The notes beneath the pieces are model-generated. The model saw only the letters and a program-made list of their open reading frames with translations, was not told the origin of the DNA and ran no database searches. A DNA stretch of 64,000 nt, from assembly GCA_019347945.1 (NCBI GenBank), contig JAHWKK010000012.1, positions 1 to 64,000 on the forward strand, given 5' to 3'. Numbering within the stretch: position 1 is the stretch's first letter; the number at the start of each line of letters is the position of its first letter. Both the position numbers and the translations under genes were made by a program. This document shows, piece by piece, positions 1-64,000 of the stretch. This DNA comes from Acidobacteriota bacterium (GTDB lineage: Bacteria > Acidobacteriota > Thermoanaerobaculia > Gp7-AA8 > JAHWKK01).

Positions 1-206
1 GCTCAGCTCTTCTGTGTTGGTTGGTGGTAGCCTACCACAATTGGACCCCCCGCGGTTTTTGACGTTTTTTCGGAGCTGTCCCACTGGGGGGGCGCGGGGG
101 GCTTGGTACCCAATTTCTACAATAAACCTCATCCAGCTCTTTCTGGGTATACTCGGTAATTTAAGGCAACCACGCCCCCCCCGACCCCGTCTTCGAAGTC
201 CCGCCG
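1..206. other. Left-edge stretch without a recognised gene
   Basis: No convincing coding sequence is seen here. It lies downstream of the minus-strand NYN gene. It contains a 15-bp dyad at 24-38 (GTGGTAG, one base, CTACCAC) whose spacer is too short for an ordinary RNA hairpin, so it could be a protein-binding operator of a gene lying to the left. Runs of G and C around 82-95 and 173-184 look non-coding. A short plus-strand open frame (14-232) has no recognisable features and is not called. Confidence 0.4.
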
Positions 207-986
207 CTACTTCCGGGCGGCTTCCCTTTTGAAGGGATTCTTCGCGAACCCCGTGATGATCCACGTTCCCGACTTCACATCCTTCTTCATCTTGATGAAG
301 CCCTTCTTCTCGGCATCCTCGAGCAGTTCGCTGAACGTGTCGTAGCCGTAGTATCCCTCGTTGAATGTGGGCTTTTTGCGCTGCATCGTCTGCTTGATCA
401 TCGAGCCCCAGAGAATTTCCTTGTTCTCGCGCATCAATGCCTTGATCGACTCGAGCAGCAGTTCGAAGACCTCGTTCTCCTTGTCGTCGCCGCTTCCGAC
501 CTTCATCGTGTCCTGTTTGCCGCGCACCAGATCCTCGTAGAAGATGAACTCGTCGCAGTTGGCGATGAGCAGATCGCTCGAAGAATTCTTGACGCCGACT
601 CCGATGACGAACTTGTTGTTTTCCTTCAGCTTCGAAACGAGGGGTGAGAAGTCGGAATCTCCCGACACGATGACGAAAACGTCGATGTGTTCCTTCGACC
701 ACGCCATGTCCATCGCATCGACGGCCATCCGGATGTCGGCGGAGTTTTTTCCGGAATAGGCTCGGGCGGGGATCTCGATCATCTCGATCGCGGCTTCGTG
801 AATGGGTCGCTTGTACTCCTGGTAGCGCTCCCAGTCACAGTACGCCTTCTTGACGATGAGTTTTCCCTTTTCGAGGATGCGCTCGAGGACGAGGTCGATC
901 TCGAACTTCTTGTGTTTGGCGTCGCGGACTCCGAGAGCGATGTTCTCGAAGTCCATGAATAGTGCAATTTTTGCTTCGTCGTTCAT
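207..986 (-). CDS. NYN-domain nuclease-like protein with C-terminal OST-HTH/LOTUS domain
   Basis: 259 aa. The N-terminal ~150 residues form a PIN-like NYN (LabA/DUF88) domain: FMDFENIA near residue 10 gives the first acidic residue (D12), D84 and D90 lie in the NSADIRMAVDAMD segment, and VSGDSDFSPL supplies D110 and D112. These positions match the metal-binding acidic residues of NYN RNases. Residues ~165-245 resemble an OST-HTH (LOTUS) RNA-binding domain (AL..NKEILWGSMIKQTM, then FxELLEDAEKKGFIK). Family knowledge suggests an RNA-directed nuclease or RNA-binding regulator; the substrate cannot be told from sequence. It is divergent from the neighbouring UbiA gene. An AGGAG lies about 11 nt before the ATG. 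Confidence 0.85.
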   Translation of the reverse strand: MNDEAKIALFMDFENIALGVRDAKHKKFEIDLVLERILEKGKLIVKKAYCDWERYQEYKRPIHEAAIEMIEIPARAYSGKNSADIRMAVDAMDMAWSKEHIDVFVIVSGDSDFSPLVSKLKENNKFVIGVGVKNSSSDLLIANCDEFIFYEDLVRGKQDTMKVGSGDDKENEVFELLLESIKALMRENKEILWGSMIKQTMQRKKPTFNEGYYGYDTFSELLEDAEKKGFIKMKKDVKSGTWIITGFAKNPFKREAARK

Positions 987-1070
987 TGGGTTTCATGTCT
1001 CCTGAATGGTTGGCTGATGTGCCGATGATACGGAATACGGGCTCCGACCGGAGCGATTCTCTGCGGCGTC

Positions 1071-2063
1071 GTGATGGCGAGACTCGGAACCTGGGCAGAT
1101 TTCTTTCGCCCCTTCACTCTCATACCGCCACTTCTGGGGATCATTTCCGGTGCCGTCTGTGCGTTCGGTTCGATTCACAATCCTGATCCCGAGAGGGCGG
1201 TCACCGTGCCGGTGGTGCTGACCGTCGCCCTCGGATCGCTCTGCGCATCGCTCATGAACGCCGCGTCGAACGGTGTGAATCAGATTTACGATCTCGAGAT
1301 TGACCGGATCAACAAGCCCCGCCGCCATCTCGTGACCGGACGGATCGGGATCGATGACGCCTGGAAGGTATCGTGGGCCCTCTATGCGATGGCCCTGATT
1401 CCGACCTGGCTGGTCGTCGTCCACCCCTACAACACATTTCTCGCCAAGTTGTTCGCACCGCTCGAATGGCATCAGTGTTTCTTTCTCTATCTGGCCGGCC
1501 TCCTCTTCACTTTCGTCTACTCTGCTCCGGCCCTCGGCAGGACAAAAGCGAAGGGGATGTGGGCGAACTGGACGATCGCCATCCCCCGGGGCTGCCTTCT
1601 CAAGGTTGCCGGCTGGTCGATGGTGGCCTCGATCTGGGCGACCGAGCCATGGTACATCGGTTCGATATTCATGCTGTTTCTGGTGGGGGCGGCGTCGACC
1701 AAGGACTTTTCGGATATCGCGGGGGATCGCGCCGGAGGCTGCCGAACGCCTCCGATCATTCATGGCGTTCGAAAGGCAGCGTGGATGATCTCGCCGTTCT
1801 TCATCTTTCCCTGGCTGCTGATCTCGATCGGTGCGGTCGTCCGTGATCCCTTTTCGAGGAGTGTACATCCGATTCTGACAGGAAACGCTTCGATTCTTCA
1901 CGCGCTCACGATCGTACTGGTCGCCTGGGGGTCGTACACGGTCTACCTCCTGCTGCGGGACCCGGACGAGCTTGCCAGAGTCGAGAACCATCCCTCGTGG
2001 AGGCACATGTACATGATGCTGATGACCGCGCAGGTCGGGTTCGCGGTCGCCTACGTCGTCTGA
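1071..2063 (+). CDS. UbiA-family membrane prenyltransferase
   Basis: 330 aa, multi-spanning. It carries both UbiA aspartate motifs: NQIYDLEID at residues 70-78 (N70, D74, D78) followed by RINKPRR, and KDFSDIAGDR at 211-220 (D212, D215, D219) followed by TPP. The NKPRRHL wording and the DxxGD second motif resemble the ChlG/digeranylgeranylglyceryl-phosphate-synthase branch more than UbiA/MenA. It should transfer a polyprenyl group from its diphosphate to an acceptor in the membrane; the acceptor is not evident. The frame opens GTG-ATG (1071/1074), so the start may be either codon. It ends 3 nt before the stop of the convergent DUF4261-like gene. A second, different UbiA protein is at 24316. 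Confidence 0.85.
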   Translation: MMARLGTWADFFRPFTLIPPLLGIISGAVCAFGSIHNPDPERAVTVPVVLTVALGSLCASLMNAASNGVNQIYDLEIDRINKPRRHLVTGRIGIDDAWKVSWALYAMALIPTWLVVVHPYNTFLAKLFAPLEWHQCFFLYLAGLLFTFVYSAPALGRTKAKGMWANWTIAIPRGCLLKVAGWSMVASIWATEPWYIGSIFMLFLVGAASTKDFSDIAGDRAGGCRTPPIIHGVRKAAWMISPFFIFPWLLISIGAVVRDPFSRSVHPILTGNASILHALTIVLVAWGSYTVYLLLRDPDELARVENHPSWRHMYMMLMTAQVGFAVAYVV

Positions 2064-2066
2064 GGT

Positions 2067-2912
2067 TCAGCGCTTCCGGCCGGCCAGGCCGGGCTCACCG
2101 GTGTCGATGTCGATGACCGCTCGTTCCGGCTCCACCAGCGAGTCCTCGATCTCGCACCGCCACTTGTCGCCGTCGATCCCCAGAATCTCGTCTCCCGGCG
2201 AAATCACGGCGCCTTTTTTCCAGGCGTACTGCGACACGGAGTAGAGGTAGTTGCCGACGTCGTGAGGGTCGTACTCTCTGGTGTGGATCTGAAAGTCGTC
2301 CAGGCCGACGGCGGTGAGCCCCAGGGTATCCATGATGATCTCGGGGGTTGGGAGAGGGCGGTCGTTCTCGTCCCGGTCGATTCGGAACAGACGGACGTTG
2401 ACTGCACCGTACAGCGACTCGGGCCCCTCGTGCTCGAGCGAGCCGATGAAGGCGTCCGGCTCGACCAGCTGTTCGGTCGTGACCCAGTGGATCGCGGCGG
2501 GACGCGAGAGATTCGTCGCAGCAACGACGAACTGGTTCATCAGCCTGAGCCGCAGTCTGAAGTCGAGAGTCGTCGCGCGCAGATCCCGGATCGTGACGCG
2601 ATGCCGCAGCTCGCCGGCGACTCGTCTCGCCTCAGGCCAGCTCCACGACTGTCGTACGGCGGCTCGAAGATGTCCGTCGTCGAGTCGCGATCCCGGCAGC
2701 TCGACGACCCACCTCGATTCGGCGTTCCCGAGCTCGTGCGCGCTGAACGCCGCGACCGCTCCGCGATCAGTCTCCGCAAATGTTCCCTCGCCTGAGATGC
2801 GGCTCCAGTCCGCGACCGGTGGCTCCCGATAGAGCAGCTCGACCTCGATCGAATGGGCGAACCCTTCTTTGCTACCCGGTTGCTGCGATCGATTTCGAAC
2901 AAGCGTAGGCAC
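2067..2912 (-). CDS. DUF4261-like protein of unknown function
   Basis: About 281 aa, soluble. Segments such as HSIEVELLYREPP at the N-terminus, AIHWVTTEQLVEPDAF in the middle and TLGLTAVGLDDFQIHTREYDPHDVGNYLY near the C-terminus resemble the DUF4261 family; no catalytic motif is seen. The frame is open further upstream to 3455, but that part is antisense to the PBP gene and lacks protein character. I placed the start at GTG 2912 because AGAGGA lies 9 nt before it; GTG 2930 is an alternative. It is divergent from the PBP. Function is unknown. Confidence 0.55.
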   Translation of the reverse strand: MPTLVRNRSQQPGSKEGFAHSIEVELLYREPPVADWSRISGEGTFAETDRGAVAAFSAHELGNAESRWVVELPGSRLDDGHLRAAVRQSWSWPEARRVAGELRHRVTIRDLRATTLDFRLRLRLMNQFVVAATNLSRPAAIHWVTTEQLVEPDAFIGSLEHEGPESLYGAVNVRLFRIDRDENDRPLPTPEIIMDTLGLTAVGLDDFQIHTREYDPHDVGNYLYSVSQYAWKKGAVISPGDEILGIDGDKWRCEIEDSLVEPERAVIDIDTGEPGLAGRKR

Positions 2913-3039
2913 GAACCTGAATCCTCTCACAAAATCATGGCGTTTTGTCCAGCTCGGACGACACGAAACATCTCGAGGCTCGACCAGCGATCGAGCTGCG
3001 AATGAATTCGTGTTTCGTGCGGCTCGTACACTGGCAGAG

Positions 3040-3063
3040 GTGATGCACGATTCGTTCTCGTGA
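3040..3063 (+). promoter_or_regulatory. Possible leaderless mini-ORF overlapping the PBP start
   Basis: A -10-like hexamer TACACT (3027-3032) is followed 7 nt later by GTG-ATG (3040/3043) opening a frame of 6-7 codons that ends at TGA 3061-3063, overlapping the GTG start of the PBP at 3060. This would make the PBP start a termination-reinitiation site. It may be chance; no good -35 is seen. Confidence 0.3.
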
Positions 3064-5219
3064 ACGACTTTTTCCACGCCCGTATGCGACATCTCACGGC
3101 TGCAGCTGCCGGAACGGTCGTCATGATCGTCTACATCTATTTCGGCATGGTCGCCTGGAACTATCGGCAAATGTCCGACGTCCTGCTCAGCGAGCAGTGG
3201 CGAAATCCGACGAAGATATTCACGAAGACCGATCAGGAGGAACCAGTCGTCGAGGTCTACGGCGCCGACTGGCGGCAGTCGGAACCTGTGTTGATCGAAC
3301 AGATTCCGGATCATGTCCAGAAGGCGTTCATCACCGCGGAAGACATTCGATTCGAGCGGCATCTCGGGATTGATCCGATCGGAATGCTGCGGGCTCTGAT
3401 CGTCAATGTCCGCGCGGGAGCGGTCCGGCAGGGAGGAAGCACGATCACCCAGCAACTCGTCAAGACCAAGCTCCTTTCAAATGAACGTACGTTCGCGAGA
3501 AAGCTCGTCGAGGCACCGCTGGCCGTGCATCTCGATCGGAAGCTGTCTAAGAACGCCATCCTCGAGGCGTACCTGAACGAGGTCTACCTCGGGCATTCCG
3601 ACGGCCGTGCGATTCGAGGGATCGACGAGGCGGCGCCGATCTATTTCTCGACCGGGGTCGAAGATCTGAGCGTGGCGGATGCGGCTCTTCTCGCTGCCAT
3701 CGTGCGGGCACCGAATCGCGACAATCCCGACAGAAATCCGGAGCTTTCGAAGACGCGCCGCGACAGGGCTCTCGAAACGATGAAAGACGAGGGATTCATC
3801 GAAGAAGCCGAGCTCGAACGAGCGAAGGAAGCAGAGGCGAAATTCCGACGAGGCGCACGAACGGAATCGAGCCAGTACCGCTGGTACCTGCGGGGGCTTC
3901 GAACAGAGGTCGAGCAGCGCGTCGGAAGGAACGCGCTCGAGCGCGGAGGCCTTCGAATCATCGCCTCGATCGATCCGTCGGCCCAGCGAAGTGCCGAAAT
4001 CGCGGTTCGCCAGGGCTCGGCGCGCCTGCGAAACCAATACTCCTGGATCCGGAACCCGGAGACGGGCGGACCTCTCCAGATCGCGCTTCTCTCGATCAAT
4101 CCCTTCGACGGCGGCGTTCAGGCTCTGGTCGGTGGGATCGACGGCGAGTTCGATCGAACCAGACTGATGAGGCGTCAGCCGGGATCCGCGTTCAAGCCGT
4201 TCGTCTATTACCAGGCAATTGCTTCGAAGAGGATCTCCGCTTCGACTTTGATCGAGGATCTGCCGCTCGAGGTGGACATGGGAGGTGGCGAAGTCTGGAC
4301 GCCCCACAACTACGATGAGAAATTTCATGGCCGGGTGACGGTCCGGACCGCGTTCGAGCACTCGCTCAACGTCCCTGCCGTGCGAATCGCGGAGGATACG
4401 GGACGGGGCGAAGTCATTCGGACGGCGCAGCGTTTCGGACTCGATTCGGATTTTTCCGCGGTTCCCGCGCTCGCTCTCGGCGTCGAGGAGGTTAGCCCGT
4501 GGGAGCTGACGTCCGCGTACACGACGTTTCCAAATCTCGGCACCCGGGTCGAGCCGCACTTTGCTGCGCGGATCGAGAATTCGGATGGACGCGTTCTCTG
4601 GGAGCACGAGCCGAGACCCGTGAAGGTGACCGATCCGGCCCCCGCATACGTGATGCACTCGCTCCTGCGAGGCGTAGTTCAGAGAGGAACCGCTCGCCGG
4701 CTCCAGCAATACGGACTCGGGTACGTCGCGGGTAAGACCGGCACGACAAGCGATTACCGCGACGCATGGTTCGTCGGCTACACCCCGGAGATGGTGACGA
4801 CCGTGTGGGTCGGATTCGACGACGGCTCGCCACTGCGACTGTCGTCATCGGAGGCGGCGCTTCCGATCTGGGGTCGATATATGAACGACTTCGAGCCGAA
4901 GCGGAGAAATATCGAGCCACCGAATGGGGTGAACATCCTGCAGGTCGATCCGGAGACCGGCTACATCTGGCAGGAGGGATGTCCGGGACCGCGGGAGGAG
5001 GTATTTCTGCCGGATACCGAGCCTGCTCGAAAGTGTCCGCGCGGGATATTCGGAAAGTACGCTCGTGACCTGATGATCAATCCGGAACTGGCCGAGGAGC
5101 CCGCGGCGATTACGCTCGACAAGTTCAGACGGTGGTCCGACGAGGCGGAGCAGGGAAGGCGAACCTTTCAGCGAAGGCTGAAGAAGTGGCGCGACCGGAT
5201 CGAAGAGATTTTCGACTGA
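3060..5219 (+). CDS. Class A penicillin-binding protein (PBP1, GT51 plus transpeptidase)
   Basis: 719 aa bifunctional peptidoglycan synthase anchored by one N-terminal membrane segment (residues ~12-32). The GT51 glycosyltransferase is at ~75-250: ITAEDIRFERHLG with catalytic E94, QGGSTITQQL at 124-133, and RKLVE with the second Glu at E151. The transpeptidase is at ~335-625: SAFK (catalytic S376, K379), SLN at 435-437 and KTGT at 559-562. All key residues are present. It polymerises lipid II and cross-links the glycan in the periplasm. The C-terminal ~90 residues are acidic/basic and outside the catalytic domains. GTG 3060 is used; ATG 3084 would shorten the cytoplasmic tail. Followed by the SAM-II-like leader of the methionine gene. 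Confidence 0.95.
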   Translation: MNDFFHARMRHLTAAAAGTVVMIVYIYFGMVAWNYRQMSDVLLSEQWRNPTKIFTKTDQEEPVVEVYGADWRQSEPVLIEQIPDHVQKAFITAEDIRFERHLGIDPIGMLRALIVNVRAGAVRQGGSTITQQLVKTKLLSNERTFARKLVEAPLAVHLDRKLSKNAILEAYLNEVYLGHSDGRAIRGIDEAAPIYFSTGVEDLSVADAALLAAIVRAPNRDNPDRNPELSKTRRDRALETMKDEGFIEEAELERAKEAEAKFRRGARTESSQYRWYLRGLRTEVEQRVGRNALERGGLRIIASIDPSAQRSAEIAVRQGSARLRNQYSWIRNPETGGPLQIALLSINPFDGGVQALVGGIDGEFDRTRLMRRQPGSAFKPFVYYQAIASKRISASTLIEDLPLEVDMGGGEVWTPHNYDEKFHGRVTVRTAFEHSLNVPAVRIAEDTGRGEVIRTAQRFGLDSDFSAVPALALGVEEVSPWELTSAYTTFPNLGTRVEPHFAARIENSDGRVLWEHEPRPVKVTDPAPAYVMHSLLRGVVQRGTARRLQQYGLGYVAGKTGTTSDYRDAWFVGYTPEMVTTVWVGFDDGSPLRLSSSEAALPIWGRYMNDFEPKRRNIEPPNGVNILQVDPETGYIWQEGCPGPREEVFLPDTEPARKCPRGIFGKYARDLMINPELAEEPAAITLDKFRRWSDEAEQGRRTFQRRLKKWRDRIEEIFD

Positions 5220-5222
5220 GGG

Positions 5223-5251
5223 TTGCGTTGCGGTACGAATGGGCGTACATT
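5223..5251 (+). promoter_or_regulatory. Candidate promoter of the SAM-II leader
   Basis: TTGCGT (5223-5228), 17-bp spacer, TACATT (5246-5251). It predicts a transcript starting near 5258, a few bases before the first stem of the aptamer, which is what a riboswitch leader would need. The -35 matches consensus at only three positions. Confidence 0.45.
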
Positions 5252-5257
5252 CGTGAA

Positions 5258-5316
5258 GTAGCTGGATTGATTTGGGGTCGCTTGCAACCAGCCTAAAAAA
5301 AGCTAAAGAGCCGAAC
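5258..5316 (+). promoter_or_regulatory. SAM-II (SAM_alpha)-like riboswitch aptamer
   Basis: The stretch holds the sequence blocks I know from SAM-II aptamers in order: GATTTG (5269-5274), GCTTGCA followed by CCA (5280-5290), a TAAA/A-rich segment (5294-5301) and GCTAAA (5302-5307). The P1 stem is GCTGG 5261-5265 with CCAGC 5288-5292, extendable through a bulged A by TT/AA. It is directly upstream of a methionine-synthesis gene, the expected context. The pseudoknot pairing between the loop and the 3' GAGCC is weaker than I would like, and three extra bases separate P1 from GATTTG. No covariance search was run. Confidence 0.7.
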
Positions 5317-5334
5317 CGAAACAACGGATCGAGC

Positions 5335-5366
5335 AAGCCCCACGGATGTGGGGCTTTTTTCTTTTT
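5335..5366 (+). terminator. Intrinsic terminator in the leader of the methionine gene
   Basis: Perfect 9-bp stem AAGCCCCAC (5335-5343) / GTGGGGCTT (5348-5356) with a GGAT loop, running into a T-rich tract through 5366. It lies between the SAM-II-like aptamer and the start codon, so it is an attenuator. An alternative pairing of aptamer bases 5275-5285 with 5333-5341 (GCTTGC with GCAAGC, then GGG with CCC across a TC bulge) would break the terminator stem and could be the antiterminator. Confidence 0.9.
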
Positions 5367-5375
5367 GGGGAGAAT

Positions 5376-7235
5376 GTGCAGGACTTTCTGAAAGCGCTTT
5401 CGGACTCGACCGCGTACCTGTTCGACGGTGCGATGGGGTCGATGCTCTACTCGCGCGGTTTCTACATCAACCGCTGCTGGGAGGAGCTGAATCTCCGCGA
5501 GCCGCAGGCGGTTCTCGATATCCACAGGGAGTACCTGGCGGCCGGATCGGACATTCTCGAGACCAATACTTTCGGGGCGAATCGATTGAAGCTTTCCGAG
5601 TTCGGCGCCGTCGAGCAGCTCGAAGAGATCAACCGGCGTGCGGTCGCACTGGCGCGGACCGCGGCGGGCGACGAGGCGTGGATTGCCGGAGCCATCGGGC
5701 CTCTGGGTGTCCGGATCGAGCCGTACGGTCCCACAGGGGTCGATGAAGCCGAGGAGATTTTCCGGGAACAGCTCAACCCGATGGTTTCCGAGGGGATCGA
5801 TCTGGTCGTGCTCGAGACCTTCGGTTCGATCGACGAGCTGGCGGCCGCAATCACGGCAGTCCGTTCGGTGAGCTCGCTGCCGATCGTCGCACAGATGACG
5901 ATCGGACCGGACATGCGAACCGCGTATGGCCACACGCTCCGGCAGATTGCGGCTGCGCTGGAACAGCTTCAGGTCGACGTGATCGGTCTCAATTGCTCGG
6001 TGGGACCGGATCTGATGCTCGACGCGGTCGAGGAACTCGCCGGCCTGACCTCCCGGCGGATCTCCTGCCAGCCAAACGCGGGATTCCCTCGTGAGGTTCA
6101 CGGTCGGAAAATCTACATGGCGTCTCCCGACTACATGGGGAAGTACGCGAAGCGGCTGGTCCAGAAGGGTGTGAAGCTTCTCGGCGGTTGTTGCGGCACC
6201 ACGCCGGACCACATTCGGATCATGGCGGAGGCGGTACGTCCGCTCACTCCCAGGCGGCGGCCGGTCATCGTCGAGCCGGCCGAAGAGAATGGCGGTCTCG
6301 ACCCGCTTCCGCTGGCGGAGCGATCGGCGTGGGGCGAAAGGCTCGCGCAGGGAGAGTTCGTCACGACGATCGAGATCGTACCGCCGAAGGGAACCGATCC
6401 TGATCGCCTGCTCGAGAAGGTCGCTGCCATCCGCGATGCTGGTGTTCACGCCGTGAATGTTCCGGATGGGCCGCGGGCGCAGAATCGGATGGGTGCCCTC
6501 GCCACGGCTGTCCTGATCCAGCAGCGCACCGGGATCGAAGCCGTCCTGCATTACTGCTGTCGCGACCGGAACCTCCTCGGAATGCATTCGGACCTCCTGG
6601 GAGCCGCGGGGCTCGGTTTGAACAATCTTCTTCTGATCACCGGCGATCCTCCGAAGATGGGCCCCTATCCGGATGCGACCGCGGTCTTCGACATCGATGC
6701 GATCGGACTGACCAACATGGTGAGTCTGATGAATCGCGGTCTCGACCTGGCCGGCAACCCGTTTGGTGATCGGAGCCGGTTCGTGATCGGTGTCGGAGTC
6801 AACCCCGGACACGTCGACCTCGATTACGAGCTCCGCCGGTTCGACTGGAAGGTCAAGGCGGGTGCCGAGTACGCGATCACCCAGCCGGTTTTCGACGTCG
6901 AGCAGCTCGAGTGTTTCCTCGGAAAGGTGGAGCACTACGGTATCCCGATCGTTGCCGGAATCTGGCCTCTGCTCTCGTACCGGAACGCGATGTTCATGAA
7001 CAACGAAGTCCCGGGAGTGTCGGTTCCGGAGGAGACGATCGATCGAATGCGGCGCGCCAGCGAAGCCGGCAAAGAGCATGGGGTTCGTGAGGGGGTCGCG
7101 ATCGCCCGCGAGATTCTCACCGCGGTGAGGCAGAGGGTCGCCGGGGTTCAGGTGTCGGCCCCTCTCGGCCGGGTCGATCTCGCGATCGAGGTCTTCGAAG
7201 GTCTCGTGGAGTCGTCGCAGACGAAGATCCGGTGA
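5376..7235 (+). CDS. Homocysteine S-methyltransferase / methylenetetrahydrofolate reductase fusion
   Basis: About 619 aa. Residues ~10-290 are the Zn-dependent homocysteine S-methyltransferase barrel: FDGAMGSML near the N-terminus and the Zn ligands in LNCSVGP (C207) and GGCCGTTP (C272, C273). Residues ~325-600 are a MetF-type FAD barrel beginning TTIEIVPPKGTDPDRL. The architecture is that of Bacillus YitJ-type bifunctional proteins, supplying methyl groups from folate for methionine. The frame is open from ATG 5346, but that codon lies inside the terminator hairpin without a ribosome site; GTG 5376 after GGGGAG, close to where family proteins begin, is preferred, although the spacing is only 3 nt. 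Probably SAM-repressed through the leader. Confidence 0.92.
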   Translation: MQDFLKALSDSTAYLFDGAMGSMLYSRGFYINRCWEELNLREPQAVLDIHREYLAAGSDILETNTFGANRLKLSEFGAVEQLEEINRRAVALARTAAGDEAWIAGAIGPLGVRIEPYGPTGVDEAEEIFREQLNPMVSEGIDLVVLETFGSIDELAAAITAVRSVSSLPIVAQMTIGPDMRTAYGHTLRQIAAALEQLQVDVIGLNCSVGPDLMLDAVEELAGLTSRRISCQPNAGFPREVHGRKIYMASPDYMGKYAKRLVQKGVKLLGGCCGTTPDHIRIMAEAVRPLTPRRRPVIVEPAEENGGLDPLPLAERSAWGERLAQGEFVTTIEIVPPKGTDPDRLLEKVAAIRDAGVHAVNVPDGPRAQNRMGALATAVLIQQRTGIEAVLHYCCRDRNLLGMHSDLLGAAGLGLNNLLLITGDPPKMGPYPDATAVFDIDAIGLTNMVSLMNRGLDLAGNPFGDRSRFVIGVGVNPGHVDLDYELRRFDWKVKAGAEYAITQPVFDVEQLECFLGKVEHYGIPIVAGIWPLLSYRNAMFMNNEVPGVSVPEETIDRMRRASEAGKEHGVREGVAIAREILTAVRQRVAGVQVSAPLGRVDLAIEVFEGLVESSQTKIR

Positions 7236-7328
7236 TCCGCGGCGGCAGCCGGGCGCTCTGCTATCCGCCTCCGCAGTAGACACCTGATGAATAATCCGGG
7301 TTAGGATATGAATCCGGAGGACGCATTC

Positions 7329-7991
7329 ATGATGACCACGACCCTCGACGCGATCGTCGACAGCAGACGTTTACTCGACCACTCCTTCTATCGGCGCTGG
7401 AGCTGCGGCGAGCTTCCGCTCGACGAGCTGCAGACCTATGCGAAGGAGTACTTTCACTACGCGCTCGCCTTTCCGACGTTTCTGTCGGCCGCACACGCAC
7501 AGAGCGAGGACATCGAAGTCCGGCAGCAGATACTCGAGAATCTCATCGAAGAAGAGCGAGGGCCGGGCAACCATCCCGAGCTGTGGCTGAGATTCTGCGA
7601 GTCTCTCGGACTCGACCGCGAGGAAGTTCTCAGCCACGAGCCATCCGCAGCGACACGGGAACTGATCAGGACGGTGCGTGAGCTGGCGCTTTCGAGCACG
7701 CATGAAGGACTCGCTGCTCTGTACGCTTACGAATCTCAGGTGCCGGACGTCGCTCGAGCGAAGATCGACGGCCTGGCGGAACATTACGGAATCTCGAGAC
7801 CCCGCGACATCGCATTCTTCACCGTCCACATGACGGCCGACGTCGAGCACTCCGAGACCGCGCGGCGCCTGATCGAACAGCTCTGTGATGGCGACCGGAA
7901 GCGTGAGGATGCTGCGGAGGCAGTCGAAGCGACGACGCGCGCTCTTTACGGATTTCTCGATGGAGTCGAGCAGCAGGCTCGCGCTGCCTGA
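7329..7991 (+). CDS. CADD/TenA-like haem-oxygenase-fold protein (possible pABA-forming enzyme)
   Basis: About 220 aa, all-helical, PqqC/TenA superfamily. The segment NLIEEERGPGNHPELWLRF and the later FFTVHMTADVEH hold the Glu/His residues expected for a dimetal site in the CADD-like branch. Chlamydial CADD makes p-aminobenzoate by self-sacrifice of a tyrosine; that role would fit its place next to a folate-using methyltransferase/MTHFR, but it is inference, and another oxidative role is possible. ATG 7329 is chosen because GGAGG (7316-7320) is 8 nt upstream; the earlier ATG 7308 has no such site and overlaps a -10-like TAGGAT. Overlaps the sirtuin gene by 32 nt. Confidence 0.75.
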   Translation: MMTTTLDAIVDSRRLLDHSFYRRWSCGELPLDELQTYAKEYFHYALAFPTFLSAAHAQSEDIEVRQQILENLIEEERGPGNHPELWLRFCESLGLDREEVLSHEPSAATRELIRTVRELALSSTHEGLAALYAYESQVPDVARAKIDGLAEHYGISRPRDIAFFTVHMTADVEHSETARRLIEQLCDGDRKREDAAEAVEATTRALYGFLDGVEQQARAA

Positions 7992-8838
7992 CGGGCCCGA
8001 GGTCGACGCTGTTCGCGAGCTCGCGGCGATTTTCGCCAGTTCCCGAAGTGTCGCGGTTCTGACGGGCGCGGGCTGCAGCACCGAGTCCGGCATCCCCGAT
8101 TACCGGGGAGACGACGGGGAGTGGAAGAGACCCCGGCCGATGCTCTTCGACGAGTTTCGGCGAAGCGCAGCCAACCGGCGGCGATACTGGGCTCGCAACT
8201 ATGTCGGCTGGCCTCGCGTCAGAGACGCCAGGCCCAACGGCACGCACGCTTCGCTGGCGGTGCTCGAACGGGCCGGCATCGTTTCGGTCGTCGTGACACA
8301 GAATGTCGATGGACTCCATGGCAGCGCTGGTCACCAGAGGGTGATCGAGCTTCATGGAAACGCGAACCGAGTCGTGTGCCTGGCGTGCCTCGAGCGATTC
8401 GACCGGGCAGAAGTGCAGATCTGGCTGGAGAAGCGCAATCCCGACTGGAGCTACGGAGAGGCCGCGGTCGCTCCGGACGCGGACGCGATCGTGAGCGACG
8501 CCGATGTCGCGAGTTTCGAGGTCGTCGATTGTCCGCGGTGTGGCGGTGATCTGAAACCGGATGTCGTCTTTTTCGGAGAATCGGTTCGCCGATCGATCGT
8601 GGACGAGGCCTTCGCGGAGATCGACCGGTGCGACCTTCTCGTCGTTGCGGGTTCGTCGCTGAAGGTATGGTCGGGATTTCGCTTCGTGAAGAGGGCAGCG
8701 AGTCGGGGAACCCCGGTTGCAATCATCAACAGAGGGAAAACCCGCGGCGATGATCTGGCTTTGCTCAGGCTCGGCGGCAGTTGTGGAGCCGTGCTCGCCG
8801 ACGTGACTCGGGAGCTCGGGCTGAGCGAGATGCGCTGA
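7960..8838 (+). CDS. Sir2-family NAD-dependent protein deacylase
   Basis: About 292 aa. All sirtuin motifs are visible (numbering from ATG 7960): GAGCSTESGIPDYR beginning near residue 36, TQNVDGLH near 113, the catalytic His in ELHGN (H132), four zinc cysteines as CLAC (140/143) and CPRC (191/194), and the late GSSL and NRG nucleotide motifs. It removes acyl groups from lysines using NAD. The CPRC pair comes after an Asp/Ala-rich insert of ~45 residues, longer than in short bacterial CobB, similar to SIRT4-like proteins. Its start overlaps the preceding CDS, suggesting coupling. It converges on the Ku gene, with 3 nt between their stops. Confidence 0.93.
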   Translation: MESSSRLALPDGPEVDAVRELAAIFASSRSVAVLTGAGCSTESGIPDYRGDDGEWKRPRPMLFDEFRRSAANRRRYWARNYVGWPRVRDARPNGTHASLAVLERAGIVSVVVTQNVDGLHGSAGHQRVIELHGNANRVVCLACLERFDRAEVQIWLEKRNPDWSYGEAAVAPDADAIVSDADVASFEVVDCPRCGGDLKPDVVFFGESVRRSIVDEAFAEIDRCDLLVVAGSSLKVWSGFRFVKRAASRGTPVAIINRGKTRGDDLALLRLGGSCGAVLADVTRELGLSEMR

Positions 8839-8841
8839 GCG

Positions 8842-9726
8842 TCAGCGGGCTTTCCGCTTCGCGGACGGCTTCTTCTTCGAGGCCGCCTTTTTCGCGGGCT
8901 TCCGCTTCCGGGACGTTTTCGAAGCGGAAGCGGCAGTGGCGCCCGATGTGGCGCCGGAGCGCTCGAGGCTCCGTTTGAGAGCCTCCATCAGATCGATGAC
9001 TTCGCCCTTCGGCTTATCGGGTGCAAGCGATACGTCTTTTCCCTCGATCTTCTGGGCGATGACTTCTCTGATCCGTTCACTCTCTTCGTCGCGATAGTTC
9101 TCCGGCTCGAATCTCTCGGAGGTGACCTGGTCCGCGAGCGTAATCGCGAGGTCGAGCTCTTTCTGTCTGATCTCGACGTCGGTATCGATGTCGAGCTCGC
9201 TGAACTTGCGGATTTCCGAAGCGTAGCGAAGCTGCTGCATGAGCAACCCTTCCTGATACGGACGGATGGCCACGAGGTAGCTCTTTCCTCTGGTTGCGTA
9301 CCGTGCCAACGCCCATCGTGACGTTTGCTCGAGCGCCTTCGACAACAGGGCATAAGGGCGTTGACCGTGTCGGTCCGGGCCGAGGTAGAAGGGGCGATCG
9401 AAGTAGATCGGATCGACGGATTCCTCGGGTACGAACTCGACGATGTCGATTGTCTGGGTCGCGGCACTTTCGAGGGCTTTCAGTTCTTCGGCGCTGAAGA
9501 GAACGTACTGCCCTCTGGAAAACTCGTAACCCTTGACCATTTCGGTCCGGTCGACGACGACGTCTTCCTGGGGACAGATGTACTGCTGACGGACCCTGGA
9601 GCCGCACGCTTCGTGAAGCAGATTGAACGAGATCTGTTCCGATGACTTGTTTGCAGAGTAGACCTTGACCGGAATCGTCACGAGTCCGAACGAGATCGTT
9701 CCTGTTCCTACGGGCCTGACCGCCAT
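8842..9726 (-). CDS. ku: Bacterial Ku (non-homologous end joining)
   Basis: 294 aa from ATG 9726, which has a GGAGAGG ribosome site; the open frame extends further to 9873 without support. The beta-barrel core starts VGTGTISFGLVTIPVKVYSA as usual for bacterial Ku, and the typical blocks (NLLHEACGSRVRQQYICP, VKGYEF, DIVEFVPEESVDPIYFDRPFYLGPD across adjacent segments, ALARYATRGK) follow. The C-terminal ~45 residues are a Lys/Ala/Ser tail (KKAASKKK, SAKRKAR) of the kind that helps some bacterial Ku slide on DNA. Ku homodimers bind double-strand ends and recruit LigD; no LigD or other ligase gene is present in this window. Confidence 0.95.
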   Translation of the reverse strand: MAVRPVGTGTISFGLVTIPVKVYSANKSSEQISFNLLHEACGSRVRQQYICPQEDVVVDRTEMVKGYEFSRGQYVLFSAEELKALESAATQTIDIVEFVPEESVDPIYFDRPFYLGPDRHGQRPYALLSKALEQTSRWALARYATRGKSYLVAIRPYQEGLLMQQLRYASEIRKFSELDIDTDVEIRQKELDLAITLADQVTSERFEPENYRDEESERIREVIAQKIEGKDVSLAPDKPKGEVIDLMEALKRSLERSGATSGATAASASKTSRKRKPAKKAASKKKPSAKRKAR

Positions 9727-9963
9727 GACCTCTCCTCTCTCACCCACCGCAAGTCGGACGGGCATTCTAGCAGACGGAACCATCCGGCCAAACCGGTCAT
9801 GACGAGCGGGTTCAGCACGGAATAGGGGTGAATTCGAGGCCGTTTTTTCGGATCGAGATCGAAGCGGTCTCAATGACAGAGCGTTGCGTTCGAAGAGACA
9901 GTCAGCCGCAGTCCGCAGCAGAGACTCTCCCGGAGCAAGGCTTCAAGGAAGGGGATTCCCAGA
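9727..9963. other. Divergent intergenic region, Ku and cold-shock gene
   Basis: 237 bp between divergent genes. It holds the Ku ribosome site on the minus strand and, on the plus strand, what is probably a long untranslated leader of the cold-shock gene. I find no convincing -35/-10 pair and no other gene. Confidence 0.4.
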
Positions 9964-10167
9964 ATGAGAAGTACCGGTAAGGTCAAGTGGTTCAACGATG
10001 CGAAGGGTTTCGGGTTCATTACCCTGGATTCGGGTGAGGATGTATTCGTCCATTACTCGGCGATCCAGGCCGAAGGGTTCAGGAGCCTCGCGGAGGGTAC
10101 GGCTGTCGAGTTCGATCTCGTCCAGGGGCCGAAGGGCCTCCAGGCTTCGAACGTCACCCTCGTCTGA
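9964..10167 (+). CDS. Cold-shock domain protein (CspA family)
   Basis: 67 aa, a complete cold-shock OB-fold. [15 protein letters not shown] contains RNP1 (KGFGFI) and VFVHYSAI is RNP2. It binds single-stranded RNA and DNA and acts as an RNA chaperone. GGAAGGGG lies just upstream of the ATG. Single-gene unit closed by a strong terminator. The length is exactly that of the family. Confidence 0.96.
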
Positions 10168-10193
10168 GACCTGGTGGACGGACTGAGAAACGG

Positions 10194-10219
10194 GGCGGCC
10201 TCCGGGCCGCCTTTTTTTC
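10194..10219 (+). terminator. Intrinsic terminator after the cold-shock gene
   Basis: Seven-bp GC stem GGCGGCC (10194-10200) / GGCCGCC (10205-10211), TCCG loop, followed by seven T residues. Confidence 0.92.
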
Positions 10220-10265
10220 TCGAGCACGCTCTCTCCATGATGCGACGCGGTAATATGAGATTCCG

Positions 10266-11195
10266 ATGCGCGGAGTGAAGGGTGAGTTGATCGGATTCAG
10301 AGCGGCTGACGGTGTGGCATTGTCGGGCCTGCTCTTCGAACCGTCTCGAAGGCGCGAAAAGCCTTCCGCAGTCGTTTATCTTCACGGCAACGGTGATGCG
10401 TCGATTTTTCGATCGAGCCGCACCAACGTTCTGGCCGACATTCTGACGCGTCGCGGCATCGCATTCTTTCCGTTCGACAATCGAGGAGCGGGTCTGTGGC
10501 GATGGCTCAAACGGAAGGACGGCGACACCACCGAATATCTCGACGGAGGCACCGCACACGAGCGGATCGGCGACTCCGTATCCGACATTGATGGAGCGCT
10601 CCGGACGGTGAGGAGCCGGGGATATCGCCGAGTCTTTCTCGCCGGCCACTCGACGGGAGCGAACAAGGTGGTGATCTACGACTCCCGGAAACCCGGAAAC
10701 AGAGTCTCCGGGTACGCACTTCTGGCAGGTGGAGACGACACCGGGATTTATTATCGAGAGCTCGGAGATCGGCGCTTCCGGCAGGCGCTCGAGCGAGCGC
10801 GTGAAGCCGTCGCCTCCGGACGGTCGAAGCAGCTCGCTCCGCGGTCGTGGTCGCCGTTTCCGCTCAGCTATGGAGCTTTGTTCGATACGTTGAATCCCGA
10901 TGGTGATTACAATGTTTTTCCCTTTGGTGAAGCGATCTCCGGAAAGCGAATCTCTTCCCGGCCGCTTTTCGAGCGCTTCTCGAGAATCCGGAAGCGAATG
11001 TTCATCTCTTATGGGAGCGAAGACGAGTACGCAGCCGCGGACATCCCTACGGTGATCGAGATCCTCAGACGACATCAGCATCCGAAAGCTCGTGCCCGGT
11101 ACGAGATCGTGCCCGGCGCGGACCATGGCTTTTCCGGCGGGCAGGAGCAGCTGGCATCCTCGCTCGCGGACTGGATTCAGGCAGCGACACGATGA
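10266..11195 (+). CDS. Alpha/beta hydrolase (DUF1749-like)
   Basis: 309 aa, soluble. VVYLHGNGDA near residue 37 is the oxyanion region, LAGHSTGANK carries the nucleophile S129, YGSEDEYA near 254 probably the acid, and PGADHGF near 285 the His. GHSTG and the overall layout recall the DUF1749 hydrolases. Substrate unknown. A TAATAT hexamer lies 9 nt before the ATG with no Shine-Dalgarno, so the transcript may be leaderless. The next gene starts 13 nt after the stop. Confidence 0.8.
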   Translation: MRGVKGELIGFRAADGVALSGLLFEPSRRREKPSAVVYLHGNGDASIFRSSRTNVLADILTRRGIAFFPFDNRGAGLWRWLKRKDGDTTEYLDGGTAHERIGDSVSDIDGALRTVRSRGYRRVFLAGHSTGANKVVIYDSRKPGNRVSGYALLAGGDDTGIYYRELGDRRFRQALERAREAVASGRSKQLAPRSWSPFPLSYGALFDTLNPDGDYNVFPFGEAISGKRISSRPLFERFSRIRKRMFISYGSEDEYAAADIPTVIEILRRHQHPKARARYEIVPGADHGFSGGQEQLASSLADWIQAATR

Positions 11196-11208
11196 GAGTT
11201 CGGAACAG

Positions 11209-13530
11209 ATGAATCTGGTCGTGGCCGGATACGTGCTCGCAGCGGTGATGGTGTTCGCCGCGGCGGTCAGGGTTGCATCAAGCGAGCGCGTGCGCGCGAT
11301 TGTCCCTCAATTTCTCACGCTCAGCTGCCTGATGATCATCTGGCTGATGGGGACCGCGGCGATGCTCGGAGCAGACACGGCTGCGAGCGCAAGTCGCTGG
11401 AGCTCGGCCGCAATGATCGGCCTCTGTCTGATCCCACCTGCCTTCTGGTCGTTCTACACAGTACTGGGTGACTTTCGAGAGCGGCACTGGCTCCTTCCGT
11501 ATATCTGGCTTCCGGGGCTCGCTCTGGCCGTTCTCTCGGTCGGAACATCGTTCTTTCTGGGGGAACCGCTCGATACCCCCTGGGGCTACTACCACGACGC
11601 GAACATCGGGGTTCTCCTTCCCGTGATGCACGTCTTCATCGTTGGTCTCGCAGCCTTTCGCGGTAATGCCAGAGTGCCACGCCGGTCGGAGAGCCTGAGG
11701 TACCGGCACGTCGCGCTTGCGGCGATCTTCGGTGCGGGATTTCTGCTCGACCTGCTCCCCTGGGCTGGCGTCGTCTTTCCGCCTTCCGGCTGGCTGTTCG
11801 CCGCGGTGTCGTGGTACGCACTGGACCGGGCGCTGCGGAAGTATCCGAGAGGAAGGTCCTCGCTGGCCTTCGCGAGCCGGAAGATTCTGACGACGATCCA
11901 GGATGCCGTGATCGTGATCGATCTCGAGGGACGGATCGAGATCGCGAATCCTGCAGCAGGGGAGCTCCTCGAGCTGCCTTCCGAGCGCCTCGTCGGTATG
12001 CGGATCAGCGATGTGATCGAAAGTCCTTTCAATGTCGGCCCGGCGTCCGACACGCTGATGAATGGCCGTTCCTTCACTGACCGGCCGATGATCTGGAGAC
12101 GGAAGGGAGCCGAAACGATCGAGGTGAGCGTGTCCGGATCGATGCTGCGCGATGATGAGGGATTTCCGGCGGGTATGCTTTATGTCGCGCGCCCGATCAG
12201 CGATTCACGGCACGCCGAGCAGATCGAATACCAGGCGCATCATGACGCACTCACTGGTCTTCCCAATCGGCTTGCGCTGCGCCGACGGACCGCGCAGCTT
12301 CTGGCCGAGCTTCCCCGTAAGAGCCGTGTCGCCGCGATCATTGCCCTCAGCGTCGAAGGGTTCAGTCTCGTCAACGATTCGAAGGGGCAGGCGACGGGTG
12401 ACCGGTTGATTCAGCTCGTCGCGGGTCGATTGAGGCGAGCCCTTCGCGGAGGCGACGTCGTGGCGAGGGTCGGTGGCGATGAGTTCTCATTTCTGGTCGA
12501 CCTGCGCGACAACGAGGACATCGAGATCGTGGTCGAGAAACTTCATGCCGCGTTCGAGGGTCCGTTCGTCGTCGACGGAAATGAGATTTATCTCGGATCC
12601 CGCGTCGGGATCGCCTGCTGGCCGGATCACGGGCGAACCGCGGTGAACCTGATGCAGAACGCCGAGACGGCATTGCGTCGTGCGAGAAAGAGCGAGCGGA
12701 GAACTCACGAGGTCTATGGAACCGAGATCACGCAGGAGGCCACCGAACGGATGGATCTCGAGAGGAGACTTCGCAAGGCGGTCGACAATGGGGACTTCAT
12801 TCTCGAATATCAGCCCGTCATGAGCCTCGGCACCAGCGAGATCGTCGGATGCGAAGCACTGGTCAGGTGGGTCGATGGAGAGAGAACGATTCCACCCGGG
12901 GGCTTCATCGGAATCGCCGAAGAGACCGGATTGATCCGACCGCTGGGCGATTGGGTTCTCGCCGAAGCGGGACGCCAGGCCTCGACCTGGGCAGGCCAGG
13001 GTCACGATCTCCGCGTCGCAGTCAACCTGTCGCTGACCCAGCTGACGAGTCCGACGGTGGTCGACGACATCACCCGGATTCTCGAGAGCTGTTCGGTCGA
13101 CCCGTCGCTTCTCGAAATCGAGATCACGGAGTCCGCGGCGATGGACGACGTCGAACGCACGATTCGCATTCTCGAGGCGATTCGCGATATCGGGATGACT
13201 CTCTCCATCGATGACTTCGGCACCGGGTATGCCTCGCTCGCTTATCTTCACCGGCTCCCCATCGACAAGGTCAAGATCGACCAGTCGTTCATTCGGGAGC
13301 TTTCATCGGAACGGCGGGAATCCGCGATCGTCGCTGCGACCATCGCCATGGCCGGCGCGCTTGGACTTCAGGTGACGGCCGAAGGCGTCGAGAATCGCTA
13401 TCAGTATGCGTTTCTCCACATGGCCAGGTGCGACTTCGCTCAGGGATTCGTCATCAGCGAGGCGCTTCCGGCGGCTTCATTTTCCAAATTCCTGCGGAAA
13501 CCTCCCCAATTGCGCAACTACATCGCGTGA
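11209..13530 (+). CDS. Membrane PAS-GGDEF-EAL protein (c-di-GMP turnover)
   Basis: 773 aa from ATG 11209; the open frame reaches back to 11092 inside the hydrolase gene. About seven hydrophobic segments fill residues 1-210 (7TM-type sensor), then PAS (~220-345, FASRKILTTIQDAVIVID), GGDEF (~355-515) and EAL (~525-765). The diguanylate cyclase signature VGGDEFSF is intact, but the usual LDGFK metal strand reads SVEGF, with Glu in place of the first Asp. The EAL domain keeps CEALVRW, DDFGTGYAS, KIDQSF and TAEGVE, as expected for an active phosphodiesterase. Net activity is therefore more likely c-di-GMP hydrolysis; this is inference. Confidence 0.9.
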   Translation: MNLVVAGYVLAAVMVFAAAVRVASSERVRAIVPQFLTLSCLMIIWLMGTAAMLGADTAASASRWSSAAMIGLCLIPPAFWSFYTVLGDFRERHWLLPYIWLPGLALAVLSVGTSFFLGEPLDTPWGYYHDANIGVLLPVMHVFIVGLAAFRGNARVPRRSESLRYRHVALAAIFGAGFLLDLLPWAGVVFPPSGWLFAAVSWYALDRALRKYPRGRSSLAFASRKILTTIQDAVIVIDLEGRIEIANPAAGELLELPSERLVGMRISDVIESPFNVGPASDTLMNGRSFTDRPMIWRRKGAETIEVSVSGSMLRDDEGFPAGMLYVARPISDSRHAEQIEYQAHHDALTGLPNRLALRRRTAQLLAELPRKSRVAAIIALSVEGFSLVNDSKGQATGDRLIQLVAGRLRRALRGGDVVARVGGDEFSFLVDLRDNEDIEIVVEKLHAAFEGPFVVDGNEIYLGSRVGIACWPDHGRTAVNLMQNAETALRRARKSERRTHEVYGTEITQEATERMDLERRLRKAVDNGDFILEYQPVMSLGTSEIVGCEALVRWVDGERTIPPGGFIGIAEETGLIRPLGDWVLAEAGRQASTWAGQGHDLRVAVNLSLTQLTSPTVVDDITRILESCSVDPSLLEIEITESAAMDDVERTIRILEAIRDIGMTLSIDDFGTGYASLAYLHRLPIDKVKIDQSFIRELSSERRESAIVAATIAMAGALGLQVTAEGVENRYQYAFLHMARCDFAQGFVISEALPAASFSKFLRKPPQLRNYIA

Positions 13531-13727
13531 GTTTCGCGGAAAGTTTCAAATCTAATGCGGGATGTCGAATGTTCGCCGCCGTGTCCAACGTTTGTTTTAC
13601 GACGAGCCTTGGGGCTCCGGCATCCATGTCCAGATCGGGAACCAGCGAATGAGGTCGCACCGGGAAGGGCGCGGCGAGGTCGAAGCAGTGACGACCGGTT
13701 GAGCCCTGGTGGTGTAGCATCCGGGCA
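13531..13727 (+). promoter_or_regulatory. Upstream region of the gas-vesicle cluster with leaderless-type -10
   Basis: 197 bp without a gene. TAGCAT at 13715-13720 sits 7 nt before the ATG of gvpF at 13728, and no Shine-Dalgarno is present between them, which fits a leaderless transcript. No clear -35 is seen at the right distance. Confidence 0.45.
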
Positions 13728-14513
13728 ATGGCGGACGAGCTCGTCTACGTGTACGGCATTCTCGCCGGACTGCCGGGGGAGCCCCCGAAGGACCTGAGTG
13801 GAGTCGACGGCGAGCCGATCGAATCGGTCGAAGAGGGAGGATTGCACGCGATCGTGAGTCGGGTATCGCATGCGGACTTCAACGAGGAAGCCCTCGAACA
13901 GAGGACGGCCGACACCGATTGGCTGGCGGATCTCGCTTTGAGGCACCAGGGAGTCGTTGCATGGTTGCACGAGAAGGGCGACGTCGTTCCGATGAGGCTC
14001 CTTGCAGTTTTCAACTCGGTCGACAGCGTTGAAGACTGGCTCAGATCGGATCGATCGAGGCTGCAGCGGATCGTGGGTGATCTGGCCGGGCGCGAAGAGT
14101 GGACGATCAGAATCCATTTCGACGACGAGCGATGGAAGGGATGGGTCGACGAGCGAGCGGCCGAGAAGGATGGGGCGCTCGCCGGGGGTGGGGAGGGCGG
14201 CCCGGGTCGTGAATTTCTCCTTCGCAGGAAGGTCGAGATGCGGAGAGCCGAGATGGCCGAAGAGGTAGAAAACGAAATGCTGGGCTCGATTGCCGCGTCG
14301 ATGCCGGATTCGTGGAAAGTCCTGGTGGAGGACCGTGTGTCGCGTGGCGGCGCCGATCCCCAGATCACGGTACTCGTCGCGAGAGAAGCGGCCGACGGGA
14401 TCGACGAGCAGATCCGATCCATCGAGGCGAACTGGCGCGAGCGAGGAGTCACCCTCGCGCTGAGCGGCCCATGGCCGCCGTATTCGTTCGTTTCGGGAGG
14501 TGAGGGTGTCTGA
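13728..14513 (+). CDS. gvpF: Gas vesicle protein GvpF/GvpL family
   Basis: 261 aa. LVYVYGILAGLP at the N-terminus, GLHAIVSRV, HQGVVAWLHEKGDVVPMRL and the C-terminal ALSGPWPPYSFV are the standard GvpF/L landmarks of the two-domain fold. GvpF/L proteins bind GvpA and help nucleate the gas-vesicle shell. First gene of the cluster. The last 8 nt overlap the GvpJ-like gene. Confidence 0.93.
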   Translation: MADELVYVYGILAGLPGEPPKDLSGVDGEPIESVEEGGLHAIVSRVSHADFNEEALEQRTADTDWLADLALRHQGVVAWLHEKGDVVPMRLLAVFNSVDSVEDWLRSDRSRLQRIVGDLAGREEWTIRIHFDDERWKGWVDERAAEKDGALAGGGEGGPGREFLLRRKVEMRRAEMAEEVENEMLGSIAASMPDSWKVLVEDRVSRGGADPQITVLVAREAADGIDEQIRSIEANWRERGVTLALSGPWPPYSFVSGGEGV

Positions 14514-14691
14514 GAGGAGGGATCTTTCGCTGCTCGACACTCTCGACCATCTGCTCGACCGCGGTGTGGTGATCGCGGGGGAGGCGACGATCTCGATTGC
14601 CGAGGTCGATCTCATCGCTCTGAGTCTGAGCATCGTTCTCGGCAATGTCGATCGCGTTCTCGATCTCGGTACCGGGGAGAGGCGAGGTTAG
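14506..14691 (+). CDS. Small GvpA/J/M-family gas vesicle protein
   Basis: 61 aa from GTG 14506, which has GGAGG 5 nt upstream (GTG 14500 is also open). LLDTLDHLLDRGVVIAGEATISIAEVDLIALSLSIVLGNVD follows the GvpA-family amphipathic plan, with VVIAGE/SIAEVDLI resembling GvpJ and GvpM more than GvpA. Such minor shell proteins set the vesicle tips and nucleation. It overlaps the gvpF stop, and the next gene begins 2 nt after its own stop. Confidence 0.85.
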   Translation: MSERRDLSLLDTLDHLLDRGVVIAGEATISIAEVDLIALSLSIVLGNVDRVLDLGTGERRG

Positions 14692-14693
14692 CG

Positions 14694-15332
14694 TTGTCGC
14701 GTCTGATGCCGCTCGGCGTTCATCGTTCCGCAGATGAGATCAGTGCGGAAGGGATCGCCCGGATCGACGTCGGTCCGGTGGTCGTCAGCGCTCTGGAGAT
14801 CGGAGAGGGGGAGAATCCGGCGACGACCTCGGTTCTCACGCGAGCGCTCGAGCTGCGAACGGCGCTCCTTCAAGGCGGCTCGTACATCGCGATCCGTTAC
14901 GGCGTGGTGCTCGACTCGGCGGCCGAGGTCGTTCGCGTCTGCGAGCCGAAAGCTTCCGCGTGGGCGAAAACGCTCGACGAAACCCGGGGGCTCGTCGAGC
15001 TGACTCTGAAGATCGCACCCGATCAGAAGCCGGAACGTCCGGATCGGAGCTCGGTTTCGGGGGGGAGCGAATATCTGAGGAAGCTGAGGCTGATGCAGGG
15101 GTCCTCTCTCTCGCCGGAACGCAAGGGGGAGATCGAGGCGATTCTTGCAGAGGGCGCCAGCCGCACGGTCTGGCGCGATCGGGAGGGAGGAGGAACCGAG
15201 CTCGTGATGCTCGTTCCGGCCGAGCGTGTGGCGGAATTCCGAGAGAGAGGGCGGCGTCTGGCTCAGAGCGACCGCCGGCTTCCGTTCATTCTTTCCGGAC
15301 CATGGCCGATCGAGGTGTTCGCCGATGAATGA
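14694..15332 (+). CDS. Second GvpF/GvpL-family gas vesicle protein
   Basis: 212 aa, TTG start preceded by GAGG at 6 nt. It is shorter and more diverged than the first GvpF/L gene but keeps LELRTALLQGGSYIAIRYGVVL in the middle and the diagnostic LPFILSGPWPIEVF at the C-terminus. Residues ~120-170 are charged. Two GvpF/L paralogues in one cluster are common. Overlaps gvpK by 8 nt. Confidence 0.87.
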   Translation: MSRLMPLGVHRSADEISAEGIARIDVGPVVVSALEIGEGENPATTSVLTRALELRTALLQGGSYIAIRYGVVLDSAAEVVRVCEPKASAWAKTLDETRGLVELTLKIAPDQKPERPDRSSVSGGSEYLRKLRLMQGSSLSPERKGEIEAILAEGASRTVWRDREGGGTELVMLVPAERVAEFRERGRRLAQSDRRLPFILSGPWPIEVFADE

Positions 15333-15663
15333 GGATCGGGTTCTGGTCGTCAACGCCGAGGACGAGCTGAGGGAGCGGCTGGATTTCAGTGACACCGTGA
15401 TCCCTGAACGCATCTCGGCCGATCCGGAGGCTGTTGAGAACGGGCTGGCAAAGCTCGTTCTGTCGATCATCGAGCTTGTCCGGAAACTGCTCGAGCGGCA
15501 GGCTTTGAGACGGATGGACCGGGGAACGCTCTCCGAGGAGGAAATCGAGCGGATCGGTCTGGCGCTGATGAAGCTGGAAGAGAAGATGGAAGAGCTGCGA
15601 AAGGTTTTCGGGCTGAGCGAAGAGGATCTCAATCTGACACTCGGGCCGATCCGCCTGCTTTGA
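15325..15663 (+). CDS. gvpK: Gas vesicle protein GvpK
   Basis: 112 aa from ATG 15325. RISADPEAVENGLAKLVLSI, then IIELVRKLLERQALRRMDRG and EEEIERIGLALMKLEEKM match GvpK closely; it is helical and soluble, ending at the typical DLNLTLGPIRLL-like tail. GvpK is needed for vesicle assembly. Its stop codon overlaps the -35 of the internal promoter. Confidence 0.93.
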   Translation: MNEDRVLVVNAEDELRERLDFSDTVIPERISADPEAVENGLAKLVLSIIELVRKLLERQALRRMDRGTLSEEEIERIGLALMKLEEKMEELRKVFGLSEEDLNLTLGPIRLL

Positions 15664-15687
15664 CACCGTACGGATTCGGTAGATAAT
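15660..15687 (+). promoter_or_regulatory. Internal promoter before gvpJ-gvpA
   Basis: TTGACA (15660-15665, perfect -35) with a 16-bp spacer and GATAAT (15682-15687, five of six). The ATG of the next gene is 9 nt past the -10, so the transcript would begin 0-3 nt before the start codon: a strong, apparently leaderless promoter giving extra gvpJ and gvpA message. Confidence 0.75.
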
Positions 15688-15696
15688 CACGGCTCG

Positions 15697-16062
15697 ATGA
15701 CTGGTATAGAGCGAAGGCAATCCCAGGGACTGGTCGACATCCTGGACAAGATTCTCGACAAGGGGCTCGTTGTGGCAGGCGATGTGAAGGTTTCGCTCGC
15801 GAACGTCGAGCTGCTCACGATTCGGTTGAGACTGATCGTTTGTTCGATCGACAAGGCCGAGCAGATCGGTCTCGACTGGTGGCGTGGCGACAGGTATTTT
15901 TCAGCACCGTCCGAAGTCGCGACGGCGGGAGAGCTCGAGGCGATGCGGAAACGTCTCGAAGCGCTCGAACGCCGGTCGCTGCAGGGTGGGGAGTCTACGG
16001 TAAAGGGTGGGGCAAAAAAGAAAGCGGAAGACAGAGTGTCTCCCAGAAAAAGGAAGGGTTAG
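15697..16062 (+). CDS. gvpJ: Gas vesicle protein GvpJ-like
   Basis: 121 aa. Residues 10-65 are a GvpA-family domain (LVDILDKILDKGLVVAGDVKVSLANVELL over adjacent segments) with the GvpJ-type VVAGD; the rest is a charged tail with a Lys/Arg-rich end (KKKAED..RKRKG). GvpJ is a minor shell component. The ATG directly follows the promoter without a ribosome site. Confidence 0.88.
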   Translation: MTGIERRQSQGLVDILDKILDKGLVVAGDVKVSLANVELLTIRLRLIVCSIDKAEQIGLDWWRGDRYFSAPSEVATAGELEAMRKRLEALERRSLQGGESTVKGGAKKKAEDRVSPRKRKG

Positions 16063-16065
16063 TGC

Positions 16066-16341
16066 ATGGCCGTTGAAAGAGCACCGGGCGGAAGCAGTCT
16101 CATCGATGTGCTCGATCGGATCCTCGACAAGGGCATCGTGATCGACGCGTGGGTGCGCATCTCGCTGGTCGGAATCGATCTGATCACTGTTGAAGCGCGT
16201 GTCGTGATCGCATCGATCGATACCTACCTCAAGTACGCCGAGGCGGTGGGCAGCATCGGAGCGGTTGCACGTCCGGGTATCGAGGAAGGGAGCAGCGTGC
16301 CGATCTCGAGTCCGGCGTCTTCGACGAAATCGAAGGCTTGA
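16066..16341 (+). CDS. gvpA: Gas vesicle structural protein GvpA
   Basis: 91 aa. [20 protein letters not shown], then [21 protein letters not shown] and [10 protein letters not shown] are near-identical in plan to the major gas-vesicle shell protein. GvpA assembles into the gas-permeable, water-excluding wall. A C-terminal extension of ~25 residues rich in Ser, Pro and Gly is not part of the core. AGGAAGG lies upstream of the ATG. Last gene of the cluster; it converges on the PycTM-like gene, with no clear T-tract terminator between them. Confidence 0.95.
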
Positions 16342-16376
16342 GCTCCGCACCCGGTGGCGGCTGATCGGCTGACACG

Positions 16377-16898
16377 TCAGTGCAGCATGATCGAGGCGAT
16401 CCCGATCATTGCCGATGCGACGAAGCCGATGAGCAGCGCGATGTAGGCGTATCGGATGTAGAGATATTTGCCCAGGAGATAGATGTCATTGGCCAGGGCG
16501 GCGTAGACGGCAGCGTCGGTCTCGAGTGTCCTTGCCACGTCGGCATCGAACACGTCCTTTTCGAGCGCCTGGAAGTGTCCGAAGAAAAGAAGGTTGTAAC
16601 CCTCTCCCAGCCGTCCGTCCGTCAGCTCGACCCGCTGAAGCTTCGGAAGAATCGCGATGATTGCGAGCAACAGAGCGAGCAGCGAGAAGGCCGTGAGCGT
16701 GACGAAGGCCCCCTTCAGCTCGTCGTCGGTCAGCCGCGAAATGGCGAGAGTCAGAACGATCGAGGAAACGGTGATCAGGATGTTCGCCTTGGTGTCGGCC
16801 ATCGCGCTGATCTGAACGTGGTGCTGCTGCACCGTCCGCATCAGATAGTCAGCGGTGTTTCTTCCTTCGATGCGCTGGAAAACGGATTCGTCTGGCAC
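16377..16898 (-). CDS. PycTM-like membrane protein (Pycsar effector family, DUF5706)
   Basis: 173 aa, three predicted membrane helices (~38-54, 64-84, 150-171). The ADTKAN motif (34-39) at the edge of TM1, the soluble loop with NLLFFGHF (102-109) and the LANDIYLLGKYLYIRY segment before TM3 are what I know of Pycsar effector/DUF5706 proteins. In Pycsar defence such proteins disrupt the membrane on sensing cCMP or cUMP. No uridylate/cytidylate cyclase gene is adjacent; the upstream same-strand neighbours are a histidine kinase, a nucleotidyltransferase and a CYTH protein. A defence role is therefore unproven. Confidence 0.75.
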   Translation of the reverse strand: MPDESVFQRIEGRNTADYLMRTVQQHHVQISAMADTKANILITVSSIVLTLAISRLTDDELKGAFVTLTAFSLLALLLAIIAILPKLQRVELTDGRLGEGYNLLFFGHFQALEKDVFDADVARTLETDAAVYAALANDIYLLGKYLYIRYAYIALLIGFVASAMIGIASIMLH

Positions 16899-16980
16899 TG
16901 TCGGAAGTCTGCCTCCGCTCGGTCAAAAACGCAAACCTCTCCGGACGGCGCGGCTGGGATCGGGTGCGGACCCGGCTACC

Positions 16981-17712
16981 TCAGGTTTGGGGTGAATCCG
17001 CCGGGGCAGCGACCACCAGGCAGAAAGTGGACCCCTCCCCTGGCACCGCCTCGACTTCGATTCTCCCGCGGTGAATCTCCGCGATCCGCCTGGCGAGAAA
17101 GAGTCCGTATCCGGGGCCTTCGCCCACTTCTCGATCCAGCTTGATTCCGGGATTGAAGATCTGGTCGAAATAGCCCTCCTCGATTCCGATCCCGTCGTCG
17201 CTGACACAGATGTGAACCTCGTCGCCCTCACGCCGGGCGGTCAGCGAGATCCGGGTTTGATCCCCGTCCGGTTTACGAAAGGTCATCGCGTTGCTCAGAA
17301 GAGCTTCGAGCGCCGCAGAGATCTTCTCCCGATCGGCATTGATTGACGGCAGGTTCTCGGCGATCTCGACAGACACGCCATTCTCCTCGGCGTCGGCGCG
17401 CATCCTGAACCAGAGCTGGGAGACGACCTCATTGAGATCGGTCGGCTCGATCTGTGCGGGCTTGGTGAGAATTTTTACGATCCGGTTCATCCCGTCAATC
17501 GTCTGCTTCATGTGCCTGGCCGAGACGCGGATGCGCTCCAGAAAATCCCGATTTTCCTCGGAGAGAGATTTGCCGATGTCGTCGATCAGCAAAGTCGAAA
17601 ACCCATCGATCGCGAAAAGCGGTGACCGGAGATCGTGGGTCAGGACCGAAAAAATCTTGCGAAGCTCATCGATCGAGAGAACCTCGGAACCGCTTGTCTC
17701 GGACGTCGCCAT
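16981..17712 (-). CDS. Short soluble sensor histidine kinase
   Basis: 243 aa, no sensor or membrane segment. HisKA at ~15-85 with phospho-acceptor H26 in LTHDLRSPL, then HATPase_c: N-box ALLSNAMTF (N141), G1 SDDGIGI (172-178), G2 GPGYGLFLAR near 199. The kinase core is complete. The lack of an input domain means signals must come through a partner. No response regulator gene is adjacent. Located between the PycTM-like gene and a sugar nucleotidyltransferase. Confidence 0.9.
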   Translation of the reverse strand: MATSETSGSEVLSIDELRKIFSVLTHDLRSPLFAIDGFSTLLIDDIGKSLSEENRDFLERIRVSARHMKQTIDGMNRIVKILTKPAQIEPTDLNEVVSQLWFRMRADAEENGVSVEIAENLPSINADREKISAALEALLSNAMTFRKPDGDQTRISLTARREGDEVHICVSDDGIGIEEGYFDQIFNPGIKLDREVGEGPGYGLFLARRIAEIHRGRIEVEAVPGEGSTFCLVVAAPADSPQT

Positions 17713-17770
17713 GTACTGGCGTCACCGTGCAAGAGTTCGGCCCGTGCCGCTCCTCTTTCGATGGTCGAAA

Positions 17771-18829
17771 TCAGCCGAATCGCCAGGGAGCGTCCGGGTC
17801 GATCGCCCGGATCAGCCACTGGTCCCTGATATGCGTGTGATCTTCGGTTTCCTCCGCACCGGTCCGATGCGCAACAAGGACATTCTCGACGGCGGCACTT
17901 TCCGGCAGATGAACCCCATGCGAGAGAATGCTCGCTTTGACGTGACATCCAGCCGGTACAAGGCAGTCCTCCCACACGACCGCTTCGCTCAATGAGGCGC
18001 TCGAATCGATCGAGCATCCTGCGCCGATCACGCTCTTCGAAGTGATGCCGGCGGCCCGGGCCGTCTCGTGGACGAGCGAGTCCTCCTGCTGCAACCTGCA
18101 TCGCGGTGTGACCGCGATCTCACCGCGATGCATCGCCGAAAGAAGTCCGGCGGTGGCTTCCATGTAGCGCTGCGGCGTTCCGACGTCGAACCAGATCCCG
18201 TCGTGAACGACCCCGGCCAGAACCTCCTCCTTCGTCTGCAGTACCGGAATGTAGACGTCCTCGGTCAGCCCGGAAAAATCGCGATCCGGCAGGCGCTCGA
18301 AAATTCGGTTCGACATCGCATGAGCGCCGGCGAACATGAGCGGCTCGCCATTTCCATCACTTCCGAAATGATTGATGAGGCCGTCGGCGTACCAGACGCG
18401 GGTGAAGGACTCGCCAACGGGGGGATGGCGAAGCAGAAGTGCCGCGAGCGAACCGGCATTCTGCTGAGCCGCGACCAGGTCGTCGAAGGGCGGGAACTGG
18501 ATCGTATCTCCGTTCATCAGTACGAAGCTTTCGTCGCCTTCGAAAAAGGATCGCACTTTCCGGACCCCGCCCCCCGTCCCGAGAATTCGTTCCTCGTACG
18601 AGTAGCGGATCTCGGCGCGACCTCGTGTGAATTCGGACAGCCATCTCTCGATGGGCTCGGGCAGATGATGAAGATTGACGACGATTTCCCCGATCCCGGA
18701 GGCGATCATGGAATCGGTTGCCCATCCGATCAGCGGGAGGTTGCAGACCGGGATCACCGGCTTGGGTACCGACCAGGTAATCGGTCGGAATCGCGTGCCG
18801 AAACCCGCGGCGAGAATCATCCCCTTCAC
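17771..18829 (-). CDS. Sugar-1-phosphate nucleotidyltransferase with left-handed beta-helix
   Basis: 352 aa. MILAAGFGTRFRPIT is the nucleotide-binding signature, KPVIPVCN follows, and MNGDTI supplies the metal-binding Asp (~103). Residues ~265-335 form hexapeptide-type repeats (VIGAGCSIDSSASLSEAV) of a left-handed helix, as in mannose-1-phosphate guanylyltransferase and glucose-1-phosphate thymidylyltransferase relatives. It should make an NDP-sugar, possibly for the surface polysaccharides encoded elsewhere in the window. The base and sugar are not determinable. Overlaps the CYTH gene by 4 nt. Confidence 0.87.
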   Translation of the reverse strand: MKGMILAAGFGTRFRPITWSVPKPVIPVCNLPLIGWATDSMIASGIGEIVVNLHHLPEPIERWLSEFTRGRAEIRYSYEERILGTGGGVRKVRSFFEGDESFVLMNGDTIQFPPFDDLVAAQQNAGSLAALLLRHPPVGESFTRVWYADGLINHFGSDGNGEPLMFAGAHAMSNRIFERLPDRDFSGLTEDVYIPVLQTKEEVLAGVVHDGIWFDVGTPQRYMEATAGLLSAMHRGEIAVTPRCRLQQEDSLVHETARAAGITSKSVIGAGCSIDSSASLSEAVVWEDCLVPAGCHVKASILSHGVHLPESAAVENVLVAHRTGAEETEDHTHIRDQWLIRAIDPDAPWRFG

Positions 18830-19392
18830 GGGGAGGGCATCTCCTCGGGACTGAACACCATGTTCTCGGTCAGGTCCGAGCGGACTCGCCGCTGTTGGCG
18901 GTATAGCTCCGCGTAGCTCATCCGGATTGCGTCTTCCATTCGAAGTCCCAGAATCCCGGCGATCCTCTCGATGACGTCCGTCTGACCCTCGATCTCGAGA
19001 TAGTCGCCGATCGGGGTATGGTCGAGGACGATCTCCGCCTGATCGAGTCTCCAGACCTCACGCATCTTCTGATAGCGGAAGACCGGCTTGTAGCCGAGCA
19101 TCTCGAACAGAGCGATGGCGGACTCGAAGCTTTCGATCCCGGTCTGCACTTCATCACGGGTCTTGACGCCGCCCGTAAACGTAACGGGACCTTTGGATGT
19201 GACCAGGACGTAGCGGCCGAATTTTCTGATCCGGAGAAGCGCTCCCCGCGTCTTCAGCTCTCCCCTCCGGTCGAGAATGATGTTGTCCTCGAAGGTCTCC
19301 GGATAGAGGCGCTCGGCCCCGGCGTTGAGAAGTTTCTCGGTGATGACCTTGCGGTCGAACAGGGGGAACTTTGCTTCGATCTCTCTCGGCAT
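18826..19392 (-). CDS. CYTH-domain protein (class IV adenylate cyclase / triphosphatase family)
   Basis: 188 aa, the whole protein a CYTH tunnel fold. The EIEAK motif (E4, E6, K8) at the N-terminus, then LRIRK, VTSKGP, RYQKMREVW, EIVLDHTPIGDYLEIEG are the usual charged strands lining the tunnel. CYTH proteins include CyaB-type adenylate cyclases, thiamine triphosphatases and tripolyphosphatases; the long form with DxxPxGxYLEIEG resembles the CyaB branch, but sequence alone does not decide. Sits 2 nt downstream of pgk on the same strand. Confidence 0.85.
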   Translation of the reverse strand: MPREIEAKFPLFDRKVITEKLLNAGAERLYPETFEDNIILDRRGELKTRGALLRIRKFGRYVLVTSKGPVTFTGGVKTRDEVQTGIESFESAIALFEMLGYKPVFRYQKMREVWRLDQAEIVLDHTPIGDYLEIEGQTDVIERIAGILGLRMEDAIRMSYAELYRQQRRVRSDLTENMVFSPEEMPSP

Positions 19393-19394
19393 GA

Positions 19395-20585
19395 TCAGTC
19401 GGTCAGTGCCGCCACGCCCGGGAGAACGGCACCCGAGATCAGCTCGAGCGACGCTCCGCCTCCTGTCGAGATGTGGGAGATCCGGGAGGCCACTCCGGCG
19501 GCTCCGACCGCTTCGACAGACTCGCCGCCTCCGACGATGGAAACGGCGTCGGATCCCGCAACGGCTTCAGCTGCCGCGAAGGTCCCTTTTGCGAACTCAG
19601 GGACCTCGAAGACTCCCATTGGCCCGTTCCAGAAGATCGTACCGGCACCGGCGAGGCGAAGTCCGTACTCGCTCGAGGTCGCGGATCCGATGTCGACGGC
19701 CATGAGCTCGTCGTCGACGCCCTCCTCGACCCGGATCTCGCGCATCTGCGAGGGCTCGTCGACCGACATTGAGACAATCAGATCTTTCGGTAGAACGATT
19801 TTCGAATCGAACCTTTCGAGAAGCTCCCCGGCAAAGTCGATCGAGTCCCGATCGACCAGAGACCGGCCCATCTTCACGCCCTTCGCGGCGAGAAAAGTAT
19901 TTGCCATTCCGCCGCCGATGAGCAGCGTATCGGCTTTGGCAGCGAGAGCCTCGAGAGGCTCGATCTTCCCTTTGATCTTTGCTCCTCCGAGAAGGGCAAC
20001 GAAGGGGCGCGCCTCTTCCCCGACGTCGATGACCTTCCCGAGATACTCCAGCTCGCGCAGGAGAAGAAGCCCCGCGGCGGAATTCCGGGACCCGAGGATG
20101 CGCGGGAGCGCGTCGATCGAGGCGTGAGCCCGGTGACTCGCGCCGAAGGCATCGTTGACGTAGAGGCCGGCCAGGCCGGCCAGCTCGCGCGCGAAATCCG
20201 AATCGTTTTGCTCCTCTCCATCGTGGAAGCGGAGATTTTCGAGCAGCAGCAATTCTCCGCCCTTCAGATTCCCGGATTGCTCCTTCGCCGACGCCCCGAC
20301 GCAATCATCGGCGAACAATACCTTCGTCCCGATTTTCTCGGCGAGTGCATCGCGGACCGGCCCGAGCGAATATTGTGGATCGGGCGCGCCCTTTGGCCGG
20401 CCGAGGTGGCTGGCGAGGATCACCGCCGCATTCCGCTCGAGGAGGTGGCGAATCGTCGGAATGGTCGCGTCGATTCTGGTGGCGTCGGTGATTGAGCCAT
20501 CGGCCATCGGAACATTCAGATCCGCGCGCAGAAAGACTCTGCTGCCTTCGACGTCGAGGTGCTCGACGGACCTCGGCAGCTTCAC
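19395..20585 (-). CDS. pgk: Phosphoglycerate kinase
   Basis: 396 aa from GTG 20585, whose GTGA overlaps the gapA stop; the longer open frame to 21140 is antisense-free shadow inside gapA. FLRADLNVPM near residue 18, ASHLGRPKG near 58, LLLENLRFH near 110, GGAKIKGKI near 200, and the nucleotide-binding IVGGGESVEA near 355 are all present. It makes ATP from 1,3-bisphosphoglycerate in glycolysis. Coupled to gapA as in many bacteria. Confidence 0.97.
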   Translation of the reverse strand: MKLPRSVEHLDVEGSRVFLRADLNVPMADGSITDATRIDATIPTIRHLLERNAAVILASHLGRPKGAPDPQYSLGPVRDALAEKIGTKVLFADDCVGASAKEQSGNLKGGELLLLENLRFHDGEEQNDSDFARELAGLAGLYVNDAFGASHRAHASIDALPRILGSRNSAAGLLLLRELEYLGKVIDVGEEARPFVALLGGAKIKGKIEPLEALAAKADTLLIGGGMANTFLAAKGVKMGRSLVDRDSIDFAGELLERFDSKIVLPKDLIVSMSVDEPSQMREIRVEEGVDDELMAVDIGSATSSEYGLRLAGAGTIFWNGPMGVFEVPEFAKGTFAAAEAVAGSDAVSIVGGGESVEAVGAAGVASRISHISTGGGASLELISGAVLPGVAALTD

Positions 20586-21592
20586 CCGAGCTTTCTCCCG
20601 ATGAGAGCCACCAGGTCCACCATCCGGCTCGAGTAACCGAACTCGTTGTCGTACCAGGAGAGAACCTTGTGCATCGTAGGACTGATGGACCGCGTGAATA
20701 CGGTGTCGACGATCGAAGAATGAGTCGTGTGATTGAAATCGACCGAAACGAGCTCTTCGTCGCTGAAAGAGAGAATTCCTTCGAGCTCGCCGGCAGACTT
20801 CGAACGGACCAGCTCGTTGATTTCCTCGGCGCTGGTCGGTTTTTCCGTGACGAACGTGAAATCGATGAGGGAGACATTCGGTGTCGGAACGCGTACCGAG
20901 ATCCCGTCGAGCTTTCCCTCGAGCTCGGGCAGGACGACGCCGACCGCTTTGGCTGCACCGGTCGTCGTCGGAATGATCGACAGCGCGGCGGCTCGGCCTC
21001 TTCTGAAATCCTTCTGGTGGGGGAGGTCGAGGATCCGCTGATCGTTCGTGTAGGAATGGACCGTCGTCATCAGGCCCTGCTCGATTGTCCAGGCTTCGTG
21101 GAAGATCCTGGCCAGAGGAGCGAGACAGTTCGTCGTGCACGACGCGTTCGAAATGACCACATGGCGGTCGAGATCGAGCTCACTCTCGTTCACTCCGAGA
21201 CAGACCGTGAGGTCGGCATCCTTGGAGGGAGCGGAGACCACCACGTGAGTGACCCCATCCCGGATGTGTGCCGACGCCTTTTCCTTGGAGGTAAACCGGC
21301 CGGTGGACTCGATGACGAGGTCGACTCCGTCGTCGCCCCACGGAATCTCGGCGGGATCCGGGCTCGAATGAATCCGGATCGAGTGCCCGTCCACCAGGAT
21401 CGAATCCTCGGTGTGGCTGACTTCATGCCGGAGCACCCCGTGGATCGAGTCGTACTTGAGCATGTACGCAAGCACGTCCGAGTCGGACAGATCGTTGACC
21501 GCGACGATCTCGAACTGATCCTCCTTTTCGAGCACGGCGCGAAGGATGTTTCTTCCGATTCGACCAAATCCGTTGATTCCGACACGTAGCAT
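20582..21592 (-). CDS. gapA: Glyceraldehyde-3-phosphate dehydrogenase
   Basis: 336 aa. Rossmann start VGINGFGRIGR, Asp in VNDLSD (D34) favouring NAD, catalytic C152 in SNASCTTNC and H179 in TVHSYTND. Tetrameric glycolytic enzyme oxidising glyceraldehyde-3-phosphate. Upstream of pgk and downstream of the M16 pair with a 13-nt gap, so probably in one transcript. Confidence 0.97.
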   Translation of the reverse strand: MLRVGINGFGRIGRNILRAVLEKEDQFEIVAVNDLSDSDVLAYMLKYDSIHGVLRHEVSHTEDSILVDGHSIRIHSSPDPAEIPWGDDGVDLVIESTGRFTSKEKASAHIRDGVTHVVVSAPSKDADLTVCLGVNESELDLDRHVVISNASCTTNCLAPLARIFHEAWTIEQGLMTTVHSYTNDQRILDLPHQKDFRRGRAAALSIIPTTTGAAKAVGVVLPELEGKLDGISVRVPTPNVSLIDFTFVTEKPTSAEEINELVRSKSAGELEGILSFSDEELVSVDFNHTTHSSIVDTVFTRSISPTMHKVLSWYDNEFGYSSRMVDLVALIGRKLG

Positions 21593-21605
21593 TTCTTCCA
21601 GCTCC

Positions 21606-22991
21606 TCAGCTTTCTTCCAGCGGCGTTCCGTCGAGTTGATAATTCCGGACCGGCCGGCCCAATTGCTTCACGGCTTCTGCGAGTTCACTACCAGCACCGA
21701 CGATGACGATGACCGATCCATCGGGATCGAGGTACTTCCGGGCCACCCTCTCGACGTCTTCCCGGGTCACTTCCATGATCCGCTCGCGATACGTGCGGAG
21801 AAAATCCCGAGGCAGCTCGTAGAGCTCCACTTCCTGCAACTGCACCGCCAGCCCCCCGGCGGTCTCGACAGTCGAAGGGAAGCTTCCTGCGATGTAACTC
21901 TTCGCATGCTCCAGCTCTTCCGGCGAGACCTGCGAGTTTCGCATCGTTCCGATCTCGGAGAGGAGCTCGCTCACCGCGGGAGCGGTCACGTCGTTTCTCA
22001 CGGCGGTCGAGACCACGAACGGCCCCGCATGACGGCGAAAAAGAAACGACGATTGAGCTCCGTAGGTCCAGCCGTGCCGTTCGCGCAGGTTGATCATGAT
22101 TCGCGAATTGAAGGCATCGCCCAGAATTCCGTTCATCACCAGCAGAGGAAAATAGTCTTCGGTGCGGCGGCTGACCCCGGGGTGACCGACGCGGATCTCC
22201 GACTGCACCGAACCCGGCCGGTCGATGACGTGAATGAAGCCGGAGGGAACCGGACCGGGCTGCAACGACACGGCGGGGCCCGTCGTCGAAGGTTTCCATC
22301 CGGCGAAGGCCCTCTCGGTTGCCTGATGAAGGCGCTCGCCCGCGCTCGCGCCGACGGCAACGACTGAAATGTTGGCGGGAACGTAATAGTCCGCGTGAAA
22401 CTCTTCGAGTGTTTCCCGGCCGATCGAGCGAAGCGATCCTTCAGTCCCGATCGCGGGCGTTCCGTAACGGCCGGGACCATAGACGAATCGGGAGAAGAAT
22501 CGGCTCGCGACGTGGGCCGGGTCGTCCAGCGACTGGTGAATCATCGTGATCCGTTCTTCCCGAACGCGCTCGAGATCGTCCGGATCGAAGTTCGGCTCGC
22601 ACGTCACCTGTCGGAGGATCGTCATTGCCGGATCGAGATTCTCCGCCAACACATCGAGGTGAATCTGCGAAGAATCCCAGTCGGCTCCCGCATCGATCGA
22701 AGCTCCGAGCAACCCGAGCTGGTGATCGAGATCGGCACCCGACTGCCCGCCGGCACCTTCATCCAGAAGGCTGGCCGTCATCCCCGCGAGACCTTCGAGT
22801 CCCTCCGGATCATGGTCCGATCCCGCGCGCACCACGACTCGGACGGCGTCAATCGGCGCCGCTCCGTGTGACGCGGAGACGATCCGGATTCCGCTCTCGA
22901 GCGTCACGACCGAGATTTCGGGTAGGTCCCACGGCCTCGCCGTACGAGGTTCGGGTGCCGTGGTCCGCCAGCTCTTTGTCGTTCCGGTCAT
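21606..22991 (-). CDS. M16-family peptidase subunit lacking the zinc motif
   Basis: 461 aa. It has the M16 two-domain fold, but where active members have HxxEH it reads GLAGMTASLLDEGAGG, so no zinc site. The C-terminal half holds VSRRTEDYFPLLVMN, LRERHGWTYGAQS (with the Arg/Tyr pair that helps bind substrate) as in the non-catalytic partner of two-chain M16B peptidases. It should dimerise with the active subunit encoded just upstream, whose stop overlaps its start by 4 nt (ATGA type). Confidence 0.88.
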   Translation of the reverse strand: MTGTTKSWRTTAPEPRTARPWDLPEISVVTLESGIRIVSASHGAAPIDAVRVVVRAGSDHDPEGLEGLAGMTASLLDEGAGGQSGADLDHQLGLLGASIDAGADWDSSQIHLDVLAENLDPAMTILRQVTCEPNFDPDDLERVREERITMIHQSLDDPAHVASRFFSRFVYGPGRYGTPAIGTEGSLRSIGRETLEEFHADYYVPANISVVAVGASAGERLHQATERAFAGWKPSTTGPAVSLQPGPVPSGFIHVIDRPGSVQSEIRVGHPGVSRRTEDYFPLLVMNGILGDAFNSRIMINLRERHGWTYGAQSSFLFRRHAGPFVVSTAVRNDVTAPAVSELLSEIGTMRNSQVSPEELEHAKSYIAGSFPSTVETAGGLAVQLQEVELYELPRDFLRTYRERIMEVTREDVERVARKYLDPDGSVIVIVGAGSELAEAVKQLGRPVRNYQLDGTPLEES

Positions 22992-24244
22992 CGCTTCTGC
23001 TCCGGCTCGAATCCGACGGTGACGCGATTTCCGGGAGAAAAGATCCGTTGCGCGAGGCCGACGAGCTCGTCCGCGTCCAGGGCGTCATATCGCTCGGGCC
23101 AGAGATTGATCAGGTCGGGATCGCCGAAAAAGGTCTGCATGAGCCCGATTGCGTCGGCACGCGACTCGAGGGATTCGATCTGTCTCGCGTGATCGACTCG
23201 CAGCTGGCTTTGCACTCGGCGTTCCTCGTCCCGGGAGATCCCGTCCCCCACCCTTCGAAGTTCCTCGTCGATGGCGTCCTCGAGCTCGTCGAGCGTCACG
23301 CCGTCGCGAGGTGTGGACGTCAGGAGGAGCATCCCCGTCACCTCGGTGGGGAGAACGAAAAGCCCAACGTCCTGCGCGATCCGGGACTCGAGTGTGAGAC
23401 TTCGAACGAGGCGGCTCGACTTTCCGGACGCGAAAAGCGTCGCGAGAAACTCTGCCCCGATCCATCCGGCGTCGCCCATCGGCGGAAGGTGGTAGAGGCG
23501 AAAGAGCCTCGGAGAGTGAACGTTTGCGCGGATGATTTTCCGGGCGTCCGGCTCTCCTCGGGCTGGGTCGAATGAAGGTCTCGATGGGCTCTGTCGTCCC
23601 GGAATCTCGGCGAAGTACGCTTCGACCAGCTCTCGTGCCTCACCGAAGTCGAAATCGCCAGCAATCGTCAGAACGGCATTCTGCGGTCCATACCAGTCGA
23701 GAAAGAACTCCCGCACGTCGTCGAGTGTGGCCGCCTCGATGTCATCCATCGATCCGATGGTCGGCCAGCTGTACGGAAAGTCGTGCCGGTACGCGAGTGC
23801 GAGAAGCTCCTCGAGCCAGGTTCCGTAGGGAGCGTTGTCGTAGCGGAGACGCCTTTCCTCCTTGACGACATTTTTCTGAACGTCGAGTTTTTCCTGCGTC
23901 AGGGCCGGAACGAACCAGCCCATCCGATCGGATTCGAGCCAGAGTGCGAGTGCGAGGTAATGCGACGGAAGGGTCTCGTAATAGTTTGTCCGATCGAAAA
24001 AGGTGCTCCCGTTGAGATTGCCGCCGACGGACTGGATGTAGCGAAAGTGCTCGTTGTTGCCTACGTGCAGCGAGCCGGAGAAAAGCATGTGCTCGAAGAG
24101 ATGCGCAAACCCGGTTTTTCCAGGCACCTCGTCCTTCGATCCGACGTGATACCAGAGGTTGACGGCGACCAGTGGTGCGGTCTGATCCCGATTCAGGCAG
24201 ACGCTCAGCCCGTTCGGCAGCGAATAGCGCTCGATCTCAAGCAT
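22988..24244 (-). CDS. M16-family zinc peptidase, active subunit
   Basis: 418 aa from ATG 24244, where the family N-terminus (IERYSLPNGLSVCLNRDQTAP) begins. HLFEHMLF gives the inverted zinc motif HxxEH, and the distal Glu lies in NVVKEERRLRYDN. No signal peptide is apparent, so location is uncertain. Such pairs degrade peptides or process precursor proteins. Divergent from the MqnP-like gene across 71 bp. Confidence 0.92.
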   Translation of the reverse strand: MLEIERYSLPNGLSVCLNRDQTAPLVAVNLWYHVGSKDEVPGKTGFAHLFEHMLFSGSLHVGNNEHFRYIQSVGGNLNGSTFFDRTNYYETLPSHYLALALWLESDRMGWFVPALTQEKLDVQKNVVKEERRLRYDNAPYGTWLEELLALAYRHDFPYSWPTIGSMDDIEAATLDDVREFFLDWYGPQNAVLTIAGDFDFGEARELVEAYFAEIPGRQSPSRPSFDPARGEPDARKIIRANVHSPRLFRLYHLPPMGDAGWIGAEFLATLFASGKSSRLVRSLTLESRIAQDVGLFVLPTEVTGMLLLTSTPRDGVTLDELEDAIDEELRRVGDGISRDEERRVQSQLRVDHARQIESLESRADAIGLMQTFFGDPDLINLWPERYDALDADELVGLAQRIFSPGNRVTVGFEPEQKR

Positions 24245-24303
24245 GGAAGATTCCGGAGGTGGCCAAATCCCGTGCCCGTATCGAATCGCCCGTACAGAAC
24301 ACT

Positions 24304-24309
24304 TAGAAT
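24304..24309 (+). promoter_or_regulatory. Candidate -10 of the mqnP-dNK-pan gene run
   Basis: TAGAAT ends 6 nt before the GTG at 24316. No Shine-Dalgarno lies between, so the message is probably leaderless. The -35 is not clear. Confidence 0.45.
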
Positions 24310-24315
24310 GTCGCC

Positions 24316-25185
24316 GTGATCCGGTCCGCAATCGTAACCCTGGAGATGATCAAGATCCAACATACGATTTTTGCCCTCCCGTTCGCCTTCCTTGCGGCCG
24401 TGGCGGCCGCCTGGGGGATTCCGGATTGGCGAACGATCATCTGGATTCTGGTCGCGATGGTGGGGGCACGGTCGGCCGCGATGGCGTTCAACCGGCTGGT
24501 CGACGCCGAGATCGACGGCCGCAATCCACGGACTCGAGGGCGGGCCCTCCCCGCCGGCCTCGTGAGCAGACGCTTCGTTGCGCTCTTCGCGATCGCCTCT
24601 TCGGGCCTTTTCCTCGTCGCGGCCTGGAATCTCAATCGGCTCGCCTTCCTCCTCGCTCCGGTTGCTCTCGCCATCATCCTCGGATATTCCTATACCAAGC
24701 GGTTTACGAGCTGGAGCCATCTCGTCCTGGGATTGGCTCTGGCGGTCGCCCCGGTGGGCGCTGCGATCGCCGTGACCGGTCGTTTCGAGCACGAGATCTG
24801 GTTCCTGGCGGGGGCCGTCCTTTGCTGGACCGCAGGATTCGACATTCTCTATTCGATGCAGGACGTCGAATTCGACCGGAGCGAGGGGCTGCATTCTCTC
24901 CCCTCCCGGCTCGGCGTCGGGAGAGCCCTCGCCCTCTCGCGGGTGCTGCATACCGCGACCGTGGGGCTTCTCGTGGCTTTCGGAATCGCAGCAGAGCTCG
25001 GCTGGATCTACTACGCCGGTGTGGGGGCAGCTGCCGCTCTCCTGATCTGGCAGCAGTCGCTGGTGTCTCCCGATGATCTGTCGAAGATCGACACGGCGTT
25101 TTTCACGGCCAACGGGATCCTTTCGATCATCGTTTTCGTCGCGGGGGCGTGTGATATTCTCCGCGGCGCCGGCGGACAGCTTTGA
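24316..25185 (+). CDS. MqnP-like UbiA-family polyprenyltransferase
   Basis: 289 aa, about eight membrane helices. Motif 1 [19 protein letters not shown] has N59-type NxxxDxxxD spacing, motif 2 [13 protein letters not shown]; the [14 protein letters not shown] and GRALPAG wording match the ubiA_other/MqnP group that prenylates 1,4-dihydroxy-6-naphthoate in futalosine-route menaquinone synthesis. No other mqn gene is in the window, so the pathway is inferred. First gene of a plus-strand run; GTG start. Confidence 0.82.
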
Positions 25186-25204
25186 GAGCCGTCGACCCCC
25201 GGTG

Positions 25205-25852
25205 ATGAGCGACTCTCCTCTGCCATTTCGATATATCGCCGTCGAAGGGCCGATCGGAGCCGGAAAGACATCCCTGGTCAAGAGGCTGGCCGAGCGATTC
25301 CGGGGGACCCGGGTGCTCGAGGACGTCGACAATCCTTTCCTTCCGGAGTTCTACAAGGACAAGAAGGGAGCGGCGTTCCAGTGCCAGCTCTTTTTTCTCC
25401 TCTCCCGGTACGACCAGCAGCGGAAGATCGCGCAGCGGGATCTCTTTTCCGATCTCGTCGTTGCTGATTACTCCTTCCAGAAGGACAAGATTTACGCCTA
25501 TCTCACGCTCGACGACTCCGAGCTCCTGATCTACAACAAGCTTTTCGACGTACTGGCCGAGCAGGTCCCGGTGCCCGACCTGGTGATCTATCTCCAGGGA
25601 AACATCGACACCCTGATCAAGCGGCTCCGAAAACGGGGGAAAGACTACGAGAAATCAGTCACCACGGCCTACGTTCAGGAAGTCAGCGAGGCCTACGCTC
25701 ACTATTTCTACCACTACGCGGGTACGCCCCTCCTGGTGGTGAATACATCTGAGATCGACTTTGTTCACGACGATGCCCATTTCGAAGACCTCGTCGATCA
25801 GATTCGACAGGTGACGAAGGGGACGAAGTATTACGTACCGCTTGGATCCTGA
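25205..25852 (+). CDS. Deoxynucleoside kinase (dAK/dGK type)
   Basis: 215 aa from ATG 25205. P-loop GPIGAGKTSL near residue 17, then a DNPFLPEFY segment, LFFLLSRYDQQ, VADYSFQKDKIYAYLTL (the DxSF variant of the DRS motif seen in bacterial deoxyadenosine/deoxyguanosine kinases), and the lid RLRKRGKDYE. It phosphorylates salvaged purine deoxynucleosides. The longer open frame to 25073 overlaps the preceding gene and is not used. Follows it by 19 nt. Confidence 0.9.
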   Translation: MSDSPLPFRYIAVEGPIGAGKTSLVKRLAERFRGTRVLEDVDNPFLPEFYKDKKGAAFQCQLFFLLSRYDQQRKIAQRDLFSDLVVADYSFQKDKIYAYLTLDDSELLIYNKLFDVLAEQVPVPDLVIYLQGNIDTLIKRLRKRGKDYEKSVTTAYVQEVSEAYAHYFYHYAGTPLLVVNTSEIDFVHDDAHFEDLVDQIRQVTKGTKYYVPLGS

Positions 25853-25883
25853 GCGTCGGACCGAGACGGAAGAGAGCCGCTGC

Positions 25884-25915
25884 ACCGGACCGCGATCGTG
25901 ATGCGGTCGGCCGGT
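25884..25915 (+). other. Stem-loop before panB
   Basis: GACCGC (25888-25893) pairs with GCGGTC (25903-25908), extended by ACCG/CGGT across a three-base bulge. No T tract follows, so it is not an ordinary terminator. It may be a processing or regulatory hairpin, or chance in GC-rich DNA. Confidence 0.3.
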
Positions 25916-25956
25916 TTCCGTCCCGACTTCAGGTGTTTGATGAAGGAGGGAGCCGG

Positions 25957-26811
25957 ATGAGTGGAAAAACGGTCAGCGCGCCCGACGTCAGGGCGATGAA
26001 GGGCGTTCGTCCCATCGCCATGCTGACGGCCTACGACTATCCGAGCGCGAGGCTCGTGGACCGTTCCGGGGCCGACATCATCCTGGTTGGCGATTCGCTC
26101 GGAATGGTCATTCTCGGTTATCCCGACACCCTCTCGGTCACGATGGACACGATGATTCACCACACCGCCGCCGTCGCAAGGGGAGTCGAGCACGCCCTTC
26201 TGGTGGGTGACATGCCGTGGATGTCGTATCACACGTCTCCCGATGAGGCCGTCGAGAACGCCGCCCGCTTCATTCGAGCGGGTGCTCGCGGGGTCAAGAT
26301 CGAAGGGGGACGACCTTCGCGCATCGAAGCCGTTCGTGCCATTCTCGACGCCGAGATTCCCGTCATGGGCCATGTCGGTCTGACCCCCCAGTCGGTCATG
26401 GCGATGGGGGGATTCAAAGTTCAGGGAAAGGGGGAGGCGCAGGCCCGGAAGCTCGTCGACGAAGCGAAGGCTCTCGACGAAGCGGGCTGCTTCTCGCTCG
26501 TTCTCGAATGTGTTCCGACCGAGCTCGCCGAGCTCATCACCGCGTCGGTATCGATACCGACCATCGGCATCGGCGCCGGTCCGGCGTGCGATGGTCAGGT
26601 CCTCGTCTTCCACGACCTTCTCGGACTTTACGACGGCCATCAGCCGAAATTCGTTCGAAGATATGCTGAGATCGGCAACGCCATTGGGGATGCCCTCAGC
26701 CGCTACGTCTCGGATGTCCGAGAGGGAAACTTCCCCGATGAGCTCACCGAGTCGTTCCATGTGTCTGCAGAGGCCGGGATGGGCGCGCTTTACGCGGGGC
26801 GGGAAGGCTGA
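25957..26811 (+). CDS. panB: 3-methyl-2-oxobutanoate hydroxymethyltransferase
   Basis: 284 aa from ATG 25957, preceded by AAGGAGG at 8 nt. IAMLTAYDYPSARLVD, LVGDSLGMVILGY with metal-binding Asp, VKIEGG, GHVGLTPQS and the general barrel match PanB. It adds a hydroxymethyl group from methylene-THF to alpha-ketoisovalerate, first committed step to pantothenate. Overlaps panC by one base (TGATG). Confidence 0.96.
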   Translation: MSGKTVSAPDVRAMKGVRPIAMLTAYDYPSARLVDRSGADIILVGDSLGMVILGYPDTLSVTMDTMIHHTAAVARGVEHALLVGDMPWMSYHTSPDEAVENAARFIRAGARGVKIEGGRPSRIEAVRAILDAEIPVMGHVGLTPQSVMAMGGFKVQGKGEAQARKLVDEAKALDEAGCFSLVLECVPTELAELITASVSIPTIGIGAGPACDGQVLVFHDLLGLYDGHQPKFVRRYAEIGNAIGDALSRYVSDVREGNFPDELTESFHVSAEAGMGALYAGREG

Positions 26812-27671
26812 TGGAGAAGGCGACCACGATCGAAGCCGTGCGGAAGGCGGTCGATGCGGCCCGGAAGGAAGGGAAAACGATCGCCTTCGTGCCGACCATG
26901 GGCTACCTGCACGAGGGCCATCTCGCGCTGGTCGATGCGGCTCGCAGGGAGACGCAGGCCTTCGTGGTGATCTCGATTTTCGTCAATCCCCGGCAGTTCG
27001 GTGATGCCGGCGATCTCGAGGCGTATCCACGCGACGAGGCGCGGGATTGCCGGATGCTCGATGAACGAAAGGTCGACCTGGTCTTCCTTCCGGATGGCGC
27101 GACGATCTATCCCCCGGGATTCGTGACGCGCGTGTCCGTCGAAGGGGTGGCGGTGCCGCTCGAGGGCGAGCTCCGTCCGGGTCATTTCGATGGCGTGGCG
27201 ACCGTGGTGACGAAACTCTTCAACATCGTCAGCCCCGATGTCGCGTTCTTCGGTGAAAAGGATGCGCAGCAGTGTGCGGTCGTCAGACGACTCGTCCGGG
27301 ATCTCGATTTTCCCGTTCGGATCGAGACGATCCCGACTGTTCGTGACGACGACGGTCTGGCGATGTCATCGCGAAACGTCAGACTGAGCTCGGAATCGAG
27401 AGCGAGGTCGCTCTCCCTCTTCCGAGCTCTCCGCCATGGCCGCAGCCTTCTCGAGCAGGGTGCTTCCGAGGAAGACGTCGAGAACGGGATGCGAACGCTG
27501 GCCGAGAGCGGGGGTGCGGAGGTCGAGTATCTGAGAGTGGTCGATCCGGAGACATTCGAATCCCCGACAGACCGAAGCGACCTGCTGCTCGTCGGTGCTG
27601 TCCGGGTCGACGAAGTGCGGCTGATCGACAACATGCCGGCGGAACGGCAATTGAATTCAGGAATTTCATGA
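26811..27671 (+). CDS. panC: Pantothenate synthetase
   Basis: 286 aa. [12 protein letters not shown] carries the HIGH-like motif, [29 protein letters not shown] and the KMSKS-like AMSSRN follow in order. It condenses pantoate and beta-alanine with ATP in the cytoplasm. Overlaps panD by 4 nt, completing a panB-C-D operon. Confidence 0.97.
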
Positions 27672-28054
27672 TGCGGTCATTTCTTCGAAGCAAGATCCAT
27701 CGTGCGACGGTGACGCACGCGGATGTCGACTATGAGGGATCGATCACGATTGATCGGCACCTGATGAATGCTGCTGATCTGCTCCCCTACGAGAGAGTCG
27801 AGATCTACAACGTGACCAACGGGGAGCGGTTCGCAACCTATGTGATCGAAGGAGCAGAGGGGTCGGGCACCATCGGGGTCAACGGAGCCGCCGCTCACCT
27901 CGCATCGCCCGGCGACAAGGTGATCATCGCGTGTTACGCGTGGCTGCACGAGGGTCAGATGCTGAACCATCAGCCGAAGCTGGTGTTCGTTGACGAAGCG
28001 AACCGCATCCACACGGTCAAACAGGCCGAAAAACCTCAAACGATTGCCGTCTGA
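27668..28054 (+). CDS. panD: Aspartate 1-decarboxylase proenzyme
   Basis: 128 aa. The self-cleavage site is YEGSITID with G24-S25, giving the pyruvoyl group; [27 protein letters not shown] and YAWLHEGQ are typical. It makes beta-alanine from aspartate for panC. A second aspartate-consuming gene, nadB, converges on it. Confidence 0.97.
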
Positions 28055-28060
28055 AAAACA

Positions 28061-28090
28061 GGGGTCAGGAATCAGGGATCAGGGGTCAGG
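28061..28090. repeat. Short GGTCAGG/ATCAGGG repeat cluster
   Basis: Four imperfect copies of a GG(G)GTCAGG / AATCAGG-like unit follow directly after panD (GGGGTCAGG, AATCAGGG, ATCAGGGG, GTCAGG). Confidence 0.6.
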
Positions 28091-28110
28091 TTGAAAGCCC
28101 GGAAACATCA

Positions 28111-28137
28111 GACGTGTCGGACCTGTCGGACGTGTCG
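28111..28137. repeat. Three tandem 9-bp units GAC(G/C)TGTCG
   Basis: GACGTGTCG, GACCTGTCG, GACGTGTCG in direct tandem between the convergent panD and nadB genes. Length is a multiple of three, but no reading frame is called here. Confidence 0.65.
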
Positions 28138-28204
28138 CCGCTCGCGTCCCGCGGCCGACTCACGCCCTGCCTTTCCTGACGCTGAATTCGGGCCTGCGCT
28201 TCCG

Positions 28205-29908
28205 TCAGCCGGTCGAATCCTTCCGGTAGTGAGCGCCGCGTGAGGTCGGATTCCGGATCGCGGCAGCCGCCACGATTGCGGCGGCTCGCTGTCCGTGAAA
28301 GAGCTCGAGAATCTCGCGCGTGATCGAGGTCTCGCGATAGAACTTCGCCAGACGATCCCCGAGATGCTGGATGTCAGCCATTGCCCGTTCGAGCCGCTCG
28401 CCGGAACGAATGATTCCGACGTAGTTCCACATCGTGTTCTGCAGCGTCGTCCAGTCCTGCAGAATCAGGGCTGGATCCTCGAGCGACTCGCCTTGCGGCT
28501 GTACCCAGTCGGGCATCGAGTTGTACATGGACCGCTCGAGAGGGCCGGCGCCTGGAGGGCGCGAGGAGCGGGCACGCCGGACGGCGGCGGAGGCTCTCGC
28601 CTCGAGCCGCTGAGGGCGTTTCGATTTCGACATTGTCCGCTCGACGGGTCCGGTCAGTCTCGAACGGATGGATTGAGCCGCAAAGAAGCCCCACGTGAGC
28701 CCTTCGAGCAGGGACGTCGAAGCAAGGCGGTTGGCTCCGTGAAGGCCGGAGCAGGCGGTCTCGCCGATCGCATAAAGCCGAGGCAGGGTGGTCTGGCCGA
28801 AGTTGTCGACCAGTACGCCGCCGCAGAAATAGTGCGCCGCAGGGACGACCGGGATCGGATCCTCCTCGATATTGATCCCGAGCTCGGCGCATTCCTTGTG
28901 AATCGTCGGAAATCGTTCCGCGATCGACTCTTCACCCTCGTAAAACCTCGCCAGGTCGAGGAACACGAAATCGTCGTGATTAACCGTCATCTCTTCGACG
29001 ATCGCGCGGGTCACGACATCGCGCGGCGCCAGGTCGCGCAGCGGAGAGTACCGATCCATGAAGTACTCGCCCCGCTGGTTCATCAGGCGAGCGCCCTCGC
29101 CTCGAAGCGATTCAGAGATCAGAAAATGATTCGCCCTCTTGATCGCCAGGGCCGTCGGGTGAAACTGTATGAACTCGGAGTTCATGATCGTCGCGCCCGC
29201 CCGGAACGCCATGACGATGCCGTCTCCGACCGAGCTCCGAGTGTTCGTCGTATGGAGATAGAGCCTGCCGAGCCCACCGGTTGCGAGAACCGTGAAGTCG
29301 GAAAACACCGTATAGACCTCGTGGGTTCGGTTGTCGAGGAGGTACGCTCCTGCACATTCGTTCTCCAACCGGTATCGAATCTGGATGTCGCTGGGGTGAT
29401 GATGCGTGGTCAGGAGATCGATGGCGGTGAAATCGGTGACCAGCCGGATGTTCTTCTCCGACTTCACGCGGTTCAGCATCGCGATCTCGATTGCCCTCCC
29501 GGTGGCGTCCGCCGCGTGAATGATCCGCGGAACCGAGTGAGCCCCCTCTCTCGTCAGATCGAGCTCACCCTCGTCATTGTGCGCGAATGGGACGCCGATC
29601 TCGTCGATGAGGATTCTCTTGACGACGTCGGGTCCTTCCTCCGCCAGAAATCGGACGGCCGACTCGTTGCATAGACCCCCGCCCGCGTCGAGAATGTCGT
29701 CGACGAGCTTGCGGGTGCTGTCCGATTCCCCCCGATAGATCACACCCCCCTGGGCCCAGAAGGTGTTGCAATCCGCAGGATCGCTCGTCTTCGTGACGAG
29801 CAGTACCTGCACCCCTGCTCGGGCGAGGGAAAAGGCGACCGTGAGTCCCGAGATCCCGGTGCCGAGTACGAGCACCTGATGGTGGGAGCGATTGCGCAGA
29901 CGGCTCAT
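28205..29908 (-). CDS. nadB: L-aspartate oxidase
   Basis: 567 aa. FAD-binding VLVLGTGISGLTVAFSLARAG at the N-terminus, then NTFWAQGG, GLGRLYLHTTN, FIQFHPTAL, RGEGARLMNQRGE, AAHYFCGG and GETACSGLHGANRLASTSL in the usual order. It oxidises aspartate to iminoaspartate for NAD synthesis. nadA and nadC are not in the window. A ~40-residue insert rich in Arg/Ser/Ala between the flavin domain and the helical C-terminal domain is unusual. It follows the YHS lipoprotein by 9 nt at the end of a long same-strand run. Confidence 0.95.
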   Translation of the reverse strand: MSRLRNRSHHQVLVLGTGISGLTVAFSLARAGVQVLLVTKTSDPADCNTFWAQGGVIYRGESDSTRKLVDDILDAGGGLCNESAVRFLAEEGPDVVKRILIDEIGVPFAHNDEGELDLTREGAHSVPRIIHAADATGRAIEIAMLNRVKSEKNIRLVTDFTAIDLLTTHHHPSDIQIRYRLENECAGAYLLDNRTHEVYTVFSDFTVLATGGLGRLYLHTTNTRSSVGDGIVMAFRAGATIMNSEFIQFHPTALAIKRANHFLISESLRGEGARLMNQRGEYFMDRYSPLRDLAPRDVVTRAIVEEMTVNHDDFVFLDLARFYEGEESIAERFPTIHKECAELGINIEEDPIPVVPAAHYFCGGVLVDNFGQTTLPRLYAIGETACSGLHGANRLASTSLLEGLTWGFFAAQSIRSRLTGPVERTMSKSKRPQRLEARASAAVRRARSSRPPGAGPLERSMYNSMPDWVQPQGESLEDPALILQDWTTLQNTMWNYVGIIRSGERLERAMADIQHLGDRLAKFYRETSITREILELFHGQRAAAIVAAAAIRNPTSRGAHYRKDSTG

Positions 29909-29917
29909 CCGTACGGC

Positions 29918-30325
29918 TCAGTATCTGGCAAAAGCACCCTTCGTGTACTCCTCCGGGTTGGCGAGGAACGTGCGCCGATTGGCTTCCGAGCCGAAGTAAT
30001 AGATCCTGTCGTCATACTCGGCGATCGGGGTCTCCCGGCGAATCTGAATCTTTTCCCCGTTCACCGGATCCATGGCGATGAGGGGAGAGAAGGGTAGATT
30101 CTCGGTAAAGCGGTACGGATCGGGCTCGGTGTTGCCCCGGCGATCCCGTTTCTCGACGGTCGATGAGTCGAACGCAAGGGTTTCGACCTCGCTGACGGGG
30201 CGGAGCTCCGTCGGGGTATTCTCGAGCGTCCTGACCTCGGTGGCCTCCACCGTCGTTTCCGCGTCACAGCCCGCTACCAGAAGGACGAGCAGAGTCAGAA
30301 TCGTGATGTCAGTTCGAAAGGTCAT
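29918..30325 (-). CDS. YHS-domain lipoprotein
   Basis: 135 aa from ATG 30325. Residues 1-20 form a lipoprotein signal ending LLVLLVAGC, so the Cys should be lipidated. The C-terminal ~50 residues are a YHS-type domain: MDPVNGEKI, then EYDDRIYYFGSEANRRTFLANPEEY. YHS domains are linked to metal handling, although here the Cys of the usual DPVCG is an Asn (DPVNG). Function unknown. Overlaps the preceding hydrolase stop by 17 nt. Confidence 0.82.
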   Translation of the reverse strand: MTFRTDITILTLLVLLVAGCDAETTVEATEVRTLENTPTELRPVSEVETLAFDSSTVEKRDRRGNTEPDPYRFTENLPFSPLIAMDPVNGEKIQIRRETPIAEYDDRIYYFGSEANRRTFLANPEEYTKGAFARY

Positions 30326-31112
30326 GATCGGAGATGAATTCGGATATCGCATCGTTGAATAGAGCCGGTTCCTCGATTGCCGGGAGGTGACCGGTTCCCG
30401 GAATGACCGTCAGTTTCGCCTGAGGGAGGAGATGAGCCATCCGTTCCGCATCCTCCCTCGGAATCAGCTGATCATGCTCCCCTGCAAGAATCAGGGCGGG
30501 TTTCGAGAATGATCGCAGCACATCCGAAGAGTCCGGTCTCCGGGCCATGGCTCCGAGCGCAAACACGACCCCCGCGATCGACGAGGCCTGAATCATCCCC
30601 GAAACGAGCTCGATCATCGACTGGTCGGACTGCGATCCCGGCCCGAGGAGCTTCGGAATCATGTCGTTGGCGAGATCCGAAACATCGCCTGCTTCCTCGG
30701 TTGCGCGGATCGTTTCGGCTCGTGCGTTACGGCTCGACGGAGAATCCTCCGTCTCCCTCGTATTGGCGAGGATGACCGCGTCGACACGTTCCGGCGCGGA
30801 GCGAAGAATGTCGAACGCCACGTACCCTCCCATCGAGCATCCCGCCAGAATTGCAGACCCGATCTCGAGCTCATCCAGGAGCGCGAGCAGGTCGCTCCCG
30901 TAGCGTGCCATCGACGGCTCCGCCGGGTCGGGAAACGCATCCGACTGGCCGAATCCGGCGAGATCGGGAAGGAGGTGGAGAACACCGGGGAGATCGAGCT
31001 GCCACTTCCACATCTCGCCTGTCAGTGGAAACCCGTGAATCCAGAGGACCGTCTTTCCAGCGCCTTGCTGGAAGTAGTGCAGCTTTCGCTGATCGATGGT
31101 GATGAAACTCAC
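30309..31112 (-). CDS. Alpha/beta hydrolase (BioH/pimeloyl-esterase-like fold)
   Basis: 267 aa from GTG 31112, with GGGAG 5 nt upstream and a GTGA overlap with the Roadblock gene. VLWIHGFPLTGEMW, LPDLAGFGQS, LAGCSMGGYVAFD with the nucleophile Ser, AGEHDQLIPRED for the acid and GTGHLPAIEEP for the His are all present. Substrate unknown; the family covers esterases and MenH/BioH-like enzymes. Confidence 0.88.
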   Translation of the reverse strand: MSFITIDQRKLHYFQQGAGKTVLWIHGFPLTGEMWKWQLDLPGVLHLLPDLAGFGQSDAFPDPAEPSMARYGSDLLALLDELEIGSAILAGCSMGGYVAFDILRSAPERVDAVILANTRETEDSPSSRNARAETIRATEEAGDVSDLANDMIPKLLGPGSQSDQSMIELVSGMIQASSIAGVVFALGAMARRPDSSDVLRSFSKPALILAGEHDQLIPREDAERMAHLLPQAKLTVIPGTGHLPAIEEPALFNDAISEFISDHDLSN

Positions 31113-31468
31113 ACGATCTCCCTGTTCAGCACGTCCCGACACGCTTTGAGGCGCTCCCACACCAGGCCTTCGAGCGCTCCCGGCTCCGTGACGATCGAAA
31201 GAAAGTAGCCGTCCGCAAGCGAACAGTTGTAGAAGACGGAGTCTTCGAATCCGACCTTGAAAAGCCGAAGCTCGCCGAGGTTGCCCTTCGAGACCATTCG
31301 GCGGAACTGGTGAAGAAAGATTCCCTGATAGGCGCCCACCAGATGCAGATCGTATCGCGGCGGCTCGCCGACGATCTGAACTGCTTCACCATCCCAGTCG
31401 AGGAACATCGCTCCGACGGCGCCGTCGATCCCGTCGAGAAGGGAGTTGAGTGTCGATTCGAACGTCAT
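31109..31468 (-). CDS. Roadblock/LC7-domain protein
   Basis: 119 aa from ATG 31468, whose A is the last base of the HD-GYP stop (TGATG). LLDGIDGAVGAMFLDWDGEAVQIVG and YQGIFLHQFRRM match Roadblock/LC7 (MglB-like) proteins, which regulate small GTPases or act as dimeric scaffolds. No MglA-like GTPase is adjacent. Its tight coupling to HD-GYP suggests they act together. Confidence 0.75.
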   Translation of the reverse strand: MTFESTLNSLLDGIDGAVGAMFLDWDGEAVQIVGEPPRYDLHLVGAYQGIFLHQFRRMVSKGNLGELRLFKVGFEDSVFYNCSLADGYFLSIVTEPGALEGLVWERLKACRDVLNREIV

Positions 31469-33198
31469 CAGTTCGCGCCGATGCCGTCGTAATCCTCGGG
31501 AACGATGTCTCCGGCTTCCGACGCACCGAGAAATGCTTCCACGACGTTCGGGTCGAACCGGGTGTTCGCGAAGCTCCGGATCTTCTCCAGAACGTATTCG
31601 AGTGCCATTGCTTTCTGGTAGGGGCGGTTGGTCGTCATCGCGTCGAAGGTGTCGGCGACCGAGACGATTCGCGCCTGGAGTGGAATGTCTTCTCCTTTGA
31701 GACCTTCCGGATAACCGCCGCCCTCCCATCGTTCGTGGTGGTACTTCATCCCGGGAATCATGTCCATGAGTTGCGGAACGCCCGCCATGATGAACTCTCC
31801 CTTTTTCGGGTGGGTCTTCATCACCTCGAACTCCTCCTCGGTGAGGGCACCCGGCTTGCGAAGAATGCGGTCGTCGATGCCGATCTTGCCGACGTCGTGG
31901 AGGAGCGCGCCAACCCGGAGATCCGAAAGTTCCTTCTGGCCGAGATTCATGCGACGTCCGATGGCCAGAGAATAACGGGCGACGCGCTCGGAGTGGCCTC
32001 TGGTATACGTATCCTTCGCGTCGATTGCCGCGGCGAGCATGCGGACCGAGTTGATGAAGAGGAGATGATTCTCGTGAGCGGCCTTCTTCAGTCCTTCGAC
32101 TGCTTTCTGAATCTCGGCCGACATCGTGTTGAAGCTCTGACCGAGATCGGCGACCTCGGCACTGCCTTTCACATCGACCCGCTGGGAGTAGTTTCCGGCG
32201 GCGATCTCCTTCGATCGTGTTGCCAGAGCGCGAATCGGTTTCGAGATCGACGTCGCGAAAAGCACACCGACGATTGATGCGAGAAGCGCCGCCCCGATCA
32301 CCCAGTTGACCGTTGCTGCCTTCATGCTGTCGACCGAGGTGAATGCGAGTGAGGTTTCACGCTCGACTACGACGCCCCAGTCGACGGTTTGAACGGGAGC
32401 CACGGTGCCGAGCACTTCGATGGTCTTTCCCGTGATCTCTCGGTCGTAGGTCCGGGTGAGGCGCATCGGTTGCCTAGTGAACTCGGCGACCACGCCGACT
32501 CCCGAGAGGTCGGGCTGTCGCAGCGCGACCGCGGGCTCACTGTGCATGAGCACCTGCCCTTCGGCATTCACGACGAAAGCAGTCGCTTCGGCCGATTCCT
32601 CCTCCTCGAGTCGCGCCGCGATCGGACTCAGATCAGCGAGCTCGACCACCGCTCCGATCGTCTCGCCCCGGGTGTTGGTCACCGGCACGGCGATCACCAT
32701 TGCCGGCCGGTTGACCTGTTGAAGGTAGAGAAAGTGACCCATGTAGGGCTCGCCTGCGATGGCCGAGCGGACTCCGGCGTTCATGGCCTGCAGCGCCTCG
32801 TCGGAAATGTCGGGGGGTTGGGCGGTCGCGCCTCTTCCCTCACGGTTGACCAGCCAAAGCGCGAGCGCGCCCGAACCGAGATAGTTCGAGATCGTCCCCT
32901 CCGAGGCGGCGTGAGCGAAGGGGTCGGCGTCGGCGGGAAGTGTCGTTGCCGTCGCGTTGATTCCGGCAGCGATCGTTCGGAGCCGGTCGAGCTCGCCCGA
33001 TGTGAAATTGTTGATGTCGTTGGCGATCCCGACCGCGGAGCGCGTCAGGTACTTGCTCTCCAGGGTCTCGAGCGATTGGCGATTGATTCCAGTCAGAAAA
33101 TAGTGGGAAACGACCAGCGGGATGACGGCGACGAGAATCAGAGCGCCGAGGAGAGTCCAGAGAAGTCGCGGGCGCGCGAGTCCGACCGTTCCTGCCAT
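31468..33198 (-). CDS. Cache-HAMP-HD-GYP membrane c-di-GMP phosphodiesterase
   Basis: 576 aa. TM1 at ~12-32, a periplasmic double-Cache-like domain (~40-285), TM2 near 290-310, HAMP beginning SISKPIRALATRSKEIAAGNY, then HD-GYP. The catalytic residues are intact: GHSERVARYS, LLHDVGKIG, the HHERWEGGGYPEGL segment with the GYP motif, and SVADTFDAMTTNRPY. It should hydrolyse c-di-GMP on sensing an external ligand. Starts 19 nt after the secreted-protein gene. Confidence 0.93.
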   Translation of the reverse strand: MAGTVGLARPRLLWTLLGALILVAVIPLVVSHYFLTGINRQSLETLESKYLTRSAVGIANDINNFTSGELDRLRTIAAGINATATTLPADADPFAHAASEGTISNYLGSGALALWLVNREGRGATAQPPDISDEALQAMNAGVRSAIAGEPYMGHFLYLQQVNRPAMVIAVPVTNTRGETIGAVVELADLSPIAARLEEEESAEATAFVVNAEGQVLMHSEPAVALRQPDLSGVGVVAEFTRQPMRLTRTYDREITGKTIEVLGTVAPVQTVDWGVVVERETSLAFTSVDSMKAATVNWVIGAALLASIVGVLFATSISKPIRALATRSKEIAAGNYSQRVDVKGSAEVADLGQSFNTMSAEIQKAVEGLKKAAHENHLLFINSVRMLAAAIDAKDTYTRGHSERVARYSLAIGRRMNLGQKELSDLRVGALLHDVGKIGIDDRILRKPGALTEEEFEVMKTHPKKGEFIMAGVPQLMDMIPGMKYHHERWEGGGYPEGLKGEDIPLQARIVSVADTFDAMTTNRPYQKAMALEYVLEKIRSFANTRFDPNVVEAFLGASEAGDIVPEDYDGIGAN

Positions 33199-33217
33199 GC
33201 GACGATTATATTCGCGA

Positions 33218-34294
33218 TCAACCGATCGGAATCGTCAGGAGGCCGTGCGGCCTGGTCTGCCGGATCAGGTTGTACAGACCTTCGATCGCGATGTCGGCCG
33301 TGAAACGCTCGTTGAGATGCAGAATCGACTCGCTGCTCCAGCTCTCGCCATTCCACCGGCGGAACCGGATGAGCGTGCCATCGGGGTCGAGCGTCCAGGC
33401 GATGATGTCATTCGGTCCGGATCCGAAAATGAAATCGGAACGGATTGAGTAGTTCGCGCTGAAGAGCGGAGCCGGGATCATGTCCGGCAGATCCGGCGCG
33501 GGCCGCACGCCGATCGGAATCGTGAGAACTCCGTTCGCGACCGGGATGATGTCGATCGTACGAAGCGCCTGAGCCGTGTGGTCACCGAATACGATGCGCA
33601 CTGAAGCGCCGTCCGGGGCCGTCTGGACACTCGGATGGCGCAGCGCATGACTGCTCAGATTCTCGTCTCCGAGAAAGCTCTCCGATTGCGGCGGGACGAT
33701 GTCGATCAACGCCGCCGTCTCGATTGCGGCAACGGCGCCATCCAGGATCGTCAGCTGCGCATAATGCGCTTCGGACCTCGAGCCGTCGTCGTCCCACCAG
33801 ACCGCATGAACGCGAAGCCCTGGTACCTGTTCGCCCGGATTGCCGTCTTCATCGAAAACGGTCGTCGAGTGAGTCGTCGTGATTCGGAGGTTCTCCCGAT
33901 AATGAAACACTCCTCCCTCGATGCTCGTCGCCTCGCTCCACCCCTCACTGCTCTTCGATGTGAAGAGCAGCTCGGTCGAGACAAGCGAGCGGATGTTGAG
34001 CCAGAAGACGAATACGGTATCGGTCTCGTAGTCCCACGCGATCGCGGGAAGAACGTGCAGGCTGCCGTCGAGCGTGGCGGGGATCGGTTCGACCGTCACC
34101 TCGGCGCCTTTCTGGGTCGTCAGGTTCAGGATCGTTTTGACGGGGATCGAGTCGGGATCGACGATCTCCAGGTCGACCGAGTAAACCACGCCCTCGGGTG
34201 TCACGGCCACGTTGTCTCTCAGCCCTCCGAAAGAGGGGAGCGACCATCCGACCAGGCCGATGACGATTGCGATGAGAGCGAGCCGGCGCATCAC
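33218..34294 (-). CDS. Secreted protein of unknown function
   Basis: 358 aa. MMRRLALIAIVIGLVGW..PSFG is a signal peptide with likely cleavage near residue 23. The rest is beta-rich with repeated blocks reminiscent of a sialidase/propeller fold (ITTTHSTTVFDEDGNPGEQ, RHPSVQTAPDGASVRIVFGDHTA, WTLDPDGTLIRFRRWNGESW). The phrase LTIPIG occurs both near residue 240 and at the C-terminal end. No family recognised. Overlaps the TPR gene stop by 4 nt. Confidence 0.7.
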   Translation of the reverse strand: MMRRLALIAIVIGLVGWSLPSFGGLRDNVAVTPEGVVYSVDLEIVDPDSIPVKTILNLTTQKGAEVTVEPIPATLDGSLHVLPAIAWDYETDTVFVFWLNIRSLVSTELLFTSKSSEGWSEATSIEGGVFHYRENLRITTTHSTTVFDEDGNPGEQVPGLRVHAVWWDDDGSRSEAHYAQLTILDGAVAAIETAALIDIVPPQSESFLGDENLSSHALRHPSVQTAPDGASVRIVFGDHTAQALRTIDIIPVANGVLTIPIGVRPAPDLPDMIPAPLFSANYSIRSDFIFGSGPNDIIAWTLDPDGTLIRFRRWNGESWSSESILHLNERFTADIAIEGLYNLIRQTRPHGLLTIPIG

Positions 34295-35157
34295 AGTTTC
34301 CAGTTGATCACCTTTCTCAGGTCGAGCGCATACAGCAGATTCTTCAGCTGCGGAAACTCCGGATACCAGCTGCAGAGATGATCGAAGTGTTCCTCCGCTT
34401 TCTCATAGTTGCCGAGATGCACATTCGCCTCTCCGAGAAGGTAGTGGGCGTTTCGCAGCAGCCGGTCCTCGGAGGTCGACTCCAGCCCGAGCATTCCCCA
34501 TCGCACGGCGGTCGCGGGCTCACCGATGTCGAGGTACCCGAGACAGAGGTCGACATAGGATTCGGCGACCCAGCCCTCGGCTTCCTCTCCGCGGGCGAGC
34601 GCGATCGCCTCGTGAAGGAGCGGGATCCCCGCCTTCGGATTTCCGCCGACGATCTCGGTGTAACCGAGGTTCTGCAGCAGAAAGTATCGCTGGAAAAGAT
34701 TTTCCTCAGGCGTGATCGCGAGAAGCTCGCGGTAGTGAGCGGAAGCAGCCTCGAACTCCGAGTCGAGCATCTCGAGGTTGGCCAGCTCGTTGAGCGCCGG
34801 TACACGCCAGTCTTCGCGGCCTGCGACGGCCGACGATTCGAGAGCGATTGCGGCGTAGCTGCGCGCTCGCTCGATGTTGCCCTCCGTGCGGAAGCGGAGC
34901 GCGAGCCAATAGGCCGCCTGAGCCACATGCTCGTCATTCTGACGGCGGAGCACGATTGAGGGAAGTGCCTTCACCTCGGGTGCACCGATCTCCCCCAGCT
35001 GGATCAGGGAGAATGCCTTGTTGATCGACACCAGGGTCTTCGACGATTCGTCCGGTGCCTGCCTGTGAGCCAGGTCGAACGCTGCGAGCGCTGCATCATG
35101 TTCGTTCGCGCGCTGTCTGGCGAGTCCTTCACTTCTGTGCTCCTCGAATCGATTCAC
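34291..35157 (-). CDS. TPR-repeat protein
   Basis: 288 aa. At least five helical pairs of TPR type: HDAALAAFDLAHRQAPDE, AQAAYWLALRFRTEGNIERA, FEAASAHYRELLAITPEE, LLQNLGYTEIVGGNPKAG, AHYLLGEANVHLGNYEKAEE. No signal peptide. GTG 35157 preceded by GGGGAGGAG overlaps the XRE stop; ATGs at 35172 and 35178 are alternatives. Gene-pair logic (XRE plus TPR) suggests a regulator whose output or ligand sensing uses the TPR partner; this is inference. Confidence 0.75.
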   Translation of the reverse strand: MNRFEEHRSEGLARQRANEHDAALAAFDLAHRQAPDESSKTLVSINKAFSLIQLGEIGAPEVKALPSIVLRRQNDEHVAQAAYWLALRFRTEGNIERARSYAAIALESSAVAGREDWRVPALNELANLEMLDSEFEAASAHYRELLAITPEENLFQRYFLLQNLGYTEIVGGNPKAGIPLLHEAIALARGEEAEGWVAESYVDLCLGYLDIGEPATAVRWGMLGLESTSEDRLLRNAHYLLGEANVHLGNYEKAEEHFDHLCSWYPEFPQLKNLLYALDLRKVINWKL

Positions 35158-35158
35158 C

Positions 35159-35506
35159 TCACTCCTCCCCATCCCCATCGACTCCGGTCTGCTGGCGGTG
35201 CTTGAACTCGATGAAACTCTGGACTTCCTTCTGGGCATCGCGGCTCAGCATGCGGAACTTGTCGAGCGCCAGATCCTTGTCCGGCTGCTCCTCGAAGAAT
35301 TCCCCGATCCCCATGTTGAACGTCTGGAGGATTCTCAGCAGCGTGTCGAGTCCGACCTTGTACTCCCCCTGCTCCATCCTCGAAAGATCCGACTGGCAGA
35401 TCCCGATCTTCTGGGACAGCTCGACCTGGGTCAGCTTCCGCTGACGACGAAGTTGTCGTATCTTACGGCCGACGAGCTCGACCTGTGCGGGTGCGTTCTT
35501 CGACAT
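35159..35506 (-). CDS. XRE-family transcriptional regulator
   Basis: 115 aa. HTH_3 at ~12-68: IRQLRRQRKLTQVELSQKIG with recognition helix ICQSDLSRMEQGEYKVGLDTL. A C-terminal acidic ~45 residues has no known fold. First gene of the minus-strand run down to nadB, divergent from the ABC permease across 56 bp, so it may regulate both. Confidence 0.9.
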   Translation of the reverse strand: MSKNAPAQVELVGRKIRQLRRQRKLTQVELSQKIGICQSDLSRMEQGEYKVGLDTLLRILQTFNMGIGEFFEEQPDKDLALDKFRMLSRDAQKEVQSFIEFKHRQQTGVDGDGEE

Positions 35507-35562
35507 GTATGCCTCAACGGGATAAACTCCCGGCCAACGCTCTAATTTAGGCGTCCTATCAT

Positions 35563-36342
35563 ATGATTGTCAAGGATAGAGTGGGGAACCTTGCCGGAAG
35601 TTTGCACGTGCTGAGGGCCCTCGTACGGCGCGATTTCCGCCTTCGTTTCACCGGCTCCGCCCTCGGGTTCGCCTGGGCCGTCCTGCAACCCCTCCTGATG
35701 GTGCTCTGCTACTGGTTCGTCTTCACAAAAATCTTCACGAGGGGGGACACCAGCGATCCGGACTACGTTCCATTTCTGATCTCCGGGCTGCTCGCCTGGA
35801 TGGGCTTCGCCGACGGCATCACCCGGGGCATGACGGCCATCGTCGAAAACGGCGCGATGATCCGGAAGCTCACCTTCCGGAGCGATGTCCTCGTGATCGT
35901 CCCGAACGTGACGGCGCTCATCTTCGAATGCATCGGATTCGGGCTGTTCATCATCTATATGGCGTTTCGGGGCGGGGATCTGAGCGGTCTCTGGCTCCTT
36001 CCATTCGCGCTCCTGCTCCAGGCACAACTGCAGATCGGGCTCGGCTGGATTCTGTCGGTCCTGAACGTCCTCTTCCGCGACGTCTCCCAGGTGATCGGCT
36101 TCGCGCTGACGCTCGGGCTGTTCCTCAGCCCCATCTTTTACGAGGTCCCGAGCGAGTACGAGAATTGGTTCCGATGGAATCCGATGACCCCCCTGCTCGG
36201 TTTGTTCCGGAGTGCTCTGACCGGAGCTCCGTTACCCGACGCACTCTCGATCGTATTCCTGTTGGTGGTTTCGGCCGGGCTGTTCTTCGCCGGACTGAAG
36301 TTTTTCCGGCGTGCGCAACCGACGCTGGCCGATCTTCTCTGA
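35563..36342 (+). CDS. ABC-2 type permease for polysaccharide export (Wzm/TagG-like)
   Basis: 259 aa, six membrane helices. RALVRRDFRLRFTGSALGFAWAVLQPLLM over adjacent segments is the amphipathic N-terminus of Wzm-type permeases; FFEVPSEYENWFRWNPMTPLLGLFRSAL-like text near residue 190 (IFYEVPSEYENWFRWNPM) is also characteristic. It should export O-antigen or teichoic-like glycan with an ATPase; the likely partner is the Wzt-like gene at 45283, almost 9 kb away. ATG with no ribosome site and AT-rich upstream. Confidence 0.9.
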   Translation: MIVKDRVGNLAGSLHVLRALVRRDFRLRFTGSALGFAWAVLQPLLMVLCYWFVFTKIFTRGDTSDPDYVPFLISGLLAWMGFADGITRGMTAIVENGAMIRKLTFRSDVLVIVPNVTALIFECIGFGLFIIYMAFRGGDLSGLWLLPFALLLQAQLQIGLGWILSVLNVLFRDVSQVIGFALTLGLFLSPIFYEVPSEYENWFRWNPMTPLLGLFRSALTGAPLPDALSIVFLLVVSAGLFFAGLKFFRRAQPTLADLL

Positions 36343-36360
36343 ACCGCCAAATTCCAAACC

Positions 36361-38121
36361 ATGGAGTGTTTCCTGAAAATGTTTCGTCCGCACAATCTCG
36401 TGATTCCGGCCGTGCTGATCGTCTTCACGGCGATCGGCTGCAGCCATACAGCCACCGATCCGGCAGCCGAAGTCTCCAGGGATCTTCCGCTTTCATCCAA
36501 TGACGCCGAAGCGCTCGCCCGGGCAGAGTGGGCCGAGTATAAGGCGAGCATGACCCGCGCCGAGCGGCTCGAGAAACTCGGTCTCGATGAGGACCCCGGC
36601 TTCGATCCCGATCCGGAACGGATCTGGGAAAGGCACGGCGCTGCCTGGAAGATCGAAAAATTCGACAAGAAGACCGCGGTCTTCAGAGCCAATCCCGTCG
36701 GGGTCCTTCGACCATTTCAACACGTATCGGCTGCAGGGGAGATCTACGACGACAATGAGGAGTACGTCTGGGTGTTCCGGCGTGTCCGAGAGACTCGCGA
36801 TCCCTTCCAGTACGATCCGGACGTCTACCATCTCCGCGATCTCTCGCCTGAAGCGATCGAAGAATTCGAGACTCTCAAGAAGGAATTCGTTCGGGTGAGT
36901 CCGCCAGAGTCGACCGAAGTGATCCGCTTCGTCGAGTCGTCCAGCGGGCTTCCACAGGATGGTTCATGGCGAAACTCGCCGGGTGTGGGCGACCTGAACG
37001 GGGACGGTCATCTCGATATCGTCGCTCCGCCCGAGCGCGGAACTCCGTCGGGTGTGCCCGCGATCTTTCTCGGCGACGGCCGGGGCGGATGGCGTGGCTG
37101 GGCGGAGGCCCGTTACCCGAGACGCCTCGACTACGGATCGGCCGTGGTCGCCGACGTTGACCAGGACGGTCATCAGGACATCGTGTTCGGCGTCCACCTC
37201 AATGGACTCGCCGTGTGGCTGGGCGATTCGAAGGGCAACTTCACCGAGTCGAGCGGAGGGCTCCCGAAGCAGAGCTTCCCGACCCGCCGCGTCAACGTCG
37301 CCGACATGGACGGAGATGGCGATCTCGATCTGGTGGCGCTGACCGAGGGCCCCACGCCGTTGTCCCCGACGTCCATCCAGGGGAGCAAGCTCCGAATTTT
37401 CTTCAATGAGGGACGGGCGAGGAGCTGGAAGCAATTCGAGGTCGGTGAGCCCGGACGTCTTCTCGGCGGCGACTGGATGAAGCTCGGCGACCTCGACGGC
37501 GACGGCAATGTCGACATCATCACCTCCAGCATCTACTACCACGGCACCGACGTCGTCTGGCTCGGCGACGGGAGTGGTACCGGGTGGGAGGTTTTCGGGC
37601 GGGGATTTTTTCCGTGGTATTCGTACATCGGCGCTCTCGCCGTCGGAGACTTCGATCGTGCGCGCCCCGGAGACGAAGCGCTGGTCTCCTACGCGCGAAC
37701 GTTTCCCGCGGAGGTCCATCCGCTCGAGGTCGAGCATCCTGAGTTCCGGGAGGTCGCCGGCATCGACTACGTCGCCATCAGCGGCGACGAATCGGTCCGG
37801 GAACGCATCGTCACGTGGGCCGACAGACACTCGATGAATGCGATGGCCGCAGCGGACTTCGATGGTGACGGGAACATCGACGTCGCGTACTCCCGGACGC
37901 GTCCGCGCGTCGCGGGGATTCTGATGGGCGATGGCCGGGGCGGCTTTTCTGATGCGGTCGTCGAGGGATGGGAAGTTCCGGAGAACACCGCGTACGATCT
38001 GACCGTCGCCGACTTCGACGGGGACGGCCGACCGGATATCCTGATGATGTTCGAGGACTCGGGGAGGTCGTTGGCGGACAAGGATGGCGCGATCCGTGTA
38101 TGGTTGAACAGGACTCCCTGA
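36361..38121 (+). CDS. FG-GAP/VCBS-repeat lipoprotein
   Basis: 586 aa. The signal ends VLIVFTAIGC, a lipobox. After a ~150-residue unknown region, six or more FG-GAP repeats carry Ca-binding loops: GDLNGDGHLDIV, ADVDQDGHQDIV, ADMDGDGDLDLV, GDLDGDGNVDII, ADFDGDGNIDVA, ADFDGDGRPDIL, consistent with a beta-propeller. Such outer-surface propellers bind proteins or glycans. ATG 36361 is used; ATG 36379 also gives a good signal. Lies 18 nt after the permease. Confidence 0.85.
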   Translation: MECFLKMFRPHNLVIPAVLIVFTAIGCSHTATDPAAEVSRDLPLSSNDAEALARAEWAEYKASMTRAERLEKLGLDEDPGFDPDPERIWERHGAAWKIEKFDKKTAVFRANPVGVLRPFQHVSAAGEIYDDNEEYVWVFRRVRETRDPFQYDPDVYHLRDLSPEAIEEFETLKKEFVRVSPPESTEVIRFVESSSGLPQDGSWRNSPGVGDLNGDGHLDIVAPPERGTPSGVPAIFLGDGRGGWRGWAEARYPRRLDYGSAVVADVDQDGHQDIVFGVHLNGLAVWLGDSKGNFTESSGGLPKQSFPTRRVNVADMDGDGDLDLVALTEGPTPLSPTSIQGSKLRIFFNEGRARSWKQFEVGEPGRLLGGDWMKLGDLDGDGNVDIITSSIYYHGTDVVWLGDGSGTGWEVFGRGFFPWYSYIGALAVGDFDRARPGDEALVSYARTFPAEVHPLEVEHPEFREVAGIDYVAISGDESVRERIVTWADRHSMNAMAAADFDGDGNIDVAYSRTRPRVAGILMGDGRGGFSDAVVEGWEVPENTAYDLTVADFDGDGRPDILMMFEDSGRSLADKDGAIRVWLNRTP

Positions 38122-38131
38122 AAATGGACGC

Positions 38132-38242
38132 TTGCTCTCGGGGAGGATCTGGATATAATGGCGAAACACGCCGAGGTTTTATGGTGCTGTCGCATAAAAA
38201 TCGGCGGCGGGTATTGACATTCGGGATATTTGGACTTAAGTT
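38132..38242 (+). promoter_or_regulatory. Two tandem promoters upstream of the abundant secreted protein
   Basis: P1: TTGCTC (38132-38137), 16 bp, TATAAT (38154-38159, perfect). P2: TTGACA (38214-38219, perfect), 17 bp, TAAGTT (38237-38242). Both precede the gene at 38388, leaving leaders of about 220 and 140 nt. The region is markedly richer in A and T than its surroundings. Confidence 0.65.
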
Positions 38243-38387
38243 TAGGCGAGAAATCGCGTAAAAGACTCACGTATGCAAAGTGAAAATATGGGACAGGGAG
38301 GTGGTTCTATCGTTCGGGGACGATGAGCAGTTTCACTCTGAAAGAGAAGTAGAACTCAATACAAACATGTGTAGGAGACACAACCAA

Positions 38388-39839
38388 ATGAGAAAAGTTT
38401 CGATACTGGTCGCGATCCTCGCTCTGGTGTCGGTAGGCGCGTTTGCACAGCAGTCGCGCTTCCCGAATTCCATCGGCGCGGGTACGACCCTAAATGACGA
38501 CTCGTGCGACATCGGCGTCACGCCGGCCGCGACCCTGCTTCTGCCGTACTTCGAAGTCGGTCTCGGTCCGGACAGCAACGTCGAGCCGAACACGTTTTTC
38601 ACCATCACCAACGTTTCGCGTCTTCCGCAGGTCGCGCACATCACGGTCTGGACCGACTGGTCCGTTCCGGTGCTCGACTTCAACATCTTCCTCACCGGTT
38701 ACGACGTTCAGTCGCTCAGCATGTACGACGTGATCACGCGTGGATTCGTTCCGGAGACGTCGATCGATCGGAACGGAAGCGGTTCGATCACCGCGGCGGA
38801 CAGCGGACCTCGCTCGGCGCTGAATACGGCCAACCCGGCGTTCTTCGGCTCGGTCTCGACCGACTGTCTGAACCAGGGCGGAAACATTCCTGAGGGACTC
38901 GCGGCTGAAGTTCGCGACGCGCTCACGGGCCAGCCCTACAATTTCACCAACGCGCAGAACATCCCGACCGGTTGCGTCGTCGGTGGCGCGCACGAAAATG
39001 CCGTCGGTTACGTGACCGTGGACGTCGCACGGACGTGCTCGACCACGCTGCCGACCGATCCGACGTACTACTCGCCCACGGGCGACATCGCGCACGACAA
39101 CGTGCTGATCGGTGACTACTTCCACATCGGACCCGACGCTGCTACCGGCAACTTCGCTGGTGGTAACACGATGGTCCACATCCGCGCCATTCCGGAAGGA
39201 ACGCTCACTCCGGTGGTTGACGCGGACGTCACCTTCCCCTACACCTTCTACGATCGTTACACGACTGTCGCCGAGTCCGGTGGCGAGCGTGCCGACCGTC
39301 GTCAGCCGCTGCCCGGACTGTGGGCCGCTCGGTACGTCGAGGACGTTCTCGGCGCCGACACCGACTACCGGATCTGGCGTGAAGGTGTGACTCAGGGTGC
39401 ACCGACCTGCACGGGAGCTCAGGCTGCCTCGCAGAACGCAGTGGTTCCGCTGACCGAGATTGTTCGGTTCGACGAATCGGAGAACCCGAACATCGGCGCA
39501 ACGGGCGTCTGCACATTCTCGCCCTGCCCGGTTGAAGCCGGCGTATCGTTCCCAGAGACCGGCTCGTTCGCCTCGGATGGCTCGAGATTCCCCGCGGACA
39601 CGACTGCATCGACGGATCCTGGTGGTTGGACGTACATGAACCTCAATCACGCCGAGCAGCCGGGACGCAACATCACGTCGAACTGGGTCACCATCAACAT
39701 CACGGCCGACGGTCGTTACTCGGTCGACTACGACGCAGCGTGGCTCGGCAACGGTTGCTCGCCGAACCCGGGTGTCACCTCGACGGATGGAACAAATCCG
39801 ATCGGACCCGCAGAGAACGACAATGAAGGCTTGTTTTGA
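38388..39839 (+). CDS. Secreted surface protein of unknown family, probably abundant
   Basis: 483 aa from ATG 38388 with AGGAGA at 9 nt. Signal peptide MRKVSILVAILALVSVGAFA, cleavage before QQSR. Mature part is acidic, rich in Thr, Asn, Gly, with repeated-looking segments such as TPAATLLLPYFEVGLGPDSN and FFTITNVSRLPQVAHITVW; cysteines come mostly in pairs (NDDSCDIG, CTFSPCP). Codon choice is strongly C-ending and the double promoter and long leader suggest high expression. No catalytic motif. It could be an S-layer-like or outer-surface protein; that is a guess. Confidence 0.75.
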   Translation: MRKVSILVAILALVSVGAFAQQSRFPNSIGAGTTLNDDSCDIGVTPAATLLLPYFEVGLGPDSNVEPNTFFTITNVSRLPQVAHITVWTDWSVPVLDFNIFLTGYDVQSLSMYDVITRGFVPETSIDRNGSGSITAADSGPRSALNTANPAFFGSVSTDCLNQGGNIPEGLAAEVRDALTGQPYNFTNAQNIPTGCVVGGAHENAVGYVTVDVARTCSTTLPTDPTYYSPTGDIAHDNVLIGDYFHIGPDAATGNFAGGNTMVHIRAIPEGTLTPVVDADVTFPYTFYDRYTTVAESGGERADRRQPLPGLWAARYVEDVLGADTDYRIWREGVTQGAPTCTGAQAASQNAVVPLTEIVRFDESENPNIGATGVCTFSPCPVEAGVSFPETGSFASDGSRFPADTTASTDPGGWTYMNLNHAEQPGRNITSNWVTINITADGRYSVDYDAAWLGNGCSPNPGVTSTDGTNPIGPAENDNEGLF

Positions 39840-39890
39840 TTGAGCCGCTGGACCTATCTGGTCTGACGGACTGAAGTAGCCAGCACGATT

Positions 39891-39922
39891 CGGGCGGGCG
39901 GGTCTCACGACCAGCCCGCCCG
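39891..39922 (+). terminator. GC-rich hairpin after the secreted protein gene
   Basis: Perfect 9-bp stem CGGGCGGGC (39891-39899) / GCCCGCCCG (39914-39922) with a 14-nt loop. Only a weak T tract (ATTCATCT) follows, so termination may be partial or factor-assisted. Confidence 0.55.
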
Positions 39923-39963
39923 ATTCATCTGCGGGCGCTGGAATGTTTCTGGTGAACGGATGC

Positions 39964-39991
39964 TTGCAAGTTCCCGAAAGTCGCTTAAAAT
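39964..39991 (+). promoter_or_regulatory. Promoter of the giant PKD protein gene
   Basis: TTGCAA (39964-39969), 16-bp spacer, TAAAAT (39986-39991). The predicted start near 39998 leaves GGAG as the ribosome site before ATGATG at 40014/40017. Confidence 0.65.
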
Positions 39992-40013
39992 AAGTCTGGA
40001 GCAGGTCCTACTC

Positions 40014-43000
40014 ATGATGAAGTTTTCAAGGTTCAATCGGGGGTGGAGTGTGGTGTCGATCAAAAGATTCATTGCCGCGTCAACGGTCCTTCTGGCTCTC
40101 AGTCCTTCGCTGTTCGCTCAGAATTGGCCAATGCCGACGAAAAAGGATGTCGAACCGCTGGCCACGGTCAACGGTGTAGCAACTTTTCCTTATTCGTCGC
40201 CATTCGCTGATCACGTCGGACGCTTCGTCGATTCTTCCGAGACGAAAGACTTTCTCGGCAATCCGAGAACCTTCCGGGCCAAGGCGTTCGCTGTGTCCCG
40301 ACAGAATGGCTCCGTATACGTTCGTCTCGGGGAGCGGTTCGCCGTCTACAACCTGCAGGGGTTCTTCACCGAGAAGCTCGGATCGCCGCTCACTGACAGC
40401 GCAACCTCGATCGCATCACCACCACGATCCTCGACACCCGAAAAATATCTCCAGTACAACGACCAGGTCGATCCCGAGGACCCCTCGCAGAAGCTCTGGA
40501 CGGAAGTCAAGGATGGCCAGTCCCGTCTGTGGGAGGTCGCTGCGGACGACCGTGGCTATGTCTACGTCGCCTATGATCTGTGGGGATGGCTCATCCTGAA
40601 GGATCACGGGGGTTCCGTCGATGTCATCAGACAGCTCACCGGTCCGGAGGCAGGCAGCGCAAAGTTTCTGAAAGCCATCAAGACGGGCGGTAAGTACTAC
40701 GTTCTCACGGGCGACGGAACCGAGGGCGTAAAAATCTGGGACGTGACCACTCCGGCCAGCCCTCAGTTCGTCCGGGAGATGCATCCCGGTGGATCATCCG
40801 GGTCCTACCACGCCGTCGCCGTCTCGGATACGCACGTCGCGCTCGTCGGAGAGCGGAACGTGGGAACACGCGAGGATCCGATATACGAGCAGGTATTCAA
40901 CGTCTACACGCACGCGGGGGTCGTCGGCGGCCAGGCTCCTGTGTACACCAAGATCGACCCGAAGAGTGCCGTCGAGAGCTACATCAGCGCCGCATCAGAC
41001 GGTCAGACTTTTTATCTGCTTTGGAGAACGCGGTCAGGCGACTCGGGAATCTACGCGGCTGCTCCTGCGGCCGGTGGGTTCAATGGATCTCAACTGCCGC
41101 AGCTGCAGTTTCCCGGTCAGTCCCTGGGAGGGCTGGCCTACCATGATGGCCATCTCACACTCTGGGGGACGGGCATCGACAAATACCAGAGGGGGTGGTT
41201 GTTTCGCGGTCAGGGGACGAGCTTCGAGGAGAGAGAGCTCGGCGACTTCCTGACTCTTTACTACTCGAACCCTCTTTCCGGCTGGGCGGTTGCCTTCAAG
41301 GCCGGGCCCTTGTGGGAAATCCTCTTCGTTCAAGAGGGGGGGAAGGACTATCTGGTCGTTTCCTCGCACGGACTCGGTGACGTTTACGAGCTCGAGGCAC
41401 TCGACCGTCTGAGCGCAGAGCTCATGCCTGGATTCGGGACCCCCAATCCCAATGCACCCGCCTCGCAGCAACCCTTCTACGGCGATCCGATGACTTTCCG
41501 AAGCACGTTCGCAGAAGGGACCATCAGCGTCAGCTGGAACTTCGGAAACCCCGAATCGCTCGACAACATCGTCTCTTCGACTTCCGGCTCCGAGGTCGTT
41601 CACCAATACGCCGGTCTGACGACGGCGAGCGAGATCTCGACGCCGAAGACCGCGACGGTGACCGCGAATTCGGATCCCACAAACAAGGGCACGACCTCCG
41701 TGACGCTCGGCGTGCCGCAGGCTCGCCTGCTCCTGGGGGGAACGCTCGATTCGCTGACGAGTGAGGCCGGAGCTTCGAACGACGTCGTTCTCGGCGGCAC
41801 CTTCGTCGACGGCTCCGATGGAAGCGTCGAGAGCCATTACTCGGTCTGGACCCAGGACGGAACCGAGATCCAGAAACTCCCGAACGAGTCGGTCGAGGCG
41901 GGAACCTGCGGTTCGCATACGATCCACCTGACGAGCAGATACGTTCCCTATGACGTTATCGGTGGGATCATCACGCCGGCGCTTTCTTCGCCGGGACACT
42001 TCGTCGTCGAGACGCCGCAGTATTCGTACTCGGTGAAGCCTTTCGTCGCGCGGATCTCCGCATCCAAATCGGGTGGAACGATCACATTCAAAAATGATGC
42101 GATCGTCGCCGACAACACGCAGTTCGCCGATGGTGCCGCGACGCCGTGGACCGAAACGTGGGAGCTGCGCGATTCCAGCGGTGGCGTCATCACCAACGGG
42201 CTCGTATCAGCGACGGTCGGAAGCCCCGGTACCTTCGCGGTCCAGGAAAGCCTGATTCAGCCGAACAGCAAGATGACGCTGACGATCAAGATGGATCCTG
42301 CTCTGATTGTCGATACCGGATGCCAGACGACTTCTGCGGCTCAGAGTCAGGCAACGATGAAGGCGAGCCCTCCCGATCCAATGATCACGGTTGTGGGCTG
42401 CGAAAACGCGGGATCGAGCTGCAACCTCACCGCGACGTCAGTCTCGGCGCAGGACACCAGCGACTGGACGTTCTCATGGACGATCAACGGCGCCAACGCC
42501 GGAAGCGGAAGCGAGATCGCGCCATCGATCACGACGGCCGGGACCTATAAGTTCGATGTGACGGCGACGAGCGTGTTCGGACAGGCGACAGCCACGAAGA
42601 CGATCACTGTCGAGGAGCCGGTGTGCTCGGGCGCTCCCCCCGCGGGAGGCATCTCGATCAACCATCACGGCGCCAACACCAACTGCACGACGTGCGCGAC
42701 CAACGAGCCGATCAAGTTCAGCCCGAAAGCATGGGGCGGCTACCAATTCCAGGAGTGCGACACCTTCAGCTGGAACTTCGGCGACAACTCGCCGGCATCG
42801 ACCGAGATGAACCCCACTCACACTTTCCCCGGAAATGGACCGTACAACGTGACGCTGACGGTCACCAACACCGAGGGAAGCGCAACGGCCAACACCACGA
42901 TCCAATTCGGATCTGGTGACGGCAGTGGCAGTGGCACCTGCAACGCACCGTCTGGTGCCGCGAGCCCGAGCTTCACCGGGCTCACGAGCGGCTGCAAGAT

Positions 43001-45194
43001 CAACGGCGGTCCGTGTGCGACCAATGAAACGATCCGGTTCACCGGCGGCACCTGGCAGTACACCGTCCAGTCGTGCGACACATTCCTGTGGGAGTTCGGT
43101 GATGGATCGACCTCGACACAGAGAAATCCGAACAAGGCGTATGCGCAGTCGGGTACCTACAACGTGACGTTCACGATCCGGAACTCGAAGGGGCAGATCT
43201 CTCAGACGATTCAGGTGCCGGTGTCCGGGTCAGGCGGCGATGCGAGCTGCTCGAAGCCGCCACCGCAGCCCTCGATCAACTATACGGGAGCGAGCAGCGG
43301 ATGCACGCAGAGCGGATCGACCGGATGTCTCCCGAGCGAGCCGATCAAATTCACGGCGGACTTCTGGCAGTACAAAGTTCAGACCTGTGACCAGTTCACC
43401 TGGAACTTCGGCGACGGAGGAACCTCGACGGAGAAAGAGCCGACGCACAGCTTTGGTCCGGGTGAGCACATCGTCACGCTGACGGTGAGCAACCAGAACG
43501 GCCAGGCGGTTGGGCAGACGACGGTCAACACCGGCCCTCCGGCCCAGGCTCCGGCCTCCGCGAGCTTCACCACGAGCACCACGCGACCGAAACCGGGCGA
43601 GCCGGTCAGCTTCTCGGCGACGACCTCGGGAGGCGATCCCGCAACCAAGTGGGATTGGAACTTCGGCGACGGAACGACCGGGACCGGCCAGAACGTCACC
43701 CACACCTTCAACGGTGAGGGCTCGTTCAACGTCACAATGACCGCGAGCAACAGCGGCGGCTCGGCCATCGCGTCGTCGGTGGTTCGCGTTACCGACTCGC
43801 TCATCTACGTACTCCCGGTCGTGGTCCACGCCGACGGTCAGAACGACAGCAAATGGCGAACCGATGTCGTCATCCACGTGCCCGAGGTCGACCCCAACGG
43901 AATCGAGATCGAGGCCAACTTCAGAGGCAACGTGAAGACGATTCTTCTCGACTCCTCCACGAAGGTGTTCGAAGATTTCCTGACCTTCTTTACGGACGAG
44001 CCGGGTGCTGGTCCCGTCTCGCTCAGCACGCCGGCGCCGCTCCAGATCTGGACGCGAACGTACAACGTCAGCGCGAGTGGAGTCGGAACTCTCGGCCAGC
44101 TCATTCCAGTCATCGACATGGAAGAGCGAAGCGGTTCGATGGGAGTGCCGAAATGGCACAGCATCGGATCGATCCGTAACGGCGACCGTCACAGGGTCGA
44201 CTTCGGAGTCGTCAATCCGAACGATCAGAGACTCGACCTCACCGTCCACATGTACGACGAGACGTTTGGCCTGGAGGTGGAGACATTCAACGTATCGGTG
44301 CCTCCGTTCGAGTTCCAGCAGAAGAAGCTGCATCAGTGGGTGCCGGACTTCGATCTCGCTGGCGGGACGTACAGCCTTCGGATCGATAATCCCGCCGGAC
44401 TTCCGATGACCGCATATGCGTCGGTGGTGGACAACATCAGCAACGATCCGGTGTTCGTCGAGGCGATCGAGGATTCGGCCGTCATGGGCGAAGCCGCGAG
44501 AGTCCAGATCGTGCCTGGCGTCGGAAACATCGGCGCATGGCGCACGGATCTGACGATCTTCAACCCCGATACGCAGGCCGTGATGATGGACGTCACCTAC
44601 TTCGATCGGAGCGGCGCGGTCAATGCGACCGTACCGGGCGTGGTCATTCCGGGCAAGGGGTCGGTTGCGGTCACGGACGTAGTCAATTCTCAGTACATCC
44701 AGCAGCCCAACACTGCGGGTATTCTCCAGATCGAGACGAGAGGGCCGAACGCGCTCTACCCGATCATCTTCAGCAGCACCTACAACGACCAGCAGGCGGC
44801 CGGAACGTATGGCCACGGGATCCCGGCGTTCTCGAGAGGCGAACCGAACGTCACGAAGGAGCGCGGCGGAATCATCCCCGGAGTTCGTCAGGACTCGCGG
44901 TACAAGACGAATCTCGGTCTTGTCGCCCTCCATGCAACCGAAACCACAGTCGTTTCCGTGGAGCTTCTGGATCCGGTAACGGGCCAGACCCGGTCGATGC
45001 GGGAGGAAGCACTCGCGCCCAACGCATCGGTGATCATCAATGAGGTCATTTCGGGCTTCCTCGGCTCAGTCGCCGATCACGGCTCGCTCCGAATCAGGGT
45101 CATCTCCGGAGGCCCGGTCTGGGCATTCGCGACGGTTGCCGACCAGTTGACGAAGGATCCGGAGTACGTGCCGGCATTCCCCGAGATCGAGTAG
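40014..45194 (+). CDS. Giant secreted PKD-domain protein
   Basis: 1,726 aa from ATG 40014 (GTG near 40056 is an alternative giving a shorter signal ending SLFAQ). Layout: signal peptide; ~450 residues that look like a beta-propeller (VRLGERFAVYNLQGFF, WLILKDHGG, VKIWDVTTPASPQFV); a degenerate PKD (SVSWNFGNPESL); Ig-like regions; three Cys-bearing PKD repeats at nt ~42620-43530 and a classical one (KWDWNFGDGTTGTG) to ~43800; then four related C-terminal modules with RTD..NP signatures (KWRTDVVIHVPEVDPNG, HRVDFGVVNPNDQR, AWRTDLTIFNPD, RYKTNLGLVAL). No catalytic motif; probably an extracellular adhesin or scaffold. Ends at a very strong terminator. Confidence 0.88.
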   Translation: MMKFSRFNRGWSVVSIKRFIAASTVLLALSPSLFAQNWPMPTKKDVEPLATVNGVATFPYSSPFADHVGRFVDSSETKDFLGNPRTFRAKAFAVSRQNGSVYVRLGERFAVYNLQGFFTEKLGSPLTDSATSIASPPRSSTPEKYLQYNDQVDPEDPSQKLWTEVKDGQSRLWEVAADDRGYVYVAYDLWGWLILKDHGGSVDVIRQLTGPEAGSAKFLKAIKTGGKYYVLTGDGTEGVKIWDVTTPASPQFVREMHPGGSSGSYHAVAVSDTHVALVGERNVGTREDPIYEQVFNVYTHAGVVGGQAPVYTKIDPKSAVESYISAASDGQTFYLLWRTRSGDSGIYAAAPAAGGFNGSQLPQLQFPGQSLGGLAYHDGHLTLWGTGIDKYQRGWLFRGQGTSFEERELGDFLTLYYSNPLSGWAVAFKAGPLWEILFVQEGGKDYLVVSSHGLGDVYELEALDRLSAELMPGFGTPNPNAPASQQPFYGDPMTFRSTFAEGTISVSWNFGNPESLDNIVSSTSGSEVVHQYAGLTTASEISTPKTATVTANSDPTNKGTTSVTLGVPQARLLLGGTLDSLTSEAGASNDVVLGGTFVDGSDGSVESHYSVWTQDGTEIQKLPNESVEAGTCGSHTIHLTSRYVPYDVIGGIITPALSSPGHFVVETPQYSYSVKPFVARISASKSGGTITFKNDAIVADNTQFADGAATPWTETWELRDSSGGVITNGLVSATVGSPGTFAVQESLIQPNSKMTLTIKMDPALIVDTGCQTTSAAQSQATMKASPPDPMITVVGCENAGSSCNLTATSVSAQDTSDWTFSWTINGANAGSGSEIAPSITTAGTYKFDVTATSVFGQATATKTITVEEPVCSGAPPAGGISINHHGANTNCTTCATNEPIKFSPKAWGGYQFQECDTFSWNFGDNSPASTEMNPTHTFPGNGPYNVTLTVTNTEGSATANTTIQFGSGDGSGSGTCNAPSGAASPSFTGLTSGCKINGGPCATNETIRFTGGTWQYTVQSCDTFLWEFGDGSTSTQRNPNKAYAQSGTYNVTFTIRNSKGQISQTIQVPVSGSGGDASCSKPPPQPSINYTGASSGCTQSGSTGCLPSEPIKFTADFWQYKVQTCDQFTWNFGDGGTSTEKEPTHSFGPGEHIVTLTVSNQNGQAVGQTTVNTGPPAQAPASASFTTSTTRPKPGEPVSFSATTSGGDPATKWDWNFGDGTTGTGQNVTHTFNGEGSFNVTMTASNSGGSAIASSVVRVTDSLIYVLPVVVHADGQNDSKWRTDVVIHVPEVDPNGIEIEANFRGNVKTILLDSSTKVFEDFLTFFTDEPGAGPVSLSTPAPLQIWTRTYNVSASGVGTLGQLIPVIDMEERSGSMGVPKWHSIGSIRNGDRHRVDFGVVNPNDQRLDLTVHMYDETFGLEVETFNVSVPPFEFQQKKLHQWVPDFDLAGGTYSLRIDNPAGLPMTAYASVVDNISNDPVFVEAIEDSAVMGEAARVQIVPGVGNIGAWRTDLTIFNPDTQAVMMDVTYFDRSGAVNATVPGVVIPGKGSVAVTDVVNSQYIQQPNTAGILQIETRGPNALYPIIFSSTYNDQQAAGTYGHGIPAFSRGEPNVTKERGGIIPGVRQDSRYKTNLGLVALHATETTVVSVELLDPVTGQTRSMREEALAPNASVIINEVISGFLGSVADHGSLRIRVISGGPVWAFATVADQLTKDPEYVPAFPEIE

Positions 45195-45217
45195 GGGCCA
45201 TAAGAGCGATCAATCCA

Positions 45218-45252
45218 AACAGGGCGAGACCAGGCGGTCTCGCCCTGTTTTT
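45218..45252 (+). terminator. Strong intrinsic terminator after the PKD gene
   Basis: Perfect 14-bp stem, 45218-45231 with 45236-45249, loop AGGC, followed by T residues. The next gene starts from its own promoter just beyond. Confidence 0.95.
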
Positions 45253-45269
45253 CGTTGAGTGCCTGGAGT

Positions 45270-45275
45270 TAGAAT
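45270..45275 (+). promoter_or_regulatory. Leaderless-type -10 of the export/glycosylation chain
   Basis: TAGAAT sits 7 nt before ATG 45283 and no Shine-Dalgarno lies between. The preceding terminator ensures that this five-gene chain needs its own promoter. No clear -35. Confidence 0.5.
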
Positions 45276-45282
45276 CAGTTCG

Positions 45283-46491
45283 ATGCTTCCCGCCATTCGA
45301 GCCGTCGACTGCAGCAAGTCCTACAGACTCTACGAACGGCCTGCAGACCGGCTTTTCGAGCTGATCACCGGAAGGACGCGCCATCGCAGGTACGATGCCC
45401 TCAGCTCGGTCGATCTCGTCGTCGAGCAGGGGGAGACCCTGGGAATCATCGGACAGAACGGCGCGGGAAAAAGCACCCTTCTCAAGCTGGTCTGCGGAGT
45501 GACGACTCCGACCAGTGGCACACTCTCGACACGAGGCACGATTGCCTCGATCCTCGAGCTGGGGACTGGCTTCCATCCCGACTTTTCGGGCCGCGAGAAC
45601 GCCTCGCTGAATGCCGCCATCATCGGCCTGACCCCCGCCGAGATCCGGGAACGTCTGCCTCGGATTCTCGAGTTCTCGGAGCTGGGCTCGTTTCTCGATC
45701 AGCCAGTCAAAACGTACTCGTCCGGCATGTACATGAGACTCGCTTTTTCGGTCGCGGTGAATGTGGATCCGGATGTTCTGGTGATCGATGAAGCACTGGC
45801 GGTGGGTGACGGACACTTTCAGAAGAAGTGCGTCGACAAGATCCGGGAGTTTCAGGATCGAGGGAAGACGATTCTCTTTTGCTCTCACGCGCTCTATTTC
45901 GTCTCGACGCTCTGCAGAAGGACGTTGTGGCTCGAGGGTGGGAAGGTTCGCAGGCTGGGAAAGACGATCGATGTGGTGCACGAGTACGAGGAGTTTCTTC
46001 TCGAACAGAACCGGACGACTCCCGAGGATTCGGCGGAGAAGACGCCGGCAGTCAGTCCCGTTCGAATCCGTTCAGTCGAGCTCGGCCCGCCGTCGGGGGG
46101 TGAAACGACAGTCTTTTCCACCGGCGACGATCTCGTCGTCAGGGTCGTCATCGAATCCGATGACGCGAGTACGCCGATCCACATACTCGCCGCCTTCGAT
46201 CGATCCGCGGACGAGATTCAGTGTTTCGCGGTCGGCACGCATTTCGACGAGATGGCGCCGTTGAGTGGACGGAATCTCTACACGATCGAGCTGCGAATCG
46301 ATTCGCTTCCTCTGGTACGAGGCGATTACGATGTCGTCGTCTTCGCGGGTGACGAGCACGGTGTGCACATTTACGATCGCGTCGATCTCAGGCCGGCGTT
46401 CTCGGTCGGCGGCGACCGTTACGAGATCGGATTGATTCGTCCAGTTCATCAGTGGTCGACCGGTACCGCTCTGAGGAAAACTGCAACATGA
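45283..46491 (+). CDS. Wzt-like ABC transporter ATPase with C-terminal glycan-binding domain
   Basis: 402 aa from ATG 45283. Nucleotide-binding domain residues 1-250: Walker A GQNGAGKST, Q-loop region, signature YSSGMYMRLAF, Walker B DPDVLVIDEALAVGD, switch CSHALYFV. Residues ~265-395 match the Wzt C-terminal beta domain that in some O-antigen exporters recognises the chain end. Together with the Wzm-like permease at 35563 it would export a polysaccharide. Its stop overlaps the next gene (ATGA). Confidence 0.93.
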   Translation: MLPAIRAVDCSKSYRLYERPADRLFELITGRTRHRRYDALSSVDLVVEQGETLGIIGQNGAGKSTLLKLVCGVTTPTSGTLSTRGTIASILELGTGFHPDFSGRENASLNAAIIGLTPAEIRERLPRILEFSELGSFLDQPVKTYSSGMYMRLAFSVAVNVDPDVLVIDEALAVGDGHFQKKCVDKIREFQDRGKTILFCSHALYFVSTLCRRTLWLEGGKVRRLGKTIDVVHEYEEFLLEQNRTTPEDSAEKTPAVSPVRIRSVELGPPSGGETTVFSTGDDLVVRVVIESDDASTPIHILAAFDRSADEIQCFAVGTHFDEMAPLSGRNLYTIELRIDSLPLVRGDYDVVVFAGDEHGVHIYDRVDLRPAFSVGGDRYEIGLIRPVHQWSTGTALRKTAT

Positions 46492-47189
46492 TCGCGGTCG
46501 AGACCTCCCGGCAGCCGCTCGACGAGTGTGTTTTGTTCGCACTGGCCGTTGCCGAGTCTTCGGGAACGACCGAACAGGTGCGACAGCGTGAAGACCTCGA
46601 CCCGTCCTGCGTCGAGGTGCACGGAGATGCCGAACAGCTCAGCTTCCGGTGGTCGCCCGAAAGGAGCCGATTCGAATCGACGACGGCACCGGCGATGAAT
46701 CTGGTGGTCCCATTCTCGGTGGATGAGCCGTCGACCTCGCGGGTTCGAAGGATTCTGTACGAGGAAATCTCTCCGAGACAGCTACGGATGACGGCGCGCG
46801 TGATCGAGAGCGTGAAGAGTGACGACGTCATCTTCGCGTGCCTTGGCGGTGAGCGGGCCGGATCGGCAGGAGCAACGGAGGTCTGGCCCGATCTCGATGT
46901 CGTGGAACTGGTCCGGCTCGTGACGGCGAGCTTCGCGGTACTCGAAACGGTCGACGACTTCGAGCCTCACGGGCGAGTCTCGAGGCTTGCGAGGGCGCTC
47001 GGGATCGCCATCATCGATTTCGCCGGAGATCCGGTCCGAAGAGAGGACGATCCAGGGGTGAGCGTCGGCACGTGGGATCCCATGGCCTTCGCGAGAGCGA
47101 TCACCGAGTTGACGGTCGCCGAAAGAACCCCTGTTCCGCGGCTGCCTCGTGGCTTCGCTTCGGATCTCGCCGGGGCTGTCAGGAGTTGA
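46488..47189 (+). CDS. Protein of unknown function in the export/glycosylation chain
   Basis: 233 aa from ATG 46488, overlapping the ATPase stop. Soluble and acidic. Segments such as VIESVKSDDVIFACLGG, VVELVRLVTASFAVLE and LARALGIAIIDFAGDP alternate strand and helix like a Rossmann protein, but I recognise no family or catalytic motif. Context suggests a part in glycan synthesis. Its stop overlaps a TTG start. Confidence 0.65.
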   Translation: MIAVETSRQPLDECVLFALAVAESSGTTEQVRQREDLDPSCVEVHGDAEQLSFRWSPERSRFESTTAPAMNLVVPFSVDEPSTSRVRRILYEEISPRQLRMTARVIESVKSDDVIFACLGGERAGSAGATEVWPDLDVVELVRLVTASFAVLETVDDFEPHGRVSRLARALGIAIIDFAGDPVRREDDPGVSVGTWDPMAFARAITELTVAERTPVPRLPRGFASDLAGAVRS

Positions 47190-48238
47190 CCGAGCCCGTC
47201 ACGCTGCTGATCGTCAACTACAGATCTGCAGAGCTGACCTCGAGAGCGATCCTGAGCGCCCGGAAAACCACCCGGACTCCGCTCCGGGTCGTGATCGTCG
47301 ACAATTCGGTGGATCCGGAAGAGGTGGTCAAACTTCGCGCGCTCGAAGCCGTCGAGGTGGTCGCTTCTCCTGACAATGTCGGATATGCGGCGGCGATCAA
47401 CCGCGCGGTCGCCACTTTCAGGGGCGGCATTGTCGTGGCCAGCAATCCGGATGTCGAATTCGGTCCCGGTTGTATCGACGAGCTCGTGAAAAACCTCGGG
47501 TCGTCGATCGCCGCGAGTGGCCCACGGTTCTGGTGGGACCGAGATCGGAGCTGGCTTCTTCCACCACCCGAGACGATGAGCTTTCTTCAGCAGCTCGGTA
47601 CGAATCTGGAGAATCGCTGGCTCTTCCGCCTTACGGATCGCGCGCGGAGGCGGGCTCGACTCCGGTTCTGGAGGAGAACTTCGACGGCAAGCGTTCCGGT
47701 GCTCTCAGGTGCCGTGCTGGCCTTCGATGTGGAGACGTTTCAACGCCTCGGCGGGATGGACGAGCGATTCAGGCTCTACTTCGAGGAAGTCGACTTCGCG
47801 AGGAGGGCGGCGGAGGCGGGTTTGTCACTGCGTCATGTGCCGACCGCCGGGTGCCGCCACCTTTACGGACAGTCGTCGTCAACCGAACCGCAATCGGCCG
47901 CATGGTTCGAGGAGTCCCGCCAGCTTTTCAATCGTAAATCGTTCGGCAGAATTGGAGCACGGATCCTTCGGGCTCGCCTGGGCCCGGTCCCCGACCGGAG
48001 CGAACGATGGTACGGGGAGCTTCCTCGAATCGAGTCGCCCGACTCGACGGTGATCGAGCTCGCAGCGGAGCCAGCGTTCCGAATGGCGGCGGGATTCTTC
48101 CCCCGAGAGTCGGAAATCGAGATTCCGAAGAAGGCGCTGGAGTCGAGCGGGTTCGAAAGGGTATGGTTTCGGGCTGTGAGTATCGCCGATCTCAAAACGC
48201 TCTGGACAGTCTCCCTGAACAGAGAAGACGGATGGTGA
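47186..48238 (+). CDS. GT2-family glycosyltransferase (rhamnosyltransferase-like)
   Basis: 350 aa. GT-A fold: VTLLIVNYRSAELTSRAI, VVIVDNSVDPEEV, NVGYAAAINRAV, VASNPDVEF (DxD-like), SGAVLAFDVETFQRLGGMDERFRLYFEEVDFARRA over adjacent segments is characteristic of rhamnosyl/dTDP-sugar transferases. TTG 47186 overlaps the previous TGA (TTGA) and puts the protein start 5 residues before the first beta strand; the longer upstream frame is antifamily. It should add a sugar to the exported glycan. Confidence 0.9.
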   Translation: MTEPVTLLIVNYRSAELTSRAILSARKTTRTPLRVVIVDNSVDPEEVVKLRALEAVEVVASPDNVGYAAAINRAVATFRGGIVVASNPDVEFGPGCIDELVKNLGSSIAASGPRFWWDRDRSWLLPPPETMSFLQQLGTNLENRWLFRLTDRARRRARLRFWRRTSTASVPVLSGAVLAFDVETFQRLGGMDERFRLYFEEVDFARRAAEAGLSLRHVPTAGCRHLYGQSSSTEPQSAAWFEESRQLFNRKSFGRIGARILRARLGPVPDRSERWYGELPRIESPDSTVIELAAEPAFRMAAGFFPRESEIEIPKKALESSGFERVWFRAVSIADLKTLWTVSLNREDGW

Positions 48239-49779
48239 GAGAAAGCGTTCAGATGTCGGTCGTCACGATCGGTTCCTCTTCGGAGGATCTCGGTGAAGCT
48301 CTCGAGGCGCTTCGCGAGTGGCTCGATTCGACGAAATTGTCGTGGGAAGCGATCGTGATCGACGGGGGAGTGGACTCTCCGGAGGTCCGGCTCGAGGGCT
48401 GGCGTGTCATCAGGCCGGAAACCCGGGGGAAGGGCCGAGGGATCGCCGAGGCGGTGATGGAGACGAAGGGCGAGGTCGTCGTGGTCGTGGAGGATCTGAT
48501 TGCCACCGAGCCGGGATCTCTGGGGCCTGCGATCACGCTCGTCCAGTCGGACGCTACGGACATCGCGCTGGTCGACCTGCAGAATCGTCAGCGCCAGAAT
48601 ACGTCGATCTTCGCGGCCCTCATCGGCTGGATCGTGGGAACCTTTCTCGTGTCCGATCCTCCTCCGACCGGTCATGGAGCGACGGTGTTCAGTCGAGCAG
48701 TCGGCCGCGACCTTTTCTCTCAGGCTCGAATCGATGGAGCGGGTGTCTGGAACGAATTTCTCTACCTGGCCCGCAAATACGGCTATCGGATCGAACGGCT
48801 GGCTGCTGAACGAGTACCTTCGGCGCCGATCCGACCGGGCCGATCGTGGGGTGAGGTTCTCGACATCGTCCGAACCCGGCTCAACGACAGGCGAATGCGA
48901 TACCGGATTCCGAGACGCTGTCCGGTATGCATGTCAGCGGAGACCGGGACGAGGCTGCAAATCGACGGCGAGATCGTTAGGGCGTGCCGGCGATGTAAAT
49001 GCCGTTACCTTTCAGTGCTGCATCGGAACGACGACACCGACGAACCAACCGGGACCATGAAGAGGGATGAGGTCGATTCCGAGGGGGCTACCGAGACCAG
49101 GGCCGCCATGATGACCGCCCGGCGTCGTCTGCAACTCGTCTGCAGGTTCGTTCCGTTCGGCTCGCGGGTTCTCGAGCTCGGGTGCGGCGCTGGGATATTC
49201 GGCAGCGTCGCCAGAGAGGATTTCGGCTACTCCGGCGTCGACGAGTCCTCGATCGCAGTGCGTCGAGCCCGGCAGAAGGGACTCAACGTCGTGAGAGGAG
49301 AATTGAATGGATATGTGAGCCTTAACGGGCCATTCGACTGCCTGCTGGCCTTCGACGTGATGGAGAGGTTTCCGGATCCTCATTTGGCGTTCGAGCAGAT
49401 TCGTCGGCTGATCAAACCTGGTGGCGTACTGATTGTGACAACGCCGGATACCGAAAGTCTGATCGCAGAAATATCGGGCGATCGGTGGCTCAGGAGGCGT
49501 TTTCCGCAAAATCGCATTCTCTACTCTCGCACGGCTCTTCTCGAGCTTCTGGACAACGAGGGCTTCGACGTCGAATCAGCGGCCTCGGAGCTGGAGCTCC
49601 GCGAAGCCGACGAATTGGAGCCGGGCGTATTCAGGTCGCTCGGCAGAATCGTTCAGATGATCACGCGGCGACCTCTGCTCTGTCCGTGCGGAACTGTTCG
49701 CATCGTTGCGCGGCGTCGAGCCGGCTCGGCACTCGGGGAGCGTTATGAGAAGAGAGTTGCCGCGGAGCGTGCCTTCTGA
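48232..49779 (+). CDS. GT2-like domain fused to zinc ribbon and SAM methyltransferase
   Basis: 515 aa from ATG 48232 (overlaps previous stop). Residues 1-205 resemble a GT2/DPM1-like transferase (SVVTIGSSSEDLGEALEAL, AIVIDGG, GKGRGIAEAV) although the usual DxD is reduced to VVVEDL. Residues ~228-265 hold two cysteine pairs CPVC and CRRC of a zinc ribbon. Residues ~295-440 form a class I methyltransferase: RVLELGCGAGIFGSV, YSGVDESS, FDCLLAFDVMERFPDP, LIKPGGVLIVTTPD. It may methylate a sugar to cap the chain, which in Wzt-type export signals termination; this is inference. Confidence 0.8.
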   Translation: MVRESVQMSVVTIGSSSEDLGEALEALREWLDSTKLSWEAIVIDGGVDSPEVRLEGWRVIRPETRGKGRGIAEAVMETKGEVVVVVEDLIATEPGSLGPAITLVQSDATDIALVDLQNRQRQNTSIFAALIGWIVGTFLVSDPPPTGHGATVFSRAVGRDLFSQARIDGAGVWNEFLYLARKYGYRIERLAAERVPSAPIRPGRSWGEVLDIVRTRLNDRRMRYRIPRRCPVCMSAETGTRLQIDGEIVRACRRCKCRYLSVLHRNDDTDEPTGTMKRDEVDSEGATETRAAMMTARRRLQLVCRFVPFGSRVLELGCGAGIFGSVAREDFGYSGVDESSIAVRRARQKGLNVVRGELNGYVSLNGPFDCLLAFDVMERFPDPHLAFEQIRRLIKPGGVLIVTTPDTESLIAEISGDRWLRRRFPQNRILYSRTALLELLDNEGFDVESAASELELREADELEPGVFRSLGRIVQMITRRPLLCPCGTVRIVARRRAGSALGERYEKRVAAERAF

Positions 49780-50717
49780 GACGCCCTGGCTTTCGCGTAC
49801 GGAAAGCAACGCCCGACGACATCGATGCGCTCGGAAGGCTGTTCCAGCTCGTTTTCGGCGAGCAGCGTCTCCCGGAGGTCTGGAGATGGAAGTACTTTGC
49901 AAACGAGCAGGGTACCCACAGTTGGGTGGCCGATGCCGGAGATCGTCTCGTCTTTCATTGCGGAGCCACGCCCGTCCCATTCCGGACTCATGGAACGCTC
50001 GGGACGGCGCTGCAGCTGACGGATTTCATGAAGGATCCCGGCTATGCCGATGGAATCGGACCTGGCGGGGCCTTCGTGCGGACGACGTCTGCCTTTTTCG
50101 CCGACGTCGTCGAGCGTCGATCGGCAGACCTGATGTACGGTTTTCCCGGCGAACGTCACCGACTTGCAGGTGAAAAGGTACTCGACTACAAGACTGCCTT
50201 TCCGGTTCATGAGGCGCGCCTCGAGCCAGCGGGATCGATCTCCGGACAGCAGCTTCGAGCGCTGGACCCCGATGTTCTCGAGCGGTTCGATCAGGGCAGC
50301 GGATCTGATGTACGAATGGTTCGTTCACCGCGGCTTCTGAGGTGGCGGTACCTCGATCGACCCGGAGCCGATTACCGGTATCTCGGCGCGGAGTCCGGAG
50401 CCTGCGCGATCGTTCGTCCGGTTCAGGACGAATTTCGGTTGATGGAGGTCGGAGGGGAGATTTCGGTTGAAAGCATCGAAGGGCTGGCCCGGCGTCTCGC
50501 AGAGCTCGGGCGTCCCGTCGTCGGGTGGTTTTCTCCCTTTCACCCGGTGGGAGTTGCCCTCGCGAAAGCCGGATTCGTATTCGGAGCTCGCGATCATTCG
50601 CTGGCAGCCGCCTGGTTCAGCAGCGAGGCGGATACTCGCCGCAGGAAGTATTTCGATTCGAGGGTTCTGAGCAAATCAGACTTCTACTACACGCTGGGTG
50701 ATTACGACGTATGGTGA
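49776..50717 (+). CDS. GNAT-like acetyltransferase with apparent CTG start
   Basis: About 313 aa if translated from CTG 49776, which overlaps the previous TGA (CTGA) and has GGAG at 8 nt. From CTG the protein begins with FRVRKATPDDIDALGRLFQL, a classical GNAT N-terminus, followed by FGEQRLPEVWRWKYF; starting at GTG 49926 would delete this. No ATG, GTG or TTG lies in frame between the last upstream stop (49746) and 49926. The second half (VGWFSPFHPVGVALAKAGF) is also GNAT-like. It may acetylate the exported glycan. Overlaps the convergent GGDEF-EAL gene by 16 nt. Confidence 0.7.
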   Translation: MRRPGFRVRKATPDDIDALGRLFQLVFGEQRLPEVWRWKYFANEQGTHSWVADAGDRLVFHCGATPVPFRTHGTLGTALQLTDFMKDPGYADGIGPGGAFVRTTSAFFADVVERRSADLMYGFPGERHRLAGEKVLDYKTAFPVHEARLEPAGSISGQQLRALDPDVLERFDQGSGSDVRMVRSPRLLRWRYLDRPGADYRYLGAESGACAIVRPVQDEFRLMEVGGEISVESIEGLARRLAELGRPVVGWFSPFHPVGVALAKAGFVFGARDHSLAAAWFSSEADTRRRKYFDSRVLSKSDFYYTLGDYDVW

Positions 50718-53122
50718 AAGCGTGCCGCGAGAATCGGCTCGATCTCGGCGGGGGGGAGGGGTCTCGCAAAGAAATACCCTTGAAGATGTTCGCAATGTTC
50801 AGCACGAAGAAACCGGCTCTGGACCTCGGTCTCGACTCCTTCGGCAACGACATCGAGCCCGAGTTGCCGCGCCAAGGCCAAAACGGCGGAAATGATCGCT
50901 GAGCTCTGCGTCTGTTCCCTGACCTCCTCGATGAACACCCGATCGATTTTGATGCGATCCACGGGAAAGCGACTGAGATAACTCAGCGAGGAGTAGCCGG
51001 TGCCAAAGTCGTCGAGCGCGATCCGAACGCCCATTTTCTTGAATTCGTGCAGATTTTCGAGAGCGAGCTCGGGATTCTGCATCGCGACGTTCTCGGTGAT
51101 CTCGAGCTCGAGACAGGATGCGTCGATACCGTATTTGCCCAGCAGGCCCTGGACACGGCGGGGAAGCGTCGTGTCGTGGAACTGACGTGGAGAAAGATTG
51201 ACGCTCACCCTGGTCCGAATGCCGACGGAGATCCAGAAGTGGAGCTGTTTCAGAGCTTCAGACATGACCCAGTCGCCGATTGCGTTGATGAGGCCTGAAC
51301 GTTCTGCAAGGGGGATGAAATCGGTGGGCAGAAGCTCTCCTCTTTCCGGATGGTTCCAGCGTACCAGAGCTTCCACGCTCACGATCTCTTCGGTTGCAGC
51401 GTGAATCAGCGGCTGATAGTGAAGGTGGAGCTGTTGCATTTCGACGGCCCGATGAAGATCGGCCTCCAATTTCATCTTGTCCACTGCTTTGTCATTTTCC
51501 AGCTGGGACGAGAAAGAAAACGTGTTCTTGCCGATGTCTTTTGCCGTGTGCATCGCGATATCCGCGGACTTGAGAAGCGACTGACAATCGATACCGTTTT
51601 CTCCCGACAAGGCGACCCCCGCGCTTGCCGAGATCAGCACCGTTCGGTTTTTCAGAAGGTAAGGTCTGGATACGGCCTGGACTACTTTCGTCGCGATAGC
51701 CTGGGCACCTTCGCGATTTTCGACGATGGCCGCGATTGAAAACTCGTCGCCGCCCAGACGGGAAACGATGTCGTCATTTCGGAGGGCCTTCTGTATTCGG
51801 AAGGCAACGAGCTGGAGCAACTCGTTACCGACGCTGTGGCCGAGCGTGTCGTTGATGACTTTGAAATCGTCGAGACCTACCAGCAGCACCGTTACGAATC
51901 CCTTTGTCCCGGCGCGCGATATGGCTTCGGTGACGTGCTGCTCGAAAAGTGCAGCGGAAGGGAGACCGGTCAAAGTGTCGTGAAAAGTCTGATACTCGGA
52001 TTTTTCCTCGGCGAGTCGCCGATCGGTGATGTCGAATGCCGTTCCCTCAATGACGCTCGACTCGCTTGCTGGTGTCTCCAGCAGGGAGAGGTTTTGCACC
52101 GTCCATATCGGCGTTCCGTCTTTCTTCCTGAGCGCGAGCTCGATCCCTGTAACGAACCCTGTGCGCCGGAGAGCTTCGAATGCACTTTCACGATCCCGCG
52201 AGTCGACGTAGAGGTCGCCGCCGCTGCGAATCAGCTCCTGCCTCGAGTCGTACCCGAGGAGCCTGGCAAACGCATCGTTGCACTCGAAGACGCGGCCATC
52301 CTCCACCCGCGCCCGAAAGATCCCCGCCAGGCTGCGATCGAACAGCATGCGGTATCGGCGGTCGAGCTGGTCGTGTTCGCGCTTTCTTTCGCGCGCTTCG
52401 GTGACGTCGATCATGGAGCCCCGCGTACCGTGCAGCCGGCCGTCGCGGAGAACAGGAGAGTCGGAAACGATCACCCGTCGGATCGATCCATCCGGCCGCT
52501 GGATTTCGTACTCCAGGTCCGCCACACTCAATCCTGCGTGGAGAGACTCGAAATGACGTCGGAATACGGGACGGTAATCGCTGACCAGATTCTCTTCGAA
52601 CGGTTTGTTGACGATCTGGCTTCGTGATCGACCCAGAATTATCGCCTCGGAATCGTTCAGCTCGACGTATCGGCCCTCTGCATCGAGACTGTGCAGGCCG
52701 ACGGGCGCCGAGCGAAAAAGATCGGCATAGCAATCCGCATCGGTGGGGGACGGGCATGATGCGTTCCTCATGACCCCGACGAATCCTCGCGGAATCTCGG
52801 ACGGGAAGGAGCCGAACGAGACTTCTGCGTCGATGACCCGATTGGTGCTGTCCAGAACGGGAAACCGGACGGCGGTCCATGGGGTGGCAGGCCGGCCTTC
52901 CGAGCTGGCGAACCGCTCGAGGGCACTCTGGTAGAGAAGCTGATGGTCTCCGGGAATGAGGGCGTTGAGGGTTCGGCCTACCAGATCGGCGGGATCGTAG
53001 CCGAGGATGGACTCGGCCCCGGGGTTGATCGAAAGGATGCGGCCCGCGGAGTCGATGATGCCGATCACGTCGCTGGTACCGACGGTCTCTTCCGGACCCA
53101 CCGTTTTCGAGGACTTCCTCAC
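50702..53122 (-). CDS. Triple-PAS GGDEF-EAL protein
   Basis: 806 aa, soluble. Three PAS domains (~18-125, 130-250, 255-375: IGIIDSAGRILSINPGAESILGY, GLHSLDAEGRYVELND, FRARVEDGRVFECNDAFARLLG across short segments), then GGDEF with VGLDDFKVINDTLGH and LGGDEFS, both intact, and EAL with VEALVRWNHPERG, DDFGTGYSSLSYL, KIDRVFI, AEGVE, intact. Both synthesis and hydrolysis of c-di-GMP are possible. The longest start (ATG 53122) is taken. Confidence 0.93.
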   Translation of the reverse strand: MRKSSKTVGPEETVGTSDVIGIIDSAGRILSINPGAESILGYDPADLVGRTLNALIPGDHQLLYQSALERFASSEGRPATPWTAVRFPVLDSTNRVIDAEVSFGSFPSEIPRGFVGVMRNASCPSPTDADCYADLFRSAPVGLHSLDAEGRYVELNDSEAIILGRSRSQIVNKPFEENLVSDYRPVFRRHFESLHAGLSVADLEYEIQRPDGSIRRVIVSDSPVLRDGRLHGTRGSMIDVTEARERKREHDQLDRRYRMLFDRSLAGIFRARVEDGRVFECNDAFARLLGYDSRQELIRSGGDLYVDSRDRESAFEALRRTGFVTGIELALRKKDGTPIWTVQNLSLLETPASESSVIEGTAFDITDRRLAEEKSEYQTFHDTLTGLPSAALFEQHVTEAISRAGTKGFVTVLLVGLDDFKVINDTLGHSVGNELLQLVAFRIQKALRNDDIVSRLGGDEFSIAAIVENREGAQAIATKVVQAVSRPYLLKNRTVLISASAGVALSGENGIDCQSLLKSADIAMHTAKDIGKNTFSFSSQLENDKAVDKMKLEADLHRAVEMQQLHLHYQPLIHAATEEIVSVEALVRWNHPERGELLPTDFIPLAERSGLINAIGDWVMSEALKQLHFWISVGIRTRVSVNLSPRQFHDTTLPRRVQGLLGKYGIDASCLELEITENVAMQNPELALENLHEFKKMGVRIALDDFGTGYSSLSYLSRFPVDRIKIDRVFIEEVREQTQSSAIISAVLALARQLGLDVVAEGVETEVQSRFLRAEHCEHLQGYFFARPLPPAEIEPILAARFHHTS

Positions 53123-53214
53123 CCGATCATTCCCCTCCCCACACCGCTCCTCGAGTCCTGCCCATCCTACCTCACCTTTCCTCCGTTGGCCACCCCGGAT
53201 CGGCCGGTTTCTGC

Positions 53215-53245
53215 TAATATCCGGAGCGGTTCAAACCGGAGGAAA
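53215..53245 (+). promoter_or_regulatory. Candidate -10 and ribosome site of the small secreted protein
   Basis: TAATAT (53215-53220), then GGAGG (53238-53242 region) before ATG 53248. Confidence 0.4.
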
Positions 53246-53247
53246 AT

Positions 53248-53808
53248 ATGAGGAAAGATGTCTCCAGATTTTGGGTATTGGTTATGGCTTTCGCGGTCGT
53301 CATGGCGTCTCCGATCCATGCGAATGGAGTCGATGAGGAGGATCTCGAAGACGAAGGACGCGGCATCATCGAGAACTACGAGGAGATGGTCGAGGGCGAC
53401 GGCATCAACTGGATCTGGGTCGCGCCGGGCATCACTCTGCGAGATTACAGAATCGACGTCGGCAGATTCGAGAATCTGTCGGGCGAGAATGATGACGACA
53501 TGGAAGAAGCGCTCAACGACGGCTTTCAGCAGGGTTTCGGGGAGCTGTCCCGGCGCGCCGACCGAAAGGGAACGCTGACGACTCAGAATGCCATCCACTG
53601 GGCGGAGGAGGCCAGCGAGGGCAAGCGATGGATTCCTTTTGCCGGCCATCATCTTGCTCAGGCCGGGGTTGGAATCGAGATGATTTTCCGCAACTCGAGC
53701 GGAGAGGTCGTCGCGATGGTCCGCCATTCCGGCCGTGAGGGGAACGAGCTCGAGGACGCGGCGGAAGAGCTCGTCGACGACCTGATTGATTGGGTCAACG
53801 ACAACTAG
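53248..53808 (+). CDS. Small secreted acidic protein, unknown function
   Basis: 186 aa. Signal MRKDVSRFWVLVMAFAVVMASPIHA, mature protein acidic at both ends. Middle segment WVAPGITLRDYRIDVGRFENLSG, then helical DDMEEALNDGFQQGF and LVDDLIDWVNDN at the end. Resembles small DUF4410-like periplasmic proteins in layout, but I cannot assign a family. Strong GGAGG ribosome site. Confidence 0.75.
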   Translation: MRKDVSRFWVLVMAFAVVMASPIHANGVDEEDLEDEGRGIIENYEEMVEGDGINWIWVAPGITLRDYRIDVGRFENLSGENDDDMEEALNDGFQQGFGELSRRADRKGTLTTQNAIHWAEEASEGKRWIPFAGHHLAQAGVGIEMIFRNSSGEVVAMVRHSGREGNELEDAAEELVDDLIDWVNDN

Positions 53809-53814
53809 TTCCCG

Positions 53815-54702
53815 TCAGCCGAGGGCGGTGGCAAAGGTCGAACGCAGCTCGGAAAACACATTCTCCGCGGGGATACCTTTGTCACGGTATCCCCCGGCTT
53901 TTCTGATCAGCGAAGCCAGCTTCGAGTCGTCGAGCTTCTTCGAATCGAGGGTTTTGCCGTTGATCTCGCAGAACGTCAGGGCTGCAGCGAGTGCAAGGCG
54001 CTGGTTGTGGCTTCCGAACGGCTGGTTCTGCAGCAGAGCGAATGTGAAAGCTGCTGCTTTCTCGGCGATCGTCGAATAGGCATCCCTTCCGAAGATGGAC
54101 GCCCGAGGCCTTTCTACCGCGTTGAGCAGGCCGTAGCGCGAGACGACATCTCCTCCCACCGCCGTCTTCGGTCCGAGCTCCTCGGCCAGCGCCCGGTGCA
54201 TCCCGATGAGGTCCTCTTCAGTGAGGTACAGGGTTTCCGCTGCCGGCCTATTCGCGGAGCTTCCCGAGAACACCAGCATACTTCTTGACAACTTTCTGGA
54301 AACCGGCGGCAACGTCGGGCGACTGGAAGGTGTCCTTCCCTTTTTTGCTTTTGCCGGAGCTTTTTTTGGGGCTGGCTTTTTTCGGGCTGCGGGTTTTTTT
54401 GGAGCCGCCTTTTTTTTGGCTGCTTTTTTTGCCGGAGCTTTTTTTGGGGCTGGTTTTTTTCGAGCTGCTGGCTTTTTTCGAGCTGCTGGTTTTTTTCGAG
54501 CCGCTGGTTTTTTTCGAGCCGCTGGCTTTTTTCGAGCCGGTGGCTTTTTTTTGGCTGCTTTTTTTGCCGGAGCTTTTTTTGGGGCTGGCCTTTTTCGGGC
54601 TGCGGGTTTTTTTGGAGCCGCCTTTTTTTGGGCTGCCTTTTTTGCTGCCTGCGGCTTTTTTACCTTTTTTCGCGCTACTTTTTTTTGACTTTTTTTTGCC
54701 AT
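53815..54702 (-). CDS. Lys/Ala/Pro-rich tail joined to a degenerate Doc/Fic-like domain
   Basis: 295 aa if read from ATG 54702, which has GGGGGG at 7 nt. Residues 1-125 are histone H1-like repeats of KKPAARKKPA type. Residues ~165-270 look like a Doc toxin domain: LYLTEEDLIGMHRALAEELG, GLLNAVERPRASIFGRDAY, IAEKAAAFTFALLQ, ALTFCEINGKTL. The Fic/Doc motif (HPFxDGNKRTA in active members) reads QPFGSHNQRLA, missing the catalytic His and the NKR Lys, so AMPylation/phosphorylation is unlikely. An ATG at 54279 could start the Doc part alone. See the overlapping frame at 54248-54706. Confidence 0.55.
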   Translation of the reverse strand: MAKKSQKKVARKKVKKPQAAKKAAQKKAAPKKPAARKRPAPKKAPAKKAAKKKPPARKKPAARKKPAARKKPAARKKPAARKKPAPKKAPAKKAAKKKAAPKKPAARKKPAPKKAPAKAKKGRTPSSRPTLPPVSRKLSRSMLVFSGSSANRPAAETLYLTEEDLIGMHRALAEELGPKTAVGGDVVSRYGLLNAVERPRASIFGRDAYSTIAEKAAAFTFALLQNQPFGSHNQRLALAAALTFCEINGKTLDSKKLDDSKLASLIRKAGGYRDKGIPAENVFSELRSTFATALG

Positions 54703-54706
54703 TCAT
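54248..54706 (-). CDS. Alternative frame: Lys/Ser/Gly-rich histone H1-like protein
   Basis: 152 aa from ATG 54706, four bases before the other frame's ATG. Repeats GSKKASGSKKTS and SPKKSSGKKSSQKK run to residue ~120, then a helical C-terminus (SPDVAAGFQKVVKKYAGVLG). Third codon positions are richer in G and C here than in the other frame, favouring this frame for the repeat part, while the ribosome-site spacing favours the other. Either frame gives a basic DNA-compacting tail. The many A8 runs on this strand could also permit slippage between frames. Confidence 0.5.
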   Translation of the reverse strand: MNGKKKSKKSSAKKGKKAAGSKKGSPKKGGSKKTRSPKKASPKKSSGKKSSQKKATGSKKASGSKKTSGSKKTSSSKKASSSKKTSPKKSSGKKSSQKKGGSKKTRSPKKASPKKSSGKSKKGKDTFQSPDVAAGFQKVVKKYAGVLGKLRE

Positions 54707-54723
54707 AAGCCCCCCGAAGTCGT

Positions 54724-54752
54724 ATCATAAACATGATAAAGCGTTGAGTCAA
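54724..54752 (-). promoter_or_regulatory. Promoter of the Lys-rich/Doc-like locus
   Basis: On the minus strand TTGACT (54752-54747), 17-bp spacer, TATGAT (54729-54724), each five of six to consensus; transcript would start about 10 nt before the G6 ribosome site. Confidence 0.75.
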
Positions 54753-54863
54753 CGTATTTTAACTCGTGAGGGCGGTAAGAATCCCCCGAAATGGCTTGAT
54801 CACTTCCTAATCGATTGATCCGACGCGGCTTAAACTCGTAAATATTCACGATAAAGATTCATA

Positions 54864-55676
54864 TCAATCAGGACGCATCTGGCATTCGGGACACCAGTAG
54901 GTCGAGCGGGACGAGCTTCCCTGCCTGGCCATCCTGACCGCCGTTCCGCATCGCCGGCAGGGCTTGTCCTTGCGTTTGTAAACCCAGAGGCTCGCCCTCG
55001 GGTCGAGCGCCGTGCGGGTCGTACGAATGCCCGACGCAGCCGGCGAGACGTTGGCCAGAAGGAGGCGACGCGCGATGCGGAGAAGCTCTCGGCGCTTGCC
55101 TGTCGATATGAGCTGCACAGGGAGGAAGGGATCGACTCCTGCGAGAAACATGATCTCGGATTTGAAAACGTTACCGACACCGCCGGCGATCCTCTGATCG
55201 AGAAGTACCTCACCGATTTCCCGGCCAGGTAAAGCTGCCATCTGTGCCAGGGCAGCATCTTCGTCAAACTCCTCCGAGAGAAGGTCGACGGAGGAGCGGA
55301 CGGTGGAGGACTCGATCTGCTCGCACGCCACCAGGGCCGCATCGGGAACCGAAAAGCCGATCGCGGTCCACTCGTCGGTCTCGAGAACGATTCTGGCGCT
55401 GGACCGGCTGCGGCGCCATTTCTCGCCGCGCCGGTAGATGTGCCAGCTTCCGGACATCCGCATGTGTGTCCTGAGGCAGAGGTCGCCGCTGAATCGGATG
55501 ATCAGGTGTTTGCCACGGGAAAACACGTCGGCGATGGTCCGTCCGCGGATTGGCGTTTCTGACTCCTCGAGTCGCGTCAGGGCGGGATAGACCGAGTCGA
55601 TTCGGAGGACGCGCTGACCCGAGAGCGCTCGCGCGAGGGTCTTCGCCGCCCGGTGGATGGTGTCTCCTTCAGGCAC
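54864..55676 (-). CDS. Fpg/Nei-family DNA glycosylase (Nei2-type endonuclease VIII)
   Basis: 270 aa from GTG 55676; the mature N-terminus PEGDTIHRAA carries catalytic Pro and Glu. The helix-two-turn-helix segment GGVGNVFKSEIMFLAGVDP and the C-terminal zinc finger CRRC..CPEC are complete. It excises oxidised pyrimidines and cleaves AP sites. Its start overlaps the end of lhr by 8 nt. In mycobacteria nei2 and lhr are likewise neighbours, so this is a conserved repair pair. Confidence 0.93.
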   Translation of the reverse strand: MPEGDTIHRAAKTLARALSGQRVLRIDSVYPALTRLEESETPIRGRTIADVFSRGKHLIIRFSGDLCLRTHMRMSGSWHIYRRGEKWRRSRSSARIVLETDEWTAIGFSVPDAALVACEQIESSTVRSSVDLLSEEFDEDAALAQMAALPGREIGEVLLDQRIAGGVGNVFKSEIMFLAGVDPFLPVQLISTGKRRELLRIARRLLLANVSPAASGIRTTRTALDPRASLWVYKRKDKPCRRCGTAVRMARQGSSSRSTYWCPECQMRPD

Positions 55677-58600
55677 GGCCGGAATGTCGTTTCTGAATCC
55701 CGAGCGAGGTCGAGGTCCAGCCGAAATCATGGACGAGTCTTTCTCCGAAAGGGTGTTCGGCGGGCGCTGTGCCATCAATGGTCTCGATGAAAGCGGCCCT
55801 GCGGGAGCGGTTTTCGGGCTCGAGCGCCTCAGCGAGACGGGAGCCAATGCGGGTCTGTTCCGGCTCCTGATCGGGAAGCCAGGTGATGATGTGGCGACTT
55901 CCTCTTGCGATCCATGCCGCGAGATGTCCGTCAATGATCACGACCCTGGTGCCTACGGAGCGGGAGGGCCTGCGAGAATCGGAGGTATCGGGCCAGCGGA
56001 GGGCAGAGCCGAACGGGTTGGCCGGATCGGTCGATGAAATGACCGACGTTTGCTTTGATCTTTCGGTCGCGCCGCGGAAGCTTCGAAGCCGCTCGATGGC
56101 CCCGGGCTGAGCGAACTGGGAACCGCCGAGGCCGTCGACGAACAATCCTCGTCGCAGCCGGCCCGCTTCCTCGAGCGAACGGAAAGTCGGGTAGATGCCG
56201 GAGAAACCCCCCTCCAGCTCGAAGGCGGCGGTATCACGCGTCACGATTCCATAGCGCTGAAGAAGCTGGGTGGCCCGGGCAAGCGAGCGTTCCTCGGCGG
56301 TTGCCGACGGCGGCGGAACCAGGGACCAGCGTCCTTCACTTCCCCGCAGACCCTGACGACGGGAGCGGAAGGACGTCGATCTCGAGCGGCGACGTTCGCG
56401 ACCGGAACCGAGCAGACTCCTGAGAGGATGGAACGAGTCGTTCCGTACGACGCTCTTCCAGACCAGCCGCCAGAGAATCTCGAGCAGCTCCCCCGGGTAG
56501 CCGTGGCCCGCCCTCGCGTGAATATCGGCGAAAAAGGATGGGCCGTTCTCGCTGAGGATGTCGACCACGGCACTTTCGTCCGCCGGGAGCTCGGCTTCGG
56601 GTCGGGGAGAAAAAACAGGGAGGTGATCAGTTAGAAAGAGCGCGACCCGCCCGTCGTTGTGGCCGAGTGGCTCGAGCCCGACCCAGGTGATCTCGCCTGC
56701 CGCCGCGAGCGTGTCGAGCTCCGAGGACCTGAAGTCGGCTACTCGTGCCGGGAAGATCTCGGTTTCGAGGATCGAAACGGGGAGGGGAAAGCCCTCGAGC
56801 TTCTCGACGGCATCGAGGAGTGCATCGAGGCCTCCCGAAGGGCGGGCGATCCCCTGCCAGTCCTGAAGAAAACGGACGAAAACCTCCTGCTCGGCCGGTT
56901 CGACTTCCGAGCGCAGCTTTGCGAGGGACCGCCTGCGGATCGTCTTCATGACATCGGCATCGCACCACTCGCGCTCGAGCCCGAAGGGGCTCAGCTCTCC
57001 CTCGACCAGACGTCCTTTTCGTGCGAGGTTTTCGAGGAGAGGCTCGATCGCTCCCCGAGTGAATCCGTATCTCGTTTTGAGGGCTCGTAGCTCGAATGGC
57101 CCGTGAGTGCGGGCGTAGCGCATCACGAGATCGGCCAGGGGATCGCGATCTGATTCGAGCATCCGGTCCGGCAGGCCTGAGGGAAGAGGAATCCCGAGTG
57201 CATCGCGATAACGACTCGCGTACTCTGCGGGAATCAGCCGTTCTTCGCCTCGAATCCGGACAGGGATGACGCGCTGCTGTTTCAACAACGGGTCGAGAAA
57301 ACCCGACCAGGAAGCGCCGGCGATTCTCTGTTCGAGCTCTGGGCGCGAAAGATCGCCCAGGCGAAGCAAGAGATCGTGGAGATCGTCCTGTGATGCGGCT
57401 GCGGCCTGCGGTGCGAGAAACTGAAGCTGATGCTCGAGCTCGGAGAGGACGTTCGGGTCGAGAAGCTCGCGGAGCTCGACCTCTCCGATGAGCTCGCGGA
57501 GTTGAGCGGGGTCGATCGAGAGCGCCTGAGCGCGTCTTTCGGCGAGAGGGGCGTCTCCGTCGTAGATGAAATTCGCTACGTAGCGGAACAGGATGGCACC
57601 GGCGAACGGGCTGGGCCTGGTCGTATCGACGACCGAAACCGAGATGGCCCGGGAGCGGATCTCTCGAAGGATCTCGCTGAGCGACCCCAGATCGAAGACG
57701 TCTGTGAGGCATTCGCGGTAGGTCTCGAGGATGAGCGGAAATGAGTGGAAGTCGGATGCTGCGCGGAGCAGATCCGATGCGCGCTTGCGTTGTTGCCAGA
57801 GGGGGGTTCTGACCCCGGGTCGTTTTCTCGGCAGCAGAAGAGCCCTGGCGGCGTTCTCGCGGAACCTCGCGGCAAAGAGCGCCGTATTTGCCAGGTGCCG
57901 AACGATGAGATCGCGAAGTTCGTCGGGGTCGGGAAGGAAGAGCTCCGGATCGGGAGATTCCTCGATGTCAGGGATGCGGATGACGAAACCGTCATCGGTC
58001 CACATCGATTCGACCTCGAGTCCCATCCGATCCTGGATCGTGCCGACGACCGCAATCGCCCATGGAGCGTGAACCCGGCCCCCGAATGGCGAGAGGACGC
58101 AGATTCGCCAGTCTCCGAGCTCGTCGCGGTAGCGTTCGATGACGATTGTCCTGTCTGTCGGGATTTCCGCTTCGTTTCGCTGGTCATCGATGTACTGAAC
58201 CAGATTTTCGGCTGCCAACTCATCGAGATCGTGATCTCGTCTCAATTGGCTCTTGGCGTCTTCCCGGCTCGACTGAACGATTTGTCTGAGAAGCTGGCCG
58301 ATCTCTCTGCCGAGCTCGGCGCTCCGGCCCGCACTTTCCCCTTTCCAGAACGGCATCTTTCCTGGCTCACCCGGTGCGGGGGAGACGATGATTCGATCGA
58401 AGGTGATTTCCTCGATTCTCCAGGTCGATGCACCGAGCACGAACGTTTCGCCTTCGCGTGATTCGAAGACCATTTCCTCGTCGAGCTCTCCGACGCGGGT
58501 GGTCTTTCCGTCGGCACCGGGAAGAAAAACGCCATAGAGGCCGCGGTCGGGGATGGTCCCGGCATTCGCAATGGCAACCCTTGCCGCACCTCGACGAGGC

Positions 58601-60147
58601 GCCAGGAGGTCGGTCACGCGATTCCAGGTGAGACGCGGGCGCAATTCGGCAAAGTCGTCGGACGGGTAAACACCGGTCATGACGTCGAGGATGCCGTCGA
58701 AGGCTCCGCGGCTCAGCTCTGCGTACGACGCGGCGCGGGTGACGAGGGTATAAAGCTCTGCCGAGGTCATCTCGTCCATCGCGATGGTCGCGACGATCTG
58801 CTGGGCGAGAACGTCGAGCGGGTTTCGAGGAAAGCGGACCGGTTCGACCTGGCCTCGTTTCATCGCCGACGTGATCGCCGCACATGCCACGAGGTCGCCT
58901 CGATACTTCGGGAAGATGATTCCGCGGCTCCGCGCCCCGACCTGATGACCGGCCCGGCCGATCCGCTGGAGTGCGCTGGCAATCGTGGCGGGCGATTCGA
59001 TCTGGATGACGAGATCGATCGCTCCCATGTCGATTCCGAGCTCGAGAGACGAAGTGGCGACGAGTGCCGGAAGCTTTCCGGTCTTGAGCATGTCTTCGAT
59101 CTCGGTTCGTCGGGCCCTCGACATCGATCCGTGATGGGCGTACGCCAGCGTGGTCTCGCCGAGCTCGTTCAACGCGCCAGCGAGCCGTTCGGCCAGCCGG
59201 CGCGAGTTGACGAAAATCAATGTCGAACGGTGGCTGCGGATGAGCTCGAGAAGGCGCGGGTGAATCGAGGGCCAGATCGAATGCCGGGTTTCAGGTTGGG
59301 CAGCGGCACCGCTCGGGATGTCGACGGGCTCACCGAGCCGAGCCATGTCCTCGACGGGCACCTCGACCAGAAGGTCGAGCTTCTTCTGTTCCCTGGTGTG
59401 AATGATGGTGACCGGCCGGGGGGTCCAGACGTCGCCCTCCCGTGTGCCTCCGCCGAGAAAACGTGCGACCTCTTCGAGGGGTCTTTGAGTGGCGGACAGG
59501 CCGATACGCTGAAGTGTTCTTCCCGCGAGCGATTCGAGCCGCTCCAGAGAGAGCGCGAGATGGGCTCCCCGTTTCGTTCCGACAACCGCGTGAATTTCGT
59601 CGATGATGACGGTTTCGACGTTCTCGAGCGCTGCACGCGCCCGGGAGGTGAGCATGAGAAAGAGCGACTCGGGAGTGGTGATGAGAATCTCCGATGGGGT
59701 CCGGGAGAATGATCGGCGTTCGCTCGAGCTGGTGTCGCCGGTTCGAATGAAAAAAGTGGGCGGCTCGACATCGAGACCCATATTGATGGCGGCGTTTCGA
59801 ATACCGACCACCGGAGCTCTGAGGTTTCGTTCGACGTCGACGGCGAGAGCTTTCAATGGGGAGATGTAGAGAACCCTGCAGATGCCACGGTGGGGTGCGA
59901 ACATCAGCCGGTCGATCGAAGCGAGGAAAGCGGTGAGGGTTTTACCGCTTCCGGTCGGGGCGCAGACGAGCGTCGATTCGCCTCTCAGTATTGCCGGCCA
60001 GGCGGTGGATTGCGCCATGGTGGGCGCAGAGAAAACGTCCCGGAACCAGCTGGCGACTGCGACATGGAAACCATCGAGCACCTGATCCGGGATCGCTTGT
60101 TCGGCATTCGGAGACATCGGCTGGGCTCTCGTGGAATCGCTGGACAT
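55669..60147 (-). CDS. lhr: Lhr-family large ATP-dependent DNA/RNA helicase
   Basis: 1,492 aa, close to full-length Lhr (~1,500). Q-motif region PTMAQSTAWPAI, Walker A CAPTGSGKT, motif II IIDEIHAV, motif III LSATQRP, motif VI QRIGRAGHQ; Lhr core with winged helix and beta-barrel follows to ~860, then the Lhr C-terminal region containing tandem winged-helix domains, which in E. coli Lhr is linked to uracil glycosylase activity. It unwinds 3'-tailed duplexes, preferring RNA:DNA hybrids, in DNA repair. Divergent from the phosphodiesterase-like gene across 54 bp; co-transcribed with nei. Confidence 0.96.
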   Translation of the reverse strand: MSSDSTRAQPMSPNAEQAIPDQVLDGFHVAVASWFRDVFSAPTMAQSTAWPAILRGESTLVCAPTGSGKTLTAFLASIDRLMFAPHRGICRVLYISPLKALAVDVERNLRAPVVGIRNAAINMGLDVEPPTFFIRTGDTSSSERRSFSRTPSEILITTPESLFLMLTSRARAALENVETVIIDEIHAVVGTKRGAHLALSLERLESLAGRTLQRIGLSATQRPLEEVARFLGGGTREGDVWTPRPVTIIHTREQKKLDLLVEVPVEDMARLGEPVDIPSGAAAQPETRHSIWPSIHPRLLELIRSHRSTLIFVNSRRLAERLAGALNELGETTLAYAHHGSMSRARRTEIEDMLKTGKLPALVATSSLELGIDMGAIDLVIQIESPATIASALQRIGRAGHQVGARSRGIIFPKYRGDLVACAAITSAMKRGQVEPVRFPRNPLDVLAQQIVATIAMDEMTSAELYTLVTRAASYAELSRGAFDGILDVMTGVYPSDDFAELRPRLTWNRVTDLLAPRRGAARVAIANAGTIPDRGLYGVFLPGADGKTTRVGELDEEMVFESREGETFVLGASTWRIEEITFDRIIVSPAPGEPGKMPFWKGESAGRSAELGREIGQLLRQIVQSSREDAKSQLRRDHDLDELAAENLVQYIDDQRNEAEIPTDRTIVIERYRDELGDWRICVLSPFGGRVHAPWAIAVVGTIQDRMGLEVESMWTDDGFVIRIPDIEESPDPELFLPDPDELRDLIVRHLANTALFAARFRENAARALLLPRKRPGVRTPLWQQRKRASDLLRAASDFHSFPLILETYRECLTDVFDLGSLSEILREIRSRAISVSVVDTTRPSPFAGAILFRYVANFIYDGDAPLAERRAQALSIDPAQLRELIGEVELRELLDPNVLSELEHQLQFLAPQAAAASQDDLHDLLLRLGDLSRPELEQRIAGASWSGFLDPLLKQQRVIPVRIRGEERLIPAEYASRYRDALGIPLPSGLPDRMLESDRDPLADLVMRYARTHGPFELRALKTRYGFTRGAIEPLLENLARKGRLVEGELSPFGLEREWCDADVMKTIRRRSLAKLRSEVEPAEQEVFVRFLQDWQGIARPSGGLDALLDAVEKLEGFPLPVSILETEIFPARVADFRSSELDTLAAAGEITWVGLEPLGHNDGRVALFLTDHLPVFSPRPEAELPADESAVVDILSENGPSFFADIHARAGHGYPGELLEILWRLVWKSVVRNDSFHPLRSLLGSGRERRRSRSTSFRSRRQGLRGSEGRWSLVPPPSATAEERSLARATQLLQRYGIVTRDTAAFELEGGFSGIYPTFRSLEEAGRLRRGLFVDGLGGSQFAQPGAIERLRSFRGATERSKQTSVISSTDPANPFGSALRWPDTSDSRRPSRSVGTRVVIIDGHLAAWIARGSRHIITWLPDQEPEQTRIGSRLAEALEPENRSRRAAFIETIDGTAPAEHPFGERLVHDFGWTSTSLGIQKRHSGRA

Positions 60148-60201
60148 CGACGCGACTCATTGCAAGAATAGGGGCCACGATCGGGCAGGATCACCTCGAC
60201 A

Positions 60202-60966
60202 ATGCGGCTTAAAGTACTCGGAGCATACGGCACCACGGATGCAACCCACAATCTGACCGGGTATCTGGTCGATGATCGGGTTGCCGTCGATGCGGGAACG
60301 ATCTCTTCGAGGCTGACTCTGGCCCAGCAGTCCAAGATCGAGATGGTCTACATCACCCATGCACACGCCGATCACACGAGGGACCTCCCCCACCTGATCC
60401 TCAACCGGTTTCATCAGGATGCTCCACCGCTGACTGTGCTGGCCGCGGAGGAGGTGATGGCTGAGCTCGAGGCGCTTTACTTCAACGGTCGGACGTGGCC
60501 GAACTTCACGGAATTTCCCTCCCCCGTGACCGGCAAGGTTTGTGTGAATTACCGCCCGCTTAAATCGGGGAAGAAGGCCACCGTCGGCGGCGTCTCCTTC
60601 ACCGTGGTTCCGGTGGATCACACGGTCCCCGCGGCAGGAGCCATCGTCCAGATCGATTCCCAGGCAATCGTCTTCACCGGCGATACGGGACCGACCAAAG
60701 CGATCTGGCAGCGGGCGGCGCGCAGCAATAGCGTGGTCGCAATCGTCACAGAGGCATCTTTCCCGAACGATTACGAGCAGATGTCGAAGGACAGTGGCCA
60801 CCTGACCCCGGCGCTGCTCGAGCGAGAGCTCACGAAGATCAAAAATGATGCTCCGGTGTACGCAAGTCACAGGAAGCTTCCGTACGAGATGAAGATCGAG
60901 TCAGAGATTCGGAATATCAGAGACCGTCGCGCACGGATACTCGTCGAAAAGCAGTACACATTTTGA
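60202..60966 (+). CDS. Class II cyclic-nucleotide phosphodiesterase-like metallo-beta-lactamase-fold protein
   Basis: 254 aa. YITHAHADHTRDLPHLI holds HxHxDH, PVDHTVPAAGAIVQ and FTGDTGPT give further metal residues, and SGHLTPALL a late His. The wording THAHADHTRDLP and the PVDHTVP segment match class II 3',5'-cyclic-nucleotide phosphodiesterases (CpdP/PDE1) rather than ordinary beta-lactamases. It could hydrolyse cAMP. A TTG start overlaps its stop (TTGA). Confidence 0.82.
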   Translation: MRLKVLGAYGTTDATHNLTGYLVDDRVAVDAGTISSRLTLAQQSKIEMVYITHAHADHTRDLPHLILNRFHQDAPPLTVLAAEEVMAELEALYFNGRTWPNFTEFPSPVTGKVCVNYRPLKSGKKATVGGVSFTVVPVDHTVPAAGAIVQIDSQAIVFTGDTGPTKAIWQRAARSNSVVAIVTEASFPNDYEQMSKDSGHLTPALLERELTKIKNDAPVYASHRKLPYEMKIESEIRNIRDRRARILVEKQYTF

Positions 60967-61847
60967 CCGGCTCCGATCAACGGCTGGAGCTGTCGGTTCT
61001 GATCCACACGTTCAATGAGGCCGATCAGATTCGCGACTGTCTCCGGTCGGTCGCCTTCGCATCAGAGATTTACCTGCTCGATGCGCACTCCACCGATGGT
61101 ACGGCGGAGATTGTCCGAAATGAGTTCCCGGAAGTCCGGCTCGAGCAACGAGAGGCACGGGGATCTGCGGCACAGAAAAATTACGGGATCGAGCGGGTGA
61201 ACAACGAATGGGTCCTCGTGGTCGATGCCGACGAAAGGGTCACCCCGGAGTTGCAGACCGAGATCCGCGACGCCCTGAACTCGACGACCGACCTCCACGC
61301 GTGGTCGATCCCCAGGAAAAACTTCATGCTGGGAGAGTGGGTTCGCTACTCCGGTTTACAGCATGATCGGGTGACGCGGCTGTTTCACCGTGATCATGCT
61401 CGATATCCCAACCGACGGGTTCATGCGGACATGATCGTCAACGGCCCGGTGGGCCGGCTCGATGCCCCTTTTCTTCACTATTACGTCCGCTCTCTCGACC
61501 ATCTCTCGGAAAAGATGAAGCGGTACGGTATCTGGGGCGGCGCGCAGCTCTTTCGCGATGGGAAGAGACCCGGGTTCGCAGAGCTCGTTCTACGACCCGC
61601 CTGGAGGTTCTCCCGTGATCTCGTTCTGATGGGTGGCTTCCTCGACGGATGGCGGGGGTTCATCCTGTCGTGGTTCCATGGCTACTACACGTTTCTGAAG
61701 TACGCAAAGGCATGGGAGTACTTCGAGATGAGCGACCGGGGAGAGGATCCACGTCTGCCAGCCTTTGATGATGAGGATGAGCGGTGGGAACTGCCGTGGG
61801 AAAGGGGTGCTCAGTCGTCAGGGGGCTCTCCCGAGCCCGAAATGTAG
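60963..61847 (+). CDS. GT2 glycosyltransferase, LPS-core type (WaaE/KdtX-like)
   Basis: 294 aa. LSVLIHTFNEADQIRDCL, IYLLDAHSTDGTAEIV, GSAAQKNYGIE, VLVVDADERVTPEL (DxD), RLFHRDHARYPNRRVH, HYYVRSLDHLSEKMKRY match the WaaE/KdtX group that adds a sugar to LPS core heptose. The C-terminal ~60 residues have hydrophobic segments (FILSWFHGYYTF) followed by an acidic tail. TTG 60963 overlaps the previous stop. Overlaps the convergent small membrane gene by 37 nt. Confidence 0.9.
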   Translation: MTGSDQRLELSVLIHTFNEADQIRDCLRSVAFASEIYLLDAHSTDGTAEIVRNEFPEVRLEQREARGSAAQKNYGIERVNNEWVLVVDADERVTPELQTEIRDALNSTTDLHAWSIPRKNFMLGEWVRYSGLQHDRVTRLFHRDHARYPNRRVHADMIVNGPVGRLDAPFLHYYVRSLDHLSEKMKRYGIWGGAQLFRDGKRPGFAELVLRPAWRFSRDLVLMGGFLDGWRGFILSWFHGYYTFLKYAKAWEYFEMSDRGEDPRLPAFDDEDERWELPWERGAQSSGGSPEPEM

Positions 61848-62056
61848 GTCTCGATCATCCGACGCCCGGATCCTCGTGCGACCTTCTTCCGGGAGAGGAT
61901 CGTTGCCACGAGGTCTGCAACCGCCCAGGCCGAAAAGCTACAGACGGCGACCGTGATGATTTCACCCGGCGTCCGGAGGCCGAGCAGAAAGGCAATGAGC
62001 AGGGGCGTGGCGATCCCCATCGCGACCAGACCGACTACGAGCCGAATCCCCACCAT
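61811..62056 (-). CDS. Small two-helix membrane protein
   Basis: 81 aa. TM1 ~2-25 (VVGLVAMGIATPLLIAFLLG) and TM2 ~32-54 (IITVAVCSFSAWAVADLVAT), then a basic/acidic soluble tail. No family recognised. Coding potential is supported by codon bias and clean helix pattern. It begins just after a perfect hairpin and ends within the tail of the glycosyltransferase gene. Confidence 0.55.
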   Translation of the reverse strand: MVGIRLVVGLVAMGIATPLLIAFLLGLRTPGEIITVAVCSFSAWAVADLVATILSRKKVARGSGRRMIETYISGSGEPPDD

Positions 62057-62066
62057 CCTGAAAATT

Positions 62067-62096
62067 CTATCGCGGCAGGGTTACCTGCCGCGATAG
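62067..62096 (-). terminator. Intrinsic terminator of the lytic transglycosylase gene
   Basis: Perfect 13-bp stem CTATCGCGGCAGG (62067-62079) / CCTGCCGCGATAG (62084-62096) with a four-base loop; on the minus strand AATTTTC follows. Confidence 0.8.
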
Positions 62097-62123
62097 GCGA
62101 TACTCGTATCTGTTGGCCTGCGC

Positions 62124-62936
62124 TTACCGCGCCGCCATCTCCGCAAGCAGCGGGTTCTGCTGAGCGATGTAGTCCGCGGCAGCCTCCGCAACCTTGTTCT
62201 CGTAGTCGGCCCGGTATTTCGTGACCTTTTTGACGTACTGCCGGGTCTCGCTGAACGGCGGGACTCCACCGTACTTTTTCACGTTGCCCTCGCCACCGTT
62301 GTAAGCGGCGATGATTTTCGTCTGATCACCATCGAACCTGCCTTCGAGGTAGCGCAGATACTTGGTCCCGGCGCGAACGTTGTCAGTCGGGTCATAGAGA
62401 TTCGTCGCACCCATCCATTTACCGGTACGAGGCATCAGCTGCATCAGCCCCATTGCGCCGACGGGTGATCTCGCCCGTGGCTTGAATCGGGACTCCTGTT
62501 GCATGACTGCGGCAACCAGCTCCGGATCGATCTCGTTCTTCTGTGCTTCCTCCCAGATCAGAGATCCGAAGGGAACCTGATTCCGGAAGTAATCTTCGCG
62601 CGCTTTCTCGGTGAGCGTCGCGATCTGTTCGGCGGCCTCAGCGGGGTTGATGGCATTGCCGAGGTCACCGGCCGCCATTTCGACGCCTGCAGCGACCGCG
62701 CTCAGTGAACGGACCGTCGCTCGCGTCGTATCCGCGGGAGATTGAGCCGCATCCCGTGCAGCCTTCATCGGAATCCCGATACCACCGGCGATGAGCGATG
62801 CTCCGAGCAGGAGCGTGGAGTATCGTTTCTTCAGACGTCCCCTGCGGGACGCTCGAGCGCGGCGAGTATGTTCACGCGTGGTCGATCGCGCTGGTGAATC
62901 GATCACGCGATGTTTGAACTTTCTGGCTTCATTCAT
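62124..62936 (-). CDS. SLT-family lytic transglycosylase
   Basis: 270 aa from ATG 62936 with GAGGA at 8 nt. A very basic cytoplasmic N-terminus (~1-40), one membrane anchor (~42-60), a linker, then the SLT domain (~135-260): AAVMQQESRFKPRARS with catalytic Glu in QES, GAMGLMQLMPRTG, DPTDNVRAGTKYL, AAYNGGEGNVKKY, ETRQYVKKV. It cleaves peptidoglycan with 1,6-anhydro formation. The basic N-terminal tail is unusual. Confidence 0.92.
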   Translation of the reverse strand: MNEARKFKHRVIDSPARSTTREHTRRARASRRGRLKKRYSTLLLGASLIAGGIGIPMKAARDAAQSPADTTRATVRSLSAVAAGVEMAAGDLGNAINPAEAAEQIATLTEKAREDYFRNQVPFGSLIWEEAQKNEIDPELVAAVMQQESRFKPRARSPVGAMGLMQLMPRTGKWMGATNLYDPTDNVRAGTKYLRYLEGRFDGDQTKIIAAYNGGEGNVKKYGGVPPFSETRQYVKKVTKYRADYENKVAEAAADYIAQQNPLLAEMAAR

Positions 62937-63196
62937 ATTTGGCATCCTCACGGTCACAATAACTTGCAATCGTGATTCCACGTACCAAATAACTTTACAT
63001 AGTATTCCTGGGGCATCCTCGTCAGGACTGTACATTTTAACCGACTAATAGTCATTCAGTGAGATAGGCTGATCAATATTACCGTTTGCGAGGCAGTAAA
63101 TTCTGGCAACCAGGATCGCCTGATCGACACTTTTCGTCGGTATCTCGGGATGCATGGTGACATCGAGTGGTCCCAATCGACCCCTCACCGGGTCCG
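62937..63196. other. AT-rich intergenic region upstream of the lytic transglycosylase gene
   Basis: 260 bp, richer in A and T than the window. On the minus strand GGTTAAAATG (around 63035-63045) offers a TAAAAT -10, giving a leader of ~95 nt; GAGGATGCC occurs twice in the leader (around 62941 and 63012). GACTAATAGTC at 63043-63053 is a short palindrome overlapping the promoter and may be an operator. No gene is seen. Confidence 0.45.
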
Positions 63197-64000
63197 TCAT
63201 TCGGCTTCGGATCCGGGCGGTCTCATCGCGCCCGGGGCCTTCGGAACGAATTCAACCGCCACAGAAACGATGATGACGGCGCCTCCCAGTAGGGTGTGCG
63301 CCGACAGCGGCTCGGCGAAAACAAGCCAGGCCCAGAGTCCGGTGAGAACGGGTTCCGAGAGGATGGAGAGGTTCACGAAGTAGGCGGGGAAGACCCTTGT
63401 GGAGCGGTTGAGCAGGGTGTGACCGATGAGCGTCGGAATGGCGATGAGGAGGGCGAACCAGAGGAAGTCCGACGAGGTCGCGGGGAGGAAGCCAGCGCCA
63501 CCGATGAGCGTAGTGACGAGCAGAAGGCTGCCGCCGGACAGATAGACGACGGTGAGGTAAGGAATCAGACGGCCGGTTCTGGACGAGCCGGTGACCAGGT
63601 AGGCTGCGGCCATCGCCGCGCTGGCGATGGCGTACAGATCGCCGACACCGGCCGAGCCTGCAGCGAGAAAATCGCCGCGGGCCAGAATGAACGCGCCGAA
63701 CAAGCCTCCGCCGAGTGAGACGACGTTGCGGCCTGACACCGCAGCGGTGCCGAGGGCAAGCTGGATGAGCAGTGCGAAGAGAGGCTGGGTCGCAAGCAGG
63801 ACGACCGACGAGTGGATCGTCGTGAGAAACAGGGAAGAGATCCAGAGGTAGAAGTGGAGCGCAAGGAAGAGTCCGGCGAGCAGCGCAATCCTCAGATCGT
63901 AGAGGCAGATTTGGAGTCGTTTCCTCGTGAGGATTTCCCACAAAAGAAAGACAAAGCCGGCTCCGAGCAGTCGGTACCAGGCGATCTTTCCGGGGCTCGA
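63197..64000 (-). CDS. EamA/DMT-family transporter, 5' end beyond the window
   Basis: At least 267 residues; the reading frame continues through the window edge, so the N-terminus is missing. Eight or more membrane helices remain (LALHFYLWISSLFLTT, LATQPLFALLIQLALG, LYAIASAAMAAAYLV, WFALLIAIPTLIGHTLLN), with the EamA repeat ending SEPVLTGLWAWLVFAEPLS and GGAVIIVSVAV. The upstream in-frame text (PGKIAWYRLLGAGFVFLL) matches the usual first-half helix. It exports or imports small metabolites; substrate unknown. Confidence 0.9.
   Translation of the reverse strand, partial: SSPGKIAWYRLLGAGFVFLLWEILTRKRLQICLYDLRIALLAGLFLALHFYLWISSLFLTTIHSSVVLLATQPLFALLIQLALGTAAVSGRNVVSLGGGLFGAFILARGDFLAAGSAGVGDLYAIASAAMAAAYLVTGSSRTGRLIPYLTVVYLSGGSLLLVTTLIGGAGFLPATSSDFLWFALLIAIPTLIGHTLLNRSTRVFPAYFVNLSILSEPVLTGLWAWLVFAEPLSAHTLLGGAVIIVSVAVEFVPKAPGAMRPPGSEAE

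Follow-up and report, generated by a model that had tools for sequence, protein, structure and literature searches.

A conserved SAM-II riboswitch predicted to control a BHMT-MTHFR gene by transcription termination in Acidobacteriota

Many SAM-II riboswitch leaders have a terminator after P2 and ahead of the gene, and an OFF switch has been inferred for them (Corbino et al. 2005, PMC1273637). Between 2005 and 2007, this terminator-linked form was described as the most frequent one for SAM-II in alpha- and beta-proteobacteria. In 2007 the transcription mechanism of SAM-II was called experimentally unestablished, and a category of combined transcription and translation control was named in the same paper (PMC2258182). 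The SAM-II riboswitch of metZ in Sinorhizobium meliloti has more recently been predicted to be transcriptional, and the terminated RNA has been detected (Scheuer et al. 2022, PMC9373788). In a SAM-II leader of Shinella, which reads from its sequence as metZ-type, an arm of the terminator can pair with the 5' strand of the aptamer P2. A search of a collection of open-licence papers found none on SAM-II in Acidobacteria.

The DNA analysed here, called the window, is a stretch of 64,000 nucleotides (positions 1-64,000 of contig JAHWKK010000012.1) from a soil Acidobacteriota bacterium (Thermoanaerobaculia; Gp7-AA8; JAHWKK01). Upstream of a gene for a bifunctional homocysteine S-methyltransferase / methylenetetrahydrofolate reductase (BHMT-MTHFR), it carries a leader with a SAM-II aptamer and an intrinsic terminator; all features of the window described below lie on the plus strand. 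It resembles the S. meliloti metZ leader (PMC9373788) in that an intrinsic terminator follows SAM-II and a transcriptional OFF switch is predicted, whereas metZ belongs to another phylum and is another gene. The first-pass annotation of this DNA, which had rightly considered an Acidobacteriota host, took both the transcriptional mode and the host to be out of the ordinary. Terminators after many SAM-II aptamers (PMC1273637) and the predicted transcriptional metZ switch (PMC9373788) contradict the first point, and the many Blastocatellia-group loci whose SAM-II matches exceed the Rfam cut-off contradict the second. Neither host nor transcriptional mode is a new kind; the locus is an example of a type already described in other bacteria. 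The annotation was thus right in outline about the mechanism and wrong about its rarity.

The aptamer spans 5256-5316 and matches the Rfam SAM-II model RF01726 with 39.8 bits, with an E-value of 2.9e-6 in a permissive search of positions 5100-5500 (401 bases) and of 6.3e-6 over the whole 3.7-Mb genome. The SAM_alpha model RF00521 gives 22 bits. Because both scores fall just under the curated gathering scores (44 bits for RF01726 and 36 bits for RF00521), an Rfam search with default thresholds calls no match in the window, and the permissive run resolves this silence. Relatives reach scores of up to 43.5. The Rfam cut-off is a curation threshold and no structural feature. The 5' strand of P1 (GCUGG, 5261-5265) pairs with its 3' strand (CCAGC, 5288-5292), and the P2 pseudoknot is formed by a 5' strand at 5276-5285 and a 3' strand, GCUAAAGAGCC, at 5302-5312. 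The core elements GAUUU at 5269, CUUGCA at 5281 and GCUAAA at 5302 are nearly invariant across the window's order, and the SAM-II blocks that had been read by eye, namely GATTTG (5269-5274), GCTTGCA (5280-5286) followed by ACCA, and GCTAAA (5302-5307), are all in place. Over 31 sequences the P1 pairs are formed in 91.6% of cells, with exchange between GC and CG at the P1 base pair, and the P2 pairs in 95.7% and 100%. Four pairs of P2 are invariant and hence uninformative by themselves. The leader therefore shares with RF01726 and RF00521 the P1 stem, the P2 pseudoknot, GAUUUG, CUUGCA, the A-rich loop and GCUAAA, as well as a methionine gene downstream and, in relatives, a promoter directly 5' of P1. 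It differs from both families in its score and in the G-rich 5' strand of P2 (GGGGYC), which matches the terminator arm. No match to SAM-I (RF00162) is present in the window or in the whole genome. Judged from its sequence, the leader is a genuine SAM-II riboswitch that is predicted to bind SAM.

The BHMT-MTHFR gene occupies 5376-7235 (NF006396, PF02574 and PF02219), and its product scores 724.7 bits against NF006396, for which the cut-off is 453. The start codon is most likely GTG 5376, preceded by the Shine-Dalgarno-like GGGGAG at 5367-5372; an in-frame ATG at 5346 falls within the terminator. A gene for a CADD-family putative folate metabolism protein (7308-7991; TIGR04305, 262.5 bits against a cut-off of 200) probably belongs to the same operon. 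Upstream on the same strand, a penicillin-binding protein gene ends with a stop at 5219, 36 nt 5' of the aptamer. Given this proximity, the hairpin might merely terminate the upstream gene, with the likeness to an aptamer being due to chance or decay. However, the aptamer match is significant genome-wide at the E-value given above, a conserved promoter lies between the two in relatives, and relatives have this leader in front of the same gene; this conservation refutes such an explanation in practice, and we give it hardly any credence. The promoter common to most relatives is TTGACA-N17/18-TACATT upstream of P1. The window retains TACATT (5246-5251) 17 nt after a weaker TTGCGT (5223-5228), which aligns with the relatives' hexamers and places the predicted transcription start a few bases 5' of P1. 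A rule-based scan called no promoter at 5223-5251, and the window's hexamers are weak when taken alone.

The leader was found in 18 of 120 relatives, all from the window's order (19 genomes when that of the window is counted), with no match to this order-type leader in the genomes outside that order. It is conserved in 18 of the 19 genomes of the order in 34 distinct copies, every one of which precedes BHMT-MTHFR or MetH, and a terminator lies shortly 3' of GCUAAA in 31 of the 34. Where related loci come from named records, their labels read gp7 or Thermoanaerobaculia Acidobacteriota. Plasmid loci of Paracoccus and Pseudorhodobacter were left out of the comparison, and virus contigs contain no exact copy of the leader pattern. 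Four metH leaders (L019, L029, L030 and L112) depart from the SAM-II core, with GAGUUG for GAUUUG, GCCUAAA for GCUAAA and CUUUCA for CUUGCA; these are perhaps altered or decaying aptamers.

The strong terminator noted in the first reading of the sequence consists of a stem-loop of nine pairs at 5335-5356 followed by a T-rich tract, and extends over 5335-5365. Intrinsic terminators are otherwise scarce: the scan found six others in the window and 15 other loci, four of them within the window's 64 kb, and these six make up the control set of unrelated terminators. The 5' arm of the terminator is overlapped by the 3' strand of an antiterminator (5330-5342), which pairs with the P2 5' strand and the two bases before it (5274-5285). 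The pairing segments proposed earlier, GCTTGC at 5280-5285 against GCAAGC at 5333-5338 and the CCC at 5339-5341, are confirmed in position. The duplex between aptamer and terminator arm has an energy of -15.6 kcal/mol in the window. Because bases 5276-5285 are shared by P2 and the antiterminator, the ligand-bound fold is predicted to exclude the antiterminator.

This alternative pairing is conserved across the order, where the pseudoknot strand, UGGGGYC, and the terminator 5' arm, GGCCCCA, are complementary to each other. In an alignment of composite rows (A1; 14 aptamer and 10 terminator bases), the antiterminator pairs are formed in 92.6% of cells, compared with 41-60% when the strands are slid by 1-3 columns in the 3' direction and 33-59% in the 5' direction; the anchor was set by the analyst on the CCCC run, which favours invariant pairs but not covarying ones. 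Ten cells are changed on both sides, as against 2.4 in shuffles, and none of 500 shuffles reaches this number. The compensatory changes (C-G to U-A in five leaders; the outer pair being U-A, C-G or U-G) are confined to two of the seven pairs. Cognate duplexes have a mean of -16.7 kcal/mol, whereas swapping the terminators between leaders gives -15.4 kcal/mol. None of 5000 permutations is as low, also within gene type, and since the permutation ignores relatedness, this figure is support and no probability. For the window alone, the antiterminator is unexceptional against shuffled tails, 7 of 100 of which reach it. Pairing through the P2 3' strand is at chance level in the window's order (-9.3 versus -9.1).

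Folding of the leader as far as 5345, where the 3' arm of the terminator is absent, gives a minimum free energy structure of -20.4 kcal/mol that is essentially the antiterminator first proposed from the letters. In the full-length leader, the terminator fold (-35.6 kcal/mol) is about 9 kcal/mol more stable than the antiterminator fold (-26.8 kcal/mol). The ON state of the window would therefore have to be kinetic, depending on trapping. In growing-chain folding, the antiterminator dominates until about 4 nt before completion of the terminator stem, after which the terminator takes over. Six other leaders (L006, L008, L011, L015, L024 and L036) keep the antiterminator at equilibrium. When the P2 strands are blocked, the terminator is predicted to form at 0.65-1.0 in every leader tested, the blocked strands being a stand-in for SAM binding in programs that do not represent the pseudoknot.

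Computation thus yields the aptamer identity, its conservation and gene context, the terminator and a conserved, covarying alternative pairing. Very probably, this SAM-II riboswitch represses BHMT-MTHFR through transcription termination as a SAM-OFF switch. When SAM is low, the P2 5' strand (5274-5285) would pair with 5330-5342 as soon as the latter is transcribed, which would prevent the terminator and let the polymerase continue into the gene. When SAM is bound, the P2 5' strand would be locked in the pseudoknot with 5302-5312 and leave the terminator 5' arm free, so that the hairpin 5335-5356 could form and transcription would end 5' of the gene. We infer SAM binding, actual termination, and the direction and size of the response. 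The OFF logic fits the product, as high SAM would turn methionine synthesis off. The architecture set out in the first-pass annotation, in which aptamer bases supply an antiterminator with OFF logic, is supported by the covariance search, the order-wide conservation and the covariation. Counted against the switch is the second SAM-II copy of the genome (G000:C12:109838-109898, minus strand), which stands before metH and has no terminator, though most metH leaders of relatives have one. For this metH leader, a SAM-dependent switch at the ribosome site was considered but gained no support, the pairing of the Shine-Dalgarno sequence being unchanged in simple folding.

The aptamer could also be real and the terminator constitutive, giving low read-through and release of a small riboswitch RNA; SAM would then act on translation or RNA stability. 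A constitutive terminator to which no antiterminator could be assigned has been reported for S. meliloti metA (PMC9373788), and in the window the terminator fold is favoured at equilibrium in both states. However, the Shine-Dalgarno sequence of the window lies outside both the aptamer and the terminator stem, and throughout the order the complementarity between aptamer and terminator is kept, with covariation, so we regard a constitutive terminator as unlikely. Dual control, in which a single helix switches termination as well as ribosome access, belongs to a category already defined (PMC2258182). In eight loci (L003, L004, L008, L024, L033, L037, L010 and L112), only 5-10 nt separate the terminator stem from the start codon, and no Shine-Dalgarno sequence is visible other than the GGGG of the terminator 3' arm. 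This shared GGGG suggests that transcription and translation may be controlled together in these relatives. In the window, by contrast, a separate GGGGAG follows the T tract and dual control is not needed there; as an account of the window it is improbable. Control by termination remains the preferred reading for the window.

The leaders before this gene or a homologue appear to vary among Acidobacteriota. SAM_alpha matches above the Rfam cut-off precede BHMT-MTHFR in 19 loci of Pyrinomonadaceae and others of the Blastocatellia group, and these leaders also carry terminators. They are like the window's in phylum, in gene and in the order of SAM-II and terminator. They appear to differ in wiring, in that theirs uses the P2 3' strand and the terminator loop whereas the window's uses the P2 5' strand. 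In L059, L063, L107 and others, about ten pairs can form between the aptamer P2 3' strand GCUAAACAGC and the terminator loop GUUGUUUAGC, and this pairing has a mean of -14.3 kcal/mol versus -7.5 kcal/mol in shuffled sequences. Wiring through the P2 5' strand was tried for the Blastocatellia leaders and is at about chance level (-6.6 versus -6.3 when swapped; reached in 9% of permutations). Therefore, the window's wiring is not generalised to them. One SAM-II match at 48.6 bits, above the Rfam cut-off (L116; G452:C280:14234-14294, minus strand), lies directly before a gene for a protein with a signal peptide and a CarboxypepD_reg domain, as found in TonB-dependent receptors; this is a possible case of an outer-membrane receptor under SAM-II control.

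SAM-I (RF00162) occurs in sister orders of the window's class. In each of four loci inspected (L124-L127, from sister families of that class) it lies ahead of a BHMT-MTHFR-type gene, whose protein is about 40% identical to that of the window. The sister-order element is like the window's in its position before such a gene and unlike it in its aptamer, which is unrelated to SAM-II. The search gave no SAM-I in the window's order, and none of the relatives searched had both SAM-I and SAM-II. In the tree, Gemmatimonadota and other Acidobacteriota, in which Rfam gives no SAM-II match at its cut-off, lie between the two SAM-II clades. A more sensitive model gives weak SAM-II matches in some of the intervening Acidobacteriota (L053, L061, L065 and L073), and the tree is compatible with SAM-II having arisen either once or twice. 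On balance, we slightly favour the view that the two terminator wirings (P2 5' strand with terminator 5' arm; P2 3' strand with terminator loop), together with SAM-I in sister orders, reflect replacement of expression platforms and of riboswitch class around one target. As far as computation goes, the two wirings and the exchange of SAM-I and SAM-II appear to be new here and to be the more unusual point.

The 34 SAM-II leaders of this order, with their explicit covarying antiterminator, make the transcription mechanism of SAM-II easy to test. Their contrast with the Blastocatellia leaders would show how one small pseudoknot can drive terminators through either strand of P2.
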